From positions 1-49,376 of IMG/VR virus record IMGVR_UViG_3300032278_004242: a stretch of 49,376 nucleotides of DNA; one strand, 5' to 3'. Shown piece after piece: positions 1-49,376 of this stretch (positions are counted from its first letter, which is position 1; every line of letters begins with the position of its first letter). The translations under genes were made by a program, and so were the position numbers. The notes beneath the pieces are model-generated. The model saw only the letters and a list, made by a program, of their open reading frames with translations, searched no databases and was not told where the DNA came from. The stretch comes from a virus.

Positions 1-321
1 ATGAGCCAGGAGAACGAAGCCCTGAAACTGCTCGCGGCGCAGATCGAGAAGGCTAAACTGCGCAGCGGTCAAAGCTCGCTTGAGACGGCCGTCTACATGG
101 CGATCAAGATGGCGCCCAAGGCAATCAGGAAGGGCCTGTCCGCCCCCTATCCAAGCGAGAGCGATTCCGCTGCCAATGCGCTTACGGATCGCGTCCTTCA
201 GACGATCGAGGCGTGGCTGCTTCGTCAAGCTGACGATCGGCCTCCTCCGGCACCTTCCAGCGGCCGACATTTCGATCAAGACGCAGCCAGCGATCCAGCG
301 CAAAACAAGCCAGCAGGGTGA
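1..321 (+). CDS. Hypothetical protein at left edge
   Basis: This is an open frame of 106 codons whose first ATG is the first base of the window, so the true start may lie further left. Codon choice is GC-rich at third positions and the N-terminal two thirds looks like real protein: an amphipathic helix (KLLAAQIEKAKL) and a second helix (VLQTIEAWLLRQ). The C-terminal 30 residues are Pro/Ser/Asp-rich and probably disordered. I recognise no family. It is on the opposite strand to the phage lysis genes and converges on them, so it could be a prophage end gene or a host gene next to the left attachment site. No repeat of the tRNA-Trp 3' end is visible nearby to decide this. Confidence 0.5.
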   Translation: MSQENEALKLLAAQIEKAKLRSGQSSLETAVYMAIKMAPKAIRKGLSAPYPSESDSAANALTDRVLQTIEAWLLRQADDRPPPAPSSGRHFDQDAASDPAQNKPAG

Positions 322-400
322 TGCCCGCCAAGGCGAATGCCACGATTTGAGTTTGCACGCTGTCGGTCCCGGTTTCGACTGCGAAGCAGCCTAGCAGCTT

Positions 401-1036
401 TCATTCAGCTTCGACAGGCAGGTGGCCGATAATCAGCTCGATATCGGTCTGAGGGTTTCCGGTTCGGAATCGGTGATAGAATTTGGTCAGCGTCCCATGC
501 GCCGGTCGGCCATCCGGCGACACCCAATATTCCCTGACCATTAGCGGCTTGCGCGTGGTGTAGACTTCCATGTCATTTTCATAGAAGCCGCGCGCCACAT
601 CTTCAGGCCAGTACTCAAAATCGGTTTCGCCCACATACTCGAAGGGGCTGACTTCGAAGCGAGCGCGGTACTCGGCATCCATGCACACCATGCGAAATTC
701 AACGCTGCCGTCTGGCGTCATGTTTGCCGCCTTCACCCAGTTGAGCCCTGGCTGACTATTGAGGATCGAACAGACGAGGTCCTCAAAGCTGATGGTTTCA
801 TCAAGCGAGGCCGTCACCGATGCGAGCTCGATCCGAAGGGCCGTGTTTGTCGCCTGAAGCTCTCGATTGACCCGCTCAACCTCCGTCAGGCGCTCGTTCA
901 TGGATGCTGCGTAGTCAGGTCCGGCTGCGATCTTGCCGCCGATGAGAACCGCAGTCCCTGAAATCACCGCAACCATGATGTCGCGAAGCCATGGATTGCC
1001 GCGCATCGTTTCCATCATGCCGTGCTGATCAGCCAT
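401..1036 (-). CDS. Membrane-anchored PAS-domain protein in the lysis region
   Basis: The 211-residue product has three parts. There is one transmembrane segment at about residues 18-40, a heptad-like coiled coil at about 45-82 (MNERLTEVERVNREL), and a soluble domain at 83-206 that reads as a PAS fold. PAS hallmarks are a start like ILNSQPGLNWVK, then YVGETDFEYWPEDVA, then FYENDMEVYTTRKPL, then a KF strand and an IIGHLP end. An upstream ATG at 1060 lies directly behind a terminator T-run. The ATG at 1036 has GGAGAGG upstream and is preferred. It is the last gene of the leftward late operon, where phages usually keep the holin. The topology suggests a short cytoplasmic N-terminus and a periplasmic sensor, but I infer this. 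No enzymatic output domain is present. Confidence 0.75.
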   Translation of the reverse strand: MADQHGMMETMRGNPWLRDIMVAVISGTAVLIGGKIAAGPDYAASMNERLTEVERVNRELQATNTALRIELASVTASLDETISFEDLVCSILNSQPGLNWVKAANMTPDGSVEFRMVCMDAEYRARFEVSPFEYVGETDFEYWPEDVARGFYENDMEVYTTRKPLMVREYWVSPDGRPAHGTLTKFYHRFRTGNPQTDIELIIGHLPVEAE

Positions 1037-1061
1037 TTTCGTTCGCCCTCTCCGACTCATG

Positions 1062-1101
1062 AAAAAGCCGGAGTTCCCGCTTTTGGGGCAACCCCGGCTT
1101 T
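1062..1101 (-). terminator. Rho-independent terminator upstream of the PAS gene
   Basis: Reading the minus strand, AAAGCCGG pairs with CCGGCTTT and is followed by a run of five T. Inside these arms GTT/CCC can also pair with GGG/AAC around an AAAA loop. It lies between the lipoprotein gene and the PAS gene, so late transcripts reaching the PAS gene must read through it or start inside the preceding gene. Confidence 0.75.
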
Positions 1102-1128
1102 CGGTTGCAGATCGTTACGAGCGGCGCA

Positions 1129-1725
1129 TCAGCCGTTCGCAACCCGCTGGACACAGAGTGCGGCCCGGTCGCGGGCATCCCTCAGAGGGGCCAGAGCCTC
1201 GATATACTGGTCGCGGTTGAGATCGTCGTCCTTGGTAAAGCCATCGATCATGCCGCCATCATTGTTGCCGGCGTATCGATCAACGGCCCGCCCCGCGAGA
1301 TACAGCGTCAATCCCGTTCGCGTGCCGAGGCCAAATTCGCCGGCCGCTGAGGCCAGCACACTCGGAAAGCGCTTCGATACAGCCTGGATCGATCCACGCT
1401 GGCATGTCCCGCCTGCGGCGGGGTCAGACTGAAGCGCGCCGTCGATGACGACGCAGGTCTCGGCAGACGTGAAATACTCTTCCGCCACTTCGATGACGGG
1501 CGGGGCATGCTGTACAATCGTCGCGGCCACATCCTGCGAGATGCCGCCTGCTTCACACAAAAGCGCAATCTCGTTGAGAGCGGCGGTGATGGCGCCCGAG
1601 GCTTCGACCGCAGCGGTGCGAGGTGTCTCGTCGCGGTCGAGCACCGAGAGCCTGGTCAGGCCGCTTGAACAGGCGGTCACGAATGGAATGGTCAGGAGCG
1701 CGATCAGCGCGATCAGGAATTTCAT
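1129..1725 (-). CDS. Putative phage lipoprotein, lysis region
   Basis: The 198-residue product begins with a lipoprotein signal: Lys3, a hydrophobic core (FLIALIALLTIPF) and the lipobox VTAC with Cys19 as the expected lipidated residue. It should sit on the periplasmic face of the inner or outer membrane. The mature part has four further cysteines (LLCEAG, ETCVV, GTCQR, ALCVQ), suggesting disulfides, and no family I recognise. It follows the endolysin gene with an AGAGGA ribosome site. Position in the lysis region makes a spanin-like or envelope role possible, but it is much larger than known outer-membrane spanins and lacks their proline-rich linker. Superinfection exclusion is an alternative. 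Confidence 0.65.
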   Translation of the reverse strand: MKFLIALIALLTIPFVTACSSGLTRLSVLDRDETPRTAAVEASGAITAALNEIALLCEAGGISQDVAATIVQHAPPVIEVAEEYFTSAETCVVIDGALQSDPAAGGTCQRGSIQAVSKRFPSVLASAAGEFGLGTRTGLTLYLAGRAVDRYAGNNDGGMIDGFTKDDDLNRDQYIEALAPLRDARDRAALCVQRVANG

Positions 1726-1806
1726 GGGTCAGTCCTCTGGTCTGGCAAGGGTGTCTCTTGCAGAGGCGATTATCGCGGGTCGGAGCGAGGCGAGGAAAAC
1801 CGGTTC

Positions 1807-2400
1807 TCAAGCCGCAAGCGGCAGGTCCCGTGAATTGACCATCGCGCGGCCGTGACCGGTCGCGATCGCGGTCGCGAAGGTCGCGGTCTCGATCGTGCGA
1901 CGGCTCCAGCCGCCCTTGAAGGAGGCCCAGCCGCGCAGCTGCGAGTAGAAGGTCAGCCGTCGCCATGCGATCCGGTCGATCAGGTCGAACACGTTGACGG
2001 CATGCGCCGCCGCAACGGTCTTCGGCCCGATCGCGCCATCCTGGCGGATGCCGATCCGCGAGACGTCGAGGATGGATTGCTGCAGGATGATCGCGGCGCG
2101 ATGCGGCCCCGAATTGACACAGATATCGAAGACCAGGCAGTCGACACCACCGGGCAGATCATCGCCGCGCACCGGGTCCCAGTAGTTTTCGCGGTAGAAG
2201 GGCGTGATCTGCTCATGCGTGATGTTGCGCAGCTGCTCATCGGTCACGCTGTGCCCGACATAGGCTTCCCAGGCGCGCTTGGTGACGCCGTACATCGTGG
2301 CCCCGCCCGGGTCCATCGGATGCTTCGACCAGCCGCCTTCGTGCGCCAGTGTCGCCGCCAGAGCGAGCGCGAAATCCACCTTGATGACTGGCTCCGTCAC
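1807..2400 (-). CDS. Endolysin, glycoside hydrolase family 108 muramidase
   Basis: This is an N-acetylmuramidase that cuts the peptidoglycan glycan strand during host lysis. The GH108 signature is clear: AHEGGW with the expected catalytic Glu21, then DPGGATMYGVTKRAWEAY, and FDICVNSGPHRAAIILQ in the middle. The C-terminal 60 residues match the peptidoglycan-binding domain that usually follows in this family (RLTFYSQLRGWASFKGGWSRR). At 197 residues it is normal length. There is no signal peptide or membrane segment, so export needs a holin, yet no ordinary small two-helix holin is seen beside it. It overlaps the DUF1353 gene by 4 bases. Confidence 0.92.
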   Translation of the reverse strand: MTEPVIKVDFALALAATLAHEGGWSKHPMDPGGATMYGVTKRAWEAYVGHSVTDEQLRNITHEQITPFYRENYWDPVRGDDLPGGVDCLVFDICVNSGPHRAAIILQQSILDVSRIGIRQDGAIGPKTVAAAHAVNVFDLIDRIAWRRLTFYSQLRGWASFKGGWSRRTIETATFATAIATGHGRAMVNSRDLPLAA

Positions 2401-2951
2401 AGCCCGCCTCCCTTGCTGGCAAGCCAGGTCCGGCCGATCAGGCTGAGCGCCCGGAAGGCGGCCTTGCGGTGCGCGCCCCTGCCTTCGACCTGCTGCGGCT
2501 CGCGGCCCGTGGTCTTGCGGATCAGCTCAACATTGTCCGGATCGATCCGCGTGATCCGTTTCGGAAAGAAGCGGCGACCGAACTCGACACCGGCATAGGC
2601 AAAGAACCGGTGATGCGGCTCGACGCCGATGGCGCGCATCGCCCGCAGATAAAGGCTGTTGGCCTCCTTCAGTGTCAGCGTGCCGCTTTCCAGCGCCCAG
2701 TCGTGCAGCGCTGGCGGACCCCACCAGGCCGGGTTCTTCGGCTGGCGGTAGCGCAGCAGCCAGGGCAGGGAGTGAACATCGAAGACAAACCCCGCCGGCA
2801 CCTCGACGCCATCAAACCAGACCGGACGCAAGAGCTCCCATTCCGGTCGGCCCTGGCGCAGCGTGCCGGTTCGGCGAACGTCCTTGAAGCTCAGCACAAG
2901 ACCGGCTTCGACCTCGGCACTCGCCGGACGGACAGGACGCGGGCCCCACAT
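2397..2951 (-). CDS. DUF1353 family phage protein
   Basis: The 184-residue protein matches DUF1353, a small phage family found next to tail and lysis genes. Visible hallmarks are the PAGFVFDVHSLPW segment, PPALHDWALESG with its HD pair, and the following helix NSLYLRAMRAIGV, then the amphipathic FAYAGVEFGRRFF. Its biochemical function is unknown. The HD pair may bind metal, but that is inference. The gene overlaps the endolysin start by 4 bases, so the two are probably translationally coupled. Confidence 0.8.
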   Translation of the reverse strand: MWGPRPVRPASAEVEAGLVLSFKDVRRTGTLRQGRPEWELLRPVWFDGVEVPAGFVFDVHSLPWLLRYRQPKNPAWWGPPALHDWALESGTLTLKEANSLYLRAMRAIGVEPHHRFFAYAGVEFGRRFFPKRITRIDPDNVELIRKTTGREPQQVEGRGAHRKAAFRALSLIGRTWLASKGGGL

Positions 2952-2956
2952 CGTGC

Positions 2957-3271
2957 TTACGCCTCTTCCGAAGGCAGCGGCGGCTCGCTGGCCATCCGGG
3001 CCTTTGCCTGATCGACGATGGCTTCAAGTCCGGCATCCGACAGGATCTCTCCGAGACGGCCGAGCGCCTGATCGTAATTGTTGCAGACAGCGGCCTCGAT
3101 CTCATCGAGGCGCTTGCGCACCTCGGCAAAATGCGCGCGGATCTGGTCCTTGCCCTGGGCGGCGATATCGACCGTCATCCGGTAGGGCTCGCTCTCTGTG
3201 ATCATCTGCGCCATCAGGGGCATCGCGCCCTGCAGCATCAGCTGGGCGAGGACTTTCGGGTCGGACTTCAT
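2957..3271 (-). CDS. Hypothetical protein between tail fibre and lysis genes
   Basis: The product is 104 residues, mostly helical, with a possible coiled coil (HFAEVRKRLDEIEAAV) and an acidic, Pro-rich end. I recognise no family. I chose the ATG at 3271 because GAGGAG stands 8 bases upstream. The longer frame starting at 3289 would place its start inside the tail-fibre gene without a ribosome site. It sits directly after the tail fibre, where some phages keep a small fibre chaperone, but nothing in the sequence proves that. Confidence 0.6.
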   Translation of the reverse strand: MKSDPKVLAQLMLQGAMPLMAQMITESEPYRMTVDIAAQGKDQIRAHFAEVRKRLDEIEAAVCNNYDQALGRLGEILSDAGLEAIVDQAKARMASEPPLPSEEA

Positions 3272-3285
3272 GGCAGGGTCTCCTC

Positions 3286-6200
3286 TCAAGCTTCCAGCGC
3301 GGCGAGGCGCGCCTCTATCGTTTCGCTCTTGCGGCGCAGGGCCAGCAGGCCGAGCGCGTAAAGCTGGTCATAGCGAAGGCCGAACCGGACGAGCTGTTCG
3401 CCCGTCTCCGGGTCAATCACCGGCACGGTCTCGAAATCTTCCGGCCCCATGTCCGGCCCCTTCTCGCGGCCGGCCTTGATCCGCGTCTCGAAAACCGGAT
3501 CGGCGCAGAACAGGCCATAGCGCGCCGCGTCAAGGCCTTCGGCCTCAAAGGCGTCCCGCACCTGCTGGGCAATCGCACCGGCATGAATGCGCGCCCCCGC
3601 CTCACCCTTCTTCTCAATGGCGTCCTTCCACTGGAAGGCGGCGATATCGACACGCTCAATGGCCCGGAGCAGCGCATCACTGATCTCGACCTGCACTTTC
3701 TCGCGGCCATCGGAGGTGTTGATTGTGCCGGTGCCTGCAAAGACTTCACTGAAACGCTGCGACGCCGCGCCGAGCGTGACCGCATTGTCATTGCCTGGAC
3801 GCACGGCCACCCGGTCAGCCGACAGGGCCTCGACCAGGCTTCCATTCTCAAGCGTGAAGAGCTGCGCCTTGCTGTCCTCGCTGCCATCGGTGCCGTCGGT
3901 ATAGGCGCCGTACAGGATCGCCGTCGCATTGTACTCGCTGGCGGAATTCAGGCTCGCGCATTCAATGCCCGCCGCGCCGGTGGTGGACCGCGAGGAGCGG
4001 ATATTGATCGCGCTGGATGAGCGGGCTTCAAAGGAGCGCAGCAGCACGTCGCTGCCCGTGCCGACGCCAACCCGGCCATTGCCATCGTAGCGCACGCGCG
4101 GCGTGGTATTGACGACCGTATCAAGGCTGCCATCGGCATTGCGGCGCAGGCCGGATCGCTGGTCGCCCGTGATGATGAAGGAGACCGCATCGGCCGGATC
4201 GATCAGGTTCAGCGTCGAGCTGTCATAGGAAATGTCGAACTTCGGATCGACCAGCACGCAATTTGTGAATTTCAGCACATAGGCAGTTGTATTGTTCGCA
4301 TGCTTGTCGAAGCTTCCGCGGAAACGCGGGCGGACCAGCGTGCAATTCTCGAACAGGCCCCAATACCGCGCCCCGGCCAGCGTGCCGCTTTGCACCGCCT
4401 CAAGGTCGATATCGAGATCATAGATCGTCGTGGTCGCGGTGCCGTCGCCCGACACTTTCACGGCGTCGCGCTCGATGAGGTTCGCGATCCAGCCGGAGAG
4501 CTTGACCCCGCGATAGGTGCCCGCCTTGAGCTCGATGGCATGGTTCGGGCGCCGGGTGGCAACCGAGGGGTGGCCATTCACGCTGATCGATGAGAGCAGC
4601 GCGCCCTCGCTACCGCCATGCAGGATGATTGGCGTGTCATTGGCCCAGTTGAGGACACCATTGCCGATAAAGCCCTGTCGAAGCGTGCCCTCGAACAGCT
4701 CGCCGCCGACATCGAAGAGGAAACCATCAAGATTGATGCCGGACAGCTTGGTCTTGTTCGCGCCGACATTCTTCATGAAGGTCAGCGCCGCGCCGTGACA
4801 GACAAAATCGGTCGCCGAGAAACGGCGCATGCCGAGATCGTCGCCCGTGACCTCGCCTGCGCCATCGGTGATGCCGTCCCAGTCCAGCTCGACCATTGTG
4901 TCGGTGCCGCCCAGGAAGGTCCCGCCACGAATTTCGAGACCCCGGCCATTGACATAGATGTTCGAGCGGGTGCCCGTGGACAGGCCATGGACGCGAAGGC
5001 CGATCAGAACGGCATCGACATCAGCTGCGCCACTTGAACGCCCCAGGATCATGTGCGGCTGCGAACCGTTGCCCGTGATCTCAAGCTCGACATTTTCGAG
5101 CGCGAAATTCGGGCTCTGCACATGGAAGATCGGCGCATCGTCACCGGTCTGGACAATACGGGTCTGCTCGCCATCGGTGCCAAAGGCGGCGCTCATCGCG
5201 CCAGCACCCTTGATTGTCATCTGGCCACGATCAACCGTGACGGCGCTGTCGATATTGTAGGTGTTGGCCAGCAGCTCGAAATCGCGGCCATCGGCAATGC
5301 GCTTATGGAAGCCCTGGACATTGCGCGCGGGCGTGTCCTGTTCGAGCAGCACCGGTCGCAGGTCCGGCACGCGCTGCCAGACACCGCTTGTGCCGGTCGG
5401 GTCAGCGTCCGGGACAATCAGGTCGATCAGGCCGGGATCTTGCGCGACAAGCGCTGTCTGGTCACCCGTGACACGCTGGAACACCGAGCCTTCGGCATAG
5501 GCCGTGGCCACCGCGCTGACAGCGGACGCCGCCAGCAGCGCGCGGGTAAAGCTGCGAATCCGGTCATCCAGCGGCGGCCGGTTCGACAGGTCGTTATAAT
5601 TGCCGGATGTCGCAACAGAGGAGAGGCCCGCGCTGTCCTGCTTGGCATCAAGCGCGGCCTGCAGGCCAACAATCTGCGAGATCAGTGGCGTCGCGTCCGC
5701 TCCGACGACATAGCTCGCCTCATCCTGCTTGTCGCCGGAGCCCTTGTAGTAGCGGGTGATGCCATCGGCGGTGATCACAGGCGAGCCAGCGCCGATCTCC
5801 GCCAGCAGCTCGTTCTTCATGTTTGCAAGATCGGAGGGGTTGTCGGTTGCATCGACCGCGACGACCGGCTTGGCCTTTACGCTCGCGGGGATGCGCGCCG
5901 GGTCGAGCGTACCGGTCAGCTGGGTGGCTGCGATATTGCTGGCGGCCGTCAGATATCCGGCGCCCTCCAGCGCATCGAGACGCGCGTCACGCACCGCGAG
6001 CATCACATCGATCGCATAAACATCCTCGACAAAGGCGTTGCCGTTGTAGATGCGGGAGCCGCCCGAGCTGATCCAGATGTCACCGACCTTGGCCGGACTC
6101 GGCGTGTCCTCCTGACGGTAGACGCGGAAACCCGCAATCTCGTCCGTGCCGGTGCCGACCAGGCCGGCCAGCGAATAGAACTGCATGCCCTGGAGCAGCT

Positions 6201-6345
6201 GCGTCACAAGGTAGAGATCGGAGTACAGGTCCGAAATGCGCTGTTCCTGAGACTGCGAAGGATCATGCGCCCGAGGTTCAGGCACAGCAAACGACTCTGC
6301 ATTTGCCAGAGTCGCAACAGCATCCGTCACCGTATTGAAAGCCAT
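3286..6345 (-). CDS. Tail fibre/spike with C-terminal S74 intramolecular chaperone
   Basis: The 1019-residue receptor-binding fibre ends in a peptidase S74 (endosialidase chaperone) domain, from about residue 875. This domain trimerises the fibre and then cuts itself off. The motif TSDGREK gives the expected Ser878...Lys883 dyad five apart, followed by AFQWKDA, AGAIAQQV and LRYDQLYALGLLALRR, all typical of the family. The N-terminal 110 residues probably dock on the tail tip. The middle (about 350-800) is rich in Asn, Gly and short strands like a beta-helix. It uses AGGAG eight bases before the ATG, overlapping the end of the preceding gene. The fibre body should set host range. Its exact ligand cannot be read from sequence. 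Confidence 0.88.
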   Translation of the reverse strand: MAFNTVTDAVATLANAESFAVPEPRAHDPSQSQEQRISDLYSDLYLVTQLLQGMQFYSLAGLVGTGTDEIAGFRVYRQEDTPSPAKVGDIWISSGGSRIYNGNAFVEDVYAIDVMLAVRDARLDALEGAGYLTAASNIAATQLTGTLDPARIPASVKAKPVVAVDATDNPSDLANMKNELLAEIGAGSPVITADGITRYYKGSGDKQDEASYVVGADATPLISQIVGLQAALDAKQDSAGLSSVATSGNYNDLSNRPPLDDRIRSFTRALLAASAVSAVATAYAEGSVFQRVTGDQTALVAQDPGLIDLIVPDADPTGTSGVWQRVPDLRPVLLEQDTPARNVQGFHKRIADGRDFELLANTYNIDSAVTVDRGQMTIKGAGAMSAAFGTDGEQTRIVQTGDDAPIFHVQSPNFALENVELEITGNGSQPHMILGRSSGAADVDAVLIGLRVHGLSTGTRSNIYVNGRGLEIRGGTFLGGTDTMVELDWDGITDGAGEVTGDDLGMRRFSATDFVCHGAALTFMKNVGANKTKLSGINLDGFLFDVGGELFEGTLRQGFIGNGVLNWANDTPIILHGGSEGALLSSISVNGHPSVATRRPNHAIELKAGTYRGVKLSGWIANLIERDAVKVSGDGTATTTIYDLDIDLEAVQSGTLAGARYWGLFENCTLVRPRFRGSFDKHANNTTAYVLKFTNCVLVDPKFDISYDSSTLNLIDPADAVSFIITGDQRSGLRRNADGSLDTVVNTTPRVRYDGNGRVGVGTGSDVLLRSFEARSSSAINIRSSRSTTGAAGIECASLNSASEYNATAILYGAYTDGTDGSEDSKAQLFTLENGSLVEALSADRVAVRPGNDNAVTLGAASQRFSEVFAGTGTINTSDGREKVQVEISDALLRAIERVDIAAFQWKDAIEKKGEAGARIHAGAIAQQVRDAFEAEGLDAARYGLFCADPVFETRIKAGREKGPDMGPEDFETVPVIDPETGEQLVRFGLRYDQLYALGLLALRRKSETIEARLAALEA

Positions 6346-6354
6346 GCCTGTCTC

Positions 6355-7950
6355 CTAGTAACGCTGGATGACCACCGTTCCACCACCGCCGCCGCCGCCG
6401 CCGCCGCTGATGCCGCCGCCGCCGGTTGTGAAGATTGTTACGTCGAAACTGCGTGACGCTGATTTCCCGGCCCGGTTGGTGACCGTCGCGGTCATCCGGT
6501 AATTGCCGAGCTGGTTGGTCGGAATGGACAGGACGAGGCCGGAAACCGAGGTCAGGCCCGGCCCGCCGGTCACGGCCAGCGTCGGAGCCAGCTCATTGTC
6601 CGGCGTGTTCGGATCGTCGATGAACTGTCCGAGATCGACGACGATGGCCGACGCGCCTTGTTGGGCCACACGGTTTGGCGGCTGGGCGAAGGTTGGCGCT
6701 GGAGCCTCGGTGATCGTGAATTGCGATACGCGCTCCTGGAACTGGCCGTCATCGGCCTCGGCGCGCGTGATTACCTGATAGGTTCCGACCGCGCCGGGTG
6801 TGGCCGTCCCACCGCGCGAATTGCCGGTCACGGTGTAACCACTTCCGGCGGGCGTCACCGTCGCGGTGACAACCACGGGCTGTGCGCAATTGGCGAGGTT
6901 GGCGATGTCGTTCAGGTGATCGCGCGCCGGAATCGGGTTTCCTTCGACGACACCGAGATTCGGAATGCTTGCGAGTATCGGCGCTTCGGTCGGCGGATTT
7001 CCATCCTCATAGGCTTCGAGCCTCATTTCTGCATCGGCCGTGTTGCCGGACTCGTCGGTCACCCGGATGGTGACATCGACGCGGGCCACAATTGATGTGT
7101 CGACCTTGGAAATGATCTCGCCGCGGTCGCCACTCTGAGAAAAGCCAGCCGGCAGGGCATCGATCAGGGTGAAGGTCAGGTTTTCAGGCGGGCTGTCGGC
7201 ATCGCTCACATAGGTGTCGAGGTCGAAGACCTGTCCGGTCTGGGTCTGGTTGATGATCGCCACCGGCAGGCTGTCCCACACCGGCGCGGTGGTCGGGTGG
7301 AAGGTCTGGAGGCGACGCAGGACCGCCTCGGCGGCATTGAGACGCTGTTCAGCCGCGTCGACCCGCGCGTTCACATCCGTAATATCCTGGGCGCTGGCGG
7401 TGCCGGCGAAGGCGTCGAGGATGTTGGAATGGACCGACCAGCTGCCGGTCCCCTCGGCCCCGGATTTCCTGTAAATGACGAGATTCGTCATATCGATGCC
7501 AAAGGCACCGTCCGGCTGGCTCAGATCGGCCAGCAGAGCCGTATCGTCATCATAACGTTCGTTGAATGGCGCGTCCTCGGAGATCGCATCGACGATGGCC
7601 TGTGTCTGCGCGAGAACCGCCGCCTGGATGTCGGCCTCGAACTGGACAAGGTCGGCGGCGGCCTGCACATCGGCGACAGCGATCTGGTTCCACTGATAGC
7701 CGCCAGAGCCGTTGCTCGCGAGATAGAAGATCGTGCCGGACAGGTTTTCGGCGCTCGGAATCGGCGGATAGGATTCGCCCGCCAGTCCGATCAGGACCCG
7801 ATTCAGCATGTTGATCAGGTCGGTCCCGAAGGTCTTCTGAAGGGCCGCGAGCTCAGGCTCATAGAGCCCGCTTTCAGGGTCACCTTCCCGGTTGAACGTC
7901 CGGAAAAGCGAGCGCAGCTTTGTCTGAAGGTCGGTCAGGGCCTGATCCAT
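6355..7950 (-). CDS. Tail tip/fibre-associated protein with Ig-like domains and poly-Gly tail
   Basis: The product is 531 residues. Residues 1-200 are mostly helical and include VNARVDAAEQRLNAAEAVLRR, a coiled coil. Three or more beta-sandwich repeats follow, resembling phage Ig/cadherin-like modules (DTYVSDADSPPENLTF, TIRVTDESGNTADAEM, and later TNRAGKSASRSF). The end is a glycine run before the final TVVIQRY. It lies between the J-like tip protein and the S74 fibre, so it is likely part of the tip or adhesin complex; Ig-like domains in phages often bind carbohydrates weakly. The ribosome site is weak. Function is inferred from position and composition. Confidence 0.7.
   Translation of the reverse strand: MDQALTDLQTKLRSLFRTFNREGDPESGLYEPELAALQKTFGTDLINMLNRVLIGLAGESYPPIPSAENLSGTIFYLASNGSGGYQWNQIAVADVQAAADLVQFEADIQAAVLAQTQAIVDAISEDAPFNERYDDDTALLADLSQPDGAFGIDMTNLVIYRKSGAEGTGSWSVHSNILDAFAGTASAQDITDVNARVDAAEQRLNAAEAVLRRLQTFHPTTAPVWDSLPVAIINQTQTGQVFDLDTYVSDADSPPENLTFTLIDALPAGFSQSGDRGEIISKVDTSIVARVDVTIRVTDESGNTADAEMRLEAYEDGNPPTEAPILASIPNLGVVEGNPIPARDHLNDIANLANCAQPVVVTATVTPAGSGYTVTGNSRGGTATPGAVGTYQVITRAEADDGQFQERVSQFTITEAPAPTFAQPPNRVAQQGASAIVVDLGQFIDDPNTPDNELAPTLAVTGGPGLTSVSGLVLSIPTNQLGNYRMTATVTNRAGKSASRSFDVTIFTTGGGGISGGGGGGGGGTVVIQRY
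6386..6424 (-). repeat. CCG trinucleotide repeat encoding poly-glycine
   Basis: On the plus strand there are seven perfect CCG units (6386-6406), a short interruption and four more (6413-6424). On the coding strand this gives the glycine run at the end of the tail protein. Such a tract can gain or lose units without changing frame. Confidence 0.85.
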
Positions 7951-7992
7951 GCGCGCATATTGTCTGCGGTTTCGCGCGTGGGGATTTAGCCG

Positions 7993-9345
7993 TCAGGTGA
8001 AGTCGGCGGCGCTGACCGAACGGGCTGCGATCTGGCATTGACCCGTGGCCAGGTCGAAGCGCCAGCCCTCCAGCTCCATGTCCTGATTGATCACGCCGAA
8101 CTCAGGCAGATGCAGTTCGAAGAACCGCTTGTTCATGAGCTTCAGGCCGGTGAGATTTGTCGTCAGCTCGGCTCGCCACGTCGCATGTGCGCGCGCGAAC
8201 GCCCGTCGCCCGAGTTTCAGCGCCTGCGGCTTGTCGTGCACATAGGCGAGGTCGTACTCGTCCGGTTCGTGGACAACAGCGTTGTCCAGAATGGCGGCCG
8301 TTTCCTCGACCTCCGAATAGTCGCGCGTGCGATCGGAGAAGCGGACGATCTGCTCGGTCCGCCCCTGCCCTTCTTCCTGGCCCGATGACAGGCTGTTGAC
8401 GGCGATGATCGCATTGTCGGCGGTGAGCTTCACATCGGGCGCCTGATACCGACCGGGTTCGATCCGGATACGCCCGTCCCGACCGACCCAGGTCGCCCCA
8501 TCCATCGCAGCGAGAAAATTGGCAAGCGCGACCTTTGGCGGCTCGATCGCCGACCACGAGCCGCCGACCTTGTAACCCAGCGCATCGCAGGCATTCGCCG
8601 CCGTCTTCAGCCAGTCCCAGTCGATCTTGGATTCCGGCAGACGCATGCCGAGCGGGTGGGTCAGGAACCATGCGGTGACGAGCGCGGCATTGTCGCTGAA
8701 GGTTCTCTGTCCGGTACGCGGGTCGAGCGGCGTTCCGAAATCGGCCTCGATGGTTGGCACGGGCGGGCGGCCGCCGACATAGATCGAGTTGAAATTTTCC
8801 GGGCTGGGCGTGCGGGCGCGAACGACCGTATAGGCCAGACCGCGCAGACGGTGGGCGGTCGTCCAGTCCGGCGCGATCGCATTGTTCTTGCGCACATCGG
8901 GAAACAGCATCAGCTGAGAGGCTTGCTGGCTGGTGCTGCCTTCGTGGAACTCGACATAGACATTGCCCTTGAAGCGCTGGTCGGGTCGGGCCTCTCCGGT
9001 CGGCAGGATCTGGCGCAGTTCGCCATTCAGAAGCAGCTTGTGAAGGCGCTGGACCTCGCCGTGATTGTGAACATGCACTTGCCAGCGGACCTTGCTCGCG
9101 GCGCGGTCATATACGACCGAGCTGCCGGCCAGCGTGCGCCCGAAATGGACCAGGCGGGGAGCGACCTCCGACCTGATACTCTCGCGGCGATCAGCGGGCT
9201 TGGGCGGCTTCTGCAGGGACTGGACAAGCGCCTGCGTCGCCACGGTGAAAGCGACGTTCACGACCACGCTCAGGGCGGCGTAGCCGAGCGTCCCCGATGC
9301 GATGCCGACCGCTCCGGCGATGGCGGGTACAGCGAATTGAGGCAT
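7993..9345 (-). CDS. Tail tip protein, J-like host-specificity/hub protein
   Basis: The 450-residue protein begins MPQFAVPAIAGAVG, with an N-terminal hydrophobic stretch often seen in siphovirus tip proteins. It continues with beta-rich segments containing VRWQVHVHNHGEV and WKA-like tip motifs (IDWDWLKTAANACDALGYKVGG). I chose the ATG at 9345 because it overlaps the stop of the upstream DUF6950 gene as TGATG and has GAGAAGGA in front. The 89-residue longer frame is basic out-of-frame sequence. Length is short compared with lambda J (over 1100 residues), so the outer domains are probably supplied by the next two genes. It should form the hub at the tail end that contacts the fibre. Confidence 0.72.
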   Translation of the reverse strand: MPQFAVPAIAGAVGIASGTLGYAALSVVVNVAFTVATQALVQSLQKPPKPADRRESIRSEVAPRLVHFGRTLAGSSVVYDRAASKVRWQVHVHNHGEVQRLHKLLLNGELRQILPTGEARPDQRFKGNVYVEFHEGSTSQQASQLMLFPDVRKNNAIAPDWTTAHRLRGLAYTVVRARTPSPENFNSIYVGGRPPVPTIEADFGTPLDPRTGQRTFSDNAALVTAWFLTHPLGMRLPESKIDWDWLKTAANACDALGYKVGGSWSAIEPPKVALANFLAAMDGATWVGRDGRIRIEPGRYQAPDVKLTADNAIIAVNSLSSGQEEGQGRTEQIVRFSDRTRDYSEVEETAAILDNAVVHEPDEYDLAYVHDKPQALKLGRRAFARAHATWRAELTTNLTGLKLMNKRFFELHLPEFGVINQDMELEGWRFDLATGQCQIAARSVSAADFT

Positions 9346-9758
9346 CAGTCCTTCTCCCAGGCAACGGCAAAGCCGGGACGGAAACCCGCAAAGCCGGTGT
9401 GCGTGCGAGCCGCCCACATCCCGTTTCCGACCGAAATTGCAGCGACCATGCGGCGATCCGCGCGGCGCACGAGACCAACCGCGCCGCGGTCTGGATCGGA
9501 CGCGCGAACCGCGCCGATCCGATCCATTTCCGCGCGGAACATCGGCATCGGTCCACCCTTCGAAGTCATCAGCCGGTTCGCCTCGTTCTCGCTGTGATAG
9601 GTGCCGCGCCACCGTTCAAGCGGCTCGGCCCGTCCCCAGGTCTCGGCGATGAAGCGGAACACGCTCATCGCGCAGTCGGTCTGGCCCCACAGCCAGTCCT
9701 CCCCGGCCCAGCGCCTGAGCGTCAGGCTGACCGCATCATCGATCAGAAGTCCGGCCAT
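9345..9758 (-). CDS. DUF6950-like tail assembly protein (NlpC/P60-like position)
   Basis: The product is 137 residues. The core WLWGQTDCAMSVFRF resembles the Cys-containing start of NlpC/P60-fold tail peptidases, and the end (GMWAARTHTGFAGFR, FAVAWEKD) matches the closing pattern of DUF6950. The Cys at the DC pair is present but I cannot see a clear catalytic His, so activity is uncertain. In many siphoviruses and gene-transfer agents this slot between tip proteins holds a cell-wall peptidase that aids DNA entry. It overlaps its upstream neighbour by 16 bases and the J-like gene by 1. Confidence 0.65.
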   Translation of the reverse strand: MAGLLIDDAVSLTLRRWAGEDWLWGQTDCAMSVFRFIAETWGRAEPLERWRGTYHSENEANRLMTSKGGPMPMFRAEMDRIGAVRASDPDRGAVGLVRRADRRMVAAISVGNGMWAARTHTGFAGFRPGFAVAWEKD

Positions 9759-10309
9759 ACAATCTCCGATCCATTGAGCTTGTGAACACTGTCGAGCCCG
9801 CGATCATCAGGGTAGCGCGCCCGCTGGTCGCGGGCGGTGAGCCTGCCGAAAGGCGGCCGGTTGCGCCCGGAGGCCAGCGTGTCGCACTTCACGGTCAGGG
9901 CAAGCGATGTGTCCTCTACCGTCAGCGCGGCGCCGACCATGGTGCCTTCCCGCAACAGCCAGGGCGGGCCAAGCGGGCTCTCATCGGTAAAGTTCAGGAA
10001 CTGCAGCGAGGCCGCGATCGGTTGCCCCTGCGCCTCGGAGGCGAAATCAATAAGCGCCAGCTGGATCAGCTCGTCATTTCCCGACAGCACAATCTCGAAA
10101 GGGTCGGCCTCGCCGTTCTGGAGGCGCGAGACATCCGACAGAGAGGCCAGTGCTCCAACGCCCTCCCAGACCTTTTCTCCAAAGGTGCGGGTGCCGACAC
10201 CGGTCCAGAGGCGGTAGGATTCGCTGACAAACTCGACCTCGACCAGCAGCGCCATGACCACGGTCGCGCCAGACAGCTGCGCATCGATCACCGGATCAAA
10301 CTCGCTCAT
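9743..10309 (-). CDS. Minor tail protein (DUF2163-like N-terminal pattern)
   Basis: The 188-residue protein contains the pattern SYRLWTGVGTRTFGEKVWEGVGAL, followed by LQNGEADPFEIVLSGND and a C-terminal CDTLASGRNRPPFGRLTARDQ. The first part resembles tail proteins that read wTG-g-rtf-G--w-G-g, as in DUF2163 and related baseplate families. I would not insist on the family. Position between tape measure and J-like protein makes it a distal-tail or tip component. It overlaps the preceding gene by 4 bases. Confidence 0.6.
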   Translation of the reverse strand: MSEFDPVIDAQLSGATVVMALLVEVEFVSESYRLWTGVGTRTFGEKVWEGVGALASLSDVSRLQNGEADPFEIVLSGNDELIQLALIDFASEAQGQPIAASLQFLNFTDESPLGPPWLLREGTMVGAALTVEDTSLALTVKCDTLASGRNRPPFGRLTARDQRARYPDDRGLDSVHKLNGSEIVWPDF

Positions 10310-10965
10310 GTCAGCACATGCTCCACAAGGGTGATGGACGGACGGCCCCAGCGGCCAAGTTCGAGGCCGATCCGCCCGCTCGCATCGTCGGCCATGCGGG
10401 CAATCAGCGTCGGGCGCAGGCTGATCAGGCGCTGGCTGTGCTTGCGGCGTGCGGCTGGCTCAAACAGGATCTGGTCGTCTTCGACCTGCTTGACGATGTG
10501 CAGGTCCTCGCCAAGCCCGAAATACATCCCCGGATAGAGAAAGGCCCGGGTCGTTGCATCGGCGGTGAAGGCGGTCGCTCCGACCTCGCAGCTCGCCATG
10601 ATGGGCACGCCCTGACGGCGATAGCCGGCTCCGCTGGAAAAGGTGACGCCGCTCGAATGGGTAAGGCGTGTGCGTCCCGGCAGGCCGTTCGCGTCGGGCT
10701 TTGGCTGGAAGCGGTCCCGGATCGGAATCCTGAAAAGGCCGAGGCGTCCGCGCACCTTGGCGATGGCCGCGCGGTAGCCGGGAATCCATTCCGGCTTCAG
10801 CGTGTTGGCGTCCATGGTGAATTGCCAGCGCTGCGCGCCCGATCCGACAACCTGCGCAAAGCCACCAAGCGTCTGCGAGACCGAGCGGGACTGTTCGACA
10901 AGGGTCAGGCCGACCTCGCCGCTATAGACGTAGAACGGCCATGTCACGATGTGTGGCGTGGTCAT
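10306..10965 (-). CDS. Distal tail protein, family not recognised
   Basis: The product is 219 residues, beta-rich, starting TPHIVTWPFYVYSGEVGL. Aromatic and glycine positions in RWQFTMDANTLKPEW and GLFRIPIRDRF suggest a compact beta fold such as a distal tail (Dit-like) protein. It is the first gene after the tape measure in the transcript, which is where Dit proteins sit in siphoviruses. Both ends overlap neighbours by 4 bases. I assign the role from gene order, not from a recognised domain. Confidence 0.6.
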   Translation of the reverse strand: MTTPHIVTWPFYVYSGEVGLTLVEQSRSVSQTLGGFAQVVGSGAQRWQFTMDANTLKPEWIPGYRAAIAKVRGRLGLFRIPIRDRFQPKPDANGLPGRTRLTHSSGVTFSSGAGYRRQGVPIMASCEVGATAFTADATTRAFLYPGMYFGLGEDLHIVKQVEDDQILFEPAARRKHSQRLISLRPTLIARMADDASGRIGLELGRWGRPSITLVEHVLT

Positions 10966-13900
10966 AGCTTTCGGCTCCGGAAATTGGCGGCGGCCGGACC
11001 CGCCTGCTGGCGGGCGATGGCCGTGGCGCGGTTGATCGCCTGGGTCAGCAGCCGGTCGAGCTCTTCATTGCCGGTGCCCTGCGCTGTGATGAATATTTCC
11101 GACGCGCCGCTGTCGACGCGCTCGCCGGCACGCATCGCGGCCAGCGGCTCGATCATGCCCGCCTGCCCCGGCATCAGGAAGGTCTTGCCTGAGACCTTGA
11201 ACAGCTCGGGCAGGCCGCCCTCATTGACCTCATAGAACTTACCCGGCTGGACCGGCCCGCCATGCGCGCGGCCGCCACCAAAGGATAGCGACGAGAGCGC
11301 GGTGATACCGGAGTCCACGCCCTGCTGCGCCGAGATCGTGGCAAGCGCCGAGGCGGCAAAACTTGCAGCCTGACCCAGCGCAAGAAGCTGGCCCGCCGTG
11401 GTCACAGCCGCCGAAGACTGGGTGGTCTGGCTCAGTGCGGCCTGAACGGCTCCGGCAGCGAGCTGGCCTTCAAGCACGGTCCCGGCGCCTTCGGCTGCCA
11501 TGCTTGCCCCTTCGGCGGCGGTGCCAAGCCCTCGCAGGGCCTCGGCGGTGTGGCTGTCGACGATACCGGGCGTGCCCACTCCGGACGGCCCGCCCCCGGC
11601 CCCGGAGGGATTGCCGAAGATCGAGCCGAAGCTGAAACCGCCCTGCCCATCCGGCGATCCAAAGGTGATACCGGCGAAAAATTCAGCCAGCTTGTCGGCC
11701 AGATTGTTGATCGCGTCTTCCAGACCGCGCTGGGCGGCTGAGCCGAACACCTCCTGGACGAGGTTGCCATAGTCGCCGGTGCGCACCGCGTTTGACAGCG
11801 CCGCCGAGATGTCGCCGGACAGGCCTTCGGTAAACTGGGTGCGCGCGCGCTCATACTCGCTCGGTTCGGCCTGACGCAGGACGTTCTGTTCATAGATCGC
11901 GCGGGTCGTGGCTTCTTCAGCGGACAAGCCCTCGCTGCGCAGCTGGTTGATCCGCTGCATGAGATCGCGCTGCTCTTCCAGCGTGCGGGCCGTCTTTTCA
12001 TCGCCGCTGAGCTGGGCCGACTGGATGGCGAGGTCGAGATCGCGCTGGGCGATCACCTCGCGCAACGCCTTCTGGCGTGCGGCTTCCGCATGCTCGGCTT
12101 CGGCAGCCGCTTCCTGCCGCGCCCTGATCCAGGCGAGTTCGGAATCGACACCGGCATCAATCAGCTCGTTGGCGAGCGAACGGGCGCGTATGTCCTGGCG
12201 GATCGCAGCGGCGCGGGCTTCGTCGCCTTCACGCAGGGCGGCGCCAAGGGCCAGCTCCTCGCGGATGTTGGCAAGGCGCTTTCTCTGGTCGGCGAGGCGT
12301 TCACGTTCGCGCTGGGCCTCTTCAGCGCGGCGCTTCTCCTCGGCCTCCTCCTCTTCGGTCTCCTTTTTGGTCTTGGCGCGCGGAGCCTCGGCCTTGCGCT
12401 CGCGCAGGGTCTCGCGCGCGACATCGAGGGACACTTCGAGATTGAGCCCGCCTTCGAGGTTGCGGATCGTTTCCTCGATCAGCTCCTTCTGTTCTTCCAG
12501 CCGCGCGGCCGCATCATCAAGGCCGGCATTCCGCGCCTTGACAATCTCCTCTTCGATCGAGGCGAGCTGTTCGCGCTGGCCGAGCAACGCGTCGTAATTG
12601 TCCGGCTGGAACAGGTCACGGCTGATGGCCTCGCCGCGCGCCTGCAACTTGCCGAGCGTGCGCTCCAGCTCCTTCAGGCGCTTGCCTTCATCGGAGAGGT
12701 CGAATTTGCGCGCGGCCTCGCGGGCCGCGACGTCCGGATCTGGGCCGACAAGCGTGGAGGGGTCCGCAAGAGGGTCGGGGATCGCGTTGCCGGTGACCGG
12801 CACGCGCGCCGCTTCGGCACGGGCGCGGGCGGCGCGGATGGCCTTGTCTCGTTCCTGAGACAGCTCCTCGATCTGCTGAAGCGCGTCGGCCCCTTCTGCG
12901 GTGATCTCGAACAGGGCATTGAGCCGCGCATCGTTGGTCGCCTCGCGGATCGCCTCGCCGAGCGCGCCATAGGCATCGGTCAGCGCGTCGACGGCCCGTT
13001 CGGCAAGCGAGGCGTCCCGCTCAAGCGCGTCAAGACCAGAGTTTCGCGCCAGCGATTCGGTCTCGGCCAGCGTGCTGTTCATTGCCGCGATGGTCGCGTC
13101 CGCCCGATCGATGCGTTCGCGGGCCTCGGCAGCGTTTCGGGCCATGGCGAGATAGGCCGCGGCCGCCAGCCCGATGGCGATGGTCGCCGGCCCGAGCGCC
13201 GTGGCAAGCCCGATAATGCCGGCCTTCAACGCCGTCAGGGCCGCCGCCGCCGGCCCAGCCTTGAACGCGATCAGCGAGAGCTGCCCGCCAAGACCCGCCA
13301 GCGCGGCCGCCCCCCGGCCAAGCACCACCTGCACGAACGGCAGCAACGCACGCACGGTGAGCGCCACGATAGCGATGGCCAGGACATCGGCGTTCTGGGC
13401 GGCGATGGTGAGCAGGCGCGCCAGTCCTTCCAGCGCATCCCTCAGCGCCTGTTCGGCGCCCGCATCCCCCAGAGCGATAACCAGCGCTTCAAGGCGGCTG
13501 CGGACAGCCAGCAGCGCGCCGTTCAGGTTGTCGTCCATCGTCGCCGACAGTTTCGCCGCGGTGCCTTCGGCGTTCTCATAGGCATCGGTCAGCTCGCGGA
13601 CCTTGGAAACCGAGGCGTCGAGCACCTGGAAGGCCGGCAGGCCGATGATGCCGAAAATGTCCTTCGCGTCCTGATTGGACAGGCCGGCATTCTTCAGGTT
13701 TTCCAGCGCTTCGGCGAGACCGATCTGCGAGATTCGCACGTCTTCAGCCGTAAGGCCGAGCCGCTTCAGCGCCTTGCGGCCCGCCGCCGTTGGCGTCTCC
13801 AGCGACAGCAGCACCTTGCGCAGGCCCGTGCCTGCCTGTGTCGCCTGCAGGCCCGCATCCGACAGGGCCGAAACCGCGGCGGTCGTCTCTTCTACCGAGA

Positions 13901-14618
13901 CGCCGAGGCCCGTCGCCACCGGCGCGACATATTTCATCGCATCGCCGAGCTGGCGAATGTCGGTGTTCGAAGAGTTTGCGGCCTTGGCCAGGATGTCGAC
14001 CAGCCGCCCGGTCTCGCTGACATCGAGCTGGAAGCCCTGAAGGATGTTGGACGCGATGTCGGCGGCATCGCCGAGACCGATCGCGCCGGCTTGGGCAAGC
14101 TGGAGCGTGCCTTCGATCGAGCCCAGCACTTCGTCGACATCGAAGCCCGCGCGCGCGAGGAATATCATGCCTTCAGCGGCTTCGGTGGCGCTGAAACGGG
14201 TCTGCGCTCCGAGCAGTTTGGCCTTCTCTCGAAGCTGGTCGAACTGACTGTCGGTTGCGCCTGTTATGCCCTTGACGGTGGACATGGCCTGCGCGAATTG
14301 CGCGATGATATCGGTCCCGGCGACGAAGGCCGCACCAAGCGCTAGGCCGGACACCGTGTTCCTGAGCTGGTTGGCGTTGCGCTCGGCCCGGCCCAGCGCG
14401 CCCGCTGCCTTGTCGGCCTGACGGTCAATCTTCTGCATGGCCGAGCCGCCTTCACGGCCCGCCCGCGAGAGCTTGTCGCCAACATCGTCGGCCTTGTCGG
14501 TGACACCTTCCAGCGCCTTGCGGCCACGTTCGCCCGCGCGCTGCAGCTCTTTCACAAAGCGGTCGTCTTCCGCCGTGATACGAAAGCCGATCGATCCGAC
14601 TGTAGGTGTGTTCGCCAA
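10962..14618 (-). CDS. Tail tape measure protein (TP901 family)
   Basis: The 1218-residue protein sets tail length and is ejected with the DNA. The TP901 core is unmistakable at about residues 105-300: DSQFDQLREKAKLLGAQT, TEAAEGMIFLARAGF, IASNILQGFQLD, NSSNTDIRQLGDAMKYVAP and LRKVLLSLETPTA. Two membrane-like stretches follow near 410-495, then a long charged coiled coil at about 640-930 rich in Arg/Glu/Ala. The C-terminal part is Gly/Ala-rich with a lambda-H-like region (SLSFGGGRAHGGPV). Translation starts at TTG (14618-14616) with GGAG eight bases upstream, 3 bases after the end of the tail chaperone T frame. No alternative ATG is placed as well. Confidence 0.93.
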   Translation of the reverse strand: MANTPTVGSIGFRITAEDDRFVKELQRAGERGRKALEGVTDKADDVGDKLSRAGREGGSAMQKIDRQADKAAGALGRAERNANQLRNTVSGLALGAAFVAGTDIIAQFAQAMSTVKGITGATDSQFDQLREKAKLLGAQTRFSATEAAEGMIFLARAGFDVDEVLGSIEGTLQLAQAGAIGLGDAADIASNILQGFQLDVSETGRLVDILAKAANSSNTDIRQLGDAMKYVAPVATGLGVSVEETTAAVSALSDAGLQATQAGTGLRKVLLSLETPTAAGRKALKRLGLTAEDVRISQIGLAEALENLKNAGLSNQDAKDIFGIIGLPAFQVLDASVSKVRELTDAYENAEGTAAKLSATMDDNLNGALLAVRSRLEALVIALGDAGAEQALRDALEGLARLLTIAAQNADVLAIAIVALTVRALLPFVQVVLGRGAAALAGLGGQLSLIAFKAGPAAAALTALKAGIIGLATALGPATIAIGLAAAAYLAMARNAAEARERIDRADATIAAMNSTLAETESLARNSGLDALERDASLAERAVDALTDAYGALGEAIREATNDARLNALFEITAEGADALQQIEELSQERDKAIRAARARAEAARVPVTGNAIPDPLADPSTLVGPDPDVAAREAARKFDLSDEGKRLKELERTLGKLQARGEAISRDLFQPDNYDALLGQREQLASIEEEIVKARNAGLDDAAARLEEQKELIEETIRNLEGGLNLEVSLDVARETLRERKAEAPRAKTKKETEEEEAEEKRRAEEAQRERERLADQRKRLANIREELALGAALREGDEARAAAIRQDIRARSLANELIDAGVDSELAWIRARQEAAAEAEHAEAARQKALREVIAQRDLDLAIQSAQLSGDEKTARTLEEQRDLMQRINQLRSEGLSAEEATTRAIYEQNVLRQAEPSEYERARTQFTEGLSGDISAALSNAVRTGDYGNLVQEVFGSAAQRGLEDAINNLADKLAEFFAGITFGSPDGQGGFSFGSIFGNPSGAGGGPSGVGTPGIVDSHTAEALRGLGTAAEGASMAAEGAGTVLEGQLAAGAVQAALSQTTQSSAAVTTAGQLLALGQAASFAASALATISAQQGVDSGITALSSLSFGGGRAHGGPVQPGKFYEVNEGGLPELFKVSGKTFLMPGQAGMIEPLAAMRAGERVDSGASEIFITAQGTGNEELDRLLTQAINRATAIARQQAGPAAANFRSRKL

Positions 14619-14621
14619 GGC

Positions 14622-15274
14622 TCAGACTCCGGCCAGGCGCTCCAGATCCGCCCAGATTTCGTCTGCTGATCTTCTCTCGTTACGGGCGCGTGGGGATTGA
14701 TCGCCCACAAGGTAGGCCGCGAGCTTCTTGGGCTTCTTCTCCCGCTCCATGCGCAGGGCGACATGGTGGGCTGTGATCAGCCGGTTGAGGTCGTCTGCAA
14801 GTGTCTTGCCCTTGGCGGCGAGGAACTGGCGCAGCGACCAGGGCGTCGAGGTCCAGAACGCGGCTTCGCTCAGACCGCCCCGGATTGCGCACTGAAGCGC
14901 CTCCAGAATGATGCGACCCAGCGCAACGGGGTCGTCCTGGGCTTTCCCGCCTCGTCTTCCGCGTCCTCCTTCGACGCGGAGTCAGCATATTTGCGCAGGC
15001 CCTCGGGGCCTTCCATCGCCAGCGCCCATGCGCCGGAGATACAGCGCTGGACCTCGCCCAGAGGTGGCGAGAGCTCGATCAGCTGGGACGTGGTCTTGCC
15101 GGTCATGATCGCCGCCACTTCGATGAGCGGCGTCGGACCTTTCAGGCTGATGGCTTCGGCAAGGCGGTCGCGCCAGTCGCCAAGCTCCTCAAGCTTCAGC
15201 AGGGCGCGATAGTCGCACTTGAAAGAAAGACGCTGACCTTCGTGTTCGAGGGTCAGCGCATGAAGGTCAATCAT
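14622..15274 (-). CDS. Tail assembly chaperone GT fusion, made by -1 frameshift
   Basis: If ribosomes slip back one base at GGGAAAG (14948-14942), the G reading frame fuses to a second open frame that ends at TGA 14624-14622, giving about 217 residues. The T portion reads AQDDPVALGRIILEALQC, then SEAAFWTSTPWSLRQFLA, ADDLNRLITAHHVALRMERE and a final IWADLERLAGV. It is free of stops and has no start codon of its own that would give a product of reasonable size. This is the standard siphovirus G/GT design that loads the tail tube protein on the tape measure. The fusion is inferred from the slippery site, the frame and position just before the tape measure gene. Confidence 0.82.
14870..15274 (-). 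CDS. Tail assembly chaperone G (GTA gp10-like)
   Basis: The unshifted product is 134 residues. Its N-terminal 95 residues fit the tail-chaperone pattern found in gene-transfer-agent gp10 (FKCDYRALLKLEELGDWRDRLAEAI, then PLIEVAAIMTG). The last 20 residues after the slippery site are arginine- and tryptophan-rich and look like an arbitrary tail read in the normal frame. It coats the tape measure protein during tail assembly. It follows the tail tube gene by 12 bases, as expected. Confidence 0.82.
   Translation of the reverse strand: MIDLHALTLEHEGQRLSFKCDYRALLKLEELGDWRDRLAEAISLKGPTPLIEVAAIMTGKTTSQLIELSPPLGEVQRCISGAWALAMEGPEGLRKYADSASKEDAEDEAGKPRTTPLRWVASFWRRFSAQSGAV
14942..14948 (-). promoter_or_regulatory. 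Programmed -1 ribosomal frameshift site GGGAAAG
   Basis: In the G frame the codons are G GGA AAG, the X XXY YYZ pattern, and GGGAAAG is the same heptamer phage lambda uses between G and T. Slipping moves Gly-Lys tRNAs onto GGG AAA and enters the T frame, which stays open for about 105 codons. The site lies 20 codons before the G stop. Confidence 0.85.
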
Positions 15275-15286
15275 CGGGAGGAAACT

Positions 15287-15739
15287 CTATACGACGGGCG
15301 TCACGGTCACGACCGGCGCGCCCGTGCGCTTGATGGTGTAAGCCAGAGAGGCGGCCTCTCCGGGCGCCAGCGGTTCGGATTCGCCGGTCACGTTCACGAG
15401 GAAGTCCACGGTCTTCGTGTTCTCGCCATCGGACTTCTCGATGCGCAGGGAGATCGGGTCGTTGCCGCCAAGGGCGTCGATGATCTGCTGCTGGACCGTG
15501 TCGCCGATCAGCTCGTAAAATTCGAGCGTGCCATCGGAGAAGCTGGAGAAGCTGTTCAGTTCCTCGCGCTTGTCGCCGGCCGAGGAGAAACTCGTGACAT
15601 CGACGGTTTCGACGTCTTCCGAGCCCTTTTCGAGATTGAACACCTCGGGAATTTCGGTCCATGTGGCGGTGGCGAGATTGGTCGAGTCGCCAACATAGAC
15701 GCTGATATTAGACGCCTTCAGCAGATACTTCTTAGGCAT
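15287..15739 (-). CDS. Major tail tube protein
   Basis: The 150-residue protein starts MPKKYLLKASNISVYVGDS and shows the tail-tube pattern: EIPEVFNLEKGSEDVETVDVTSF, then LEFYELIGDTVQQQIIDAL, and a final GEAASLAYTIKRTGAPV. These match lambda gpV N-domain-like tube proteins that polymerise into the non-contractile tail. Position between tail terminator and G/GT chaperone supports the call. It overlaps the upstream gene by 8 bases. There is no extra C-terminal Ig domain. Confidence 0.85.
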   Translation of the reverse strand: MPKKYLLKASNISVYVGDSTNLATATWTEIPEVFNLEKGSEDVETVDVTSFSSAGDKREELNSFSSFSDGTLEFYELIGDTVQQQIIDALGGNDPISLRIEKSDGENTKTVDFLVNVTGESEPLAPGEAASLAYTIKRTGAPVVTVTPVV

Positions 15740-16184
15740 TCGCGGTCTCCTGCACCAGCATGGTCACTTCCAGACGCCTTCCACCAACTGTCGGGCCGCT
15801 GGTCGGTGTGTCTTCGGGGATCGAGACATCATGGTCGACCAGGACAGCCCCACCGGAAAGAACGGGCGGTGTCGTCAGGAGGAAATTTCGCATGGCCTGC
15901 GCCGCCGTGGATAACGCGGTGTCTCCGGCCTCGTTGACCCGCGCGAAAATCCTCACCGGGAGGATGAGCTGAGGACAGCGGCTGGAGAAGCTGCCGAGCG
16001 TCACCGGGCCTTCCAGGATGGGATCAACGATAACACAGGGCACGGCGCCCACCTGATATGGCTCTGGCGCTTCGGAGCGAAACACCGCCCGCATTGCCGG
16101 TGTGGTCGCCGCCCACACATCGAGCAGGCCTGTCAGCGCGGCCGCTGTGCGAAGGTGAAGAACGAGATCGCCTTGCGGGTCCAT
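15732..16184 (-). CDS. Tail terminator (DUF3168-like)
   Basis: The 150-residue product has an N-terminal helix (LVLHLRTAAALTGLLDVWAA), a middle VGAVPCVIVDPILEG and a late RIFARVNEAGDTALSTAAQAM. This is the arrangement of DUF3168/tail terminator proteins that cap the tail tube and join it to the head. The gene begins immediately after the stop of the HK97 gp10-like gene (TAGATG). The family call rests on pattern and gene order. Confidence 0.72.
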   Translation of the reverse strand: MDPQGDLVLHLRTAAALTGLLDVWAATTPAMRAVFRSEAPEPYQVGAVPCVIVDPILEGPVTLGSFSSRCPQLILPVRIFARVNEAGDTALSTAAQAMRNFLLTTPPVLSGGAVLVDHDVSIPEDTPTSGPTVGGRRLEVTMLVQETANA

Positions 16185-16625
16185 CTAGCCCCCCACCGAT
16201 TTGATGTAGGCCCGGACCCCGGCGCGCGCGGCCTTAAGCATACGCTGGACCCGGCGCGGTTCTGCGAGCCTGGACAGGAAAGGTCGCGGCCTGATTTTCT
16301 CGGTGCCCAGCTCGAGTGCCTTCGCCCGCTTCAGCGGTGTGCCAACAATGGCCTCGGCGGTCTTGCTCGCCTCATTGACCACAGATTTGACCGACTGGCG
16401 CAGCTCGCCCGTGTGGGGCGCGGGGCTTTCACCGTCAGCCGACGCCTTGTGGCGCACGGTCCCGTGCTTGTAGACGCGGCCGGTACGCTGCGGCGGCACA
16501 GACAGGATTTTCGACACTTCGTTTTCGCCCTGCAACCCGGCATAGGTCACCGCCGTAAGCGCGGCCTGCCGGCTGAGATTGGTCGCGACGTTGCGCTGGA
16601 CGACGACTTTCATCTTGCGGGCCAT
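16185..16625 (-). CDS. HK97 gp10-like tail completion protein
   Basis: The product is 146 residues and fits the HK97-gp10 family. Motifs are RTGRVYKHG, SPAPHTGELRQSVKS and ALELGTEKIRPRPFLS, the last being the typical E-GT-k--prPFl signature near the C-terminus. These proteins help complete the tail and head-tail interface. It begins with ATG overlapping the upstream stop by 1 base (TGATG). Confidence 0.85.
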   Translation of the reverse strand: MARKMKVVVQRNVATNLSRQAALTAVTYAGLQGENEVSKILSVPPQRTGRVYKHGTVRHKASADGESPAPHTGELRQSVKSVVNEASKTAEAIVGTPLKRAKALELGTEKIRPRPFLSRLAEPRRVQRMLKAARAGVRAYIKSVGG

Positions 16626-16957
16626 CAGCCTGCTCCATCCGTTCCGCTGACATAGTAGACGCCGCCCATGGACGAGCGCCGGACCATGGTCAGCGTAACG
16701 CTCTCGGAATCGATGGTGAGAACGTCGCCCGGTTTCGGCTCGATGCCCGGATCTGGAATGTGCGCATAGCGCTGGCCCTCGGGCAGGCCCATCTGCTGCA
16801 TCTGGCGGGTATAGTCCGACCAGCGGGCATGGATCGGGACCGGATCGCCTGACTTCACCAGAGCGCCGCCGTCACCCTGGGCAAAATTGCTCTTGCGGGT
16901 GAGGCTGGCCTCGCCTGAAAGCGCCATCGACGCCGCGCGCGTGGCTTTTGCGATCAT
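16625..16957 (-). CDS. Head-tail joining (stopper) protein
   Basis: The 110-residue protein ends in a short beta fold (GDVLTIDSESVTLTMVRR, then GGVYYVSGT) typical of head-tail connector stopper proteins. I chose ATG at 16957 because it overlaps the stop of the DUF4054 gene as ATGA. The 19 residues added by the longer frame are Pro/Ala-rich shadow of that gene. Its place between adaptor and gp10-like genes agrees with the standard connector order. The specific family is not certain. Confidence 0.7.
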   Translation of the reverse strand: MIAKATRAASMALSGEASLTRKSNFAQGDGGALVKSGDPVPIHARWSDYTRQMQQMGLPEGQRYAHIPDPGIEPKPGDVLTIDSESVTLTMVRRSSMGGVYYVSGTDGAG

Positions 16958-17328
16958 GCGATAATCCCCAGCGGGGCGAACCGCTTCAGCAGGTCCAGAT
17001 ACTGCTGGCCCCACTGCGTCGCAGCATAGGACGATGTCTTGAGATTGTCGGAGCGTTCAAACTCGACCTTGGTCGGACCATCCGTTATCGCCCGCACGCC
17101 CGCAGCCCGCGCCTTGGCAAACGAAGCCTCCTGGCGATCACCTTCTCCCAGCCGGGTAAGATCATGCGCGGTGATCATCATGATCGCAACCGCTTGCTGC
17201 GCAACCGGGATCGCGGTCGATACCTTCTGCGTCGCGTCAGAAAGGTAAGCCTCGACCGTTTCATCAGCGGTCGAGGCAAACCCCGGATAGCGCGCCCGGA
17301 AGTCCGCCAGAACTGGCGTGTCGGGCAT
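16954..17328 (-). CDS. Head-tail adaptor (DUF4054-like)
   Basis: The 124-residue product fits the DUF4054 connector pattern: FRARYPGFASTADETVEAYLSDA at the start, a middle helix IMMITAHDLTRLG, and the ending TSSYAATQWGQQYLDLLKRF. The helical adaptor binds below the portal and carries the stopper. It starts 12 bases after the end of the Ala/Lys/Glu-rich gene. Confidence 0.85.
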   Translation of the reverse strand: MPDTPVLADFRARYPGFASTADETVEAYLSDATQKVSTAIPVAQQAVAIMMITAHDLTRLGEGDRQEASFAKARAAGVRAITDGPTKVEFERSDNLKTSSYAATQWGQQYLDLLKRFAPLGIIA

Positions 17329-17340
17329 GATCGCTGCTCC

Positions 17341-17706
17341 TTATTTTCCCTTGGGTGTGTCGGCTTCGGCCTTCGCCGCTTCGGCGTCGGTCTTGCTCTT
17401 GGCCTTGGTTGCCTTTTCGGCGTCGGCTTTTTCGGCCTCCGCCTGTTCAGCTTCGGCCTTGGCTTTGGCATCGGCTTCGGCCTGCTCTTTTGCGAGTCGG
17501 TCGGCTTCGGCCTTCGCCGCTTCGGCGTCGGCGTCGATCTTGTCACCTTCTGAGAGGTTGCCGGTATCGATATGAGCGCGGAGCGTCGGATTGGCCTTGA
17601 GATCGACCTCCCCTTCCCACTGGGCGCCTATCGGAAGCCGGACATCCTTGCCCTTCGCATCCTTGAAGATCAGGTTGTATCGGCCTTTGTTGACGAGTGT
17701 GGTCAT
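17341..17706 (-). CDS. Ala/Glu/Lys-rich virion-associated protein of unknown role
   Basis: The 121-residue protein has two halves. Residues 1-55 form a small beta domain (GRYNLIFKDAKGKDVRLPIG). The rest is a single charged helix of Ala/Asp/Glu/Lys repeats, including the peptide DAEAAKAEAD twice. Its position directly after the major capsid gene suggests a capsid-associated or connector-region protein such as a head fibre or decoration. That is inference. The repeat at the DNA level is listed separately. Confidence 0.65.
   Translation of the reverse strand: MTTLVNKGRYNLIFKDAKGKDVRLPIGAQWEGEVDLKANPTLRAHIDTGNLSEGDKIDADAEAAKAEADRLAKEQAEADAKAKAEAEQAEAEKADAEKATKAKSKTDAEAAKAEADTPKGK
17359..17531 (-). 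repeat. Pair of exact 32-base direct repeats inside a coding region
   Basis: The same 32 bases occur at 17359-17390 and 17500-17531, both in frame, each encoding DAEAAKAEAD. Recombination between them would delete 141 bases, a multiple of three. Confidence 0.85.
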
Positions 17707-17708
17707 GG

Positions 17709-18673
17709 TCAGAACCCTTCTGCGTAGCGCACGCCCAGAGGCTTGCGGATCTCAAGACCGCCGAGACGCTGGACGCCCGGAACCGCGATGTTCAGGATCA
17801 TCGGATGCGCCGGCAGGAACTGGTGCGGCATCGGCTGGTGGAACTTCAGCACGTCCGGACGGCGGGCATAGGCGACCATTCGCTTGATGCCGCCTGTGCC
17901 TGCGGTCTCAAGCTGGGTCAGGCCGCGAATGTCGAGCGGCTGGCCCGTCGCCATCGTGTACGGGTTGTGCTTCTTGATCCAGGCGAGGATCGTGTCGGTC
18001 ACGCCGTCCGGCATGCGCGTCTGCGACAGGTAGAGCAGCGTCGTCAGCGGCATCAGCAGCGTGTCTGCCTGGATGGTCTGCTTGGAATCGGTAGTTACCC
18101 CCGAGAGCAGCAGGAAAATGCGTTCGACGATCTCGTCTGGCGTCATCGTCGTGCCGCCGCCAAAGGTCGAGGCGCCGCCGCCGCCGGTTGTGAAGGTGAC
18201 GAGGTCGATGCCGGTATAGTTGAACAGGCCGAGCATGCCAGCCGCGCTGTCGCCATCGAGGGCGACGCGGTCACACAACTCCTCTGCCGAGCGCCGAGCC
18301 ATGTCGGCCTTGGTCACATCGAGATTGAAACCGAGCATGCGCGCCTGGCCCGCCTCTTCCCAGCCGACATGGTAGCCGATGGCCGCCGTGCGGATGTTGT
18401 GCGAGTGCTCGTTCATCGACGCATCGACGAACGGAATGTCATTGGCGTTGCCGTTGACGAACTCGGCGCGGCCGACCGCATCGATCGAGTAGAAGGTGAT
18501 CTGCTTGGCGAACGGGTGCGCGCTGGTATCGACCGGGATCAGCGCATCATAGAGGATGTCCTGATACTCGATCTCGTTGAGCTGGGCCTCGATGTGCGAG
18601 GTCTGCGCCTGGACGAAGCCGAATTGGCCTGCTGCGCATCGGTCAGCGAGGAGGGAAGGAGAAGATGGTTCAT
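17709..18673 (-). pseudogene. Major capsid protein (DUF2184), frame broken near codon 17
   Basis: The long frame from 18626 to 17709 fits the DUF2184 capsid family: FGFVQAQTSHIEAQLNEIEY, DTSAHPFAKQITFYSIDAVG, GYHVGWEEAGQARM, MARRSAEELCDRVA, FNYTGI, PDEIVERIFLLL and LGVRYAEGF. The only good start is ATG 18673, with GGAGG ten bases upstream and adjacent to the cement gene. It reads MNHLLLPSSLTDAQQA and then runs out of frame. Joining the two needs one extra base near 18621-18628 and restores a protein of about 321 residues, normal for the family. Without it translation stops after 44 codons, and the first in-frame ATG is at 18416. This is either a real mutation that would cripple the phage or an assembly error. 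Confidence 0.85.
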
Positions 18674-18688
18674 CGTGGCCGCGCCTCC

Positions 18689-19135
18689 TTAAGCGAGCTT
18701 CAGTTTGGCAAGCTCACCGCTTGCAGCCGAGGTTTCGAACCAGGCGTCATCCATCGCCGTCGAGCTGGCGGTCCCGACCGGCACGATCGCGCCAGTCGCA
18801 TCGAGATATGCCGCGCGTTCGCCGGCATCGACGTTCGCGCCGACGCGGACCCAGATCACTCCCTTGTCCATGACTCGCACGGAGTCGCCGGTGGCGAACT
18901 GGTTGGGGCTGAGTGCGCCGGTCGACTGGTCGCGAACCGACAGGCCGACAAAGGCCTCTGCGCCGCCATCGGGCAGCTTGACCGTGCGGTCAGCCGCGCC
19001 CTGCAAAAGCACCTTGCCGAACGGGATCGCCTCCTCGGCGAGACGGCTGAACATATTGGTAAGCTGGCTGTCCGCGATCGCGCCCTCAAAGGCAGCGGCG
19101 TGGTAGCGGTCTACAGATTCTTGAATGAAGGGCAT
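18689..19135 (-). CDS. Structural cement/decoration protein (gp24-like)
   Basis: The 148-residue protein sits just upstream of the DUF2184 capsid gene, where a small cement protein is expected. It reads as a compact beta fold: VKLPDGGAEAFVGLSVRD, then FATGDSVRVMDKGVIWVRVGANVDAGE, and an end with DDAWFETSA. The pattern resembles proteins that bind the outside of capsids. The start has GGAG nearby. I give the role from position and pattern. Confidence 0.7.
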   Translation of the reverse strand: MPFIQESVDRYHAAAFEGAIADSQLTNMFSRLAEEAIPFGKVLLQGAADRTVKLPDGGAEAFVGLSVRDQSTGALSPNQFATGDSVRVMDKGVIWVRVGANVDAGERAAYLDATGAIVPVGTASSTAMDDAWFETSAASGELAKLKLA

Positions 19136-19149
19136 CGGTCAGGGCTCCT

Positions 19150-20391
19150 TTACGCCGGACGCTTCCACTTGTCGGCCTTGCGCTGGGCGCGCTCGGTCCG
19201 GCTCTTGTCGAGGTCGGTGACGTGGGTGGAAGTGCCGGGGCCAGCCTGTGGCGCGAACGCGTCCTTGGCACCCGGAGCGGGCTTGTCACCCGGCTTCGAC
19301 GTGTCGGCAGCGGTACGCGCCAGCGTGTCGAAGGCGATGGTGATCTGCGCCGCGTCATAATCCTTGGCGCTGTCGCCGAGCTTTTTCTCGACGGCGGCCT
19401 TGCGAATCTCGTCGGCTGACTTGCCGGTGAAGTCGAAGCTGTCGCCCAGCATCTTTTTTGCGGTGTCGATCAGGCCAGCGCGATCTGCGGCCATCTTTTC
19501 GAGCGTGGCGGCGGTCGGGGCCTCATCCTTCAGTTTCTGGATTTCGGCGTCCTTGTCGGCGATGGCCTTGTCATGGGCATCCTTCGCCGTCGCAGCCTCA
19601 GCCTGGACGGTGGCGAGCTTTGATCGGGCATCATCGCGCTCGGCGGTCAGCTTGTCGATGACCTGGGCGCTTTGCTCGGTCGCCTCGATGGTGATGCCAT
19701 CAACAACAACGGAGCGGGTCTTGATCGTCATGGTCTCGTCCTCTGGCGAAGCGGGCGTCTTGCAGTTGCACATATCTTTAAGTTTGAACCTCGCGGCTGG
19801 GGATTTCGCGCTGTCGCCGAGCCGACAGGCCGGCCCGCAGCGGGCAACATCGACAATCGCCACATGATTGCCCCTGATCTCGCGAGCGATCATGTCGTAA
19901 GGCTCGCCTTCGGGCGTCGTTCCGGCGGTCAGGTCGATCATGAAGGTCCAGCCGCACGAGACCTCACACTTGCCGGTGCGCTCGCCCTTCAGGCCGATCT
20001 GCACGTCGCTGATCAGGTCCGCATCAGTGATCAGAAGATTGTGCCGCAGGAAATCGCCGTCCCGGCTCGGCGCGCCTTCGGTCATGCCGCGCGCATATTC
20101 AGACCAGTTGGACGCGGCGACGTCCTCCCATGGATGGTCGTCGGTGACCGGCAAACGCTCGAAGCTGGCCATGCTGGCCGCGTCGAACACCTCTTCCGGC
20201 GGTCGCCACAGGCGGATGATGGAATCGGGCTCGCGGTCCTCGAACAGCGGCCAGAACTCGAAGGCGTAATAATCCTGGACGCCGGTTCGGGCGATCCGCG
20301 CGCTGATCGGCAGGTAGCCGTTCGGGGTGAGCGACTGGCTGCCCTCGATCTGGACGGCCCGGTCATAGATGAGGCGGCGCTGTTTCGACAT
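19150..20391 (-). CDS. DUF2213 prohead protease/scaffold protein
   Basis: The product is 413 residues. The first 200 residues match DUF2213 proteins: ARTGVQDYYAFEF, LPVTDDHPWEDV, DAASMASFERLPVTDDHP and VQIGLKGERTGKCEVSCGW, ending IRGNHVAIVDVARCGPACRL. This is a likely capsid maturation protease. After a Cys-containing linker (CNCKTP) comes a coiled coil at about 240-300 (IDKLTAERDDARSKL), and the last part is a basic, Gly/Pro-rich tail. The fused coiled coil is probably the internal scaffold. It is typical of phages with DUF2184 capsids. Confidence 0.82.
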   Translation of the reverse strand: MSKQRRLIYDRAVQIEGSQSLTPNGYLPISARIARTGVQDYYAFEFWPLFEDREPDSIIRLWRPPEEVFDAASMASFERLPVTDDHPWEDVAASNWSEYARGMTEGAPSRDGDFLRHNLLITDADLISDVQIGLKGERTGKCEVSCGWTFMIDLTAGTTPEGEPYDMIAREIRGNHVAIVDVARCGPACRLGDSAKSPAARFKLKDMCNCKTPASPEDETMTIKTRSVVVDGITIEATEQSAQVIDKLTAERDDARSKLATVQAEAATAKDAHDKAIADKDAEIQKLKDEAPTAATLEKMAADRAGLIDTAKKMLGDSFDFTGKSADEIRKAAVEKKLGDSAKDYDAAQITIAFDTLARTAADTSKPGDKPAPGAKDAFAPQAGPGTSTHVTDLDKSRTERAQRKADKWKRPA

Positions 20392-20442
20392 GGCGTCATG
20401 ATCGACGCGGCGAAGGGCGCGGGCATATCGCCGCCCGCTTGC

Positions 20443-21222
20443 CTAGAGGCCGGGGATCACCGCCTCGGCGCGGCAGCGACAAGCGACCGCTACGCCCGGA
20501 TGACCGTCAACCGGCTCCTCGGCCCATTTGAAGACCTTGCCGTTCAGCTTGCGGTGCAGCGGCCGGACCCGGTGATCACCGACCGTTGCCCATCGATAGG
20601 TTTCGATGCCGGCCTCTTCCTGGCGCAGCTCGTCGAGATAGCCGGTAAACTTGCCGAGCTGGTCGCGTGCGATGAGGCGGGCACGGTGCCGGGGCAGTTT
20701 CATCGTCTCGCGGAGCGTCTTCTCAAGGTCGGCCTTCCCTGCCCCGGTTTCGAAGGCCTCAAATGTCGCCTCCGAAATACGCCGCGCGGTCTGGCGATCG
20801 ACATCCTTGATCAGGCTCGCCCCGTCGAGCGCAGCGCGCCGCAGCGCCGGTTCGATGGTTTCGCTTCGCAGGAGCGGACTGACATCGATGTCGAGCGCGC
20901 CGGAGACAACGGCCGTCCATTCGCCCGTGTGCCATTGCGCAACAGCCTGGAGCGTCGACTGATAGCGGGCGTTGAGGTCAAGCGCGAGCGCGGCACCATC
21001 GGCCTTCAGCGCATTGAGGACCTGCTGCACCGCGGCGGCATCGCCGTCGACATAAGCCTGGATGATCGCCGTGCGGCCGCCCGACCAGTGTCGCACGATC
21101 TTTCGGATGATGCGGCGCAGCTCCTCTTCATGGTGCGCGGTCGGATCGATGCTGTTGAGCACGGTCTCGACAAGCAGACCTTCAGCGCGGGCGAGGCGGG
21201 CGAGGCTGTAACCCTGTGCCAT
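20443..21222 (-). CDS. Phage Mu F/SPP1 gp7-like minor head protein
   Basis: The 259-residue head morphogenesis protein has the diagnostic C-terminal zinc/metal-like pattern of this family: TVGDHRVRPLHRKLNGKVF, then HPGVAVACRCRAEAVI. The helical middle contains ARLIARDQLGKFTGYL. The protein helps capsid assembly next to the portal. I chose ATG 21222 because the longer frame begins at TTG inside the upstream gene. The start lies 4 bases after that gene's stop, but the ribosome site is weak. Confidence 0.85.
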   Translation of the reverse strand: MAQGYSLARLARAEGLLVETVLNSIDPTAHHEEELRRIIRKIVRHWSGGRTAIIQAYVDGDAAAVQQVLNALKADGAALALDLNARYQSTLQAVAQWHTGEWTAVVSGALDIDVSPLLRSETIEPALRRAALDGASLIKDVDRQTARRISEATFEAFETGAGKADLEKTLRETMKLPRHRARLIARDQLGKFTGYLDELRQEEAGIETYRWATVGDHRVRPLHRKLNGKVFKWAEEPVDGHPGVAVACRCRAEAVIPGL

Positions 21223-21226
21223 GGGT

Positions 21227-21649
21227 CTATCCGGTGCTGGCGCGTCTGGCCGCTGCGTGATGGGCCTCAAACGCCGCGCGGATCAGCGACAGCGGGATGG
21301 GCAGTTCAAGCGCGCGGGCCTTGCGAACGGCAAAGTCGGCCGTGCGCTTGTCCTTCAGGGCCTCCGGGAGTGCCTGCTGTATCCGGGCGATGGCGGCGCG
21401 CGCTTCGGTGTTCAGCGGGCCGGTAAGCGGCACCTTCGCATGAAACCGGCTGACCAGATCGATCAGCCGGCGCGCGGCCTGCATGTAGCTGGCCTGCAGT
21501 TTCAGGGACGACAGCACTTTCGCATCGGCGCTCTGCGAAACCTGGCGCCAGCTGACCGCATGGCCCTGTCCATCATAGATCGCGCGCGCGGCCACGGCGA
21601 CCAGTTCGAGCGGGGTGCAGACATGATCGTCGGGTGGATCAAACGTCAT
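21227..21649 (-). CDS. Hypothetical protein after the portal gene
   Basis: The 140-residue protein begins MTFDPPDDHVCTPLELVAVAARA and is mostly helical, with SYMQAARRLIDLVSRFH and AFEAHHAAARR. I see no known family. The ATG at 21649 overlaps the portal stop by 11 bases. Its place between portal and minor head protein suggests a head component or a chaperone for one of them, but nothing in the sequence fixes this. Confidence 0.6.
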   Translation of the reverse strand: MTFDPPDDHVCTPLELVAVAARAIYDGQGHAVSWRQVSQSADAKVLSSLKLQASYMQAARRLIDLVSRFHAKVPLTGPLNTEARAAIARIQQALPEALKDKRTADFAVRKARALELPIPLSLIRAAFEAHHAAARRASTG

Positions 21650-23042
21650 CCTCGTCGCCTTCCTTTTCATCCGGTCCTGGCGCTTCGGTCCCCTCATCCG
21701 GTTCCTGCGGGGTCACGCCGCCATCATCCTCGAAGTCGATTTCATTGCCTGCCGCGTCCCATGCCTCATAGGCCGACTCTGCAGCAGGCAGGTCGCCATG
21801 CTCGGTCAGCACCGAGCGCGCGCCCGCTTCCAGCACCGGACTCGGAACCGTCCCGGTCTTCTTCCATTCGGCAACGAGCTTGGCGCGGCCCTGCGCGTTC
21901 TCGATGCGCTCCTTCTCGGTCGAAAGGTCAGGCAACCGCCACTCATACCAGAGTGTCTTCGGCGCGTTGCCGAGCGCCGAGCGCATGATCGCGGCGTCGA
22001 GGTCGGGCATGGCCGGTTCGAGATAGCGCGTCTGGATGCCCGACAACGACTGGAGATAGTTGCGCATGTCATGCTCGCCCGTGGCGTTCATGCCGCCCGG
22101 AGACCGACCGAGCAGGCGGGTCAGCGGGATATCAGCCGCCCCGGCGACAAATTCATGCAGGGCCAGCATCACGTCCTTGACACCGGCAAAGGACATGGCG
22201 TTGCGGGTGTACTCGTCCTCGGCATCAATCAGCCCGACCGAATAGATCGACTTGATGTTGCGGAAGGCGGTCGCGAACTGTTGCGCCCGGTTGGTGCCGT
22301 CCTCGGTCGCCAGCAGGTTTCGCAGGTTGCCGACCTTCAGCACGTCATTATTGGCGTCCTGCAGCATGTGCGCCGAAGCCGAGCGGGTCGTGCCCGCCTG
22401 CTCGATCAGCCGGTGCATGCGCAACAGGACCGATTCGCCCCACCACCATTCCAGCACCGTATCGGGCGAAGGATCGTCGGGACGGAAGAAGACGAGCCGG
22501 CTGTGATGGATCGTGTGGCGCGTGGCGGCCCCGGCCTTGCGCGGCTGGTAGGTCCAGCGCTCGGGCATCATGTAGTGGAGGTGCGCCGGGTCCTGGACGA
22601 ATTCCGAGAAGTTCTCCGGCGTCAGCTCATTGCGTTCGGCGACGATCAGGGCTTTCAGGCCACCGCGCTTGACCGAGGCCGGGTCGAACGGCTCTGACAG
22701 GTGGTCGGCCCCGGTGCCATCATGGATGATGATCGCCGAGCCGCCATGCAGGCGCGCAAGGGTCAGGGCATGGCGCACGCGGTCCTTGACGCGCAGGCGC
22801 TTTTCCTCGTTCGCCAGCTTCTCGATCTTCTTCGCGTCGCCGATCCATTGACGCCACTCATCGGTTGCATCATCGGCCGGCGCATCGACGACCTTGCGCG
22901 CGAGAAAGTCCGTGCGGTACAGCGCGGTCAGATGGTTATAGCCATACATGCCGCCCATTTCGGCGAGCGCGCGCAGATCCGCCTTGTTCGGGCCGAGGCT
23001 GGCGAGATCGGTATAACCGTCGAAAGCAAGAACCTGACCCAT
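21639..23042 (-). CDS. Portal protein (DUF1073 family)
   Basis: The 467-residue portal forms the ring through which DNA enters and leaves the head. The match is from LYRTDFLARKVVDAPADDATDEWRQW, TLARLHGGSAIII, the HHSRLVFF loop and GRSPGGMNATGEHDMRNYLQSLSG, the last being highly typical of DUF1073 portals. The C-terminus is acidic. ATG 23042 overlaps the terminase stop by 1 base and is preferred over the TTG one codon earlier. Databases sometimes label this family anti-CBASS Acb1, but I see no sign of that enzyme here. Confidence 0.9.
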   Translation of the reverse strand: MGQVLAFDGYTDLASLGPNKADLRALAEMGGMYGYNHLTALYRTDFLARKVVDAPADDATDEWRQWIGDAKKIEKLANEEKRLRVKDRVRHALTLARLHGGSAIIIHDGTGADHLSEPFDPASVKRGGLKALIVAERNELTPENFSEFVQDPAHLHYMMPERWTYQPRKAGAATRHTIHHSRLVFFRPDDPSPDTVLEWWWGESVLLRMHRLIEQAGTTRSASAHMLQDANNDVLKVGNLRNLLATEDGTNRAQQFATAFRNIKSIYSVGLIDAEDEYTRNAMSFAGVKDVMLALHEFVAGAADIPLTRLLGRSPGGMNATGEHDMRNYLQSLSGIQTRYLEPAMPDLDAAIMRSALGNAPKTLWYEWRLPDLSTEKERIENAQGRAKLVAEWKKTGTVPSPVLEAGARSVLTEHGDLPAAESAYEAWDAAGNEIDFEDDGGVTPQEPDEGTEAPGPDEKEGDEDDV

Positions 23043-24553
23043 CAAAGAACATCCAGAATTGACGCGCCGCCGCCGACCATTTCGGCGACCGCATCAAAGG
23101 TCGGATCGCACTGGTCGTCATAAGCGCCTTGCGGGAAGGATAACAGCTCGGCCCGCCATGCGGGCACCCATGGTGCCTCGGACGCGCGCGGATGCAGCAC
23201 CAGGCCGCTTGCAAAGCTGGCGACGACATCATGCGCGCGGGTCACCTTGTCCTTCGCCCGCTGGATGGCCTCGACCGGGATGCCATCGCGCTTCAGCGTC
23301 TGGATAAGGCCCGTACCGGACACCTTGTCCTCCACGGCAAAGGCGCGAAGCGTGCCCATGGCGGTGCTGTCCATCGCCTTGTGCCGCGCCCAGAAGGCCT
23401 TTGCCTGGGTGACGAGATCGGGCGCTTCCAGGCGCATGCGCAGCTGGTCGAGAATGCGGGCCTTGCCATCGGTGCCCTTGCCCCAGCACTGGAACACCGT
23501 CCAGTCATTGGTCTCATTCGCCTTCTGGGCGGTGTCGGCGAATATCTTGCGATAGACGAGGTTTGGCAGGTCCCGATACTCGCTGAAGTGTTCGGGCCGG
23601 AAGATCAGGCCCCCGCCTTCCAGCGGCTTTTGCATGTACTGGGCGGCGAACACCGATTCCGGCGAACGCAAGAGGTCGATCTGCTCGGCCGTATGCGCAA
23701 ACTCCCAGAGCGGCCCCGGCTCAAGGTCATGATCGATCGGGATCGCATGGGTCCAGGACCCGTCCGGCTCCCAGCCGTCGATGATCTCGACCGGCAGGCA
23801 GAGATGGTGCCATTTTTCGTTCGAGCCACCCGAGAGCAGGTAGCCTGACAGGTCCATATAATCGAGGCGTTGCTGGATCAGGACGACAGGCGTTGTCGCC
23901 GCCGGGAAAAGCCGGGACTGGAAGGTCGAGCTGTAGCGGGTGTTCATCGCTTTCAGCTGCGCACCGGTCGGGGCCGCGATCTTGGCGTCGGCATCCTGGG
24001 CCTTGTTCATGTCGTCGAGCAGCATCGCGCCGGTGATCTGGCCGTCAAATTCGGGCTTGCGGCCGGCGCGCATGCCTGTCACCCCGCCCATGCTCGGCAC
24101 GGCATAGAACTCGCCGCCCTCGGCCAGCTCCCACTTCGACAGGGCATCACGGCGGAAGCTCATCGGGAAGTGGCGCTGGAAGCGCTCGGCCTTGATGATG
24201 TCCTTCACCTGCTGGCTGTTCTGGTGCACCAGCGCGTTCGAGGCCGAGGAGTGGAGGATACGGGCGTTCGGGTTGATCGCCATGATCCGCGCGGCCAGCA
24301 TGATCGTGCCAAGCAGGGTCTTGGTATAGCCGGGAGGGATGTTGATGATGAGGCGCCTGATCTCGCCGGTCAGCACCCGGTCGAGCGTGTCGCAGATGAC
24401 CGGATGATGCCGCCCCCACTCAAACGCCGCATCCTCGACCGTCCGGAAATGTTCGGTGACGAAAGCGCGGTGCGACTTAATTTGCCGTAAGCGCGCGATC
24501 CTCATCTTCATCAGCGCCGGGTTGTCGCGCGCCAATTTTTGCAATGAGAGCAT
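23042..24553 (-). CDS. terL: Terminase large subunit
   Basis: The 503-residue DNA packaging motor has an N-terminal ATPase and a C-terminal nuclease. The Walker A-like loop is INIPPGYTKTLLG at about residues 71-83. The Walker B strand is GAMLLDDMNK, and a coupling motif with Gln/Arg (LIQQRLDYMD) follows. The nuclease starts with IFADTAQKANETNDW, and a late acidic pair lies in DDQCDPTFDAV. I chose ATG 24553 because GGAG stands 7 bases upstream, inside the small subunit gene. The longer frame adds Ser/Arg/Trp-rich shadow. Confidence 0.93.
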   Translation of the reverse strand: MLSLQKLARDNPALMKMRIARLRQIKSHRAFVTEHFRTVEDAAFEWGRHHPVICDTLDRVLTGEIRRLIINIPPGYTKTLLGTIMLAARIMAINPNARILHSSASNALVHQNSQQVKDIIKAERFQRHFPMSFRRDALSKWELAEGGEFYAVPSMGGVTGMRAGRKPEFDGQITGAMLLDDMNKAQDADAKIAAPTGAQLKAMNTRYSSTFQSRLFPAATTPVVLIQQRLDYMDLSGYLLSGGSNEKWHHLCLPVEIIDGWEPDGSWTHAIPIDHDLEPGPLWEFAHTAEQIDLLRSPESVFAAQYMQKPLEGGGLIFRPEHFSEYRDLPNLVYRKIFADTAQKANETNDWTVFQCWGKGTDGKARILDQLRMRLEAPDLVTQAKAFWARHKAMDSTAMGTLRAFAVEDKVSGTGLIQTLKRDGIPVEAIQRAKDKVTRAHDVVASFASGLVLHPRASEAPWVPAWRAELLSFPQGAYDDQCDPTFDAVAEMVGGGASILDVL

Positions 24554-24932
24554 CCAGCATCTCCAATTCATCGAGATCGGCCGCTTCAAGCATCTGGTCG
24601 ACCAGCTCGACCTGTTCACGCTCGGCGCCCTCAAGCGGGTTGGCCGGCTTCACCGTGAGCTTGTTTGAGAAGCCCTCGACCCGGCGCTCCAGATAGAAAC
24701 GGGTCGCGTTCCAATCCTTCTTATTGAGGAGATCAACGAGGTTTCCGATGGCCATCGCATCGACTTTCTCTTTGCCGATCTGAAGCGCGACCTTGTAGTG
24801 CTGGTGCAGCGTCTTCGTGCTGATGCCGAGAATGGCGGCGATCTCCAATTGCTTCTTTCCGCCAGCAACGAGCGCCGCGATGTTGGCAGCAACCTGCGGA
24901 TCTGGATGGGTTGGTTCAGGGCCGGTCTTCAT
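24477..24932 (-). CDS. terS: Terminase small subunit
   Basis: The 151-residue protein has a DNA-binding HTH at residues 15-45 (VAANIAALVAGGKKQLEIA followed by ILGISTKTLHQHY), a helical oligomerisation part and an acidic tail ending in DEDEDRALTAN. This fits small terminases that recognise the packaging site. It begins with ATG at 24932 overlapping the upstream methyltransferase stop as TGATG, and overlaps the large subunit start by 77 bases. Confidence 0.88.
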   Translation of the reverse strand: MKTGPEPTHPDPQVAANIAALVAGGKKQLEIAAILGISTKTLHQHYKVALQIGKEKVDAMAIGNLVDLLNKKDWNATRFYLERRVEGFSNKLTVKPANPLEGAEREQVELVDQMLEAADLDELEMLDALIAKIGARQPGADEDEDRALTAN

Positions 24933-26146
24933 CACGCCAGCACCTTCGCCTTCGCCCGGGTCGCTTTCCGTCCCGTATAGTTCTCCCATCGCGCGACGAT
25001 CACATCACAGTAGGCCGGGCTGAGCTCTGCGCCATAGCAGACACGACCCTCCATCTCGCAGGCGATAAGCGTCGTGCCGGAGCCCAGGAAGGGATCGTAG
25101 ACCGCATCTCCCGGCTGGCTGTTGTTCAGGATCGGACGGCGCATGCACTCGACGGGTTTTTGGGTGCCATGCCCGTGCCCTTTGTCTTCGCGCGCCTTGA
25201 TGTTCCAGATGGTGGTCTGCGAACGGTCACCGCTCCAGTGCCCCTTTGATCCTTTGCGCACCACGTACCACGCTGGCTCATGCTGCCAGTGATAGTGGCC
25301 CCTGCCGAGGGTCATGCGATCCTTTGCCCATATCACCATCGCGCGGCGCTCAAAGCCGCCCTCTTCAAGCGATGCGATCACCACGTCCGTGAACATCGAG
25401 GCGTGCCATACATAGGCCACGTCGCCGGGGAACAATGCCCACGCCTCGCGCCAATCAGCGCGGTCGTCGTTTAGAACCTTACCAGCCTTCTGCTTGTTGT
25501 CGCTGGTGCGGGTTGGATCATACTCCACCCCATACGGCGGGTCCGTCACCATCAGATGAGGCGTCGATCCTTCGAGAAGAGCCGCCACGGTCGCCGCATC
25601 GGTGCTATCGCCGCAGATCAGCCGATGCTCGCCGAGCTGCCAGATGTCGCCCGCTTTGGTCTTTGGCTTGGCTGGCGGCTCCGGAACCTCCTCCGGATCG
25701 CCCTCGGCGTCCGGCTTGGTCAGGAACGAGACGCGACCCATATCGAAACCGGTCAGCGCCAGGTCGAAATCAAACCCCGCCAGCGCATTCATCTCGACCT
25801 TCAGCTTGGGCATGTCCCAGCCGGCATTTTCAGCAAGGCGGTTGTCGGCGATCACATAGGCCCGCTGCTGCGCTTCGCTCCAGCCCTTCGCTGTGATGGT
25901 CGGGACCTTGTCGAAACCGCGCTTGTGCGCCGCGAGCAGCCGACCATGTCCCGCTATAATCGTATCGTCGTCATTGAGCAGGATCGGATAGGTCCAGCCA
26001 AACTCGTCGAGGCTTCGCGCAATCTGTTCAACCTGCTCGTCGCTATGGGTGCGCGGGTTGTTCTCAAAGGGATTCAGATCATCGATCGGCCGCCAGACGA
26101 CCGTGTGATCGACGCCCCCCTTCTGATTTTCCTGTTTCTTGCTCAT
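24932..26146 (-). CDS. ParB-domain DNA N6-adenine methyltransferase
   Basis: The 404-residue protein joins a ParB/Srx-like N-terminal domain (DLNPFENNPRTHSDEQVEQI and IIAGHGRLLAAHKRG, residues 20-90) to a beta-class DNA methyltransferase. The catalytic TDPPYG is at residues 201-206 and the AdoMet motif DPFLGSGTT at about 351-359, in the reversed order of the beta class. A site-recognition region lies between them (MTLGRGHYHWQHEPAWYV). Such enzymes methylate adenine in phage DNA, usually to escape host restriction. No restriction enzyme accompanies it. It ends in the small terminase start. Confidence 0.92.
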   Translation of the reverse strand: MSKKQENQKGGVDHTVVWRPIDDLNPFENNPRTHSDEQVEQIARSLDEFGWTYPILLNDDDTIIAGHGRLLAAHKRGFDKVPTITAKGWSEAQQRAYVIADNRLAENAGWDMPKLKVEMNALAGFDFDLALTGFDMGRVSFLTKPDAEGDPEEVPEPPAKPKTKAGDIWQLGEHRLICGDSTDAATVAALLEGSTPHLMVTDPPYGVEYDPTRTSDNKQKAGKVLNDDRADWREAWALFPGDVAYVWHASMFTDVVIASLEEGGFERRAMVIWAKDRMTLGRGHYHWQHEPAWYVVRKGSKGHWSGDRSQTTIWNIKAREDKGHGHGTQKPVECMRRPILNNSQPGDAVYDPFLGSGTTLIACEMEGRVCYGAELSPAYCDVIVARWENYTGRKATRAKAKVLA

Positions 26147-26192
26147 GGGTTCGTACTTTCCGATGTCGCCGCCGGAGCGGCAGGAAAAAAAT

Positions 26193-27044
26193 CTATCCGG
26201 CTCGCATCAGGCCTTCAGGCCGCTCGTCGGAGAGCTCCTGGGCCTTGCAGACCGTGGCCATGACGCCTTCGACCCAGTCATCGACGAGCGGGTTGTCGCG
26301 CAGGTCCTCAATGACCTTGCAGCTATGGGAGACGGTGGTGCGGTCGCGGTTCATGGCCCGTCCCGTCCGGGTTGCATCCCAGTCATTGTTTGTCTGAAGC
26401 GCATAGGCGGTCAGCTGCCTTGCGAGGGTCGAGCGGTTGGAATGGCGGGTCTCGGCAAACACGTCCTCGACGGTCACACCGCAGATGCCGGCGATCATGG
26501 CGGCAACGCGATAGGTGTGGTCCTTGTCCTCGGCAATGACCGGTGGGGCGGCTTCGGCGTAGGACGGGACAACGCTGGTGTCGGCGGGCGGGCGCTTTGG
26601 CTTGATCAGAGCCCTGATATCGTCGCGGCCCGTCCGGGCGCTGATCGCTCCGGTTCTGATCGCCTTTTCCAGCACCGGCGCGTCGAGACGGGATAGCTCG
26701 GCGAGCAGCGACCACTTGGCCGGCAGATCAGAAGCCCGCTTCGGATCGGCGAGCACCGGATGCGAGGCAATGGCGATAAGCTGGAGGGCCGTTCGTTCGC
26801 CGAAAGGCAGCCGCTCGGCCACGGTCAGGGCCCACTCGCCATGATCGGTCTGGGCGCGGAGCTCCCGGACCAGCTGGCCGACTTTCACGATGGAGGACAC
26901 CATGCCCCGCCAGTTCTGGTTGATCCCATCGACGAGCTGGTCGATGGACTTGCCATGCGCGATCGACGCGATATCGCCAGGTGTATCCATGGCGCGATTA
27001 AGACATGGCTTCGCCCGCACGGGGATTTTCACGGCAGCGGTCAT
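26193..27044 (-). CDS. DUF3102-like protein with DnaA domain-IV-like C-terminus
   Basis: The product is 283 residues. Residues 40-130 resemble DUF3102 (HGEWALTVAERLPFGERTALQ). The C-terminal part, about 180-255, matches the DNA-binding domain IV of DnaA: VEDVFAETRHSNRSTLARQL, then GRAMNRDRTTVSHSCKVIE, with the RDRTTVSH signature at 233-240. It has no ATPase module, so it is not DnaA itself. It could bind DnaA-box-like sites at a phage origin or act as a regulator. Its neighbours are an MmcB-like nuclease and a primase-helicase, which supports a replication role. The start overlaps the upstream gene as ATGA. Confidence 0.8.
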   Translation of the reverse strand: MTAAVKIPVRAKPCLNRAMDTPGDIASIAHGKSIDQLVDGINQNWRGMVSSIVKVGQLVRELRAQTDHGEWALTVAERLPFGERTALQLIAIASHPVLADPKRASDLPAKWSLLAELSRLDAPVLEKAIRTGAISARTGRDDIRALIKPKRPPADTSVVPSYAEAAPPVIAEDKDHTYRVAAMIAGICGVTVEDVFAETRHSNRSTLARQLTAYALQTNNDWDATRTGRAMNRDRTTVSHSCKVIEDLRDNPLVDDWVEGVMATVCKAQELSDERPEGLMRAG

Positions 27045-27715
27045 TTCATCATCTCCTCAAAGAGGTCGGCGGTCAGATAGGACGGGTGTGTCTCGGCGGC
27101 CCTGAGCTTGTGGATGCGGGCCTCGACCTCGCAGCATTCGGCCTTGAGGCGTTCGAGCCGCGCCTCGACGAGCGACTGCTCTCTAAGGATCGCCGCGACC
27201 TTGTGCGAGATCACCTTCTTCCGTTCGAGATGGGTGACCCACTGATCTTCGGTCCAGGCCCGGCCGACCGGCATGTGCGGCATCCGATACAGCGCGACCT
27301 TGATCAGGAAGTCGTCGCCGACCTCGACGTCCCGCTTCTGGCAGCGCTTGCGCCGACGCCAGACACCGGCATCGTATTCGAGCCAGCCGGCCTCGTCCGG
27401 TATCTCATCCCGAGCGCAGATGCCGGCGGCGGTCGCAAAATTGAACTGCGCGCTATGGGCGAGATACTTGCGCCATTTGCCGGTGTTGATGTCGCTCAGG
27501 AAATCGGAGCGGGTCGCCTTGACCTCATGAATGTGCGGATCGGTGAACCGGCCCCGGGAGATATCGACCGAAAAGACATCGGCGCGGCAGTCGCTGAACG
27601 AGATTTCCTGCCAGGCCGCCCGCTTGTTCTGGCCGGCGATGTGGCGCGCCAGCCGCGCTTGCAGATGATCATGGGTCGCCGGATCGGCCCTGAGCGGTGC
27701 GCCGGGTTCGCTCAT
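27041..27715 (-). CDS. MmcB-like nuclease-fold protein
   Basis: The 224-residue protein contains a PD-(D/E)xK-type core: RADVFSVD, a strand ending IHEVKATRSDFLSD, then KWRKYLAHSAQFNFA. This is the pattern of MmcB family proteins, which are alphaproteobacterial DNA repair/uptake nucleases, with Asp and the Glu-x-Lys as likely metal site. After it comes a basic region (VWRRRKRCQKRD) and a C-terminal coiled coil (REQSLVEARLERLKAE). In the phage it probably processes DNA during replication or recombination. It overlaps both neighbours. Confidence 0.75.
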   Translation of the reverse strand: MSEPGAPLRADPATHDHLQARLARHIAGQNKRAAWQEISFSDCRADVFSVDISRGRFTDPHIHEVKATRSDFLSDINTGKWRKYLAHSAQFNFATAAGICARDEIPDEAGWLEYDAGVWRRRKRCQKRDVEVGDDFLIKVALYRMPHMPVGRAWTEDQWVTHLERKKVISHKVAAILREQSLVEARLERLKAECCEVEARIHKLRAAETHPSYLTADLFEEMMK

Positions 27716-28047
27716 CAGGCGTCCTCCGTTTCCCGTGTTTTCCTGAACAGGCCGAGCAGCGCCTTGCGGGCCTTCTCGGTGCTGAGTTTCGACAGGCGGC
27801 GGAAGCGGTAGGCCGAATGGACGTCTTCGCCATGCACAGTGACGCGGCCGATGGCGATGGCCGGGGCGGTGACACTAAAAGTTTCGTCCATCCGGGCCGG
27901 ATACATCTCTCCTGGAAAGAAGACCGCCTCGACTGTGAACACCTCGCCTTTCCTGAAGGGCGGGGTCTCGATGAACTGGATGCCGTTGACGCCAATCAAC
28001 TCAGGCCGGTCATCGACAACAACCACTTTCTCTCCGGGTTCAAACAT
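27715..28047 (-). CDS. Hypothetical protein in replication block
   Basis: The product is 110 residues, beginning MFEPGEKVVVVDDRPELIG. The pattern of GEKVVVV, FRKGEVFTVEAVFF and GRVTVHGEDVHSAYRFRRL suggests a small SH3-like beta barrel, followed by a basic helix (EKARKALLGLFRKTRE). I do not recognise a family. It is coupled to the MmcB-like gene by a 1-base overlap and starts 12 bases after the helicase gene. Confidence 0.6.
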   Translation of the reverse strand: MFEPGEKVVVVDDRPELIGVNGIQFIETPPFRKGEVFTVEAVFFPGEMYPARMDETFSVTAPAIAIGRVTVHGEDVHSAYRFRRLSKLSTEKARKALLGLFRKTRETEDA

Positions 28048-28059
28048 GGGCGTGCCTCC

Positions 28060-29523
28060 TCATCTGATGTCGCCATCCTTGCGCAGCATGTATTCAGACC
28101 GGCTCATCTCGGTGAGGTAGGAGATGTCTTCGACATAGCGCATGTAGAAGGTTCCGGTCGGCCCCATCGGATCGCGGCGTTTCGACTTCCAGACGACGAT
28201 CTGGCAGACATCGTCGAGTTTCGGGTCGCGATGGATGGAAACGCCGAGATACGGCTTGTTCTTCCAGTGGGCGGCGCCGGCCACGTCATAGCCGGTCGGC
28301 GCATACTGCTCGCCCGATGACGGCTTTGTCGGGTGGGCAACGATCGCGATGTGGACATTCATCCGCCGGGCGAAACGGTTGAGCGCCGAGAGCACCTGGC
28401 CAATCGCATCGCGCTCGCTCTCGCCGCGCTGCAGCTGGAGATCGATCTCTGTGAACGGGTCGATGACGATCATGTCGGCCGCATGGCGGACCACCGCCGC
28501 TTCCATCCGGTCAAGCATCCACGGGACGGTCACATCCTCGTCTTCGGGCGCGACCATCAAGATCCACTGGTCGTCATACATGGCGTTCGCCGCCTGCAGG
28601 TCTTCGGTCGGCAACAGGTCGACCGGCTGCCGGGTCAGCGCCCGGATCATGTCCGAGCGATAGTTGCGCTGGAAATCGTCCTCCATGGACAGGACGGCGA
28701 TGCGCCAGCCATACTTTTTCGCGAGCGCCGCCTGCACCTGTTTGACCAGCATCGACTTGCCGTGGTTGGCATAGCCGGTCCAGACCGATGTGTGTCGCTT
28801 GCAGATGCCGATATGAGTGTCGAAATCCGGGGAGAGTCCCGCCCGGTAGACCCGCAGGTCCGGCAGGTCCGGCAGGTCAGCGGGCGAGAAGATGCCGTCG
28901 ACCGGCACAAACCGGGCCGCGTCGAGAACGGCCCTGACCGCTTCCTCGCCGCCCTGGCGCAGCACATCGTTGAGGTCCTTGCAGCCGACCGGATAGGTCA
29001 CGAACTTGCAGCGCGCGGGGCCCAGAATGGCCTTGGTGTCCTCGAACAGCGCATGGCCTGGCGCATCATCGTCAAAGGCCAGGATGATCTCGTCGGCATG
29101 GCGCAGGTCCGCCTCGGCCTCCTCGAAATAGGCATGGCTTTTCTTGCCGGTCTCCAGAGGCGCGCCGCCCGGGACGCTGGCGGTGGCCGGATAGCCCGCC
29201 TGCACCGCCGAGAGCGCGTCGAGCTCGCCTTCGGTCAGGACGATCCGGCGCGCGCCCCTGATGGCCTGCCGGCGATACAGGATTTGCTGGCTGCCCTTGT
29301 CCTGCTGGAACATCTTGCCGTCGGTCTTGCGATACTTGCAGCCGGTCTGGTGGCCGTCGACCATGTTCGGCATGGCCAGCCAGTTGCCGTCGGCGTTCGG
29401 CTCGAGGCGTTTTCTAGTAGCGTCCGGTGCGGCGCTGAACAGGCCCTCCTGGACGGCGAATTCGATATCGATCCCGCGGCCCTCCAGAAACCTCACTGCC
29501 CTGTCGTTGAGGGTCCGGGTCAT
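28060..29523 (-). CDS. TOPRIM-helicase (phage primase/helicase lacking in-frame zinc ribbon)
   Basis: The 487-residue replication protein has a TOPRIM primase core followed by a RecA/DnaB-type helicase. TOPRIM: IVLTEGELDALSAVQAG and ILAFDDDAPGHALFED. Helicase: Walker A-like TGYANHGKSMLVKQV, a Walker B strand MIVIDPFTEIDLQL, and IAIVAHPTKPS as sensor strand. This is the architecture of T7 gp4-like proteins, but the zinc ribbon needed for priming is absent from this frame and appears in the overlapping frame just upstream. It starts ATG at 29523, overlapping the previous stop as ATGA. Confidence 0.92.
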   Translation of the reverse strand: MTRTLNDRAVRFLEGRGIDIEFAVQEGLFSAAPDATRKRLEPNADGNWLAMPNMVDGHQTGCKYRKTDGKMFQQDKGSQQILYRRQAIRGARRIVLTEGELDALSAVQAGYPATASVPGGAPLETGKKSHAYFEEAEADLRHADEIILAFDDDAPGHALFEDTKAILGPARCKFVTYPVGCKDLNDVLRQGGEEAVRAVLDAARFVPVDGIFSPADLPDLPDLRVYRAGLSPDFDTHIGICKRHTSVWTGYANHGKSMLVKQVQAALAKKYGWRIAVLSMEDDFQRNYRSDMIRALTRQPVDLLPTEDLQAANAMYDDQWILMVAPEDEDVTVPWMLDRMEAAVVRHAADMIVIDPFTEIDLQLQRGESERDAIGQVLSALNRFARRMNVHIAIVAHPTKPSSGEQYAPTGYDVAGAAHWKNKPYLGVSIHRDPKLDDVCQIVVWKSKRRDPMGPTGTFYMRYVEDISYLTEMSRSEYMLRKDGDIR

Positions 29524-29713
29524 GCTTTGCCCCCCAGCCGCAATGATGGCAGTGCATCAACGTCGCCCGCCCCTGCTTTGAGATGGCGAGGCATTGATCG
29601 TGTTTCTTCTTCCGGTTGTGGCTGCACTTCGGGCATGTCCGCCGCAGCGTGCTGCCCGTCCGACCCTGCGCCCACCGGGCCATTGCCTCGGCATCCGGGT
29701 CCTGCTGTCTCAT
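29414..29713 (-). CDS. Primase zinc-ribbon reading frame
   Basis: The frame has a strong ribosome site, GAGGAGG nine bases before the ATG at 29713. It encodes a zinc ribbon with CPKC at residues 27-30 and CHHC at 55-58 (HCHHCGW), as in the N-terminal domain of T7-type primases. After residue 61 it continues in a frame that is only the shadow of the helicase gene. A run of six G (29530-29535) lies at the domain end. Minus one G, it would fuse directly to the helicase; plus one G, it would end at the helicase ATGA. It also overlaps the end of the upstream HTH gene by 194 bases. Confidence 0.65.
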   Translation of the reverse strand: MRQQDPDAEAMARWAQGRTGSTLRRTCPKCSHNRKKKHDQCLAISKQGRATLMHCHHCGWGAKHDPDPQRQGSEVSGGPRDRYRIRRPGGPVQRRTGRY

Positions 29714-30584
29714 TTCCCTGATCCTCCTCTGGTTTGATCCAGCCGCCTTCGCCGGCGACGACCAGCGCGCCGGAGGCGATGTGGCGATAGATTGTCCGGT
29801 TCAGCGCATCCTTGCGTCCGGTCACCTCGAATTTCGGCTTGGGCCGGATCTCCTCGGGGGGTTCACCGGCCTTGTGCCGGCGCATGGCCCCGCCGAGATA
29901 ATTCACCGGGTCCTGCGTCTCGCTGGCGATCATGGATTTTGCGATGATCAGCGCATCGCCAGGACCGCAGGTCTTGATCAGCTTGCCGGTGAGCGAGCGG
30001 GCCTGTCTGGCCCCGGTGCCATTTGCCTCAAGATAGGGAGGGGCCAAGGCCCAGACCTGCGCCCTCGGATCATCGGATGCCGGTTCGGGTTTCGGTGCCT
30101 TCGGTTTCTCATCCTCCGGCAACTCACCGAACAGACCATTTTCGGGCGACTGCCCCGACGTAGTCGGAAGGGTGTTAGGAACGGTGTTAAGAACGGTGTT
30201 CTTATGGATTTGCTCTCTCGGCAACTGTGGTTTGCTCTCTCGGCAACTGTGATTTTCCGTGTCAGCAACTAAAGGCTGATCGTCATCATCGCTTTTGACC
30301 TCGATTTCGGGGTCGAATTCGCGGTCCATGATCACCTGATAGGCGTTCGATCTCTGCTTGCCGAAATGGAGCTTTGAGACCCAGCCCCAGGAACACAGAT
30401 CGGTGATGGCCTGCGAGACCCGCGCCTTGTTCGTCCGGGCACGCAACGCGATCTTGTCCTGGCCGACCCGGCACCATCCGTCCTTGTCTGCGAACGAGCA
30501 GAGCGAGGTCAGCACCCGGATGTGCATGGCCTCGATGCGCGGATCGTCTAGCGCGGCAGTTGGAACGGCAGCGAATCGACTCAT
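29520..30584 (-). CDS. HTH replication protein (helicase loader-like)
   Basis: The product is up to 354 residues. The first 95 residues form a winged-helix: ALDDPRIEAMHIRVLTSLCSF, then VGQDKIALRARTNKARVSQAI, WGWVSKLHFG. A disordered Lys/Glu/Pro segment (100-170) follows, then a helical domain (GALIIAKSMIASETQDPVNYLGGAMRRH). This layout is common for phage replication initiators or helicase loaders. About 60 residues after GWIKPEEDQ overlap the zinc-ribbon frame and are probably of lower coding quality, so the real C-terminus is uncertain. It is coupled to its neighbour by ATGA. Confidence 0.75.
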   Translation of the reverse strand: MSRFAAVPTAALDDPRIEAMHIRVLTSLCSFADKDGWCRVGQDKIALRARTNKARVSQAITDLCSWGWVSKLHFGKQRSNAYQVIMDREFDPEIEVKSDDDDQPLVADTENHSCRESKPQLPREQIHKNTVLNTVPNTLPTTSGQSPENGLFGELPEDEKPKAPKPEPASDDPRAQVWALAPPYLEANGTGARQARSLTGKLIKTCGPGDALIIAKSMIASETQDPVNYLGGAMRRHKAGEPPEEIRPKPKFEVTGRKDALNRTIYRHIASGALVVAGEGGWIKPEEDQGNETAGPGCRGNGPVGAGSDGQHAAADMPEVQPQPEEETRSMPRHLKAGAGDVDALPSLRLGGKA

Positions 30585-30880
30585 TTACGCCTCCGCTTCA
30601 GCGAGGCCTGATGAGCGCGCTCTATCGCCGCATACTTCGTTTCAATGGTCACAAAGCCATCGTGATTTGAAAGCGTGATGAGGGATATGTGTCCGTCAGC
30701 GTCAAGGTTTCGCAGGGCGGCCAACACTTCTTCAGCGCTCGCCCCGCTGAAAGCGGCGAGCTCGCTCAGGAATCCCTTGAACAGCTGGTCGATGCCCGTG
30801 TCGCAGAGAAACAGCCAGAGCAGCTTCTCCAGAGGCGACAACGAGGTCTCCAGCCAGGCCAGACTAAAATACTTCATCAT
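30581..30880 (-). CDS. Small winged-helix-like protein
   Basis: The product is 99 residues. The helices WLETSLSPLEKLLWLFLCD, LSELAAFSGASAEEVLAAL and the wing LDADGHISLITL look like a winged-helix DNA-binding fold. The C-terminus is basic (HQASLKRRRK). It overlaps the next gene by 4 bases and precedes the HTH replication protein, so it may act with it. I recognise no family. Confidence 0.6.
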   Translation of the reverse strand: MMKYFSLAWLETSLSPLEKLLWLFLCDTGIDQLFKGFLSELAAFSGASAEEVLAALRNLDADGHISLITLSNHDGFVTIETKYAAIERAHQASLKRRRK

Positions 30881-31260
30881 GACCGCGCCTCCGCTTTCAC
30901 CGGCAAGGTCACGCAGAGATCGCCATTGATCTTCTCATGCTCAACGAACTGGGCCTCGAAGTCCTCGCCAAAGGACAAAGCCGAAAGTATAAAGGTCAAC
31001 GCGCGCGTCGGGCTGGCACTTCCATGCTTTTTGGCGACGACCTGGCCCTTGGTGGCATATTCGAAGCGCAGCCGCAGACCCGTGCCATCGATATAGGCAT
31101 CAAACGTGTCGCCCTCATCGATCGCGTACTCCTCGCAGATGTGTGTGGGCACACGGACCCTCAGCACGTCGACACCGCGCGGGCGGGACAGGCTGACGCG
31201 AATGCCGGCATCGACCGGGAGCTGCTTGGCGTTCGGTTTCAGTTTCTGCCATCCGCTCAT
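30877..31260 (-). CDS. Hypothetical protein, possibly SpoVT/AbrB-like
   Basis: The 127-residue protein begins MSGWQKLKPNAKQLPVDAG at ATG 31260, which overlaps the upstream stop as ATGA. The 64-residue longer version is Arg-rich shadow. A short beta segment (DVLRVRVPTHICEEYAIDEGDTFDA) has an AbrB-like rhythm, but no firm family. The C-terminal half is mixed strands. It lies between the N6 methyltransferase and replication genes. Confidence 0.55.
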   Translation of the reverse strand: MSGWQKLKPNAKQLPVDAGIRVSLSRPRGVDVLRVRVPTHICEEYAIDEGDTFDAYIDGTGLRLRFEYATKGQVVAKKHGSASPTRALTFILSALSFGEDFEAQFVEHEKINGDLCVTLPVKAEARS

Positions 31261-32156
31261 GAGGGGTCTCCTTTCGGTTTGCGAGAGAGCGCTGCCTCGG
31301 CAGCGCTGACGGTGTTGGGGCGGGTTGAGGGGCGCGAGACCGCATCGGCCCGGGCAAGCCAGCAGATCCGGCTCGGCCCGCCATAGCCAGGAACGAAGAC
31401 GACCCAGCAATAATCGATGGCCCCGTTGGCGGGCTTGTCGCCCTTGCGCCATTTCAGCTTGAGCGTCCCGTCGGCGAGCTCCCTGGGTGCCGGGTCATCG
31501 CAATTGAACAGCCCGGTCTCAGGATCGATGAACGCACCGGGCGGCATGCTCGGACGGTTGGAGAGGACGTGGACGCGGGCAGGCGCGCCGATCCGCTCGA
31601 AGAGGTCGAACCGCGCCTGGGAGGCGAGCCACTTCAGCGGCACAAGGAAGGCGGCCGAGCTGCGAACATGCAGCAACGCCGTCTCGACGAACTCGGCGGT
31701 CAACGAGTATGGCGGGTTGCAGACGATGTGGTCGACCGTGTCGATATGACCGGGCCTGACCTTCAGGAAATCGATCTGGGCCGCGTTCGGACGCCGCGCG
31801 ACATCGCTGGAGATGATCGGATAGTTCCGCGCTGCGAAGGCACGCTCGATGGTCCGATGCCCGCAGGCCGGGTCCCATACCCTTCCAGCATAATTCTCCG
31901 CGTCGATCAGAAGATCGACACACCAACGCGGTTCGACATACCAGTCACCCTCCGCGCGGCTATAGCCCAAGTTCGGGTTCGGAGCCGGATTGCCCGCCTT
32001 GGCCGCTATGTCCGCAGGATCGGCAAGCGCGGCAACGCTCTCCCCTGCCCCCGGCACGGCGTTGACCTCATCAGAGGCAGGCGGGCCTTGTTTTACCAGT
32101 CCGTCCGGAGCGGCATTGGTTGGCATTGCCAGGGATGTGCTTGAAACTCTTGTCAT
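31257..32156 (-). CDS. DNA N6-adenine methyltransferase-like protein
   Basis: The product is 299 residues. The first 70 are low-complexity. The class I methyltransferase core then begins with VWDPACGHRTIERAF (AdoMet motif I) and continues to VCNPPYSLTAEFV, the NPPY catalytic motif of N6-adenine enzymes. The rest is a shorter target-recognition part (ASQARFDLFERIGAPARVH). It is coupled to the C5 methyltransferase gene by a 4-base overlap. The two probably protect the phage genome from different restriction systems, but specificity is unknown. Confidence 0.85.
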   Translation of the reverse strand: MTRVSSTSLAMPTNAAPDGLVKQGPPASDEVNAVPGAGESVAALADPADIAAKAGNPAPNPNLGYSRAEGDWYVEPRWCVDLLIDAENYAGRVWDPACGHRTIERAFAARNYPIISSDVARRPNAAQIDFLKVRPGHIDTVDHIVCNPPYSLTAEFVETALLHVRSSAAFLVPLKWLASQARFDLFERIGAPARVHVLSNRPSMPPGAFIDPETGLFNCDDPAPRELADGTLKLKWRKGDKPANGAIDYCWVVFVPGYGGPSRICWLARADAVSRPSTRPNTVSAAEAALSRKPKGDPS

Positions 32157-33802
32157 GGCGCCACCCTATGGGCGCTCGCGGCGTGTACACTTTCGGCGGA
32201 ATCCAGCGCATCGACAGCAGCGATCCGCTCACCGATCCACCGCATCACGTTAACAGCCATGGAATTGCCGAGCGCCTTGTATCGTGGACCGTCCGGGTCC
32301 TGAACGCGCCAGGTGTTGCCCTTGAGGCGAAGGTTCAGTCCGAGCGCTTCAAGCGCTTCAACCGACTCTTCAGGATCGACATCGCGCCAGCCGCCTTTCG
32401 ACGCACCAGGAACGCGCGTGTAGTTATCTGGAAAGCCTTGCAGGCGTTCGCATTCAAGCGGCGTGAGCCGGCGAACTGCCCACGTCTGCGAAACCAGCGG
32501 GATACCGCGACCAGTCCCGTCTTCCGAGGCATCGAACCCCTCGCCTCTCAGGGCATGAGCGACGTAGCTGTCCTGATCAGCGGCATGACTTGAATTGTGT
32601 TTAGCGAGCAAAGAATGAGCGACCGCTAGCTGTCCGCCAGCATTGGCATGGCTGTCTCCATGCCCCATCGCCCGCATGGTCGGGGCAGCGTCCTCGATCG
32701 CATCTGCGCCGTTATCCTTGCAAGAGAACGCAACATAGGTCTGCTGCTTCACGCCGGGTTCCGCCGCCAGCGCTCCTGAGACATCCATCTCGCGAACCTC
32801 TTCGCGCTGGTTCTGCGCGAAAGCGACATAGGAGCGGCTGGACCCACCAGATCCGGCACGGATGTTTGCCGTCTCATGCGGGCCTTCAAATTGCGAGCCC
32901 TCGTCGCGACCGCGAAGATCATACGCCACGGCCTGAACCTTGTTTCGGGCCTCCAGCGTGTAGGCAGTCCCGTCACTACGAAAGCCTGAGCCTTGCGGAC
33001 CACTGTCGGGATTGTCGCTAACCGATCGTTCCTGAATGGCGACAAGATTCTGACACTCGTCTCCGGCAGGCCCCCCAGAGCCTTTCGCCCACTTGCTAGA
33101 GACCGTCCCGTCGCCGGGACGGTCTGAGGCGATCAGCCCTCCGTCGCAGTCAAAGTCGGTTCCGAGGCCACCACCGCCTGTAGGGCGCGCGCTAATTGTT
33201 GGGGCAGCGATTTTCCCCGCTTCTCGGCGCGGCGCAGGATTCCGGAGCAAGCCTTCGCGCTCAAGAAGTACCGCTGCGGCACGTCGCCAGTCTCCAAGAT
33301 ATCCGACAAGGAACACACGCCTCCGTCGCTGCGGGACGGCACGCTCGTGTGATTCCACTCGGACATATTGAGCGTCAAGAACTCGGTAGGCGAACCCATA
33401 CCCGAGTTCTGCCATCCCTCCGAGGATGGCGCCAAAGTCCCGTCCTTCATTTGATGACAAGACGCCGGGAACGTTTTCCCAAACGATCCAGCGGGCGCGT
33501 GTTCTTTGAGCAAGTCGGCAAAACTCAAGGGCCAGGTTGCCACGGTCGTCATCCAGTCCACCTCTGAGGCCGGCGATGGAGAAGGACTGGCAGGGGGTTC
33601 CTCCGACAAGAAGGTCAACTGGTCCATACTGATCGCCCTCAATTGTGGTGAAGTCGCCATGCAACGGCACATCCGGATAATGATGTTTTAGGACACCGCG
33701 CGGGAAGGCCTCGATCTCGCTAAACGCGGCAGGCGTCCATCCAAGCGGATGCCATGCGACGGTTGCCGCCTCTATGCCGGAGCAGACTGAAAGATAACGC
33801 AT
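32153..33802 (-). CDS. DNA C5-cytosine methyltransferase with repetitive insert
   Basis: The 549-residue enzyme has all main motifs: SVCSGIEAAT (AdoMet site, residues 5-14), GGTPCQSFS with the catalytic Cys71, WENVPG, and QRRRRVFLVG at 158-167. Closing motifs are RRLTPLECERLQGFPDNYT and KALGNSMAVNV. Between motif VIII and IX, about residues 190-440, lies a long insert with short repeats around VAY, VAF and VAH. It starts at ATG 33802, overlapping the upstream stop as TGATG. It probably gives anti-restriction protection. Confidence 0.93.
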   Translation of the reverse strand: MRYLSVCSGIEAATVAWHPLGWTPAAFSEIEAFPRGVLKHHYPDVPLHGDFTTIEGDQYGPVDLLVGGTPCQSFSIAGLRGGLDDDRGNLALEFCRLAQRTRARWIVWENVPGVLSSNEGRDFGAILGGMAELGYGFAYRVLDAQYVRVESHERAVPQRRRRVFLVGYLGDWRRAAAVLLEREGLLRNPAPRREAGKIAAPTISARPTGGGGLGTDFDCDGGLIASDRPGDGTVSSKWAKGSGGPAGDECQNLVAIQERSVSDNPDSGPQGSGFRSDGTAYTLEARNKVQAVAYDLRGRDEGSQFEGPHETANIRAGSGGSSRSYVAFAQNQREEVREMDVSGALAAEPGVKQQTYVAFSCKDNGADAIEDAAPTMRAMGHGDSHANAGGQLAVAHSLLAKHNSSHAADQDSYVAHALRGEGFDASEDGTGRGIPLVSQTWAVRRLTPLECERLQGFPDNYTRVPGASKGGWRDVDPEESVEALEALGLNLRLKGNTWRVQDPDGPRYKALGNSMAVNVMRWIGERIAAVDALDSAESVHAASAHRVAP

Positions 33803-34338
33803 CAGCCCCTGCCCCCCATCCTCGCCATGGCGATATCGTCGCGGCGCATCCGCCATTCTCCGAAGGCTCGCGGGTCACGAAACGAGATCGCGGTCAGGAA
33901 GACGGCGACCGCATCGGCTTCGTCATGGTCGCCGGTCTCAACGCCCCAGCCGCGGATAAGGCCGACCGCCCGCTTCTTCTTCTCGGCGCTGGACAGGCCG
34001 CCATCGCCATAGATCAGCTTCTTCATGGTCGAGTTGTTGACTTCGCAGCATGTGATGCCGGTCTGGACGGCCACCCGTTCGACCATGCCGGCAAGCGAAT
34101 AGAGCTTGCGCAGCGTGATCAGGTTGGCCGCCCGGAAAGGCCGCACCGGCTGTTCAAAGGCGATCAGGTCGACACCCTCACAAAGCCCGGTCATCCACCG
34201 CTCGAAATGAGCCAGCAGCTTGCCGATCTCGTCGCCATAGCGCGGGAAAGCATGGGAGCCGGTCGCAACCGGCCCCCCAGCCTCGCCCTTGCACCAGCCT
34301 GTCCGGCTGGAGCTTGTATCGAGCGCGAGCACGATCAT
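33802..34338 (-). CDS. RuvC-like Holliday junction resolvase
   Basis: The 178-residue protein has the RuvC/RNase H fold signature: MIVLALDTSSSRTGWC with first Asp, IAFEQPVRPFR with the Glu, and a late GDHDEADAVAVF with the other acidic residues. It cleaves branched DNA, which suits clearing recombination intermediates before packaging. It is coupled to the next gene by a 1-base overlap and to the previous one by 4. Confidence 0.88.
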   Translation of the reverse strand: MIVLALDTSSSRTGWCKGEAGGPVATGSHAFPRYGDEIGKLLAHFERWMTGLCEGVDLIAFEQPVRPFRAANLITLRKLYSLAGMVERVAVQTGITCCEVNNSTMKKLIYGDGGLSSAEKKKRAVGLIRGWGVETGDHDEADAVAVFLTAISFRDPRAFGEWRMRRDDIAMARMGGRG

Positions 34339-34655
34339 GCCGCGTCCTTGCGGGCAACGTCCTCGATGTCGAACTGGTCATCGAATCCAAGCTGGCTTCC
34401 GGCATGCTTCAGCGCCCGCCAGGAGGCTGCGCGCTCGCCTTCGTCCTTCAGGTTCTCGAACTTTCGCAGGATCTTCGAGATCCATGGCGGCACCGAGTGC
34501 TTGCGGTTGAACTCGTCGAGAAGCGTTTTCTGCTTTTCCGCGGGAATCTTCTTCTCATCGTTCAGCTCTTCATAGGTGTCGAGCATGGCCTTGATGTCGC
34601 TTTTCTGCGCGACGACAAACGGCTCGACCGGTTGTTCACTGGCATCCTGGGCCAT
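34335..34655 (-). CDS. Hypothetical protein upstream of the resolvase
   Basis: The 106-residue protein begins MAQDASEQPVEPFVVA at ATG 34655, with AAGGAG eight bases upstream; the longer version is basic shadow. It is acidic and helical with DIKAMLDTYEELNDEKKIP and FENLKDEGERAASWRALK. No family is recognised. Phages often place a small DNA-binding or recombination partner here, but nothing here shows that. Confidence 0.6.
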   Translation of the reverse strand: MAQDASEQPVEPFVVAQKSDIKAMLDTYEELNDEKKIPAEKQKTLLDEFNRKHSVPPWISKILRKFENLKDEGERAASWRALKHAGSQLGFDDQFDIEDVARKDAA

Positions 34656-34956
34656 GTGAGGTCTCCTTCGCTTTGGGGTGGACCGAGGACAGGCGCGCCT
34701 CTGCACCAAGCCAGTGAGAGGCCGGACGGGGCGCCTCGGAAACGCCGCCTTCCAGTTGGTTGAGGGCCATCATCGCCGCGTCGATCTTGACGCGCGCATG
34801 GCTGACGGAGACGGGATCGCGGGCTTTCTCGGCCTGGACGAGTTCAAACTCGCCGCGCCTGAGCAGCCGTTCGGCCCGCTGCAGCCTGCGCTCATGCGCC
34901 GCCAGAGGGCGAAGCGCGTCGAGCCAGCGAAGAAGATGGTTAACGGGCCAGATCAT
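34636..34956 (-). CDS. Hypothetical coiled-coil protein
   Basis: The product is 106 residues, with a long Arg/Glu/Leu helix (HERRLQRAERLLRRGEFEL) and a Pro/Ala-rich end. It overlaps its downstream neighbour by 20 bases. I recognise no family. The start ATG 34956 has no strong ribosome site and could be further inside. Confidence 0.5.
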   Translation of the reverse strand: MIWPVNHLLRWLDALRPLAAHERRLQRAERLLRRGEFELVQAEKARDPVSVSHARVKIDAAMMALNQLEGGVSEAPRPASHWLGAEARLSSVHPKAKETSHGPGCQ

Positions 34957-34965
34957 CGCCGGCCC

Positions 34966-35373
34966 CTATCGGTCATTGTCCGGTCGCAGGTCGCCTTGCG
35001 TGCCAGACGGAATTTGCGCCATGCCTTGGCGACGAGCCGCAGCCTTGCGGCGAGCCTCTGATGCAGCTTTCTGCGCTTCGAGACGGGCGATGTCCCGGTC
35101 GAGCCTTGCTTCATGATCTTCGATTTCCTGGGCAAAGAGGGCGAGCAGCAGATCGGCACCGAACTCGCGAACGAGTGCGCCCAGATGCTTTCTCTGCGGC
35201 CAGCTTCCCTTCTGGACCCAGCCCTCGGTTGTCGAAAGTTTGGCACCGGTCAGGCGGGCCAGTCTCTTCTGCGTCCCCTGCGGGACATATGTGCGAAGGA
35301 CGTCGCGGGTGACCTCGTCGGCCTCCATTCCGTCCGGATTTTTCTGACTGCTTTGTCTCATCGCTAGCTCCAT
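34966..35373 (-). CDS. HTH-containing early regulator with coiled-coil tail
   Basis: The product begins MELAMRQSSQ (135 residues). A DNA-binding part is likely at TYVPQGTQKRLARLTGAKL and TEGWVQKGSWPQRKHLGA, as in many small phage regulators. A helix of the type EIEDHEARLDRDIARLEAQKAA and a basic tail follow. I prefer ATG 35373 because GGAG stands 6 bases upstream. Another ATG lies four codons earlier. The start overlaps a perfect 8-base inverted repeat, which may be its own operator. It lies just downstream of a terminator, so expression may depend on antitermination. Confidence 0.65.
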   Translation of the reverse strand: MELAMRQSSQKNPDGMEADEVTRDVLRTYVPQGTQKRLARLTGAKLSTTEGWVQKGSWPQRKHLGALVREFGADLLLALFAQEIEDHEARLDRDIARLEAQKAASEARRKAAARRQGMAQIPSGTQGDLRPDNDR

Positions 35374-35389
35374 GGTGATCTCCATGGAG
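35368..35389. promoter_or_regulatory. Perfect inverted repeat over the start of an early regulator
   Basis: CTCCATGG and CCATGGAG form an exact 8-base dyad with a 6-base spacer (TGATCT). It covers the start codons and ribosome site of the HTH gene at 34966-35373. It differs from the repressor operators at the switch, so it may be bound by that HTH protein itself or fold in mRNA. Confidence 0.5.
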
Positions 35390-35398
35390 TGGCAGATG

Positions 35399-35417
35399 AA
35401 AACGGGGCCAGCCCCGG
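35399..35417 (-). terminator. Rho-independent terminator after the first HTH genes
   Basis: On the minus strand CGGGG and CCCCG pair around a CTGG loop, followed by TTTTC. It stands between the small HTH gene (35659-35832) and the next regulator gene, at the place where phages put an early, antiterminated terminator. Confidence 0.6.
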
Positions 35418-35436
35418 CACCTGAAGGAGGCGCGAA

Positions 35437-35604
35437 CTGGACAGGTCAGAGGAACTATACCAGGAGGCGGGCGAGCTTCTGCGAAGCGCCGCCTTCATCA
35501 TCGCCAGCGCGGAGCGCAAACTGAGGCTGGCGGAGATTCTGAGAGAACTGAAATCGGGCCGGCGCGCTACAGGGACAAGCGCGCCGGCCCTTTCCTCACG
35601 GTGA
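35437..35604 (+). CDS. Candidate small coiled-coil protein, CTG start
   Basis: The frame encodes 55 residues, LDRSEELYQEAGELLRSAA then FIIASAERKLRLAEILREL, a clean amphipathic helix with GC-rich third positions. The opposite strand reads only serine-rich noise here. No ATG, GTG or TTG is available after the upstream in-frame stop. A perfect AAGGAGG lies 6 bases before CTG 35437, so CTG may be the start. The gene points against the lytic operon and ends in a hairpin. It is a candidate only. Confidence 0.4.
   Translation: MDRSEELYQEAGELLRSAAFIIASAERKLRLAEILRELKSGRRATGTSAPALSSR
35556..35590. other. Very strong 13-base-pair hairpin
   Basis: GGGCCGGCGCGCT (35556-35568) pairs perfectly with AGCGCGCCGGCCC (35578-35590) around a 9-base loop. 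On the plus strand TTTCC follows, a weak terminator tail; on the minus strand there is no T-run. It could end the plus-strand small gene, or act as an RNA element in the early leftward transcript. Confidence 0.65.
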
Positions 35605-35658
35605 GGCCGGGTGGGATGTCGGCCACCGCAAGGAACTGGTCCGGGAGCAGATGCCATG

Positions 35659-35832
35659 TCAGGCGACCTCCTCCGCTTCGCGAATGATCCGGGCCACATA
35701 GGCCGGCTCGAGCTGGAACATCGAGGCGATGGCCGCGGCGCTATAGCCCGCATCCGCATATTCAAGGATCGTCATGTCCCGCACGTCGAGAAGACCTTCA
35801 TCGATCGGCAGAGGCTGGACGGCGGCGCTCAT
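35659..35832 (-). CDS. Small HTH protein (57 residues)
   Basis: This short gene begins with ATG 35832, overlapping the stop of the Cro-like gene as ATGA, and ends at TGA 35659. The protein begins MSAAVQPLPIDEGLL and then shows a clear helix-turn-helix, ILEYADAGYSAAAIASMF followed by LEPAYVARIIREAEEV. It is probably a second early regulator of the lytic operon. I recognise no named family. Confidence 0.7.
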   Translation of the reverse strand: MSAAVQPLPIDEGLLDVRDMTILEYADAGYSAAAIASMFQLEPAYVARIIREAEEVA

Positions 35833-36044
35833 TGGGCGGTGGCCTTCTCTTCGCGGTATGTTTTCTCAAGCTCATCGAGACGGTCGTTCGCGCGCTCCAG
35901 AAGGCCGATTGTGCAGCTTCGAACATCTCGCAAACGCTTCCATCGCTTACCGTCCTTGAAGACCTTTCGGGAGATGGTCGACTCGGCGAGGCCGCTGATT
36001 TTCTGGAAGCGCGTCAGTCGCGCGAGAGTTTGGTCGAGTGTCAT
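35829..36044 (-). CDS. Cro-like small regulator, first lytic gene
   Basis: The product is 71 residues, beginning MTLDQTLARLTRFQKISG. The part FQKISGLAESTISRKVF looks like an HTH, followed by a charged C-terminal helix (LERANDRLDELEKTYREE). It is the first gene divergent from the CI-like repressor, the classic position of Cro. ATG 36044 is preferred over one 30 bases upstream, which has no ribosome site. The likely promoter predicts a start of transcription only a few bases before 36044, so the message may be leaderless. Confidence 0.7.
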   Translation of the reverse strand: MTLDQTLARLTRFQKISGLAESTISRKVFKDGKRWKRLRDVRSCTIGLLERANDRLDELEKTYREEKATAQ

Positions 36045-36048
36045 AGCG

Positions 36049-36062
36049 TGGCAAAAATGCCA
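36049..36062. promoter_or_regulatory. Repressor operator O1 at the switch
   Basis: TGGCA-AAAA-TGCCA is a perfect 5-base dyad with 4-base spacer. The site at 37289-37302 (TGGTA-AAGA-TGCCA) matches it closely. It covers the -10 region of the leftward promoter and lies just before the Cro-like start. Confidence 0.7.
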
Positions 36063-36081
36063 GCTTTGCCACATTCGTCAA
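36053..36081 (-). promoter_or_regulatory. Leftward lytic promoter
   Basis: The minus strand has TTGACG (36081-36076) as a -35 box, a 16-17-base spacer and a poor -10 box near 36059-36053 (CATTTT/ATTTTT). The same TTGACG element occurs in the rightward promoter at 37283. The operator O1 covers the -10 region, so repressor binding should block the lytic operon. Confidence 0.5.
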
Positions 36082-36088
36082 GAGTTTT

Positions 36089-36102
36089 TGGCAACTTTAC
36101 CA
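36089..36102. promoter_or_regulatory. Repressor operator O2 at the switch
   Basis: TGGCA-ACTT-TACCA has the same half-sites and spacer as O1 and is 40 bases away centre to centre. It is placed between the two divergent genes, where repressor could also adjust its own transcription. Confidence 0.6.
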
Positions 36103-36140
36103 TTACCGCCAATGCCACGAGCAGTGGTATTTAGAGCGTT

Positions 36141-36803
36141 ATGTCTTTGAAAGCGCGCGTTAAATACCGCATGTCCGAGCTGGGCCTGAACCCGGCGCAG
36201 GTGTCAAAAGCGGCCGGATTCGCCCCGACCTTCATTCGGGATTTGATGGACGGTCGCAAACAGTCTGTCAGATCCGATAGTTTGCAGAAACTCGCCGATG
36301 CGCTTGAAGTGACACCGGAGTGGCTCAATGGAGAAGGTCCACTCGAGGGCTCAGCGGGGGCGGTGGCGAAGACCGTGTACCGGGACGAAATTCACTCAGT
36401 CCCAATCTTCGACATTCGCGCCAGTGCAGGTCCAGGCTCCTTAGCCGAAGATGGCGAACCGATTGGATATCAGCCCTACCGCGCTCAGGAGCTCGAACGC
36501 ATCACGCGCGCAGACATCTCCAATCTGGCCGTAATCCGCGTTGCTGGCGACAGTATGGAGCCGACGCTATCGAACGCCGATCAGGTGCTTGTCGATCTGA
36601 CGGTGGCCCGCATTGGGCGCGACGGGCTCTACATACTCGCGGTCGATGAAGACCTGCTGGTTAAGCGCTGCCAAGTCGATCTCGAGACCGGCGCAGTGAT
36701 CGTCATCTCAGACAACTCCGCTTACGAGACGATCAGGGTCACAGACCGCGACCGGTTGAACGTGCTCGGACGCGTGGTCTGGCTGGGCCGGGTGCTGGGC
36801 TAG
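36141..36803 (+). CDS. CI-like repressor with S24 autocleavage domain
   Basis: The 220-residue repressor has an N-terminal HTH (residues 15-60: LNPAQVSKAAGFAPTFIRDL) and a LexA/CI-type C-terminal domain. The serine is in GDSMEPTL (Ser138), the general-base lysine in DLLVKRC (Lys175), and the Ala96-Gly97 pair in RASAGPG is the likely RecA-stimulated cut site. It keeps the prophage silent and should be inactivated on DNA damage. It faces away from the Cro-like gene, with operators between. The ribosome site is weak, as is common for repressors. Confidence 0.93.
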   Translation: MSLKARVKYRMSELGLNPAQVSKAAGFAPTFIRDLMDGRKQSVRSDSLQKLADALEVTPEWLNGEGPLEGSAGAVAKTVYRDEIHSVPIFDIRASAGPGSLAEDGEPIGYQPYRAQELERITRADISNLAVIRVAGDSMEPTLSNADQVLVDLTVARIGRDGLYILAVDEDLLVKRCQVDLETGAVIVISDNSAYETIRVTDRDRLNVLGRVVWLGRVLG

Positions 36804-37204
36804 CCTCTCAACTGCTCCACGCACCTTTCGACGAATGGAGAGATTCGCTCAGAATAAGGATCGACACCCGGCAGCGTCGAATGTTGCCAAATTTCGACTA
36901 TCGCCCCCTCTTCCGCCTTGCTGACAAAAACGGTCCATCGGTAATTTGCGTCTCCGTGAAACGTGGGAACGTCCTCGGCGCACGCCAGCATTGACTGGCC
37001 AACAGCGTCATATTCCTCGAATTTTATTCCCTCACCAGAGCACGATGCGCTTCGCGGATCGCGACGAAACGAAGCCGCCAGACATTGAGCTAACGGGTTA
37101 GCTTCAGCCTCGACTGTATATGATACATCCGGCGGCCCCTGCGAAATGCCTGACACGCACGCAGACACCAGAACCACACCAAACATAATCTTCAATCGAG
37201 CCAT
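36800..37204 (-). CDS. Lysogeny-region lipoprotein (possible moron)
   Basis: The 134-residue protein begins MARLKIMFGVVLVSAC; Cys16 in VSAC fits a lipobox. The mature part has three more cysteines (AQCLAAS, SASCSGE, VERCVEQ) and a short aromatic stretch (YRWTVFVSK). The DNA is more AT-rich than its neighbours, and it has GGAGGAGG eight bases before ATG. It runs opposite to the repressor and is bordered by operators, so it may be expressed in the lysogen. A weak promoter is possible (TTGCCG, 17 bases, CAATGT). Superinfection exclusion is plausible but unproven. Confidence 0.65.
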   Translation of the reverse strand: MARLKIMFGVVLVSACVSGISQGPPDVSYTVEAEANPLAQCLAASFRRDPRSASCSGEGIKFEEYDAVGQSMLACAEDVPTFHGDANYRWTVFVSKAEEGAIVEIWQHSTLPGVDPYSERISPFVERCVEQLRG

Positions 37205-37255
37205 GAAAGCCTCCTCCGCCCCGTAGGGACATTGCGTATCGGGCCGACTGACGGC

Positions 37256-37302
37256 AAGTGGTATTTTTTACCACTTTTACCATTGACGTGGTAAAGATGC
37301 CA
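37256..37302. promoter_or_regulatory. Second operator cluster upstream of the rightward operon
   Basis: The cluster has an 8-base inverted repeat AAGTGGTA/TACCACTT with a T5 spacer (37256-37276), and TGGTA-AAGA-TGCCA (37289-37302), which matches O1 at the switch in 12 of 14 positions. A further TACCA half-site lies at 37278-37282. The same repressor very likely binds here and controls the recombination/integrase operon. Confidence 0.7.
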
Positions 37303-37311
37303 TTTTATGTT
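37283..37311 (+). promoter_or_regulatory. Rightward early promoter
   Basis: TTGACG (37283-37288) is a -35 box, then 17 bases, then TATGTT (37306-37311) as -10. The operator TGGTA-AAGA-TGCCA fills the spacer, so a bound repressor would block RNA polymerase. The first gene starts at 37334 with AAGGAG ahead of it. Confidence 0.7.
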
Positions 37312-37333
37312 CTCCCTGTCGAAGGAGAACGAA

Positions 37334-37789
37334 ATGGCTTTCATCAGATGCAGAGGTATCAGCGACCGCGACCGGGTTCACGCCCTCGAAAGCGTCCTGC
37401 TGGACCTGGGCCGCGCCCAACAGCAATTCTGGCAGGGCTCTGAAACGCCTGAATGGCGCCGCGCCCAATGGGCCCGCGCCGATGATGTCTGCGTTCACCT
37501 TGCCGCCGCCGGTTACAAGCTCGACGCCAGCACGGGCCCGAATGACGCGCTGACGGCGCTCGCCCGGATCGGCATCAACGCCGAGACAGCCCGCCAGTGG
37601 ATCACCGGCCTCGCCGCACGAGGCTACCGGATCGTCGCGACCAATGAAGCCGAGCCGATCCACATCACCTCGACACCCTTCCGCAAACACTACAACGCGC
37701 TACGCCGCACCTACGGAAAACCGGAGGCTATCGATCCATGGATCGCAAGGCGCGAGGCCGAGCGTCGCCGCGCAGGGAGCGCCGCATGA
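37334..37789 (+). CDS. Hypothetical protein, first gene of the rightward operon
   Basis: The 151-residue product begins MAFIRCRGISDRDRVHALES at ATG 37334, with AAGGAG seven bases upstream; a longer version from 37307 would overlap the -10 box. It is helical, with LDLGRAQQQFWQG, ADDVCVHLAAAGYKLDAS and TARQWITGLAARGYRIV. I recognise no family. Being first, it is likely the most highly expressed gene after induction. Confidence 0.65.
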   Translation: MAFIRCRGISDRDRVHALESVLLDLGRAQQQFWQGSETPEWRRAQWARADDVCVHLAAAGYKLDASTGPNDALTALARIGINAETARQWITGLAARGYRIVATNEAEPIHITSTPFRKHYNALRRTYGKPEAIDPWIARREAERRRAGSAA

Positions 37790-38025
37790 CCCATCGCCGC
37801 GCCTTCCGCTCCGGCGAGATCATCGCCCTGCCCTTTGCCGAACAGCGCCGCGCCATGAACTCCGGCGCGCGTCGCGAAGAGGCCCGCGCCCGTGTCCGCG
37901 CGACCTGGAACACCTATCAGCGCACCCGCGACCCGGACGATTATGAACTTCATGTGCGGGCGCAGGCGGCGTTTCTCGAAGCCTGCCACCATCCGGCGCA
38001 ACCGACCGGAGGGGCCCGCTCATGA
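37786..38025 (+). CDS. Small basic hypothetical protein
   Basis: The product is 79 residues and Arg/Ala-rich (EEARARVRATWNTYQRT). It starts at ATG 37786, overlapping the upstream stop as ATGA. The longer frame from 37738 is a basic shadow. No family is recognised. The coupling to both neighbours supports it as a real gene. Confidence 0.6.
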   Translation: MTHRRAFRSGEIIALPFAEQRRAMNSGARREEARARVRATWNTYQRTRDPDDYELHVRAQAAFLEACHHPAQPTGGARS

Positions 38026-38390
38026 GCGTTCCCGTCACCCTCACCGCCCGCGGCCTTGTCGATGCGAGCGAGAAATATCGCGCCGACCTGCTGGTTGAAG
38101 AGGCCAGAGAGACCGCGCTCACCCGCCTGCGCGCCCGCGTCCAGAGCGTCATCGGCTACATCCATGTCTGGGGCATGCAGCGCTTCACGCATGTCCGCGA
38201 GCTGGGCGCGCGCATCTGCACCGACGCCCTCGCTGAGCTGCCCGACGAGATCGCCCGGCATTTCCTGCCGCTCGCGGCGATCCCTCACACGGCCGAGGCC
38301 TTCGACGGCACCTTCGCCGACCTCTCAGCCATTTTCGGAAGCGTCCTGTCAAACACCGAACGCTTCCAGCTCGACCCGGAAGGACACTGA
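38022..38390 (+). CDS. Hypothetical protein ahead of the RecE-like nuclease
   Basis: The 122-residue product begins MSVPVTLTARGLVDASEKYR. It is helical, with LTRLRARVQSVIGYIHVWGM and DALAELPDEIARHFLPLAAI, and no known domain. It starts with ATGA overlapping the previous stop, and the nuclease gene begins 2 bases after its stop. Confidence 0.6.
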   Translation: MSVPVTLTARGLVDASEKYRADLLVEEARETALTRLRARVQSVIGYIHVWGMQRFTHVRELGARICTDALAELPDEIARHFLPLAAIPHTAEAFDGTFADLSAIFGSVLSNTERFQLDPEGH

Positions 38391-38392
38391 AC

Positions 38393-39307
38393 ATGACCCC
38401 GATCACCCTCGCTGACGATGAGCAGATCACAAAGCCCGGTGTCTACCGGATTCCGATCCAGCGCTATCATCACGACCCGGACCTCTGCGATGGGCCGTCC
38501 ATCTCGTCCTCGGGTCTGCGCGCCATCCTCGACTGTCCCGCCAAATACTGGGCGCACAGCCCGTACAACCCGGATCGGCGCGACCCGCCACCCAAGCAGG
38601 TTTTCACCATCGGCAAGGCCGCCCACGCCATCATCCTTGAAGGCGAGCTGCCGGACGATGAGTTCGTGATCTCGCCTTATGACGAGCATCGCACAAAGGA
38701 AGCGCGCAAGTGGAAGGCCAGCAAGGAGGCCGACGGCCTCGCGATCCTGAAGGAATCCGACCTCGCCGAAATCACTGACATGCACAAGGCGCTTCTCGCC
38801 GACCCGCTCATCCCCTCCATGTTCGAGGGCGAGATCGAATGTTCCCTCGTCTTCCAGGATGAGGAAACCGGCATCTGGATCAAGAACCGGCCCGACGCCA
38901 TCCCGAATGATGACACGCTCGGCGACCTGAAATTTGTCGCCGACGCCTCCACGGCGGCGATCTGGCGCGACGTCACCAAGTATCGCTATCACATGCAGAT
39001 GGCGCTTGGCGGTCTGGCCATGCGCAAGGTGCTGGGCCGGAAGATCCAGAACTATGCGCTCGTCTTCTGCGAGAAGACCTGGCCGCATGTGACAAACATC
39101 GCCGCCCTCGACAGCGAGGCCATCATCTGGGGCCACCGGCAGAACCGGCTCGCCATCAATGAGTTCGCCCGCCGCATGAAGGACAAGGACTGGCCTGGCT
39201 ATGAGCTGGGCCCGGTCACCGTCTCGCTCACCGATTTTGAGAAAAAGCGCCTGAAAAACATGGGTGCCCTGCTGCCTGAAGCCGAAAAGGACCTTGAAGA
39301 TGCCTGA
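38393..39307 (+). CDS. RecE-like exonuclease (PD-(D/E)xK, DUF3799-like)
   Basis: The 304-residue nuclease matches the RecE/exodeoxyribonuclease VIII family. GKAAHAI has the conserved His78 near the start of the fold, ECSLVFQDEETG is a middle strand, and NRPDAIPND and DLKFVADAS supply the metal-binding Asp168, Asp178 and Lys180. It should resect double-stranded DNA ends to give single strands for annealing by the RecT-like protein two genes further on. The gene starts 2 bases after the preceding stop. Confidence 0.88.
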   Translation: MTPITLADDEQITKPGVYRIPIQRYHHDPDLCDGPSISSSGLRAILDCPAKYWAHSPYNPDRRDPPPKQVFTIGKAAHAIILEGELPDDEFVISPYDEHRTKEARKWKASKEADGLAILKESDLAEITDMHKALLADPLIPSMFEGEIECSLVFQDEETGIWIKNRPDAIPNDDTLGDLKFVADASTAAIWRDVTKYRYHMQMALGGLAMRKVLGRKIQNYALVFCEKTWPHVTNIAALDSEAIIWGHRQNRLAINEFARRMKDKDWPGYELGPVTVSLTDFEKKRLKNMGALLPEAEKDLEDA

Positions 39308-40358
39308 TACAGCCATGGCCAATATCGGCCACAACTCCGCAGCCGTAGGCGAAATGCTCGCCGCTGACCCCGCGCTCCTGTTTCGCGAGCCGGACATGCT
39401 CGACCAGCTTTGCAGCGAGATCGAAGCCGAACTCGCGGCGGCAGAGATCACGCTCGATACCGCATCAGGCCGCTCGGCCATCGCTTCGCGCGCCTATGCC
39501 ATCGCCCAGCAGAAGACAGCGATCGACAAGGCCGGCAAGGCGCTGAATGAGGATCATCGCGCCGCCATCGCCAAGGTGGATGCGGTGCGCCGGGATGCCC
39601 GCGACCGGCTCGACAGCCTGAAGGATCGCGCCCGCAAGCCCCTCACCGATTGGGAGCAGGCAGAAGACGCCCGCAAGGCAAGGGTTGAAGCCTTCATGGC
39701 GCAGATGTCGCACCGGCCCGACCCGCTCGCGGCCTCGGCCGATCTTGTCGCCCATCGCAGGACGATTGAGGCTGCGACCATCGACCCCGACCTGTTTCGC
39801 GGCGAAGTGCTGAAAGCCAGGTCGGCAAAAGCCGATGCGCTCGCCCGGATGGACGACGCCATCATCGCGGCTGAAAAACGCGAAGCCGACGCCGCAGAGC
39901 TTGAACGTCTCCGCAAGGCCGAGGAGGCCCGTCAGAAGCGAGAAGCCGAAGCCAGGGCCGAACGCGAACGCGCCGAAGCCGCCGCCCGTCGCAAGGCCGA
40001 AGAAGAGCAGATGATCCGCGACGCCGAGGCCCGCGCCGCCAAGCGCGCCGAGGAAGCCGCGCGCCGGCAGGCCGCCGAGCAGGAGGCGCTGCGCAAGTCC
40101 GAAGAGGCTGCAAGGCTCGCTGCCGAACGACGCGCCAAGGAAGAGGCCGAGCGCCGCCTTCGCGAAAAGGAAGAGGCAGAAGCTCAGGCGGCCGCCGAGC
40201 GCGCCAGACGGGAAGCCGACCGCAAGCATCGCCAGAAGGTCCAGACCGAAGCGGTCGGAGCCATGACCGAGCGCGGCCTGATCGACGAGGACGCCGCGGT
40301 CGATCTCGTCACCGCCATCATCGCGGGCGAGATCCCGCACGTTTCATTCAATTTCTAA
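39300..40358 (+). CDS. Long coiled-coil protein between RecE-like and RecT genes
   Basis: The 352-residue protein starts MPDTAMANIGHNSAAVGEML at ATG 39300, with AAGGA eight bases before; the earlier frame start lacks one. Residues 20-180 are helical. From 200 to 310 it is a long charged helix rich in Glu/Arg/Lys/Ala. A small globular end follows (LIDEDAAVDLVTAII, then IPHVSFNF). Such proteins occur between RecE and RecT in alphaproteobacterial phages, sometimes mislabelled TolA. It may organise the recombination complex, but this is inference. Confidence 0.7.
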   Translation: MPDTAMANIGHNSAAVGEMLAADPALLFREPDMLDQLCSEIEAELAAAEITLDTASGRSAIASRAYAIAQQKTAIDKAGKALNEDHRAAIAKVDAVRRDARDRLDSLKDRARKPLTDWEQAEDARKARVEAFMAQMSHRPDPLAASADLVAHRRTIEAATIDPDLFRGEVLKARSAKADALARMDDAIIAAEKREADAAELERLRKAEEARQKREAEARAERERAEAAARRKAEEEQMIRDAEARAAKRAEEAARRQAAEQEALRKSEEAARLAAERRAKEEAERRLREKEEAEAQAAAERARREADRKHRQKVQTEAVGAMTERGLIDEDAAVDLVTAIIAGEIPHVSFNF

Positions 40359-40370
40359 CGGAGCCTACCC

Positions 40371-41543
40371 ATGCCAGACGGAACCCAGTCAGACGAATTT
40401 ACGCCCGCCAGAACGGTTGCTGAGGCGCGCGAGCGCGGCGCAATCGTCCCCATAGCCCGCCGGGGCTCTGCCTATCTGCCGGCCTTTTCGGATGCAGGCC
40501 AGATGATGGAGTTTGCTGCCCTGATGAGCCGCGCGGGCGTCATGGTCGGCCCCGCCTGCCGCGGCAATATCGGCGCGTGCCTCGGCACCACGATGATTGC
40601 CGGTAGATTTGGCCTGGACCCTTTCATGCTATCGACCAAGGCCTACATCGTGGAAAACAAGGCTGGCGTCGAAACGCTGGCATGGGAAGCGCAGGCAATT
40701 TACGCGATGCTTCTCGGGTCGGGCGAGCTCGAAGCCCCGCTGGACTTCACTTTTGAAGGCACCGGACCGAGCCGCCAGGTGACGGTCACGGGACGGTTGA
40801 AAGGCGCCCGACGCGACCAGACCATCACGTCGAACCAGATTGGGCAGATCAAGACCAAGAACTCGCCGCTCTGGCAGAGCGAACCCGACCAGCAGCTGTC
40901 TTACTATGGCTCGCGGCTCTGGGCGCGCAGACATGCGCCGCACATCCTCATGGGCATCTACAGCCAGGACGAGGTCGACACCATCGTCAATGTCACGCCC
41001 TCGCCCGATGAAGACGCCGCCACGCGCCTGACCCGCTCGCTGAAGGGCGAGCCAAAAGCTGAGGCTGGGGACAATGACCCGACCATGGCCGAAGACGCAG
41101 AGATCATCGAGCCAGAGCCCGAGACGAAAGATCGGGAGCCGGAATCGCAGCCCAGCGAAACGGAGACGCCCGCATCGGACGAGACCGGCTACGACGCCAT
41201 GTTCAGGACTTCGCCCTCAAATGAGGGAGAAAAAATTAACACGGGCGCGCCGCAGGGCGACCTGCTCGGCGAGAGCGATCCGCCCGCGCCGCCACCGCCG
41301 ACACCAGCGCCACCGCCCCAGCCGCCAAAGGCCCCGCCGGCGAAGCTCGCAGGCGCGAATGCCAAGGCCGCTATCGCATGGGCCGAGAGCTTTGCAGCCT
41401 GGTATGTCGGCCTTTCGACGATCGACCGCGACCGGGCGTCCAGCGATTACGACGCGCCCTTCCGAGAAGCCTGCGAGATATCGACCAAGGCCGAGGCGAT
41501 CCTGATGGAAGCCATCAACGCACCGGAAGTGGAGGAAGGCTGA
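40371..41543 (+). CDS. recT: RecT-family single-strand annealing protein
   Basis: The product is 390 residues. The RecT core lies at about 45-215: LMSRAGVMVGPACRGN, TMIAGRFGLDPFMLSTKAY, GLEAQAIY-like AWEAQAIYAML, then QIKTKNSPLWQSEPDQQLSY and SRLWARRHAPHILMGIYS. The C-terminal part is an acidic then proline-rich linker (PPAPPPPTPAPPPQPP) before a small helical domain, an unusual extension. It anneals single strands produced by the RecE-like nuclease. The stop overlaps the exonuclease start as TGATG. Confidence 0.9.
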   Translation: MPDGTQSDEFTPARTVAEARERGAIVPIARRGSAYLPAFSDAGQMMEFAALMSRAGVMVGPACRGNIGACLGTTMIAGRFGLDPFMLSTKAYIVENKAGVETLAWEAQAIYAMLLGSGELEAPLDFTFEGTGPSRQVTVTGRLKGARRDQTITSNQIGQIKTKNSPLWQSEPDQQLSYYGSRLWARRHAPHILMGIYSQDEVDTIVNVTPSPDEDAATRLTRSLKGEPKAEAGDNDPTMAEDAEIIEPEPETKDREPESQPSETETPASDETGYDAMFRTSPSNEGEKINTGAPQGDLLGESDPPAPPPPTPAPPPQPPKAPPAKLAGANAKAAIAWAESFAAWYVGLSTIDRDRASSDYDAPFREACEISTKAEAILMEAINAPEVEEG

Positions 41544-42220
41544 TGCGCTGCATTGTCATAGACACCGAAACCACCGGCATCGAAGAGGATGCGAAAGTCG
41601 TCGAGATCGGCGGAATCGCCTTCGTCTGGGACGGCGAGGACATGATCCTTGGGCCGGACAAGTACCTGCAGCGCCTGCACACTTTCGTCGATCCGGACAT
41701 GCCTATCCCCGCTCAGGCCAAGGCGATCCACCACATCACCGACGAGGATGTTACTGGCGCCCAGAAGATCGAGGAAGCGGTGAAACCGTTTCACGGCTTC
41801 GACCTTTACATCGCGCACCACGCCGCCTTCGACCGGCGCATGTTGCCGATGCTTGGCGGCCAATGGGTGTGCACCATGAAGGCCGCCTATGAGCAGTGGC
41901 ATGACGCGCCGTCCTACGCCAATCAGGTGCTTCGCTACTGGCTGGGGACGCCATCGCCGCCAGCGAGCGCAGGCCACGCCCACCGCGCGCTTTACGACGC
42001 CTACACCACGCTCGGCATTCTCGACCGGCTGACAGCAGCCGGATGGACCGCCGAACAGCTGATCGAGGTTTCCTCCCGGCCCCGCCGCCTGCGCACCATC
42101 GATTTCGGCAAGCACAGGGGCGAGCGCTTCGACCGCCTGCCCCGATCCTATCTCGACTGGATGCGCCGCACCGGCGGCTGGGACGAGGACGTCACCTACA
42201 CACTGGAGCAACTGACATGA
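41543..42220 (+). CDS. DEDDh exonuclease, DnaQ/ExoX-like
   Basis: The 225-residue 3'-5' exonuclease has DTETTG (Asp7, Glu9), AHHAAFDR (Asp97) and AHRALYDA (His147, Asp152), the complete DEDDh set. After residue 165 the C-terminal segment TIDFGKHRGERFDRLP and YLDWMRRTGG resembles the small DUF3820-type domain in ExoX-like proteins. It probably trims 3' ends during recombination or replication. It starts at ATG 41543 and is coupled to recT. Confidence 0.9.
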   Translation: MRCIVIDTETTGIEEDAKVVEIGGIAFVWDGEDMILGPDKYLQRLHTFVDPDMPIPAQAKAIHHITDEDVTGAQKIEEAVKPFHGFDLYIAHHAAFDRRMLPMLGGQWVCTMKAAYEQWHDAPSYANQVLRYWLGTPSPPASAGHAHRALYDAYTTLGILDRLTAAGWTAEQLIEVSSRPRRLRTIDFGKHRGERFDRLPRSYLDWMRRTGGWDEDVTYTLEQLT

Positions 42221-42849
42221 CACCGGTCCGCATGAACGCCCGCCAGCAGGCGGCAATCGATCACGCCGCCGAAGCCCTCCTCTCGATGACCTGGGATGTG
42301 GTGAAAGCCGAAGACTATTCCGATGTCGAGCCGACCGAGGATGGTCAGACATTTGCTCGGGCAGCCCATGCCTACTCGATCGCGCTTGGCAACCTGCTCG
42401 GTGCCAAAGTCGATATACCGGGAGCCGAAGGCCACATGTTCCCCTCGGTCGCCGCATCGGCGACGGCGAGATTTGCAGGATCGGTCGCCGATACATTGCA
42501 GGCCATGACGGGCTTGAGCGCCGACCAGCGCGCCGTCCTGGTTTCAACCTACAGGGCGGCCATCCTCTCGGCGATCGGCATGGCACCCCTGAAACGTCAG
42601 GAGCGGCCAGTGACACACACCCGCGAGAGCATGGCGCAGCATGTCCTCGACGGCGCAGCAGGCCAGCCGGTCGACGCGATCATCACCGGCACAACGGAAG
42701 CCCTCGCCATCCTGATCGGCGGCGGAACGGAAAAGCTCGGTCGTGATCTCGACGGGGCGCTGGAGACCGCCGAGGCCTGCTTTGACCTGATCCGGACGCA
42801 TATCGCCAGCAATTTTCCAAAGGGCTATGCCGAAAGGAAAGCGTCTTGA
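42217..42849 (+). CDS. Hypothetical helical protein
   Basis: The 210-residue protein begins MTPVRMNARQQAAIDHAAEA at ATG 42217, overlapping the previous stop as ATGA. It is mostly helical with Ala/Thr-rich middle (FAGSVADTLQAMTGLS). I recognise no family. The longer frame from 42043 is Arg/Pro-rich shadow of the exonuclease. Confidence 0.6.
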   Translation: MTPVRMNARQQAAIDHAAEALLSMTWDVVKAEDYSDVEPTEDGQTFARAAHAYSIALGNLLGAKVDIPGAEGHMFPSVAASATARFAGSVADTLQAMTGLSADQRAVLVSTYRAAILSAIGMAPLKRQERPVTHTRESMAQHVLDGAAGQPVDAIITGTTEALAILIGGGTEKLGRDLDGALETAEACFDLIRTHIASNFPKGYAERKAS

Positions 42850-43379
42850 CCGGTCGGATCGAATGCTGCCTCTGCGGGAAACATGTCAGCGAGCAGGGCT
42901 ACGAACAGCACTGCCAGCAGAAGCATGGCGGCCGGAAACTGCCAGCCTGTCCATATTGCGGCGACGACGCTGAACTCGTCGGCGGCGATGTGATCTATCC
43001 GCATCGCCGGGACCTGAAGCACAAGCGCTTTTATCTCTGCAACCCATGCGGGGCCTATGTCGGCTGTCACCCGAACACGATCAGGCCGCTCGGCCGTCTT
43101 GCCGACCATCGGCTGAGAAAGCTGAAACAGGCCTGTCATGCCGCGTTCGATCCGCTCTGGCGGCCGGCGAAGGCATGGGGCGATCATGGCGCGCGCCGCA
43201 AGGCCTATCGCTGGCTCGCTGAGACCATGCGGATTCCGGAGAGCGAGTGTCACTTCGGCATGTTCGACATCGACCGGGCGATCCAGGCGCTCGAAATCCT
43301 CGACCACAAGCGCGGCGAACTGATCGCCCTCTTCAAGCAGGACCGGGCTGAATACCTAGAAAGAAAGGGTGCGGCATGA
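42846..43379 (+). CDS. DUF3268 zinc-finger protein
   Basis: The 177-residue protein begins with TTG, overlapping the previous stop. The start CCLCGKHVSEQGYEQHCQQ is a C2H2-like finger, and the rest fits DUF3268: ACPYCGDDAELVGGDVIYPH, LCNPCGAYVGCH, LGRLADHRLRKLK, AFDPLWRPA and CHFGMFDIDRAIQAL. Cysteine pairs likely bind zinc. The function is unknown; presence with recombination genes suggests DNA binding. Confidence 0.85.
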   Translation: MTGRIECCLCGKHVSEQGYEQHCQQKHGGRKLPACPYCGDDAELVGGDVIYPHRRDLKHKRFYLCNPCGAYVGCHPNTIRPLGRLADHRLRKLKQACHAAFDPLWRPAKAWGDHGARRKAYRWLAETMRIPESECHFGMFDIDRAIQALEILDHKRGELIALFKQDRAEYLERKGAA

Positions 43380-43579
43380 CCGGCAAGGACCGCGCCCTTC
43401 TGCGCCTGTCAGACGCGCTCGTCACCTGTACGCAATCCGGCAGGCACGATCAGGAGGAGATCGATCACCTCGAAGAGATCGTCCGCCTCATCCGCGAGGA
43501 TGTGCCAGCTCGCTATTTCGAGCCCCTGGATCACTTCACGCCCTCACCAATGCTCACACCTCATGAACAGGAGAAATAG
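43376..43579 (+). CDS. Small acidic hypothetical protein
   Basis: The product is 67 residues, with a helix HDQEEIDHLEEIVRLIRED. It overlaps the DUF3268 gene by 4 bases and its stop directly precedes the next start. No family is recognised. Confidence 0.6.
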   Translation: MTGKDRALLRLSDALVTCTQSGRHDQEEIDHLEEIVRLIREDVPARYFEPLDHFTPSPMLTPHEQEK

Positions 43580-44119
43580 ATGGGACTTGATGTCTATGTT
43601 GTGAAATCGTGGGCCAGCCCAGTAGGGGCATTCAACGGGGGAGAGGACGAGGCAGGAAATGCGGTTTATCCTGATGGCGGCAACGAAAGGAACCATGCAG
43701 ACTTTGCCGCACGCGGCGAAGGTCTTCCAAGACGACCAGTCATCGTCGCAGATGAGGGTCACAGCTTCGGAGCCGGGGCATACTCGTACTACAATCGCTG
43801 GCGAAACGCTCTTGCGGAGATCGCGGGATACCCTGAGCAGTCCGAAGAATTTGACGGCTTCGGGTCACCACGCACAGGAGCCGACGTAGGTGCTTGGCAT
43901 GCAGATGGCGGTCCCTTTTGGGAGCTGATCAAATTCTCCGACTGTGAAGGCGTGCTTGGCCCGGTCGTCTGCAAAAAACTGCTTCAAGACTTCCGCGATT
44001 ACGCTGGAAAGGCGACTGAACAGGTCATGCCTAATGGCGATTTCGTTCGCCTCTACAACGACTTTCACAGAGCCATAGAGGAGGCCGCCGAAAGCAACGG
44101 TGCGGTGATTTTCTCATGA
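43580..44119 (+). CDS. Hypothetical protein with FSDCEG motif
   Basis: The 179-residue protein begins MGLDVYVVKSWASP. It contains GAYSYYNRWRNALAEIAG and the segment WELIKFSDCEGVLGPVVCKKL, a combination I have seen in uncharacterised bacterial and phage proteins but cannot name. The end has a Phe-rich helix. Its DNA is slightly less GC-rich than its neighbours. It begins directly after the previous stop. Confidence 0.6.
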   Translation: MGLDVYVVKSWASPVGAFNGGEDEAGNAVYPDGGNERNHADFAARGEGLPRRPVIVADEGHSFGAGAYSYYNRWRNALAEIAGYPEQSEEFDGFGSPRTGADVGAWHADGGPFWELIKFSDCEGVLGPVVCKKLLQDFRDYAGKATEQVMPNGDFVRLYNDFHRAIEEAAESNGAVIFS

Positions 44120-44712
44120 CCCCACAAGCCTTCCCCCTCACATGGCCCAGTTTCCGGAAGCGGACCCACTGGAGCGACCGCCAGCGCGGCGAGTTCACGC
44201 ATGACAAGAAACGGATCAGGATTCCGGAAGCGGCCGAACGGCTGGAGCTGGAGGTCGAACGTCTCGGCGGCGTCAACCTCGTGATCTCAACCGACATCAA
44301 GCCGACGATCACCGGACGGCCCGCCGCCAATCAGGGTGAGCCCGCAGATCCCGGCGTGGCCATTTATTTCACACTCGACGGCGACCCGATCACGCTCGCC
44401 TGCGACACCTATGAGAGCGTCGCTCAGAACCTTGCGGGCCTCGCCCAGCATATCGAGGCGACCCGCCGGATCGAGCGCTATGGCGTCCAGAGCGCCAAGG
44501 AGACGCTGCAAGCTTTCGCTGCGCTACCGCCTCCGTCCGGTTCGCGACATTGGCGCGACGTGCTGGGCCTGCCTCAAACGGCATCAGCTGCGGACGTGAA
44601 GAACCGCCGCCGCGAGCTGGCCGCAAAGCATCACCCGGACAAGGGCGGCTCTCCTGAGCTGCTCGCCGAAATTAACGCCGCCGCTGACCAGGCGCTGAAG
44701 GAGCTGACATGA
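44116..44712 (+). CDS. Phage J-domain (DnaJ-like) protein
   Basis: The product is 198 residues. The last 60 residues are a J domain: RHWRDVLGLPQTASAADVKN, then LAAKHHPDKGGSPELLAEIN, with the HPD motif at 173-175. The N-terminal 130 residues (FRKRTHWSDRQRGEF, GVAIYFTLDGDPITLACDTY) form an unknown domain found in other such phage proteins. J domains recruit DnaK, so it may direct host chaperone to a phage complex. Overlaps on both sides are 4 bases. Confidence 0.82.
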   Translation: MTPQAFPLTWPSFRKRTHWSDRQRGEFTHDKKRIRIPEAAERLELEVERLGGVNLVISTDIKPTITGRPAANQGEPADPGVAIYFTLDGDPITLACDTYESVAQNLAGLAQHIEATRRIERYGVQSAKETLQAFAALPPPSGSRHWRDVLGLPQTASAADVKNRRRELAAKHHPDKGGSPELLAEINAAADQALKELT

Positions 44713-44891
44713 TCATCGCTTACATCGCCGCCGCTCTGATCGGACTTCTCGGCTTCATGTTCTGTTTGGGCGCTCTCGTGGGCCTCAATTCGGTCACGAC
44801 GAAATGGCCTGAAGTCACCGCGAATGGCTTCGCGTGTCTCTTTGGGGCCGGTCTGCTGACTTTGGCGCTTCACGTTGCGGGGCTGCTATGA
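44709..44891 (+). CDS. Small two-helix membrane protein
   Basis: The 60-residue protein is nearly all hydrophobic, with helices IIAYIAAALIGLLGFMFCLG and FACLFGAGLLTLALHVAGLL joined by a short polar turn. This size and topology resemble a holin, but it sits far from the endolysin in the early operon. It could alter the membrane during induction or exclude other phages. Overlaps support it as real. Confidence 0.65.
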   Translation: MIIAYIAAALIGLLGFMFCLGALVGLNSVTTKWPEVTANGFACLFGAGLLTLALHVAGLL

Positions 44892-45472
44892 CGATCCGCC
44901 CCATCATCTTCAGCCAGGACATGGTGCGCGCCCTCCTCGACGGCAGGAAGACCCAGACGCGCCGGCTGGCCACGTCGCCGCTGCGGAAATGCGAGCCGGG
45001 AGACCTGCTCTATGTGCGCGAAGCGTTCACATTCACTCAGCACAACCTCGCGGTATATCGCGCCGATGCGAGAGACCAGAGAGGCAATCGGTGGTCTTCC
45101 ATCCAGCCCGGTGATCCTCAGCGCGAGGTGAAGTGGCGACCCTCCATCCACATGCCCCGCTGGGCCTCACGCCTGACGTTGCGGGTGACGGATGTACGGT
45201 TTCAGCCGGTTAAAGCCCTCACGACCGAAGAGGCTTATGCCGAAGGTGCGATCGATGATGAATGGATCCAATGGAGAGAAGATGTGCTCTGCATCGCACC
45301 TGCTGGCTCTTACATCCAGAACGAGCGCGACAGGTTCGGGTGGCTATGGGATTCGCTTCATCCCGTCGATGGGAAGCGCTGGGACGACAATCCCGACATC
45401 GTCGCCCTCACCTTCGAAGTGATCCGCGGAAACGTCGACCAACTCGCTCCCACCGGAGGGATGAAGGCATGA
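44888..45472 (+). CDS. ASCH-like phage protein (morphogenetic-protein family)
   Basis: The 194-residue protein begins MTIRPIIFSQDMVRALLDGR then KTQTRRLATSPL at ATG 44888, overlapping the previous stop. This start is characteristic of a widespread phage family with an ASCH/PUA-like fold. LYVREAFTF and MPRWASRLTLRVTDVRFQPV are other typical parts. The fold suggests RNA or modified base binding; the real role is unknown. It is sometimes annotated as morphogenetic protein without evidence. Confidence 0.78.
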   Translation: MTIRPIIFSQDMVRALLDGRKTQTRRLATSPLRKCEPGDLLYVREAFTFTQHNLAVYRADARDQRGNRWSSIQPGDPQREVKWRPSIHMPRWASRLTLRVTDVRFQPVKALTTEEAYAEGAIDDEWIQWREDVLCIAPAGSYIQNERDRFGWLWDSLHPVDGKRWDDNPDIVALTFEVIRGNVDQLAPTGGMKA

Positions 45473-45654
45473 GCGACAACGAAGATGAAGTCCGCCGCCT
45501 GGCCTATGAGATCGCACAGGACCGCCTGCGAGCGCGTCCCGGCCCGCTCGGCGGCACGCATGCTCCGCTACCGCATCGCTTCGATGTGGACTTGGCAATG
45601 GACGAGGCCCGCAAGCGCATCACCTCCCAACTGAAGGACAAAAAAGATGAGTGA
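45469..45654 (+). CDS. Small hypothetical protein
   Basis: The product is 61 residues, MSDNEDEVRRLAYEIAQDRL and an Arg/Lys-rich C-terminus. It starts with ATG 45469 overlapping the previous stop as ATGA, and its stop overlaps the next start. No family is recognised. Confidence 0.55.
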   Translation: MSDNEDEVRRLAYEIAQDRLRARPGPLGGTHAPLPHRFDVDLAMDEARKRITSQLKDKKDE

Positions 45655-46021
45655 GACCAAGGAATTTAGAACCGTGGTTGTGGCAAGCGCATCAAGCGGG
45701 ATCACGCTCGCGAAACCTATGAGCATATCGGACATCCACGAGCTTTCAGAATGGGTGCTTGGCCACCCCGTCTGGACCCATGAGTTGGGGCAGGGTCACA
45801 TTTGGAAGCGGATGAAAGACCTTCTCATCGCTCAGTACCCCGCCCTGCCGAATGACGAGATTACGGACTACGAGTCGGCTGCGAACGCCGTACTGGCCGA
45901 ATACGGCGAAATGATCTCGATCCGGCGCGGCTCGGACGAACGCAGCGAAAGCCCGCTTGATAGCCTCGCACGGGTCGCGAAAGGCAAGCCGGTTATTGTC
46001 CTCAAAGGAGACTCCCAATGA
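45647..46021 (+). CDS. Hypothetical protein in early operon
   Basis: The 124-residue product begins MSETKEFRTVVVASAS and includes SISDIHELSEWVLGHPVWTH, a pattern common to a phage family without a function, perhaps DUF7736-like. It overlaps both neighbours. GC content is a bit lower than the structural genes. Confidence 0.6.
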   Translation: MSETKEFRTVVVASASSGITLAKPMSISDIHELSEWVLGHPVWTHELGQGHIWKRMKDLLIAQYPALPNDEITDYESAANAVLAEYGEMISIRRGSDERSESPLDSLARVAKGKPVIVLKGDSQ

Positions 46022-46548
46022 CAGATAAGCTGGAAGAGCTGAGTGTTGCGCTCTGCGAAATCGACCACCTTTGCTATTGCAGCGAGCCTGTTCGACTACA
46101 GCCGGACGACGCCAAGAAATTCGCGGCACAGCTTCTCCGCTCCGCCTCTCCCATCCCCGCTGGGTGGCGGGAGGATATGGAGAATGCGCCGAGAAATCGC
46201 ACGCCCGTTCTTCTGCGACACAAACAATACGACAGACCGTGGGCCGGGATATGGACCGGTGATGCTGTCGCTGGAATGCCTTGGGTCAGCACATGCTATG
46301 AGCACGCCTATCCCGAAGAAGCGTTCGACGCATGGATGCCGATACCACCCGGTCAATCCACCCCAGATGGACGGGTCTCTGAGCTGGAAGCGGCGCTTAA
46401 GTGCGCGACCCAACACATAGAGCATATGGCCGAATGGATCGCCAGCCAGCGACAAGGCTACTCGTTTGAAAGCCTTGGAGAAGACCGGCAGAGAATATGG
46501 GGGCCGCTTGAAAACAATCCCGCAGCCCTCAAGGGAGCAGGATCATGA
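46018..46548 (+). CDS. Hypothetical protein with DUF551-like pattern
   Basis: The product is 176 residues. The centre reads PAGWREDMENAPRNRTPVLL and then EEAFDAWMPIP, resembling the W-ed-P-g-vl...WmPlP pattern of DUF551 phage proteins. The C-terminal helix ELEAALKCATQHIEHMAEW follows. It overlaps neighbours by 4 bases at both ends. Confidence 0.6.
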   Translation: MTDKLEELSVALCEIDHLCYCSEPVRLQPDDAKKFAAQLLRSASPIPAGWREDMENAPRNRTPVLLRHKQYDRPWAGIWTGDAVAGMPWVSTCYEHAYPEEAFDAWMPIPPGQSTPDGRVSELEAALKCATQHIEHMAEWIASQRQGYSFESLGEDRQRIWGPLENNPAALKGAGS

Positions 46549-46772
46549 CGTTACTCGAAATGCTGTTCGAAGCCGCGACACTTGGCGAGCCCGTAGACGG
46601 TGAGCCAACGCCCTTCTTTATCGAGACGACAGATGTGCCCGCCGTGGTCGCGCGCTGGCTGGAGAGTGAGGTCGCCGACAAGGGCAAGTATAACGCTGAG
46701 GAACGGGCTGTCATCAGATACCTCAGCCGCGAGGCTGCCCTCGCCTCCCAACCCAAGGCCCCGGACAAATGA
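46545..46772 (+). CDS. Small hypothetical protein
   Basis: The 75-residue product begins MTLLEMLFEAATLGEPVDGE; it is acidic and helical. It is coupled on both sides by 4-base overlaps. No family is recognised. Confidence 0.55.
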   Translation: MTLLEMLFEAATLGEPVDGEPTPFFIETTDVPAVVARWLESEVADKGKYNAEERAVIRYLSREAALASQPKAPDK

Positions 46773-47002
46773 CCGCCCGCCAGCCCTCCCGCCCCCAGAT
46801 TGTCTGCGCGGCGATCAAGGAGATCGTCGGCGCCGGCATGCGGCCGCGCATCATCTGCCTCGCAGACGGATCGATCGAGGTCGAGGCCTTGCCTATGGAC
46901 AGCGGGCTGGTTCCGAGCCTTGATAGCGGCGCCCGGAAGGCGGGCAATCTGATCGAGGGAGCGTTTGGTGGGAAACAGGCGTCCGGACATGGAGCCGATT
47001 GA
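46769..47002 (+). CDS. Small hypothetical protein before integrase
   Basis: The product is 77 residues, with IVCAAIKEIVGAGMRPRIIC at the start and a Gly-rich end that overlaps the integrase start. This is the place for an excisionase, but I see no winged-helix or MerR-like pattern to support that. It overlaps the preceding gene as ATGA. Confidence 0.55.
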   Translation: MTARQPSRPQIVCAAIKEIVGAGMRPRIICLADGSIEVEALPMDSGLVPSLDSGARKAGNLIEGAFGGKQASGHGAD

Positions 47003-48140
47003 ATATACCCGGGTGGTGAACGGCGTTCGCTACTGGGAGCCGTCGAAGAAGCTGCGGGCGCTCGGCTTCAAGCCGAAACACTGGCCCGACGACGCGGAGG
47101 GACGCGAGAAAGCCCGCCTGGAGACAGCTAAGGCCAAGAAGGCCAAGGAGACGCGTCAGGCCGCGCCAGCCTACCGAGAAGGCTCTCTCGCGCATTTCTG
47201 GCACCATTTCCGCGCCCGTCTCTGGGATCGCGTCGAACACCGCGAGATCGCGACACGCACGGCCGAGGAGTATGACATTGCCTGGTTGCGGATCGGCCCA
47301 GCCCTCGGCGACACGATCATCACCGACATCACGCCAGACCACATCACCGACTTTTACCGCGATCTCGGCCGCGATCACTCACCGCGCACCCGTCACCGGG
47401 CCATCGCCAAGTTGCGGGCCATCCTTCAGGATGCGGTTGCCCGCCGGGTGATCCCCGTCGATCCGACGCAGCACATCCGCAACAGGAAACCGAAAGCCCG
47501 CCAAGCCTTTTTTGCGCCGGAGGAGATCGCGCTGATGGTTCAAGCCGCCGCCGACCTGTCGATGACCTCGATGTCGCTCTGCATTCGTCTCATGTACGAA
47601 ACGGCCCGCGCCCCGGTCGATGCGCGCAACCTGAACGAAGGCGCGCTCTGCGTGTCGCCTGAAGGGCCATATATCGACCGCGCGCGAGAGAAGACCGGCG
47701 TCGATGGCTTCCAGGCGATCAGCCAGGAGCTCTATGACGACATTCTCGCCTATATCGCCTCGCTGGGCGTCAGCCTTCATCCGGACGCGCCGATCTTCCG
47801 CCGGCATGCTCCGCCGATCCGCAAACGCCGGAAAGTCGCACCATGGAAGGACTCAGACGAGTTCGCGCGAGACTTCGCCATCGTCCGCGAGGCCGCGCTC
47901 GGCGAAGACGAGACCCGCCGCGCGATGGACATCCGGCGGACAGCCAACCTCGAAGCCGCGCTCGGAAACGCCAGCCCCGAAGATCGCGCCGCCCTGCTCG
48001 CCAACGGCCTCGACAAGGACAAGTCGCTCGATGCCGTTTACACCCCGCCGACGCTGATTGCGGCCCGCAGAGCCAACGCAGCGCGAGTAGCCGGAAGGCA
48101 GATGATAAGCTCGGCGCAGGCCAAAAACGGAACGGTTTGA
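46968..48140 (+). CDS. int: Tyrosine recombinase integrase
   Basis: The integrase of about 390 residues has an N-terminal arm, a SAM-like core-binding domain (ATRTAEEYDIAWLRIGPALG then HITDFYRDLG) and a catalytic domain. TARAPVDARNL holds the first Arg, REKTG the Lys, MDIRRTANLEAAL the second Arg, and LDAVYTP the Tyr. The two usual histidines are not visible: Met stands in the HxxR place, and the second site reads LANGLDKD. GTG 46968 follows GGGAG closely; ATG 46989 is an alternative. It is the last gene of the rightward operon and is adjacent to tRNA-Trp, its likely target. Confidence 0.9.
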   Translation: MGNRRPDMEPIEYTRVVNGVRYWEPSKKLRALGFKPKHWPDDAEGREKARLETAKAKKAKETRQAAPAYREGSLAHFWHHFRARLWDRVEHREIATRTAEEYDIAWLRIGPALGDTIITDITPDHITDFYRDLGRDHSPRTRHRAIAKLRAILQDAVARRVIPVDPTQHIRNRKPKARQAFFAPEEIALMVQAAADLSMTSMSLCIRLMYETARAPVDARNLNEGALCVSPEGPYIDRAREKTGVDGFQAISQELYDDILAYIASLGVSLHPDAPIFRRHAPPIRKRRKVAPWKDSDEFARDFAIVREAALGEDETRRAMDIRRTANLEAALGNASPEDRAALLANGLDKDKSLDAVYTPPTLIAARRANAARVAGRQMISSAQAKNGTV

Positions 48141-48179
48141 CGGAAAATTCCGTCAGACAGCGGGATACGCGACGGAAAA
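48138..48179. repeat. Palindrome and GACGGAAAA repeats between integrase and tRNA
   Basis: TGACGGAA-AA-TTCCGTCA (48138-48155) is an 8-base dyad, and GACGGAAAA occurs at 48139-48147 and again at 48171-48179. They lie 41-82 bases from the tRNA 3' end, where integrase or excisionase arm sites are expected. There is no T-run, so terminator function is less likely. Confidence 0.55.
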
Positions 48180-48219
48180 CACAAGGCCCTGATCTGGCCA
48201 AACCTGTAATAAGATCGCC

Positions 48220-48262
48220 TGGCACGGGCACTAGGACTTGAACCCAGGACCTGCGGTTTTGG
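48220..48262. other. Inferred attachment core (attR side) at the tRNA-Trp 3' half
   Basis: The integrase gene ends 80 bases from the 3' end of tRNA-Trp and points to it. Phages with tyrosine integrases commonly recombine within the 3' half of a tRNA, leaving an intact gene. The region from the anticodon to the CCA is the expected core. The matching second copy is not in this window. Confidence 0.55.
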
Positions 48263-48295
48263 AGACCGCCGCTCTACCAGCTGAGCTATACCCGC
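48220..48295 (-). tRNA. tRNA-Trp (CCA anticodon)
   Basis: The minus strand folds into a full cloverleaf. The acceptor begins GCGGGTA, the D-arm is GCTC...GAGC, and the anticodon stem GCGGT/ACCGC holds CTCCAAA with anticodon CCA at plus positions 48260-48262. The T-loop is TTCAAGT, with acceptor 3' strand TGCCCGT, discriminator G and an encoded CCA (48220-48222). Position 1-72 is a G-U pair. Downstream of tuf in the same direction is the usual alphaproteobacterial location. Confidence 0.97.
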
Positions 48296-48369
48296 TCAGG
48301 CGAAGCGGTGTAATGCCCGATCACGAGCCTGAGTGCAACAGGCTTCGGCGCGGGCGACTGCAAACCGTT

Positions 48370-49119
48370 TCAGACGCTCCACGGTCCCTTGTCCCATCCG
48401 AGCAGACTGCGGGTCTCTTCCGCATCAAGGCCGTAGGCATCTTGCAGCAACGCGCGGTCTTCTGGGAGCATGGTTTCGCGATCGGTCGCGCTATTATGCC
48501 GGGGCTCTTCGGTAAACACGAAACGCGATACGCCGAGAAAGTCAGTGACCTTGTCCAGTTCGGGCTGCGAGCTGGCCGAAAGGTCTTCACTTCGCAGGAA
48601 GAGGAGCTGCTCGTCCGGGAAAAGCCGTTTGAGATTACGGACCTGATGAGCGTAGAAGCCGCGCGAGACCTGTGAACGTTCACGATCCTGCCCGGGCAGT
48701 GAGCGGCGGGCGCGTTCGCGCTCGGTGCGGATCGCGTTGGAGAAGGTCTCGCCTTCACGCTGCAGGCGCTTGTCCATGCGAAAATGCGACCAGGCGCGCT
48801 CGACCGGATCACGCAGCAACATGATGACCTTGATGTGGGGATTGTACCGCCAGAGCCGCTCCATCGCACCCGTCCACCAGGTCAGGATCGGCGTCGCCTC
48901 ACCGAGCTTTGCGCCGCGGGCTTTCTCGTTCCAGTGAAACTGCTGGTGATAGATCCAGTAATCGAGTGGGCGGATGCCGGTCGGGGGGCGCTTGTCGAAG
49001 AAGTGAACCTCTTTCTTCTTCGCCATTGAGATATCCGGATGTTGGCGCAGATAGGCATCGAGTGAGGTGGTCCCGCCCTTCTGCACCCCGGCAATCATGA
49101 AATCGATCCGTTTGGGCAT
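48370..49119 (-). CDS. Sulfotransferase domain protein
   Basis: The 249-residue host protein transfers sulfate from PAPS. The 5'-phosphosulfate loop is MIAGVQKGGTTSLDAYL (residues 8-24) and the 3'-phosphate motif is MLLRDPVERAWSHFRM (100-115). The late part contains SEDLSASSQPELDKVTDFLG. It resembles heparan-sulfate/NodH-like enzymes that modify surface glycans. ATG 49119 has GGAG nearby and is preferred over the longer frame. It lies between the tuf terminator and tRNA-Trp. Confidence 0.9.
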   Translation of the reverse strand: MPKRIDFMIAGVQKGGTTSLDAYLRQHPDISMAKKKEVHFFDKRPPTGIRPLDYWIYHQQFHWNEKARGAKLGEATPILTWWTGAMERLWRYNPHIKVIMLLRDPVERAWSHFRMDKRLQREGETFSNAIRTERERARRSLPGQDRERSQVSRGFYAHQVRNLKRLFPDEQLLFLRSEDLSASSQPELDKVTDFLGVSRFVFTEEPRHNSATDRETMLPEDRALLQDAYGLDAEETRSLLGWDKGPWSV

Positions 49120-49155
49120 GTCTCCGTGTTCAGCAGAAGCTGCACCGTTCGGCAA

Positions 49156-49187
49156 TGAAAAAGGGCTGCCCTTACGGACAGCCCTTT
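49156..49187 (-). terminator. Rho-independent terminator after tuf
   Basis: On the minus strand AAAGGGCTG pairs with CAGCCCTTT, followed by a run of five T. It stands about 70 bases after the tuf stop and just ahead of the sulfotransferase start, so tuf transcription probably mostly ends here. Confidence 0.85.
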
Positions 49188-49253
49188 GATCTTGTGTCGC
49201 CCCTGCCGGGGCAAGTCCAACCTGTTTTCAGTCCACTGGACTAAAGGTCGGTC

Positions 49254-49376
49254 TTACTTCGTCACGCTGGAGACGACGCCTGCACCGACGGTGCGGCCGC
49301 CTTCGCGGATGGCGAAGCGCAGGCCCTGGTCCATGGCAATCGGCGCGATGAGCTCGACTTCCATTTTGACGTTGTC
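49254..49376 (-). CDS. tuf: Elongation factor Tu, C-terminal end
   Basis: Only the last 40 codons are in the window, cut by its right edge. They read [19 protein letters not shown] then [16 protein letters not shown] and SSVTK, followed by TAA at 49256-49254. This is the strongly conserved end of domain 3 of EF-Tu, which carries aminoacyl-tRNA to the ribosome. It is a host gene. Confidence 0.97.

Follow-up and report, generated by a model that had tools for sequence, protein, structure and literature searches.

Late genes at the left end of the window

The stretch of DNA analysed here, referred to as the window, is a whole record of 49,376 bases (IMG/VR virus record, IMGVR_UViG_3300032278_004242). 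Its late genes run leftward and encode, in this order, a tail spike with an S74 chaperone, a 110-aa ORF, a DUF1353 protein, a GH108 endolysin, a lipoprotein and a protein with a PAS domain (P0001). The features that matter for what follows are these:

401-1036, minus strand: P0001, a TM, coiled-coil and PAS protein of 211 aa, with an ATG start
923-979, minus strand: single TM helix of P0001, residues 20-38, mean hydropathy 1.94
800-916, minus strand: coiled-coil helix of P0001, residues 41-79, one long helix in the AlphaFold model
404-754, minus strand: PAS domain of P0001, residues about 95-211, from Pfam PAS_4 and the PAS fold of the model
1063-1102, minus strand: near-perfect hairpin with T5 that separates the lipoprotein gene from the PAS gene and is probably an intrinsic terminator
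1129-1725, minus strand: lipoprotein of 198 aa, lipobox LLTIPFVTAC near residue 19
1807-2400, minus strand: endolysin, GH108 and PG_binding_3 (97 and 27.4 bits)
2397-2951, minus strand: DUF1353 protein (named tail assembly chaperone in PHROGs), encoded upstream of the endolysin gene
182-358, minus strand: possible single-TM ORF of 58 aa, 42 nt downstream of the PAS gene
44709-44891, plus strand: two-TM ORF of 60 aa among the rightward early genes, with good codon bias
46965-48140: phage integrase

The window is probably a prophage, as it carries the integrase gene, a tRNA-Trp, a gene for a CI-like repressor with an S24 peptidase domain and, at its right edge, a sulfotransferase gene; no attachment-site repeat shared by its two ends was found. 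Additionally, there are two DNA methylase genes on the minus strand (24932-26146 and 32153-33856), one for an N6/N4 methylase whose N-terminus has a weak ParB-like match, the other for a C5-cytosine methylase.

The ATG of P0001 is preceded by the ribosome-binding-like GGAGAGGG, and a second in-frame ATG, at 1060, was judged a less likely start. An initial annotation of this DNA had described the protein as one TM helix, a coiled coil and a PAS-like domain with no output domain, and hydropathy, the helix in the model, the Pfam match and the fold all agree with that description. PAS_4 is matched over 114-193 with 24.8 bits (the cut-off is 23.1) and is the sole domain match; the PAS domain ends the protein, and no kinase, DNA-binding or other output domain was found. 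In the AlphaFold model the TM segment appears as a helix of low confidence at residues 15-33, and the PAS elements follow one another as E-E-H-H-H-H-E-E-E. The model matches solved PAS domains: a Foldseek search returned 91 PDB matches at E<=1e-3, the best 50 of the 91 being PAS/LOV proteins, and the VIA-align Z scores were 13.1 for the PAS domain of BvgS (6zj8), 11.3 for VqmA and 11.1 for the VqmA of phage VP882.

The neighbours are also as first described. The endolysin, which matches the phrog_315 endolysin of PHROGs (E 3e-44), has neither a TM nor a signal helix, and the lipobox identifies the next product as a lipoprotein, for which no known family was found in Pfam or PHROGs. Two features had escaped the initial annotation, namely the terminator that precedes the PAS gene and the small TM ORF next to this gene. 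The hairpin folds with -40.7 kcal/mol over a 94-nt stretch (z -3.44, with 0 of 200 shuffles as stable), and a simple terminator scan did not list it. Its orientation fits the ending of late transcription, so that the PAS gene likely lies just past a terminator and would be expressed by read-through, by antitermination or from its own promoter; a simple sigma-70 scan showed no promoter for it.

An ordinary holin is likely lacking near the endolysin, as the initial annotation had noted, and this holds for the vicinity of the endolysin rather than for the whole phage, in a record that begins at base 1. The claim is weakened by the presence of two small TM ORFs. The one downstream of the PAS gene has a TM hydropathy of 2.12, a weak codon bias and a GC3 of only 0.58, and it overlaps ORF 1-321(+) on the opposite strand. 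The other, in the early region, may encode a holin-like or another small membrane protein.

Relatives of P0001 and the genes beside them

Relatives were sought with the PAS protein as the query, and the endolysin was not used. No relatives were obtained when viral and genome contigs were scanned with the P0001 sequence alone. A tblastn search of annotated phages reached the Chryseobacterium jumbo phages MA9V-1 and MA9V-2, and from these the crAss-like Cellulophaga phage phi14:2. Further IMG/VR contigs were found with a degenerate DNA pattern of the PAS core, and a structure search added two divergent members, in phages phi18:3 and phi19:1. The proteins with this TM-coil-PAS build thus form a family that is found in unrelated phages, and all 14 relatives match PAS_4. 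The closest relative found for P0001 is encoded by a marine phage contig (G063/L154), with 32% identity over 100 residues and an insertion after a WVK motif that resembles the one in P0001; its gene is the last late gene before convergent early genes. Nine PAS residues are invariant across the family (P96, W100, K102, Y123, Y134, G136, D139, D155 and K185), and in the model of one relative (L107) a continuous helix, 34-97, enters a PAS domain whose pLDDT is mostly 87-96.

Outside these phages the short build was not recovered. A family-alignment search of genome contigs gave 26 loci without it, all of them for long PAS proteins save one truncated ORF, and 385 alphaproteobacterial genomes gave no match at 1e-9 in a search that had no positive control. 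Soluble PAS proteins of L100/L105 and of Brevundimonas jumbo phages were discarded as members, since the N-terminal TM is absent and no annotated lysis gene is adjacent. In the Brevundimonas phage Kikimora (L085, 4953-5868), the gene for a soluble PAS protein overlaps one whose product is a coiled coil ending in a TM, and L157 and L158 are similar; these pairs, with PhoH and tRNA genes rather than annotated lysis genes as neighbours, are possibly the same parts divided between two genes.

The order GH108 endolysin, lipoprotein, TM-coil-PAS protein is repeated in MA9V-1 and MA9V-2; in MA9V-2 it is followed by a TM protein and a lipoprotein with a C-terminal TM, and MA9V-1 is alike. In phi18:3 the genes after that of the PAS protein gp090 (family HMM E 3e-11) encode a multi-TM protein and then a GH108 endolysin. 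With other enzymes, the PAS gene of phi14:2 extends into the start of a GH19 endolysin gene, and the PAS gene lies directly before peptidase M15_3 in G056/057 and G059 and directly before DUF5675 in G051 and G060. In G050 it overlaps the gene for a lipoprotein with a C-terminal TM, and an integrase is close by.

Altogether, the PAS gene is found within three genes of a wall enzyme in 8 of 14 lineages (GH108 three times; otherwise GH19, M15 and DUF5675), that is, in the window, where a terminator intervenes, and in seven others. This location in a lysis cassette is one expected of holins. A ninth lineage adjoins a spanin-like lipoprotein, and the remaining five (G054/61/62, G055, G052, G063 and phi19:1) lack both a wall enzyme and a spanin-like gene in the vicinity; the lysozyme of phi19:1 sits further from the PAS gene. 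If a chance of 6 positions per 50, 70 or 100 genes is assumed, the binomial tail is 7e-5, 5e-6 or 4e-7, and it is 3e-4 to 3e-6 when the window is left out, in a test that is rough because near-identical contigs were collapsed into lineages by eye and several contigs are fragments. The initial annotation had allowed that homologues might always lie outside lysis regions, and these counts speak against that.

PAS domains are not a general property of GH108 phages, as PAS_4 (PF08448) was found in none of 48 GH108 phage records. A small TM protein is the usual companion of this enzyme, being present within three genes in 29 of 32 GH108 neighbourhoods with complete flanks, and in the window it is the PAS protein that fills this place. 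Since GH108 phages are generally without PAS_4 and the enzymes are various, the association is one of the TM-coil-PAS protein itself, whatever the enzyme type, which would be expected of a membrane protein in a lysis cassette. A check of 13 genes in phi14:2 found just two that encode TM proteins, one for the PAS protein (g078), annotated merely as a 'PAS fold protein', and one for the spanin-like g076. Other TM proteins that adjoin the PAS gene are holin candidates too (phi18:3 gp091, the 80-83-aa proteins of G056/57/59 and MA9V gp250).

Some of these loci have peculiarities of their own. In MA9V-2 (L082, 2845-3943) the ORF for GH108 has only 140 aa, and the end of the lipoprotein ORF resembles the missing GH108 C-terminus (phrog_315 residues 183-219, E 0.005), as though the lipoprotein sequence had entered the endolysin gene by insertion or fusion. 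The DUF5675 proteins that follow the PAS gene (L112, 649-1257; L121, reverse complement, 7089-7505) have an H-x-G ... G-C pattern that recalls L,D-transpeptidases, and they may be the wall-active lysis enzymes of those phages. Finally, in L115, L122 and L123 the TM-coil-PAS gene lies amid structural genes, before scaffold-like and capsid-like genes and with no lysis enzyme adjacent; in L112 the set of PAS, DUF5675 and spanin-like genes occupies the corresponding place.

Topology and candidate signals of the PAS domain

In most relatives, the TM is preceded by 4-13 residues with 0-1 K/R among them and followed by a flank with 2-5 K/R. By the positive-inside rule, this distribution predicts an N-out/C-in topology for most of them, with the PAS domain in the cytosol. 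The TM flanks of P0001 itself are balanced in charge (2 K/R before and 1 after), so that its own topology is ambiguous. Small residues are abundant in the TM helix, with IGGKIAAG in P0001 and GGGxGAFL in many relatives.

The initial annotation had suggested that the protein responds to a small-molecule or redox signal, and here the family gave no backing. When the family profile was compared with the PDB, the only significant matches were to VqmA (E 1e-5), in which DPO binding depends critically on F67, F99 and K101 (PMC10426928). In the family, F67 and K101 correspond to invariant residues (F151 and K185) and F99 is replaced, and the F and K equivalents are also common in ordinary sensor-kinase PAS domains. 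DPO sensing through F67 and K101 was therefore dropped as a candidate, and no ligand can be named from pocket residues that are shared with generic kinase PAS domains. Similarly, 9 of the 14 members are matched in their coil-PAS region by the ArcB model of NCBIfam (best E 2.5e-7). ArcB uses cysteines, and ArcB-type redox sensing was rejected because the family alignment has no conserved cysteine.

These comparisons nevertheless place the family among known proteins. Sensor kinases of the ArcB/BvgS type have a TM, a coiled coil and a cytosolic PAS domain, as is predicted for most of the P0001 family, but P0001 lacks their kinase domain. VqmA, which is both bacterial and encoded by phage VP882, provides the closest PDB PAS domain by family profile and is a phage PAS protein linked to lysis. 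However, VqmA is a soluble transcription factor for the lysis-lysogeny decision with a C-terminal HTH DNA-binding domain, whereas P0001 is anchored in the membrane, is encoded among lysis genes and has no such domain.

A probable role in the control of lysis

As regards holins, P0001 has the size and TM count expected of them, as a small TM protein of 211 aa with one TM helix. No match to the holin models of Pfam, NCBIfam and PHROGs was found. The T4 holin T has a single TM, takes up a signal through a globular domain and, like P0001, is a small TM protein of a lysis region. By contrast, P0001 has no Phage_holin_T match (PF11031 is also missing from the records of 16 relatives), the predicted topology of its family is the opposite, and it has a putatively cytosolic PAS in place of a periplasmic domain; T was not among the structural matches listed for its model, a result compatible with kinship. 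Another small TM protein of a lysis region is the holin gp11 of phage D29, whose C-terminal coiled coil affects oligomerisation and lysis timing (PMC9671378). Additionally, two PHROGs labelled 'hol-like chemotaxis' (phrog_2658 and phrog_8369) match the TM and coiled-coil half of several members (family best E 8e-8; residues 4-90 in L107), but these families are short, have no PAS in the matched span and carry a putative function label. Neither Pfam, PHROGs nor NCBIfam gives a lysis name to the whole TM-coil-PAS protein, and searches of the open-access literature turned up no account of a PAS protein with a holin or in a lysis cassette, nor anything relevant on a Cellulophaga phage with PAS and endolysin.

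We lean towards reading P0001 as a lysis-control membrane protein with a PAS sensor in the cytosol, which is either itself a holin or acts directly with one. The likely terminator ahead of the gene, the five lineages lacking lysis-type neighbours, the other TM proteins found next to it, the balanced charges of P0001 and the missing match to holin families count against this reading. The same kind of protein adjoins different wall enzymes in several unrelated phages, which suggests that it probably helps to decide when the infected cell lyses. With the PAS fold confirmed and relatives of the same build recurring beside endolysins, the link to lysis proposed in the initial annotation has become much stronger than a single locus suggested, but the ideas that the protein senses redox or small molecules and that it forms the hole by itself gained no support.

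Beginning from the adjacency and the architecture, which are observed, we infer sensing, signal transfer and membrane opening as follows. Late in infection, coiled-coil dimers of the protein would accumulate in the inner membrane, their N-termini facing outward and their PAS domains in the cytosol. A bound ligand, the energy state or dimer contacts could change the state of the PAS domain, and the change may travel via the continuous helix to the glycine-rich TM helix, where it would promote or restrain clustering. Clustering, in turn, would set the moment at which the membrane opens for the signal-less endolysin.

The PAS domain might instead be only a dimerisation module, P0001 then being an ordinary single-TM holin or holin partner that senses nothing. 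PAS domains frequently act as dimer interfaces, the coiled coil of D29 gp11 is a precedent for oligomerisation and timing (PMC9671378), no ligand-specific residue was seen in the family PAS, and that of phi19:1 gp108 is degenerate. We consider this unlikely, as several PAS residues are invariant, more than a plain dimer interface needs.

Next to this comes the proposal that the gene is a moron or a host-interaction gene, whose product sits in the membrane as a decoy for host sensor kinases or excludes other phages, its position at the end of the late region being fortuitous. The window gene does lie past a terminator and near the prophage edge, that of G063 is the last late gene, that of G050 is close to an integrase, and the PAS and coil resemble ArcB in the nine members mentioned above. 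Ranked second among the alternatives, it too seems improbable, because the association with wall enzymes is far above chance, the PAS gene overlaps the following lysis-type gene in phi14:2, G060 and G056/57, and the order to which phi14:2 belongs is not thought to be lysogenic (PMC10136315). Finally, an inner-membrane spanin subunit with an unusual C-terminal domain, which a TM and coiled coil adjoining a lipoprotein recall (compare Rz/Rz1), is very improbable, since for most relatives the positive-inside rule predicts that the coiled coil and the PAS domain are cytosolic, and separate spanin-like lipoproteins with a C-terminal TM adjoin the PAS gene in several phages.

Within the preferred reading of P0001 as a lysis-control protein, it is possible that this lysis-cassette membrane protein with a sensor domain is a sensory holin. 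In its fullest form, which we put forward tentatively and with some doubt, a single-TM, N-out/C-in holin of crAss-like, jumbo and other Bacteroidota phages and of the window prophage would read a host metabolite, redox or energy signal with its cytosolic PAS domain and trigger lysis without transcription.

Holins are usually viewed as timers driven by their own accumulation, and the T4 system is, to our knowledge, the main case in which an outside signal shifts the moment of lysis. If a lysis-cassette membrane protein does carry a cytosolic sensor, the physiology of the cell would act directly on the timing of lysis, downstream of all gene regulation. The isolated relatives phi14:2, phi18:3 and MA9V-1/2 make a role in lysis testable, and the PAS protein is a candidate holin for phages such as phi14:2, in which no other holin is seen near the endolysin.
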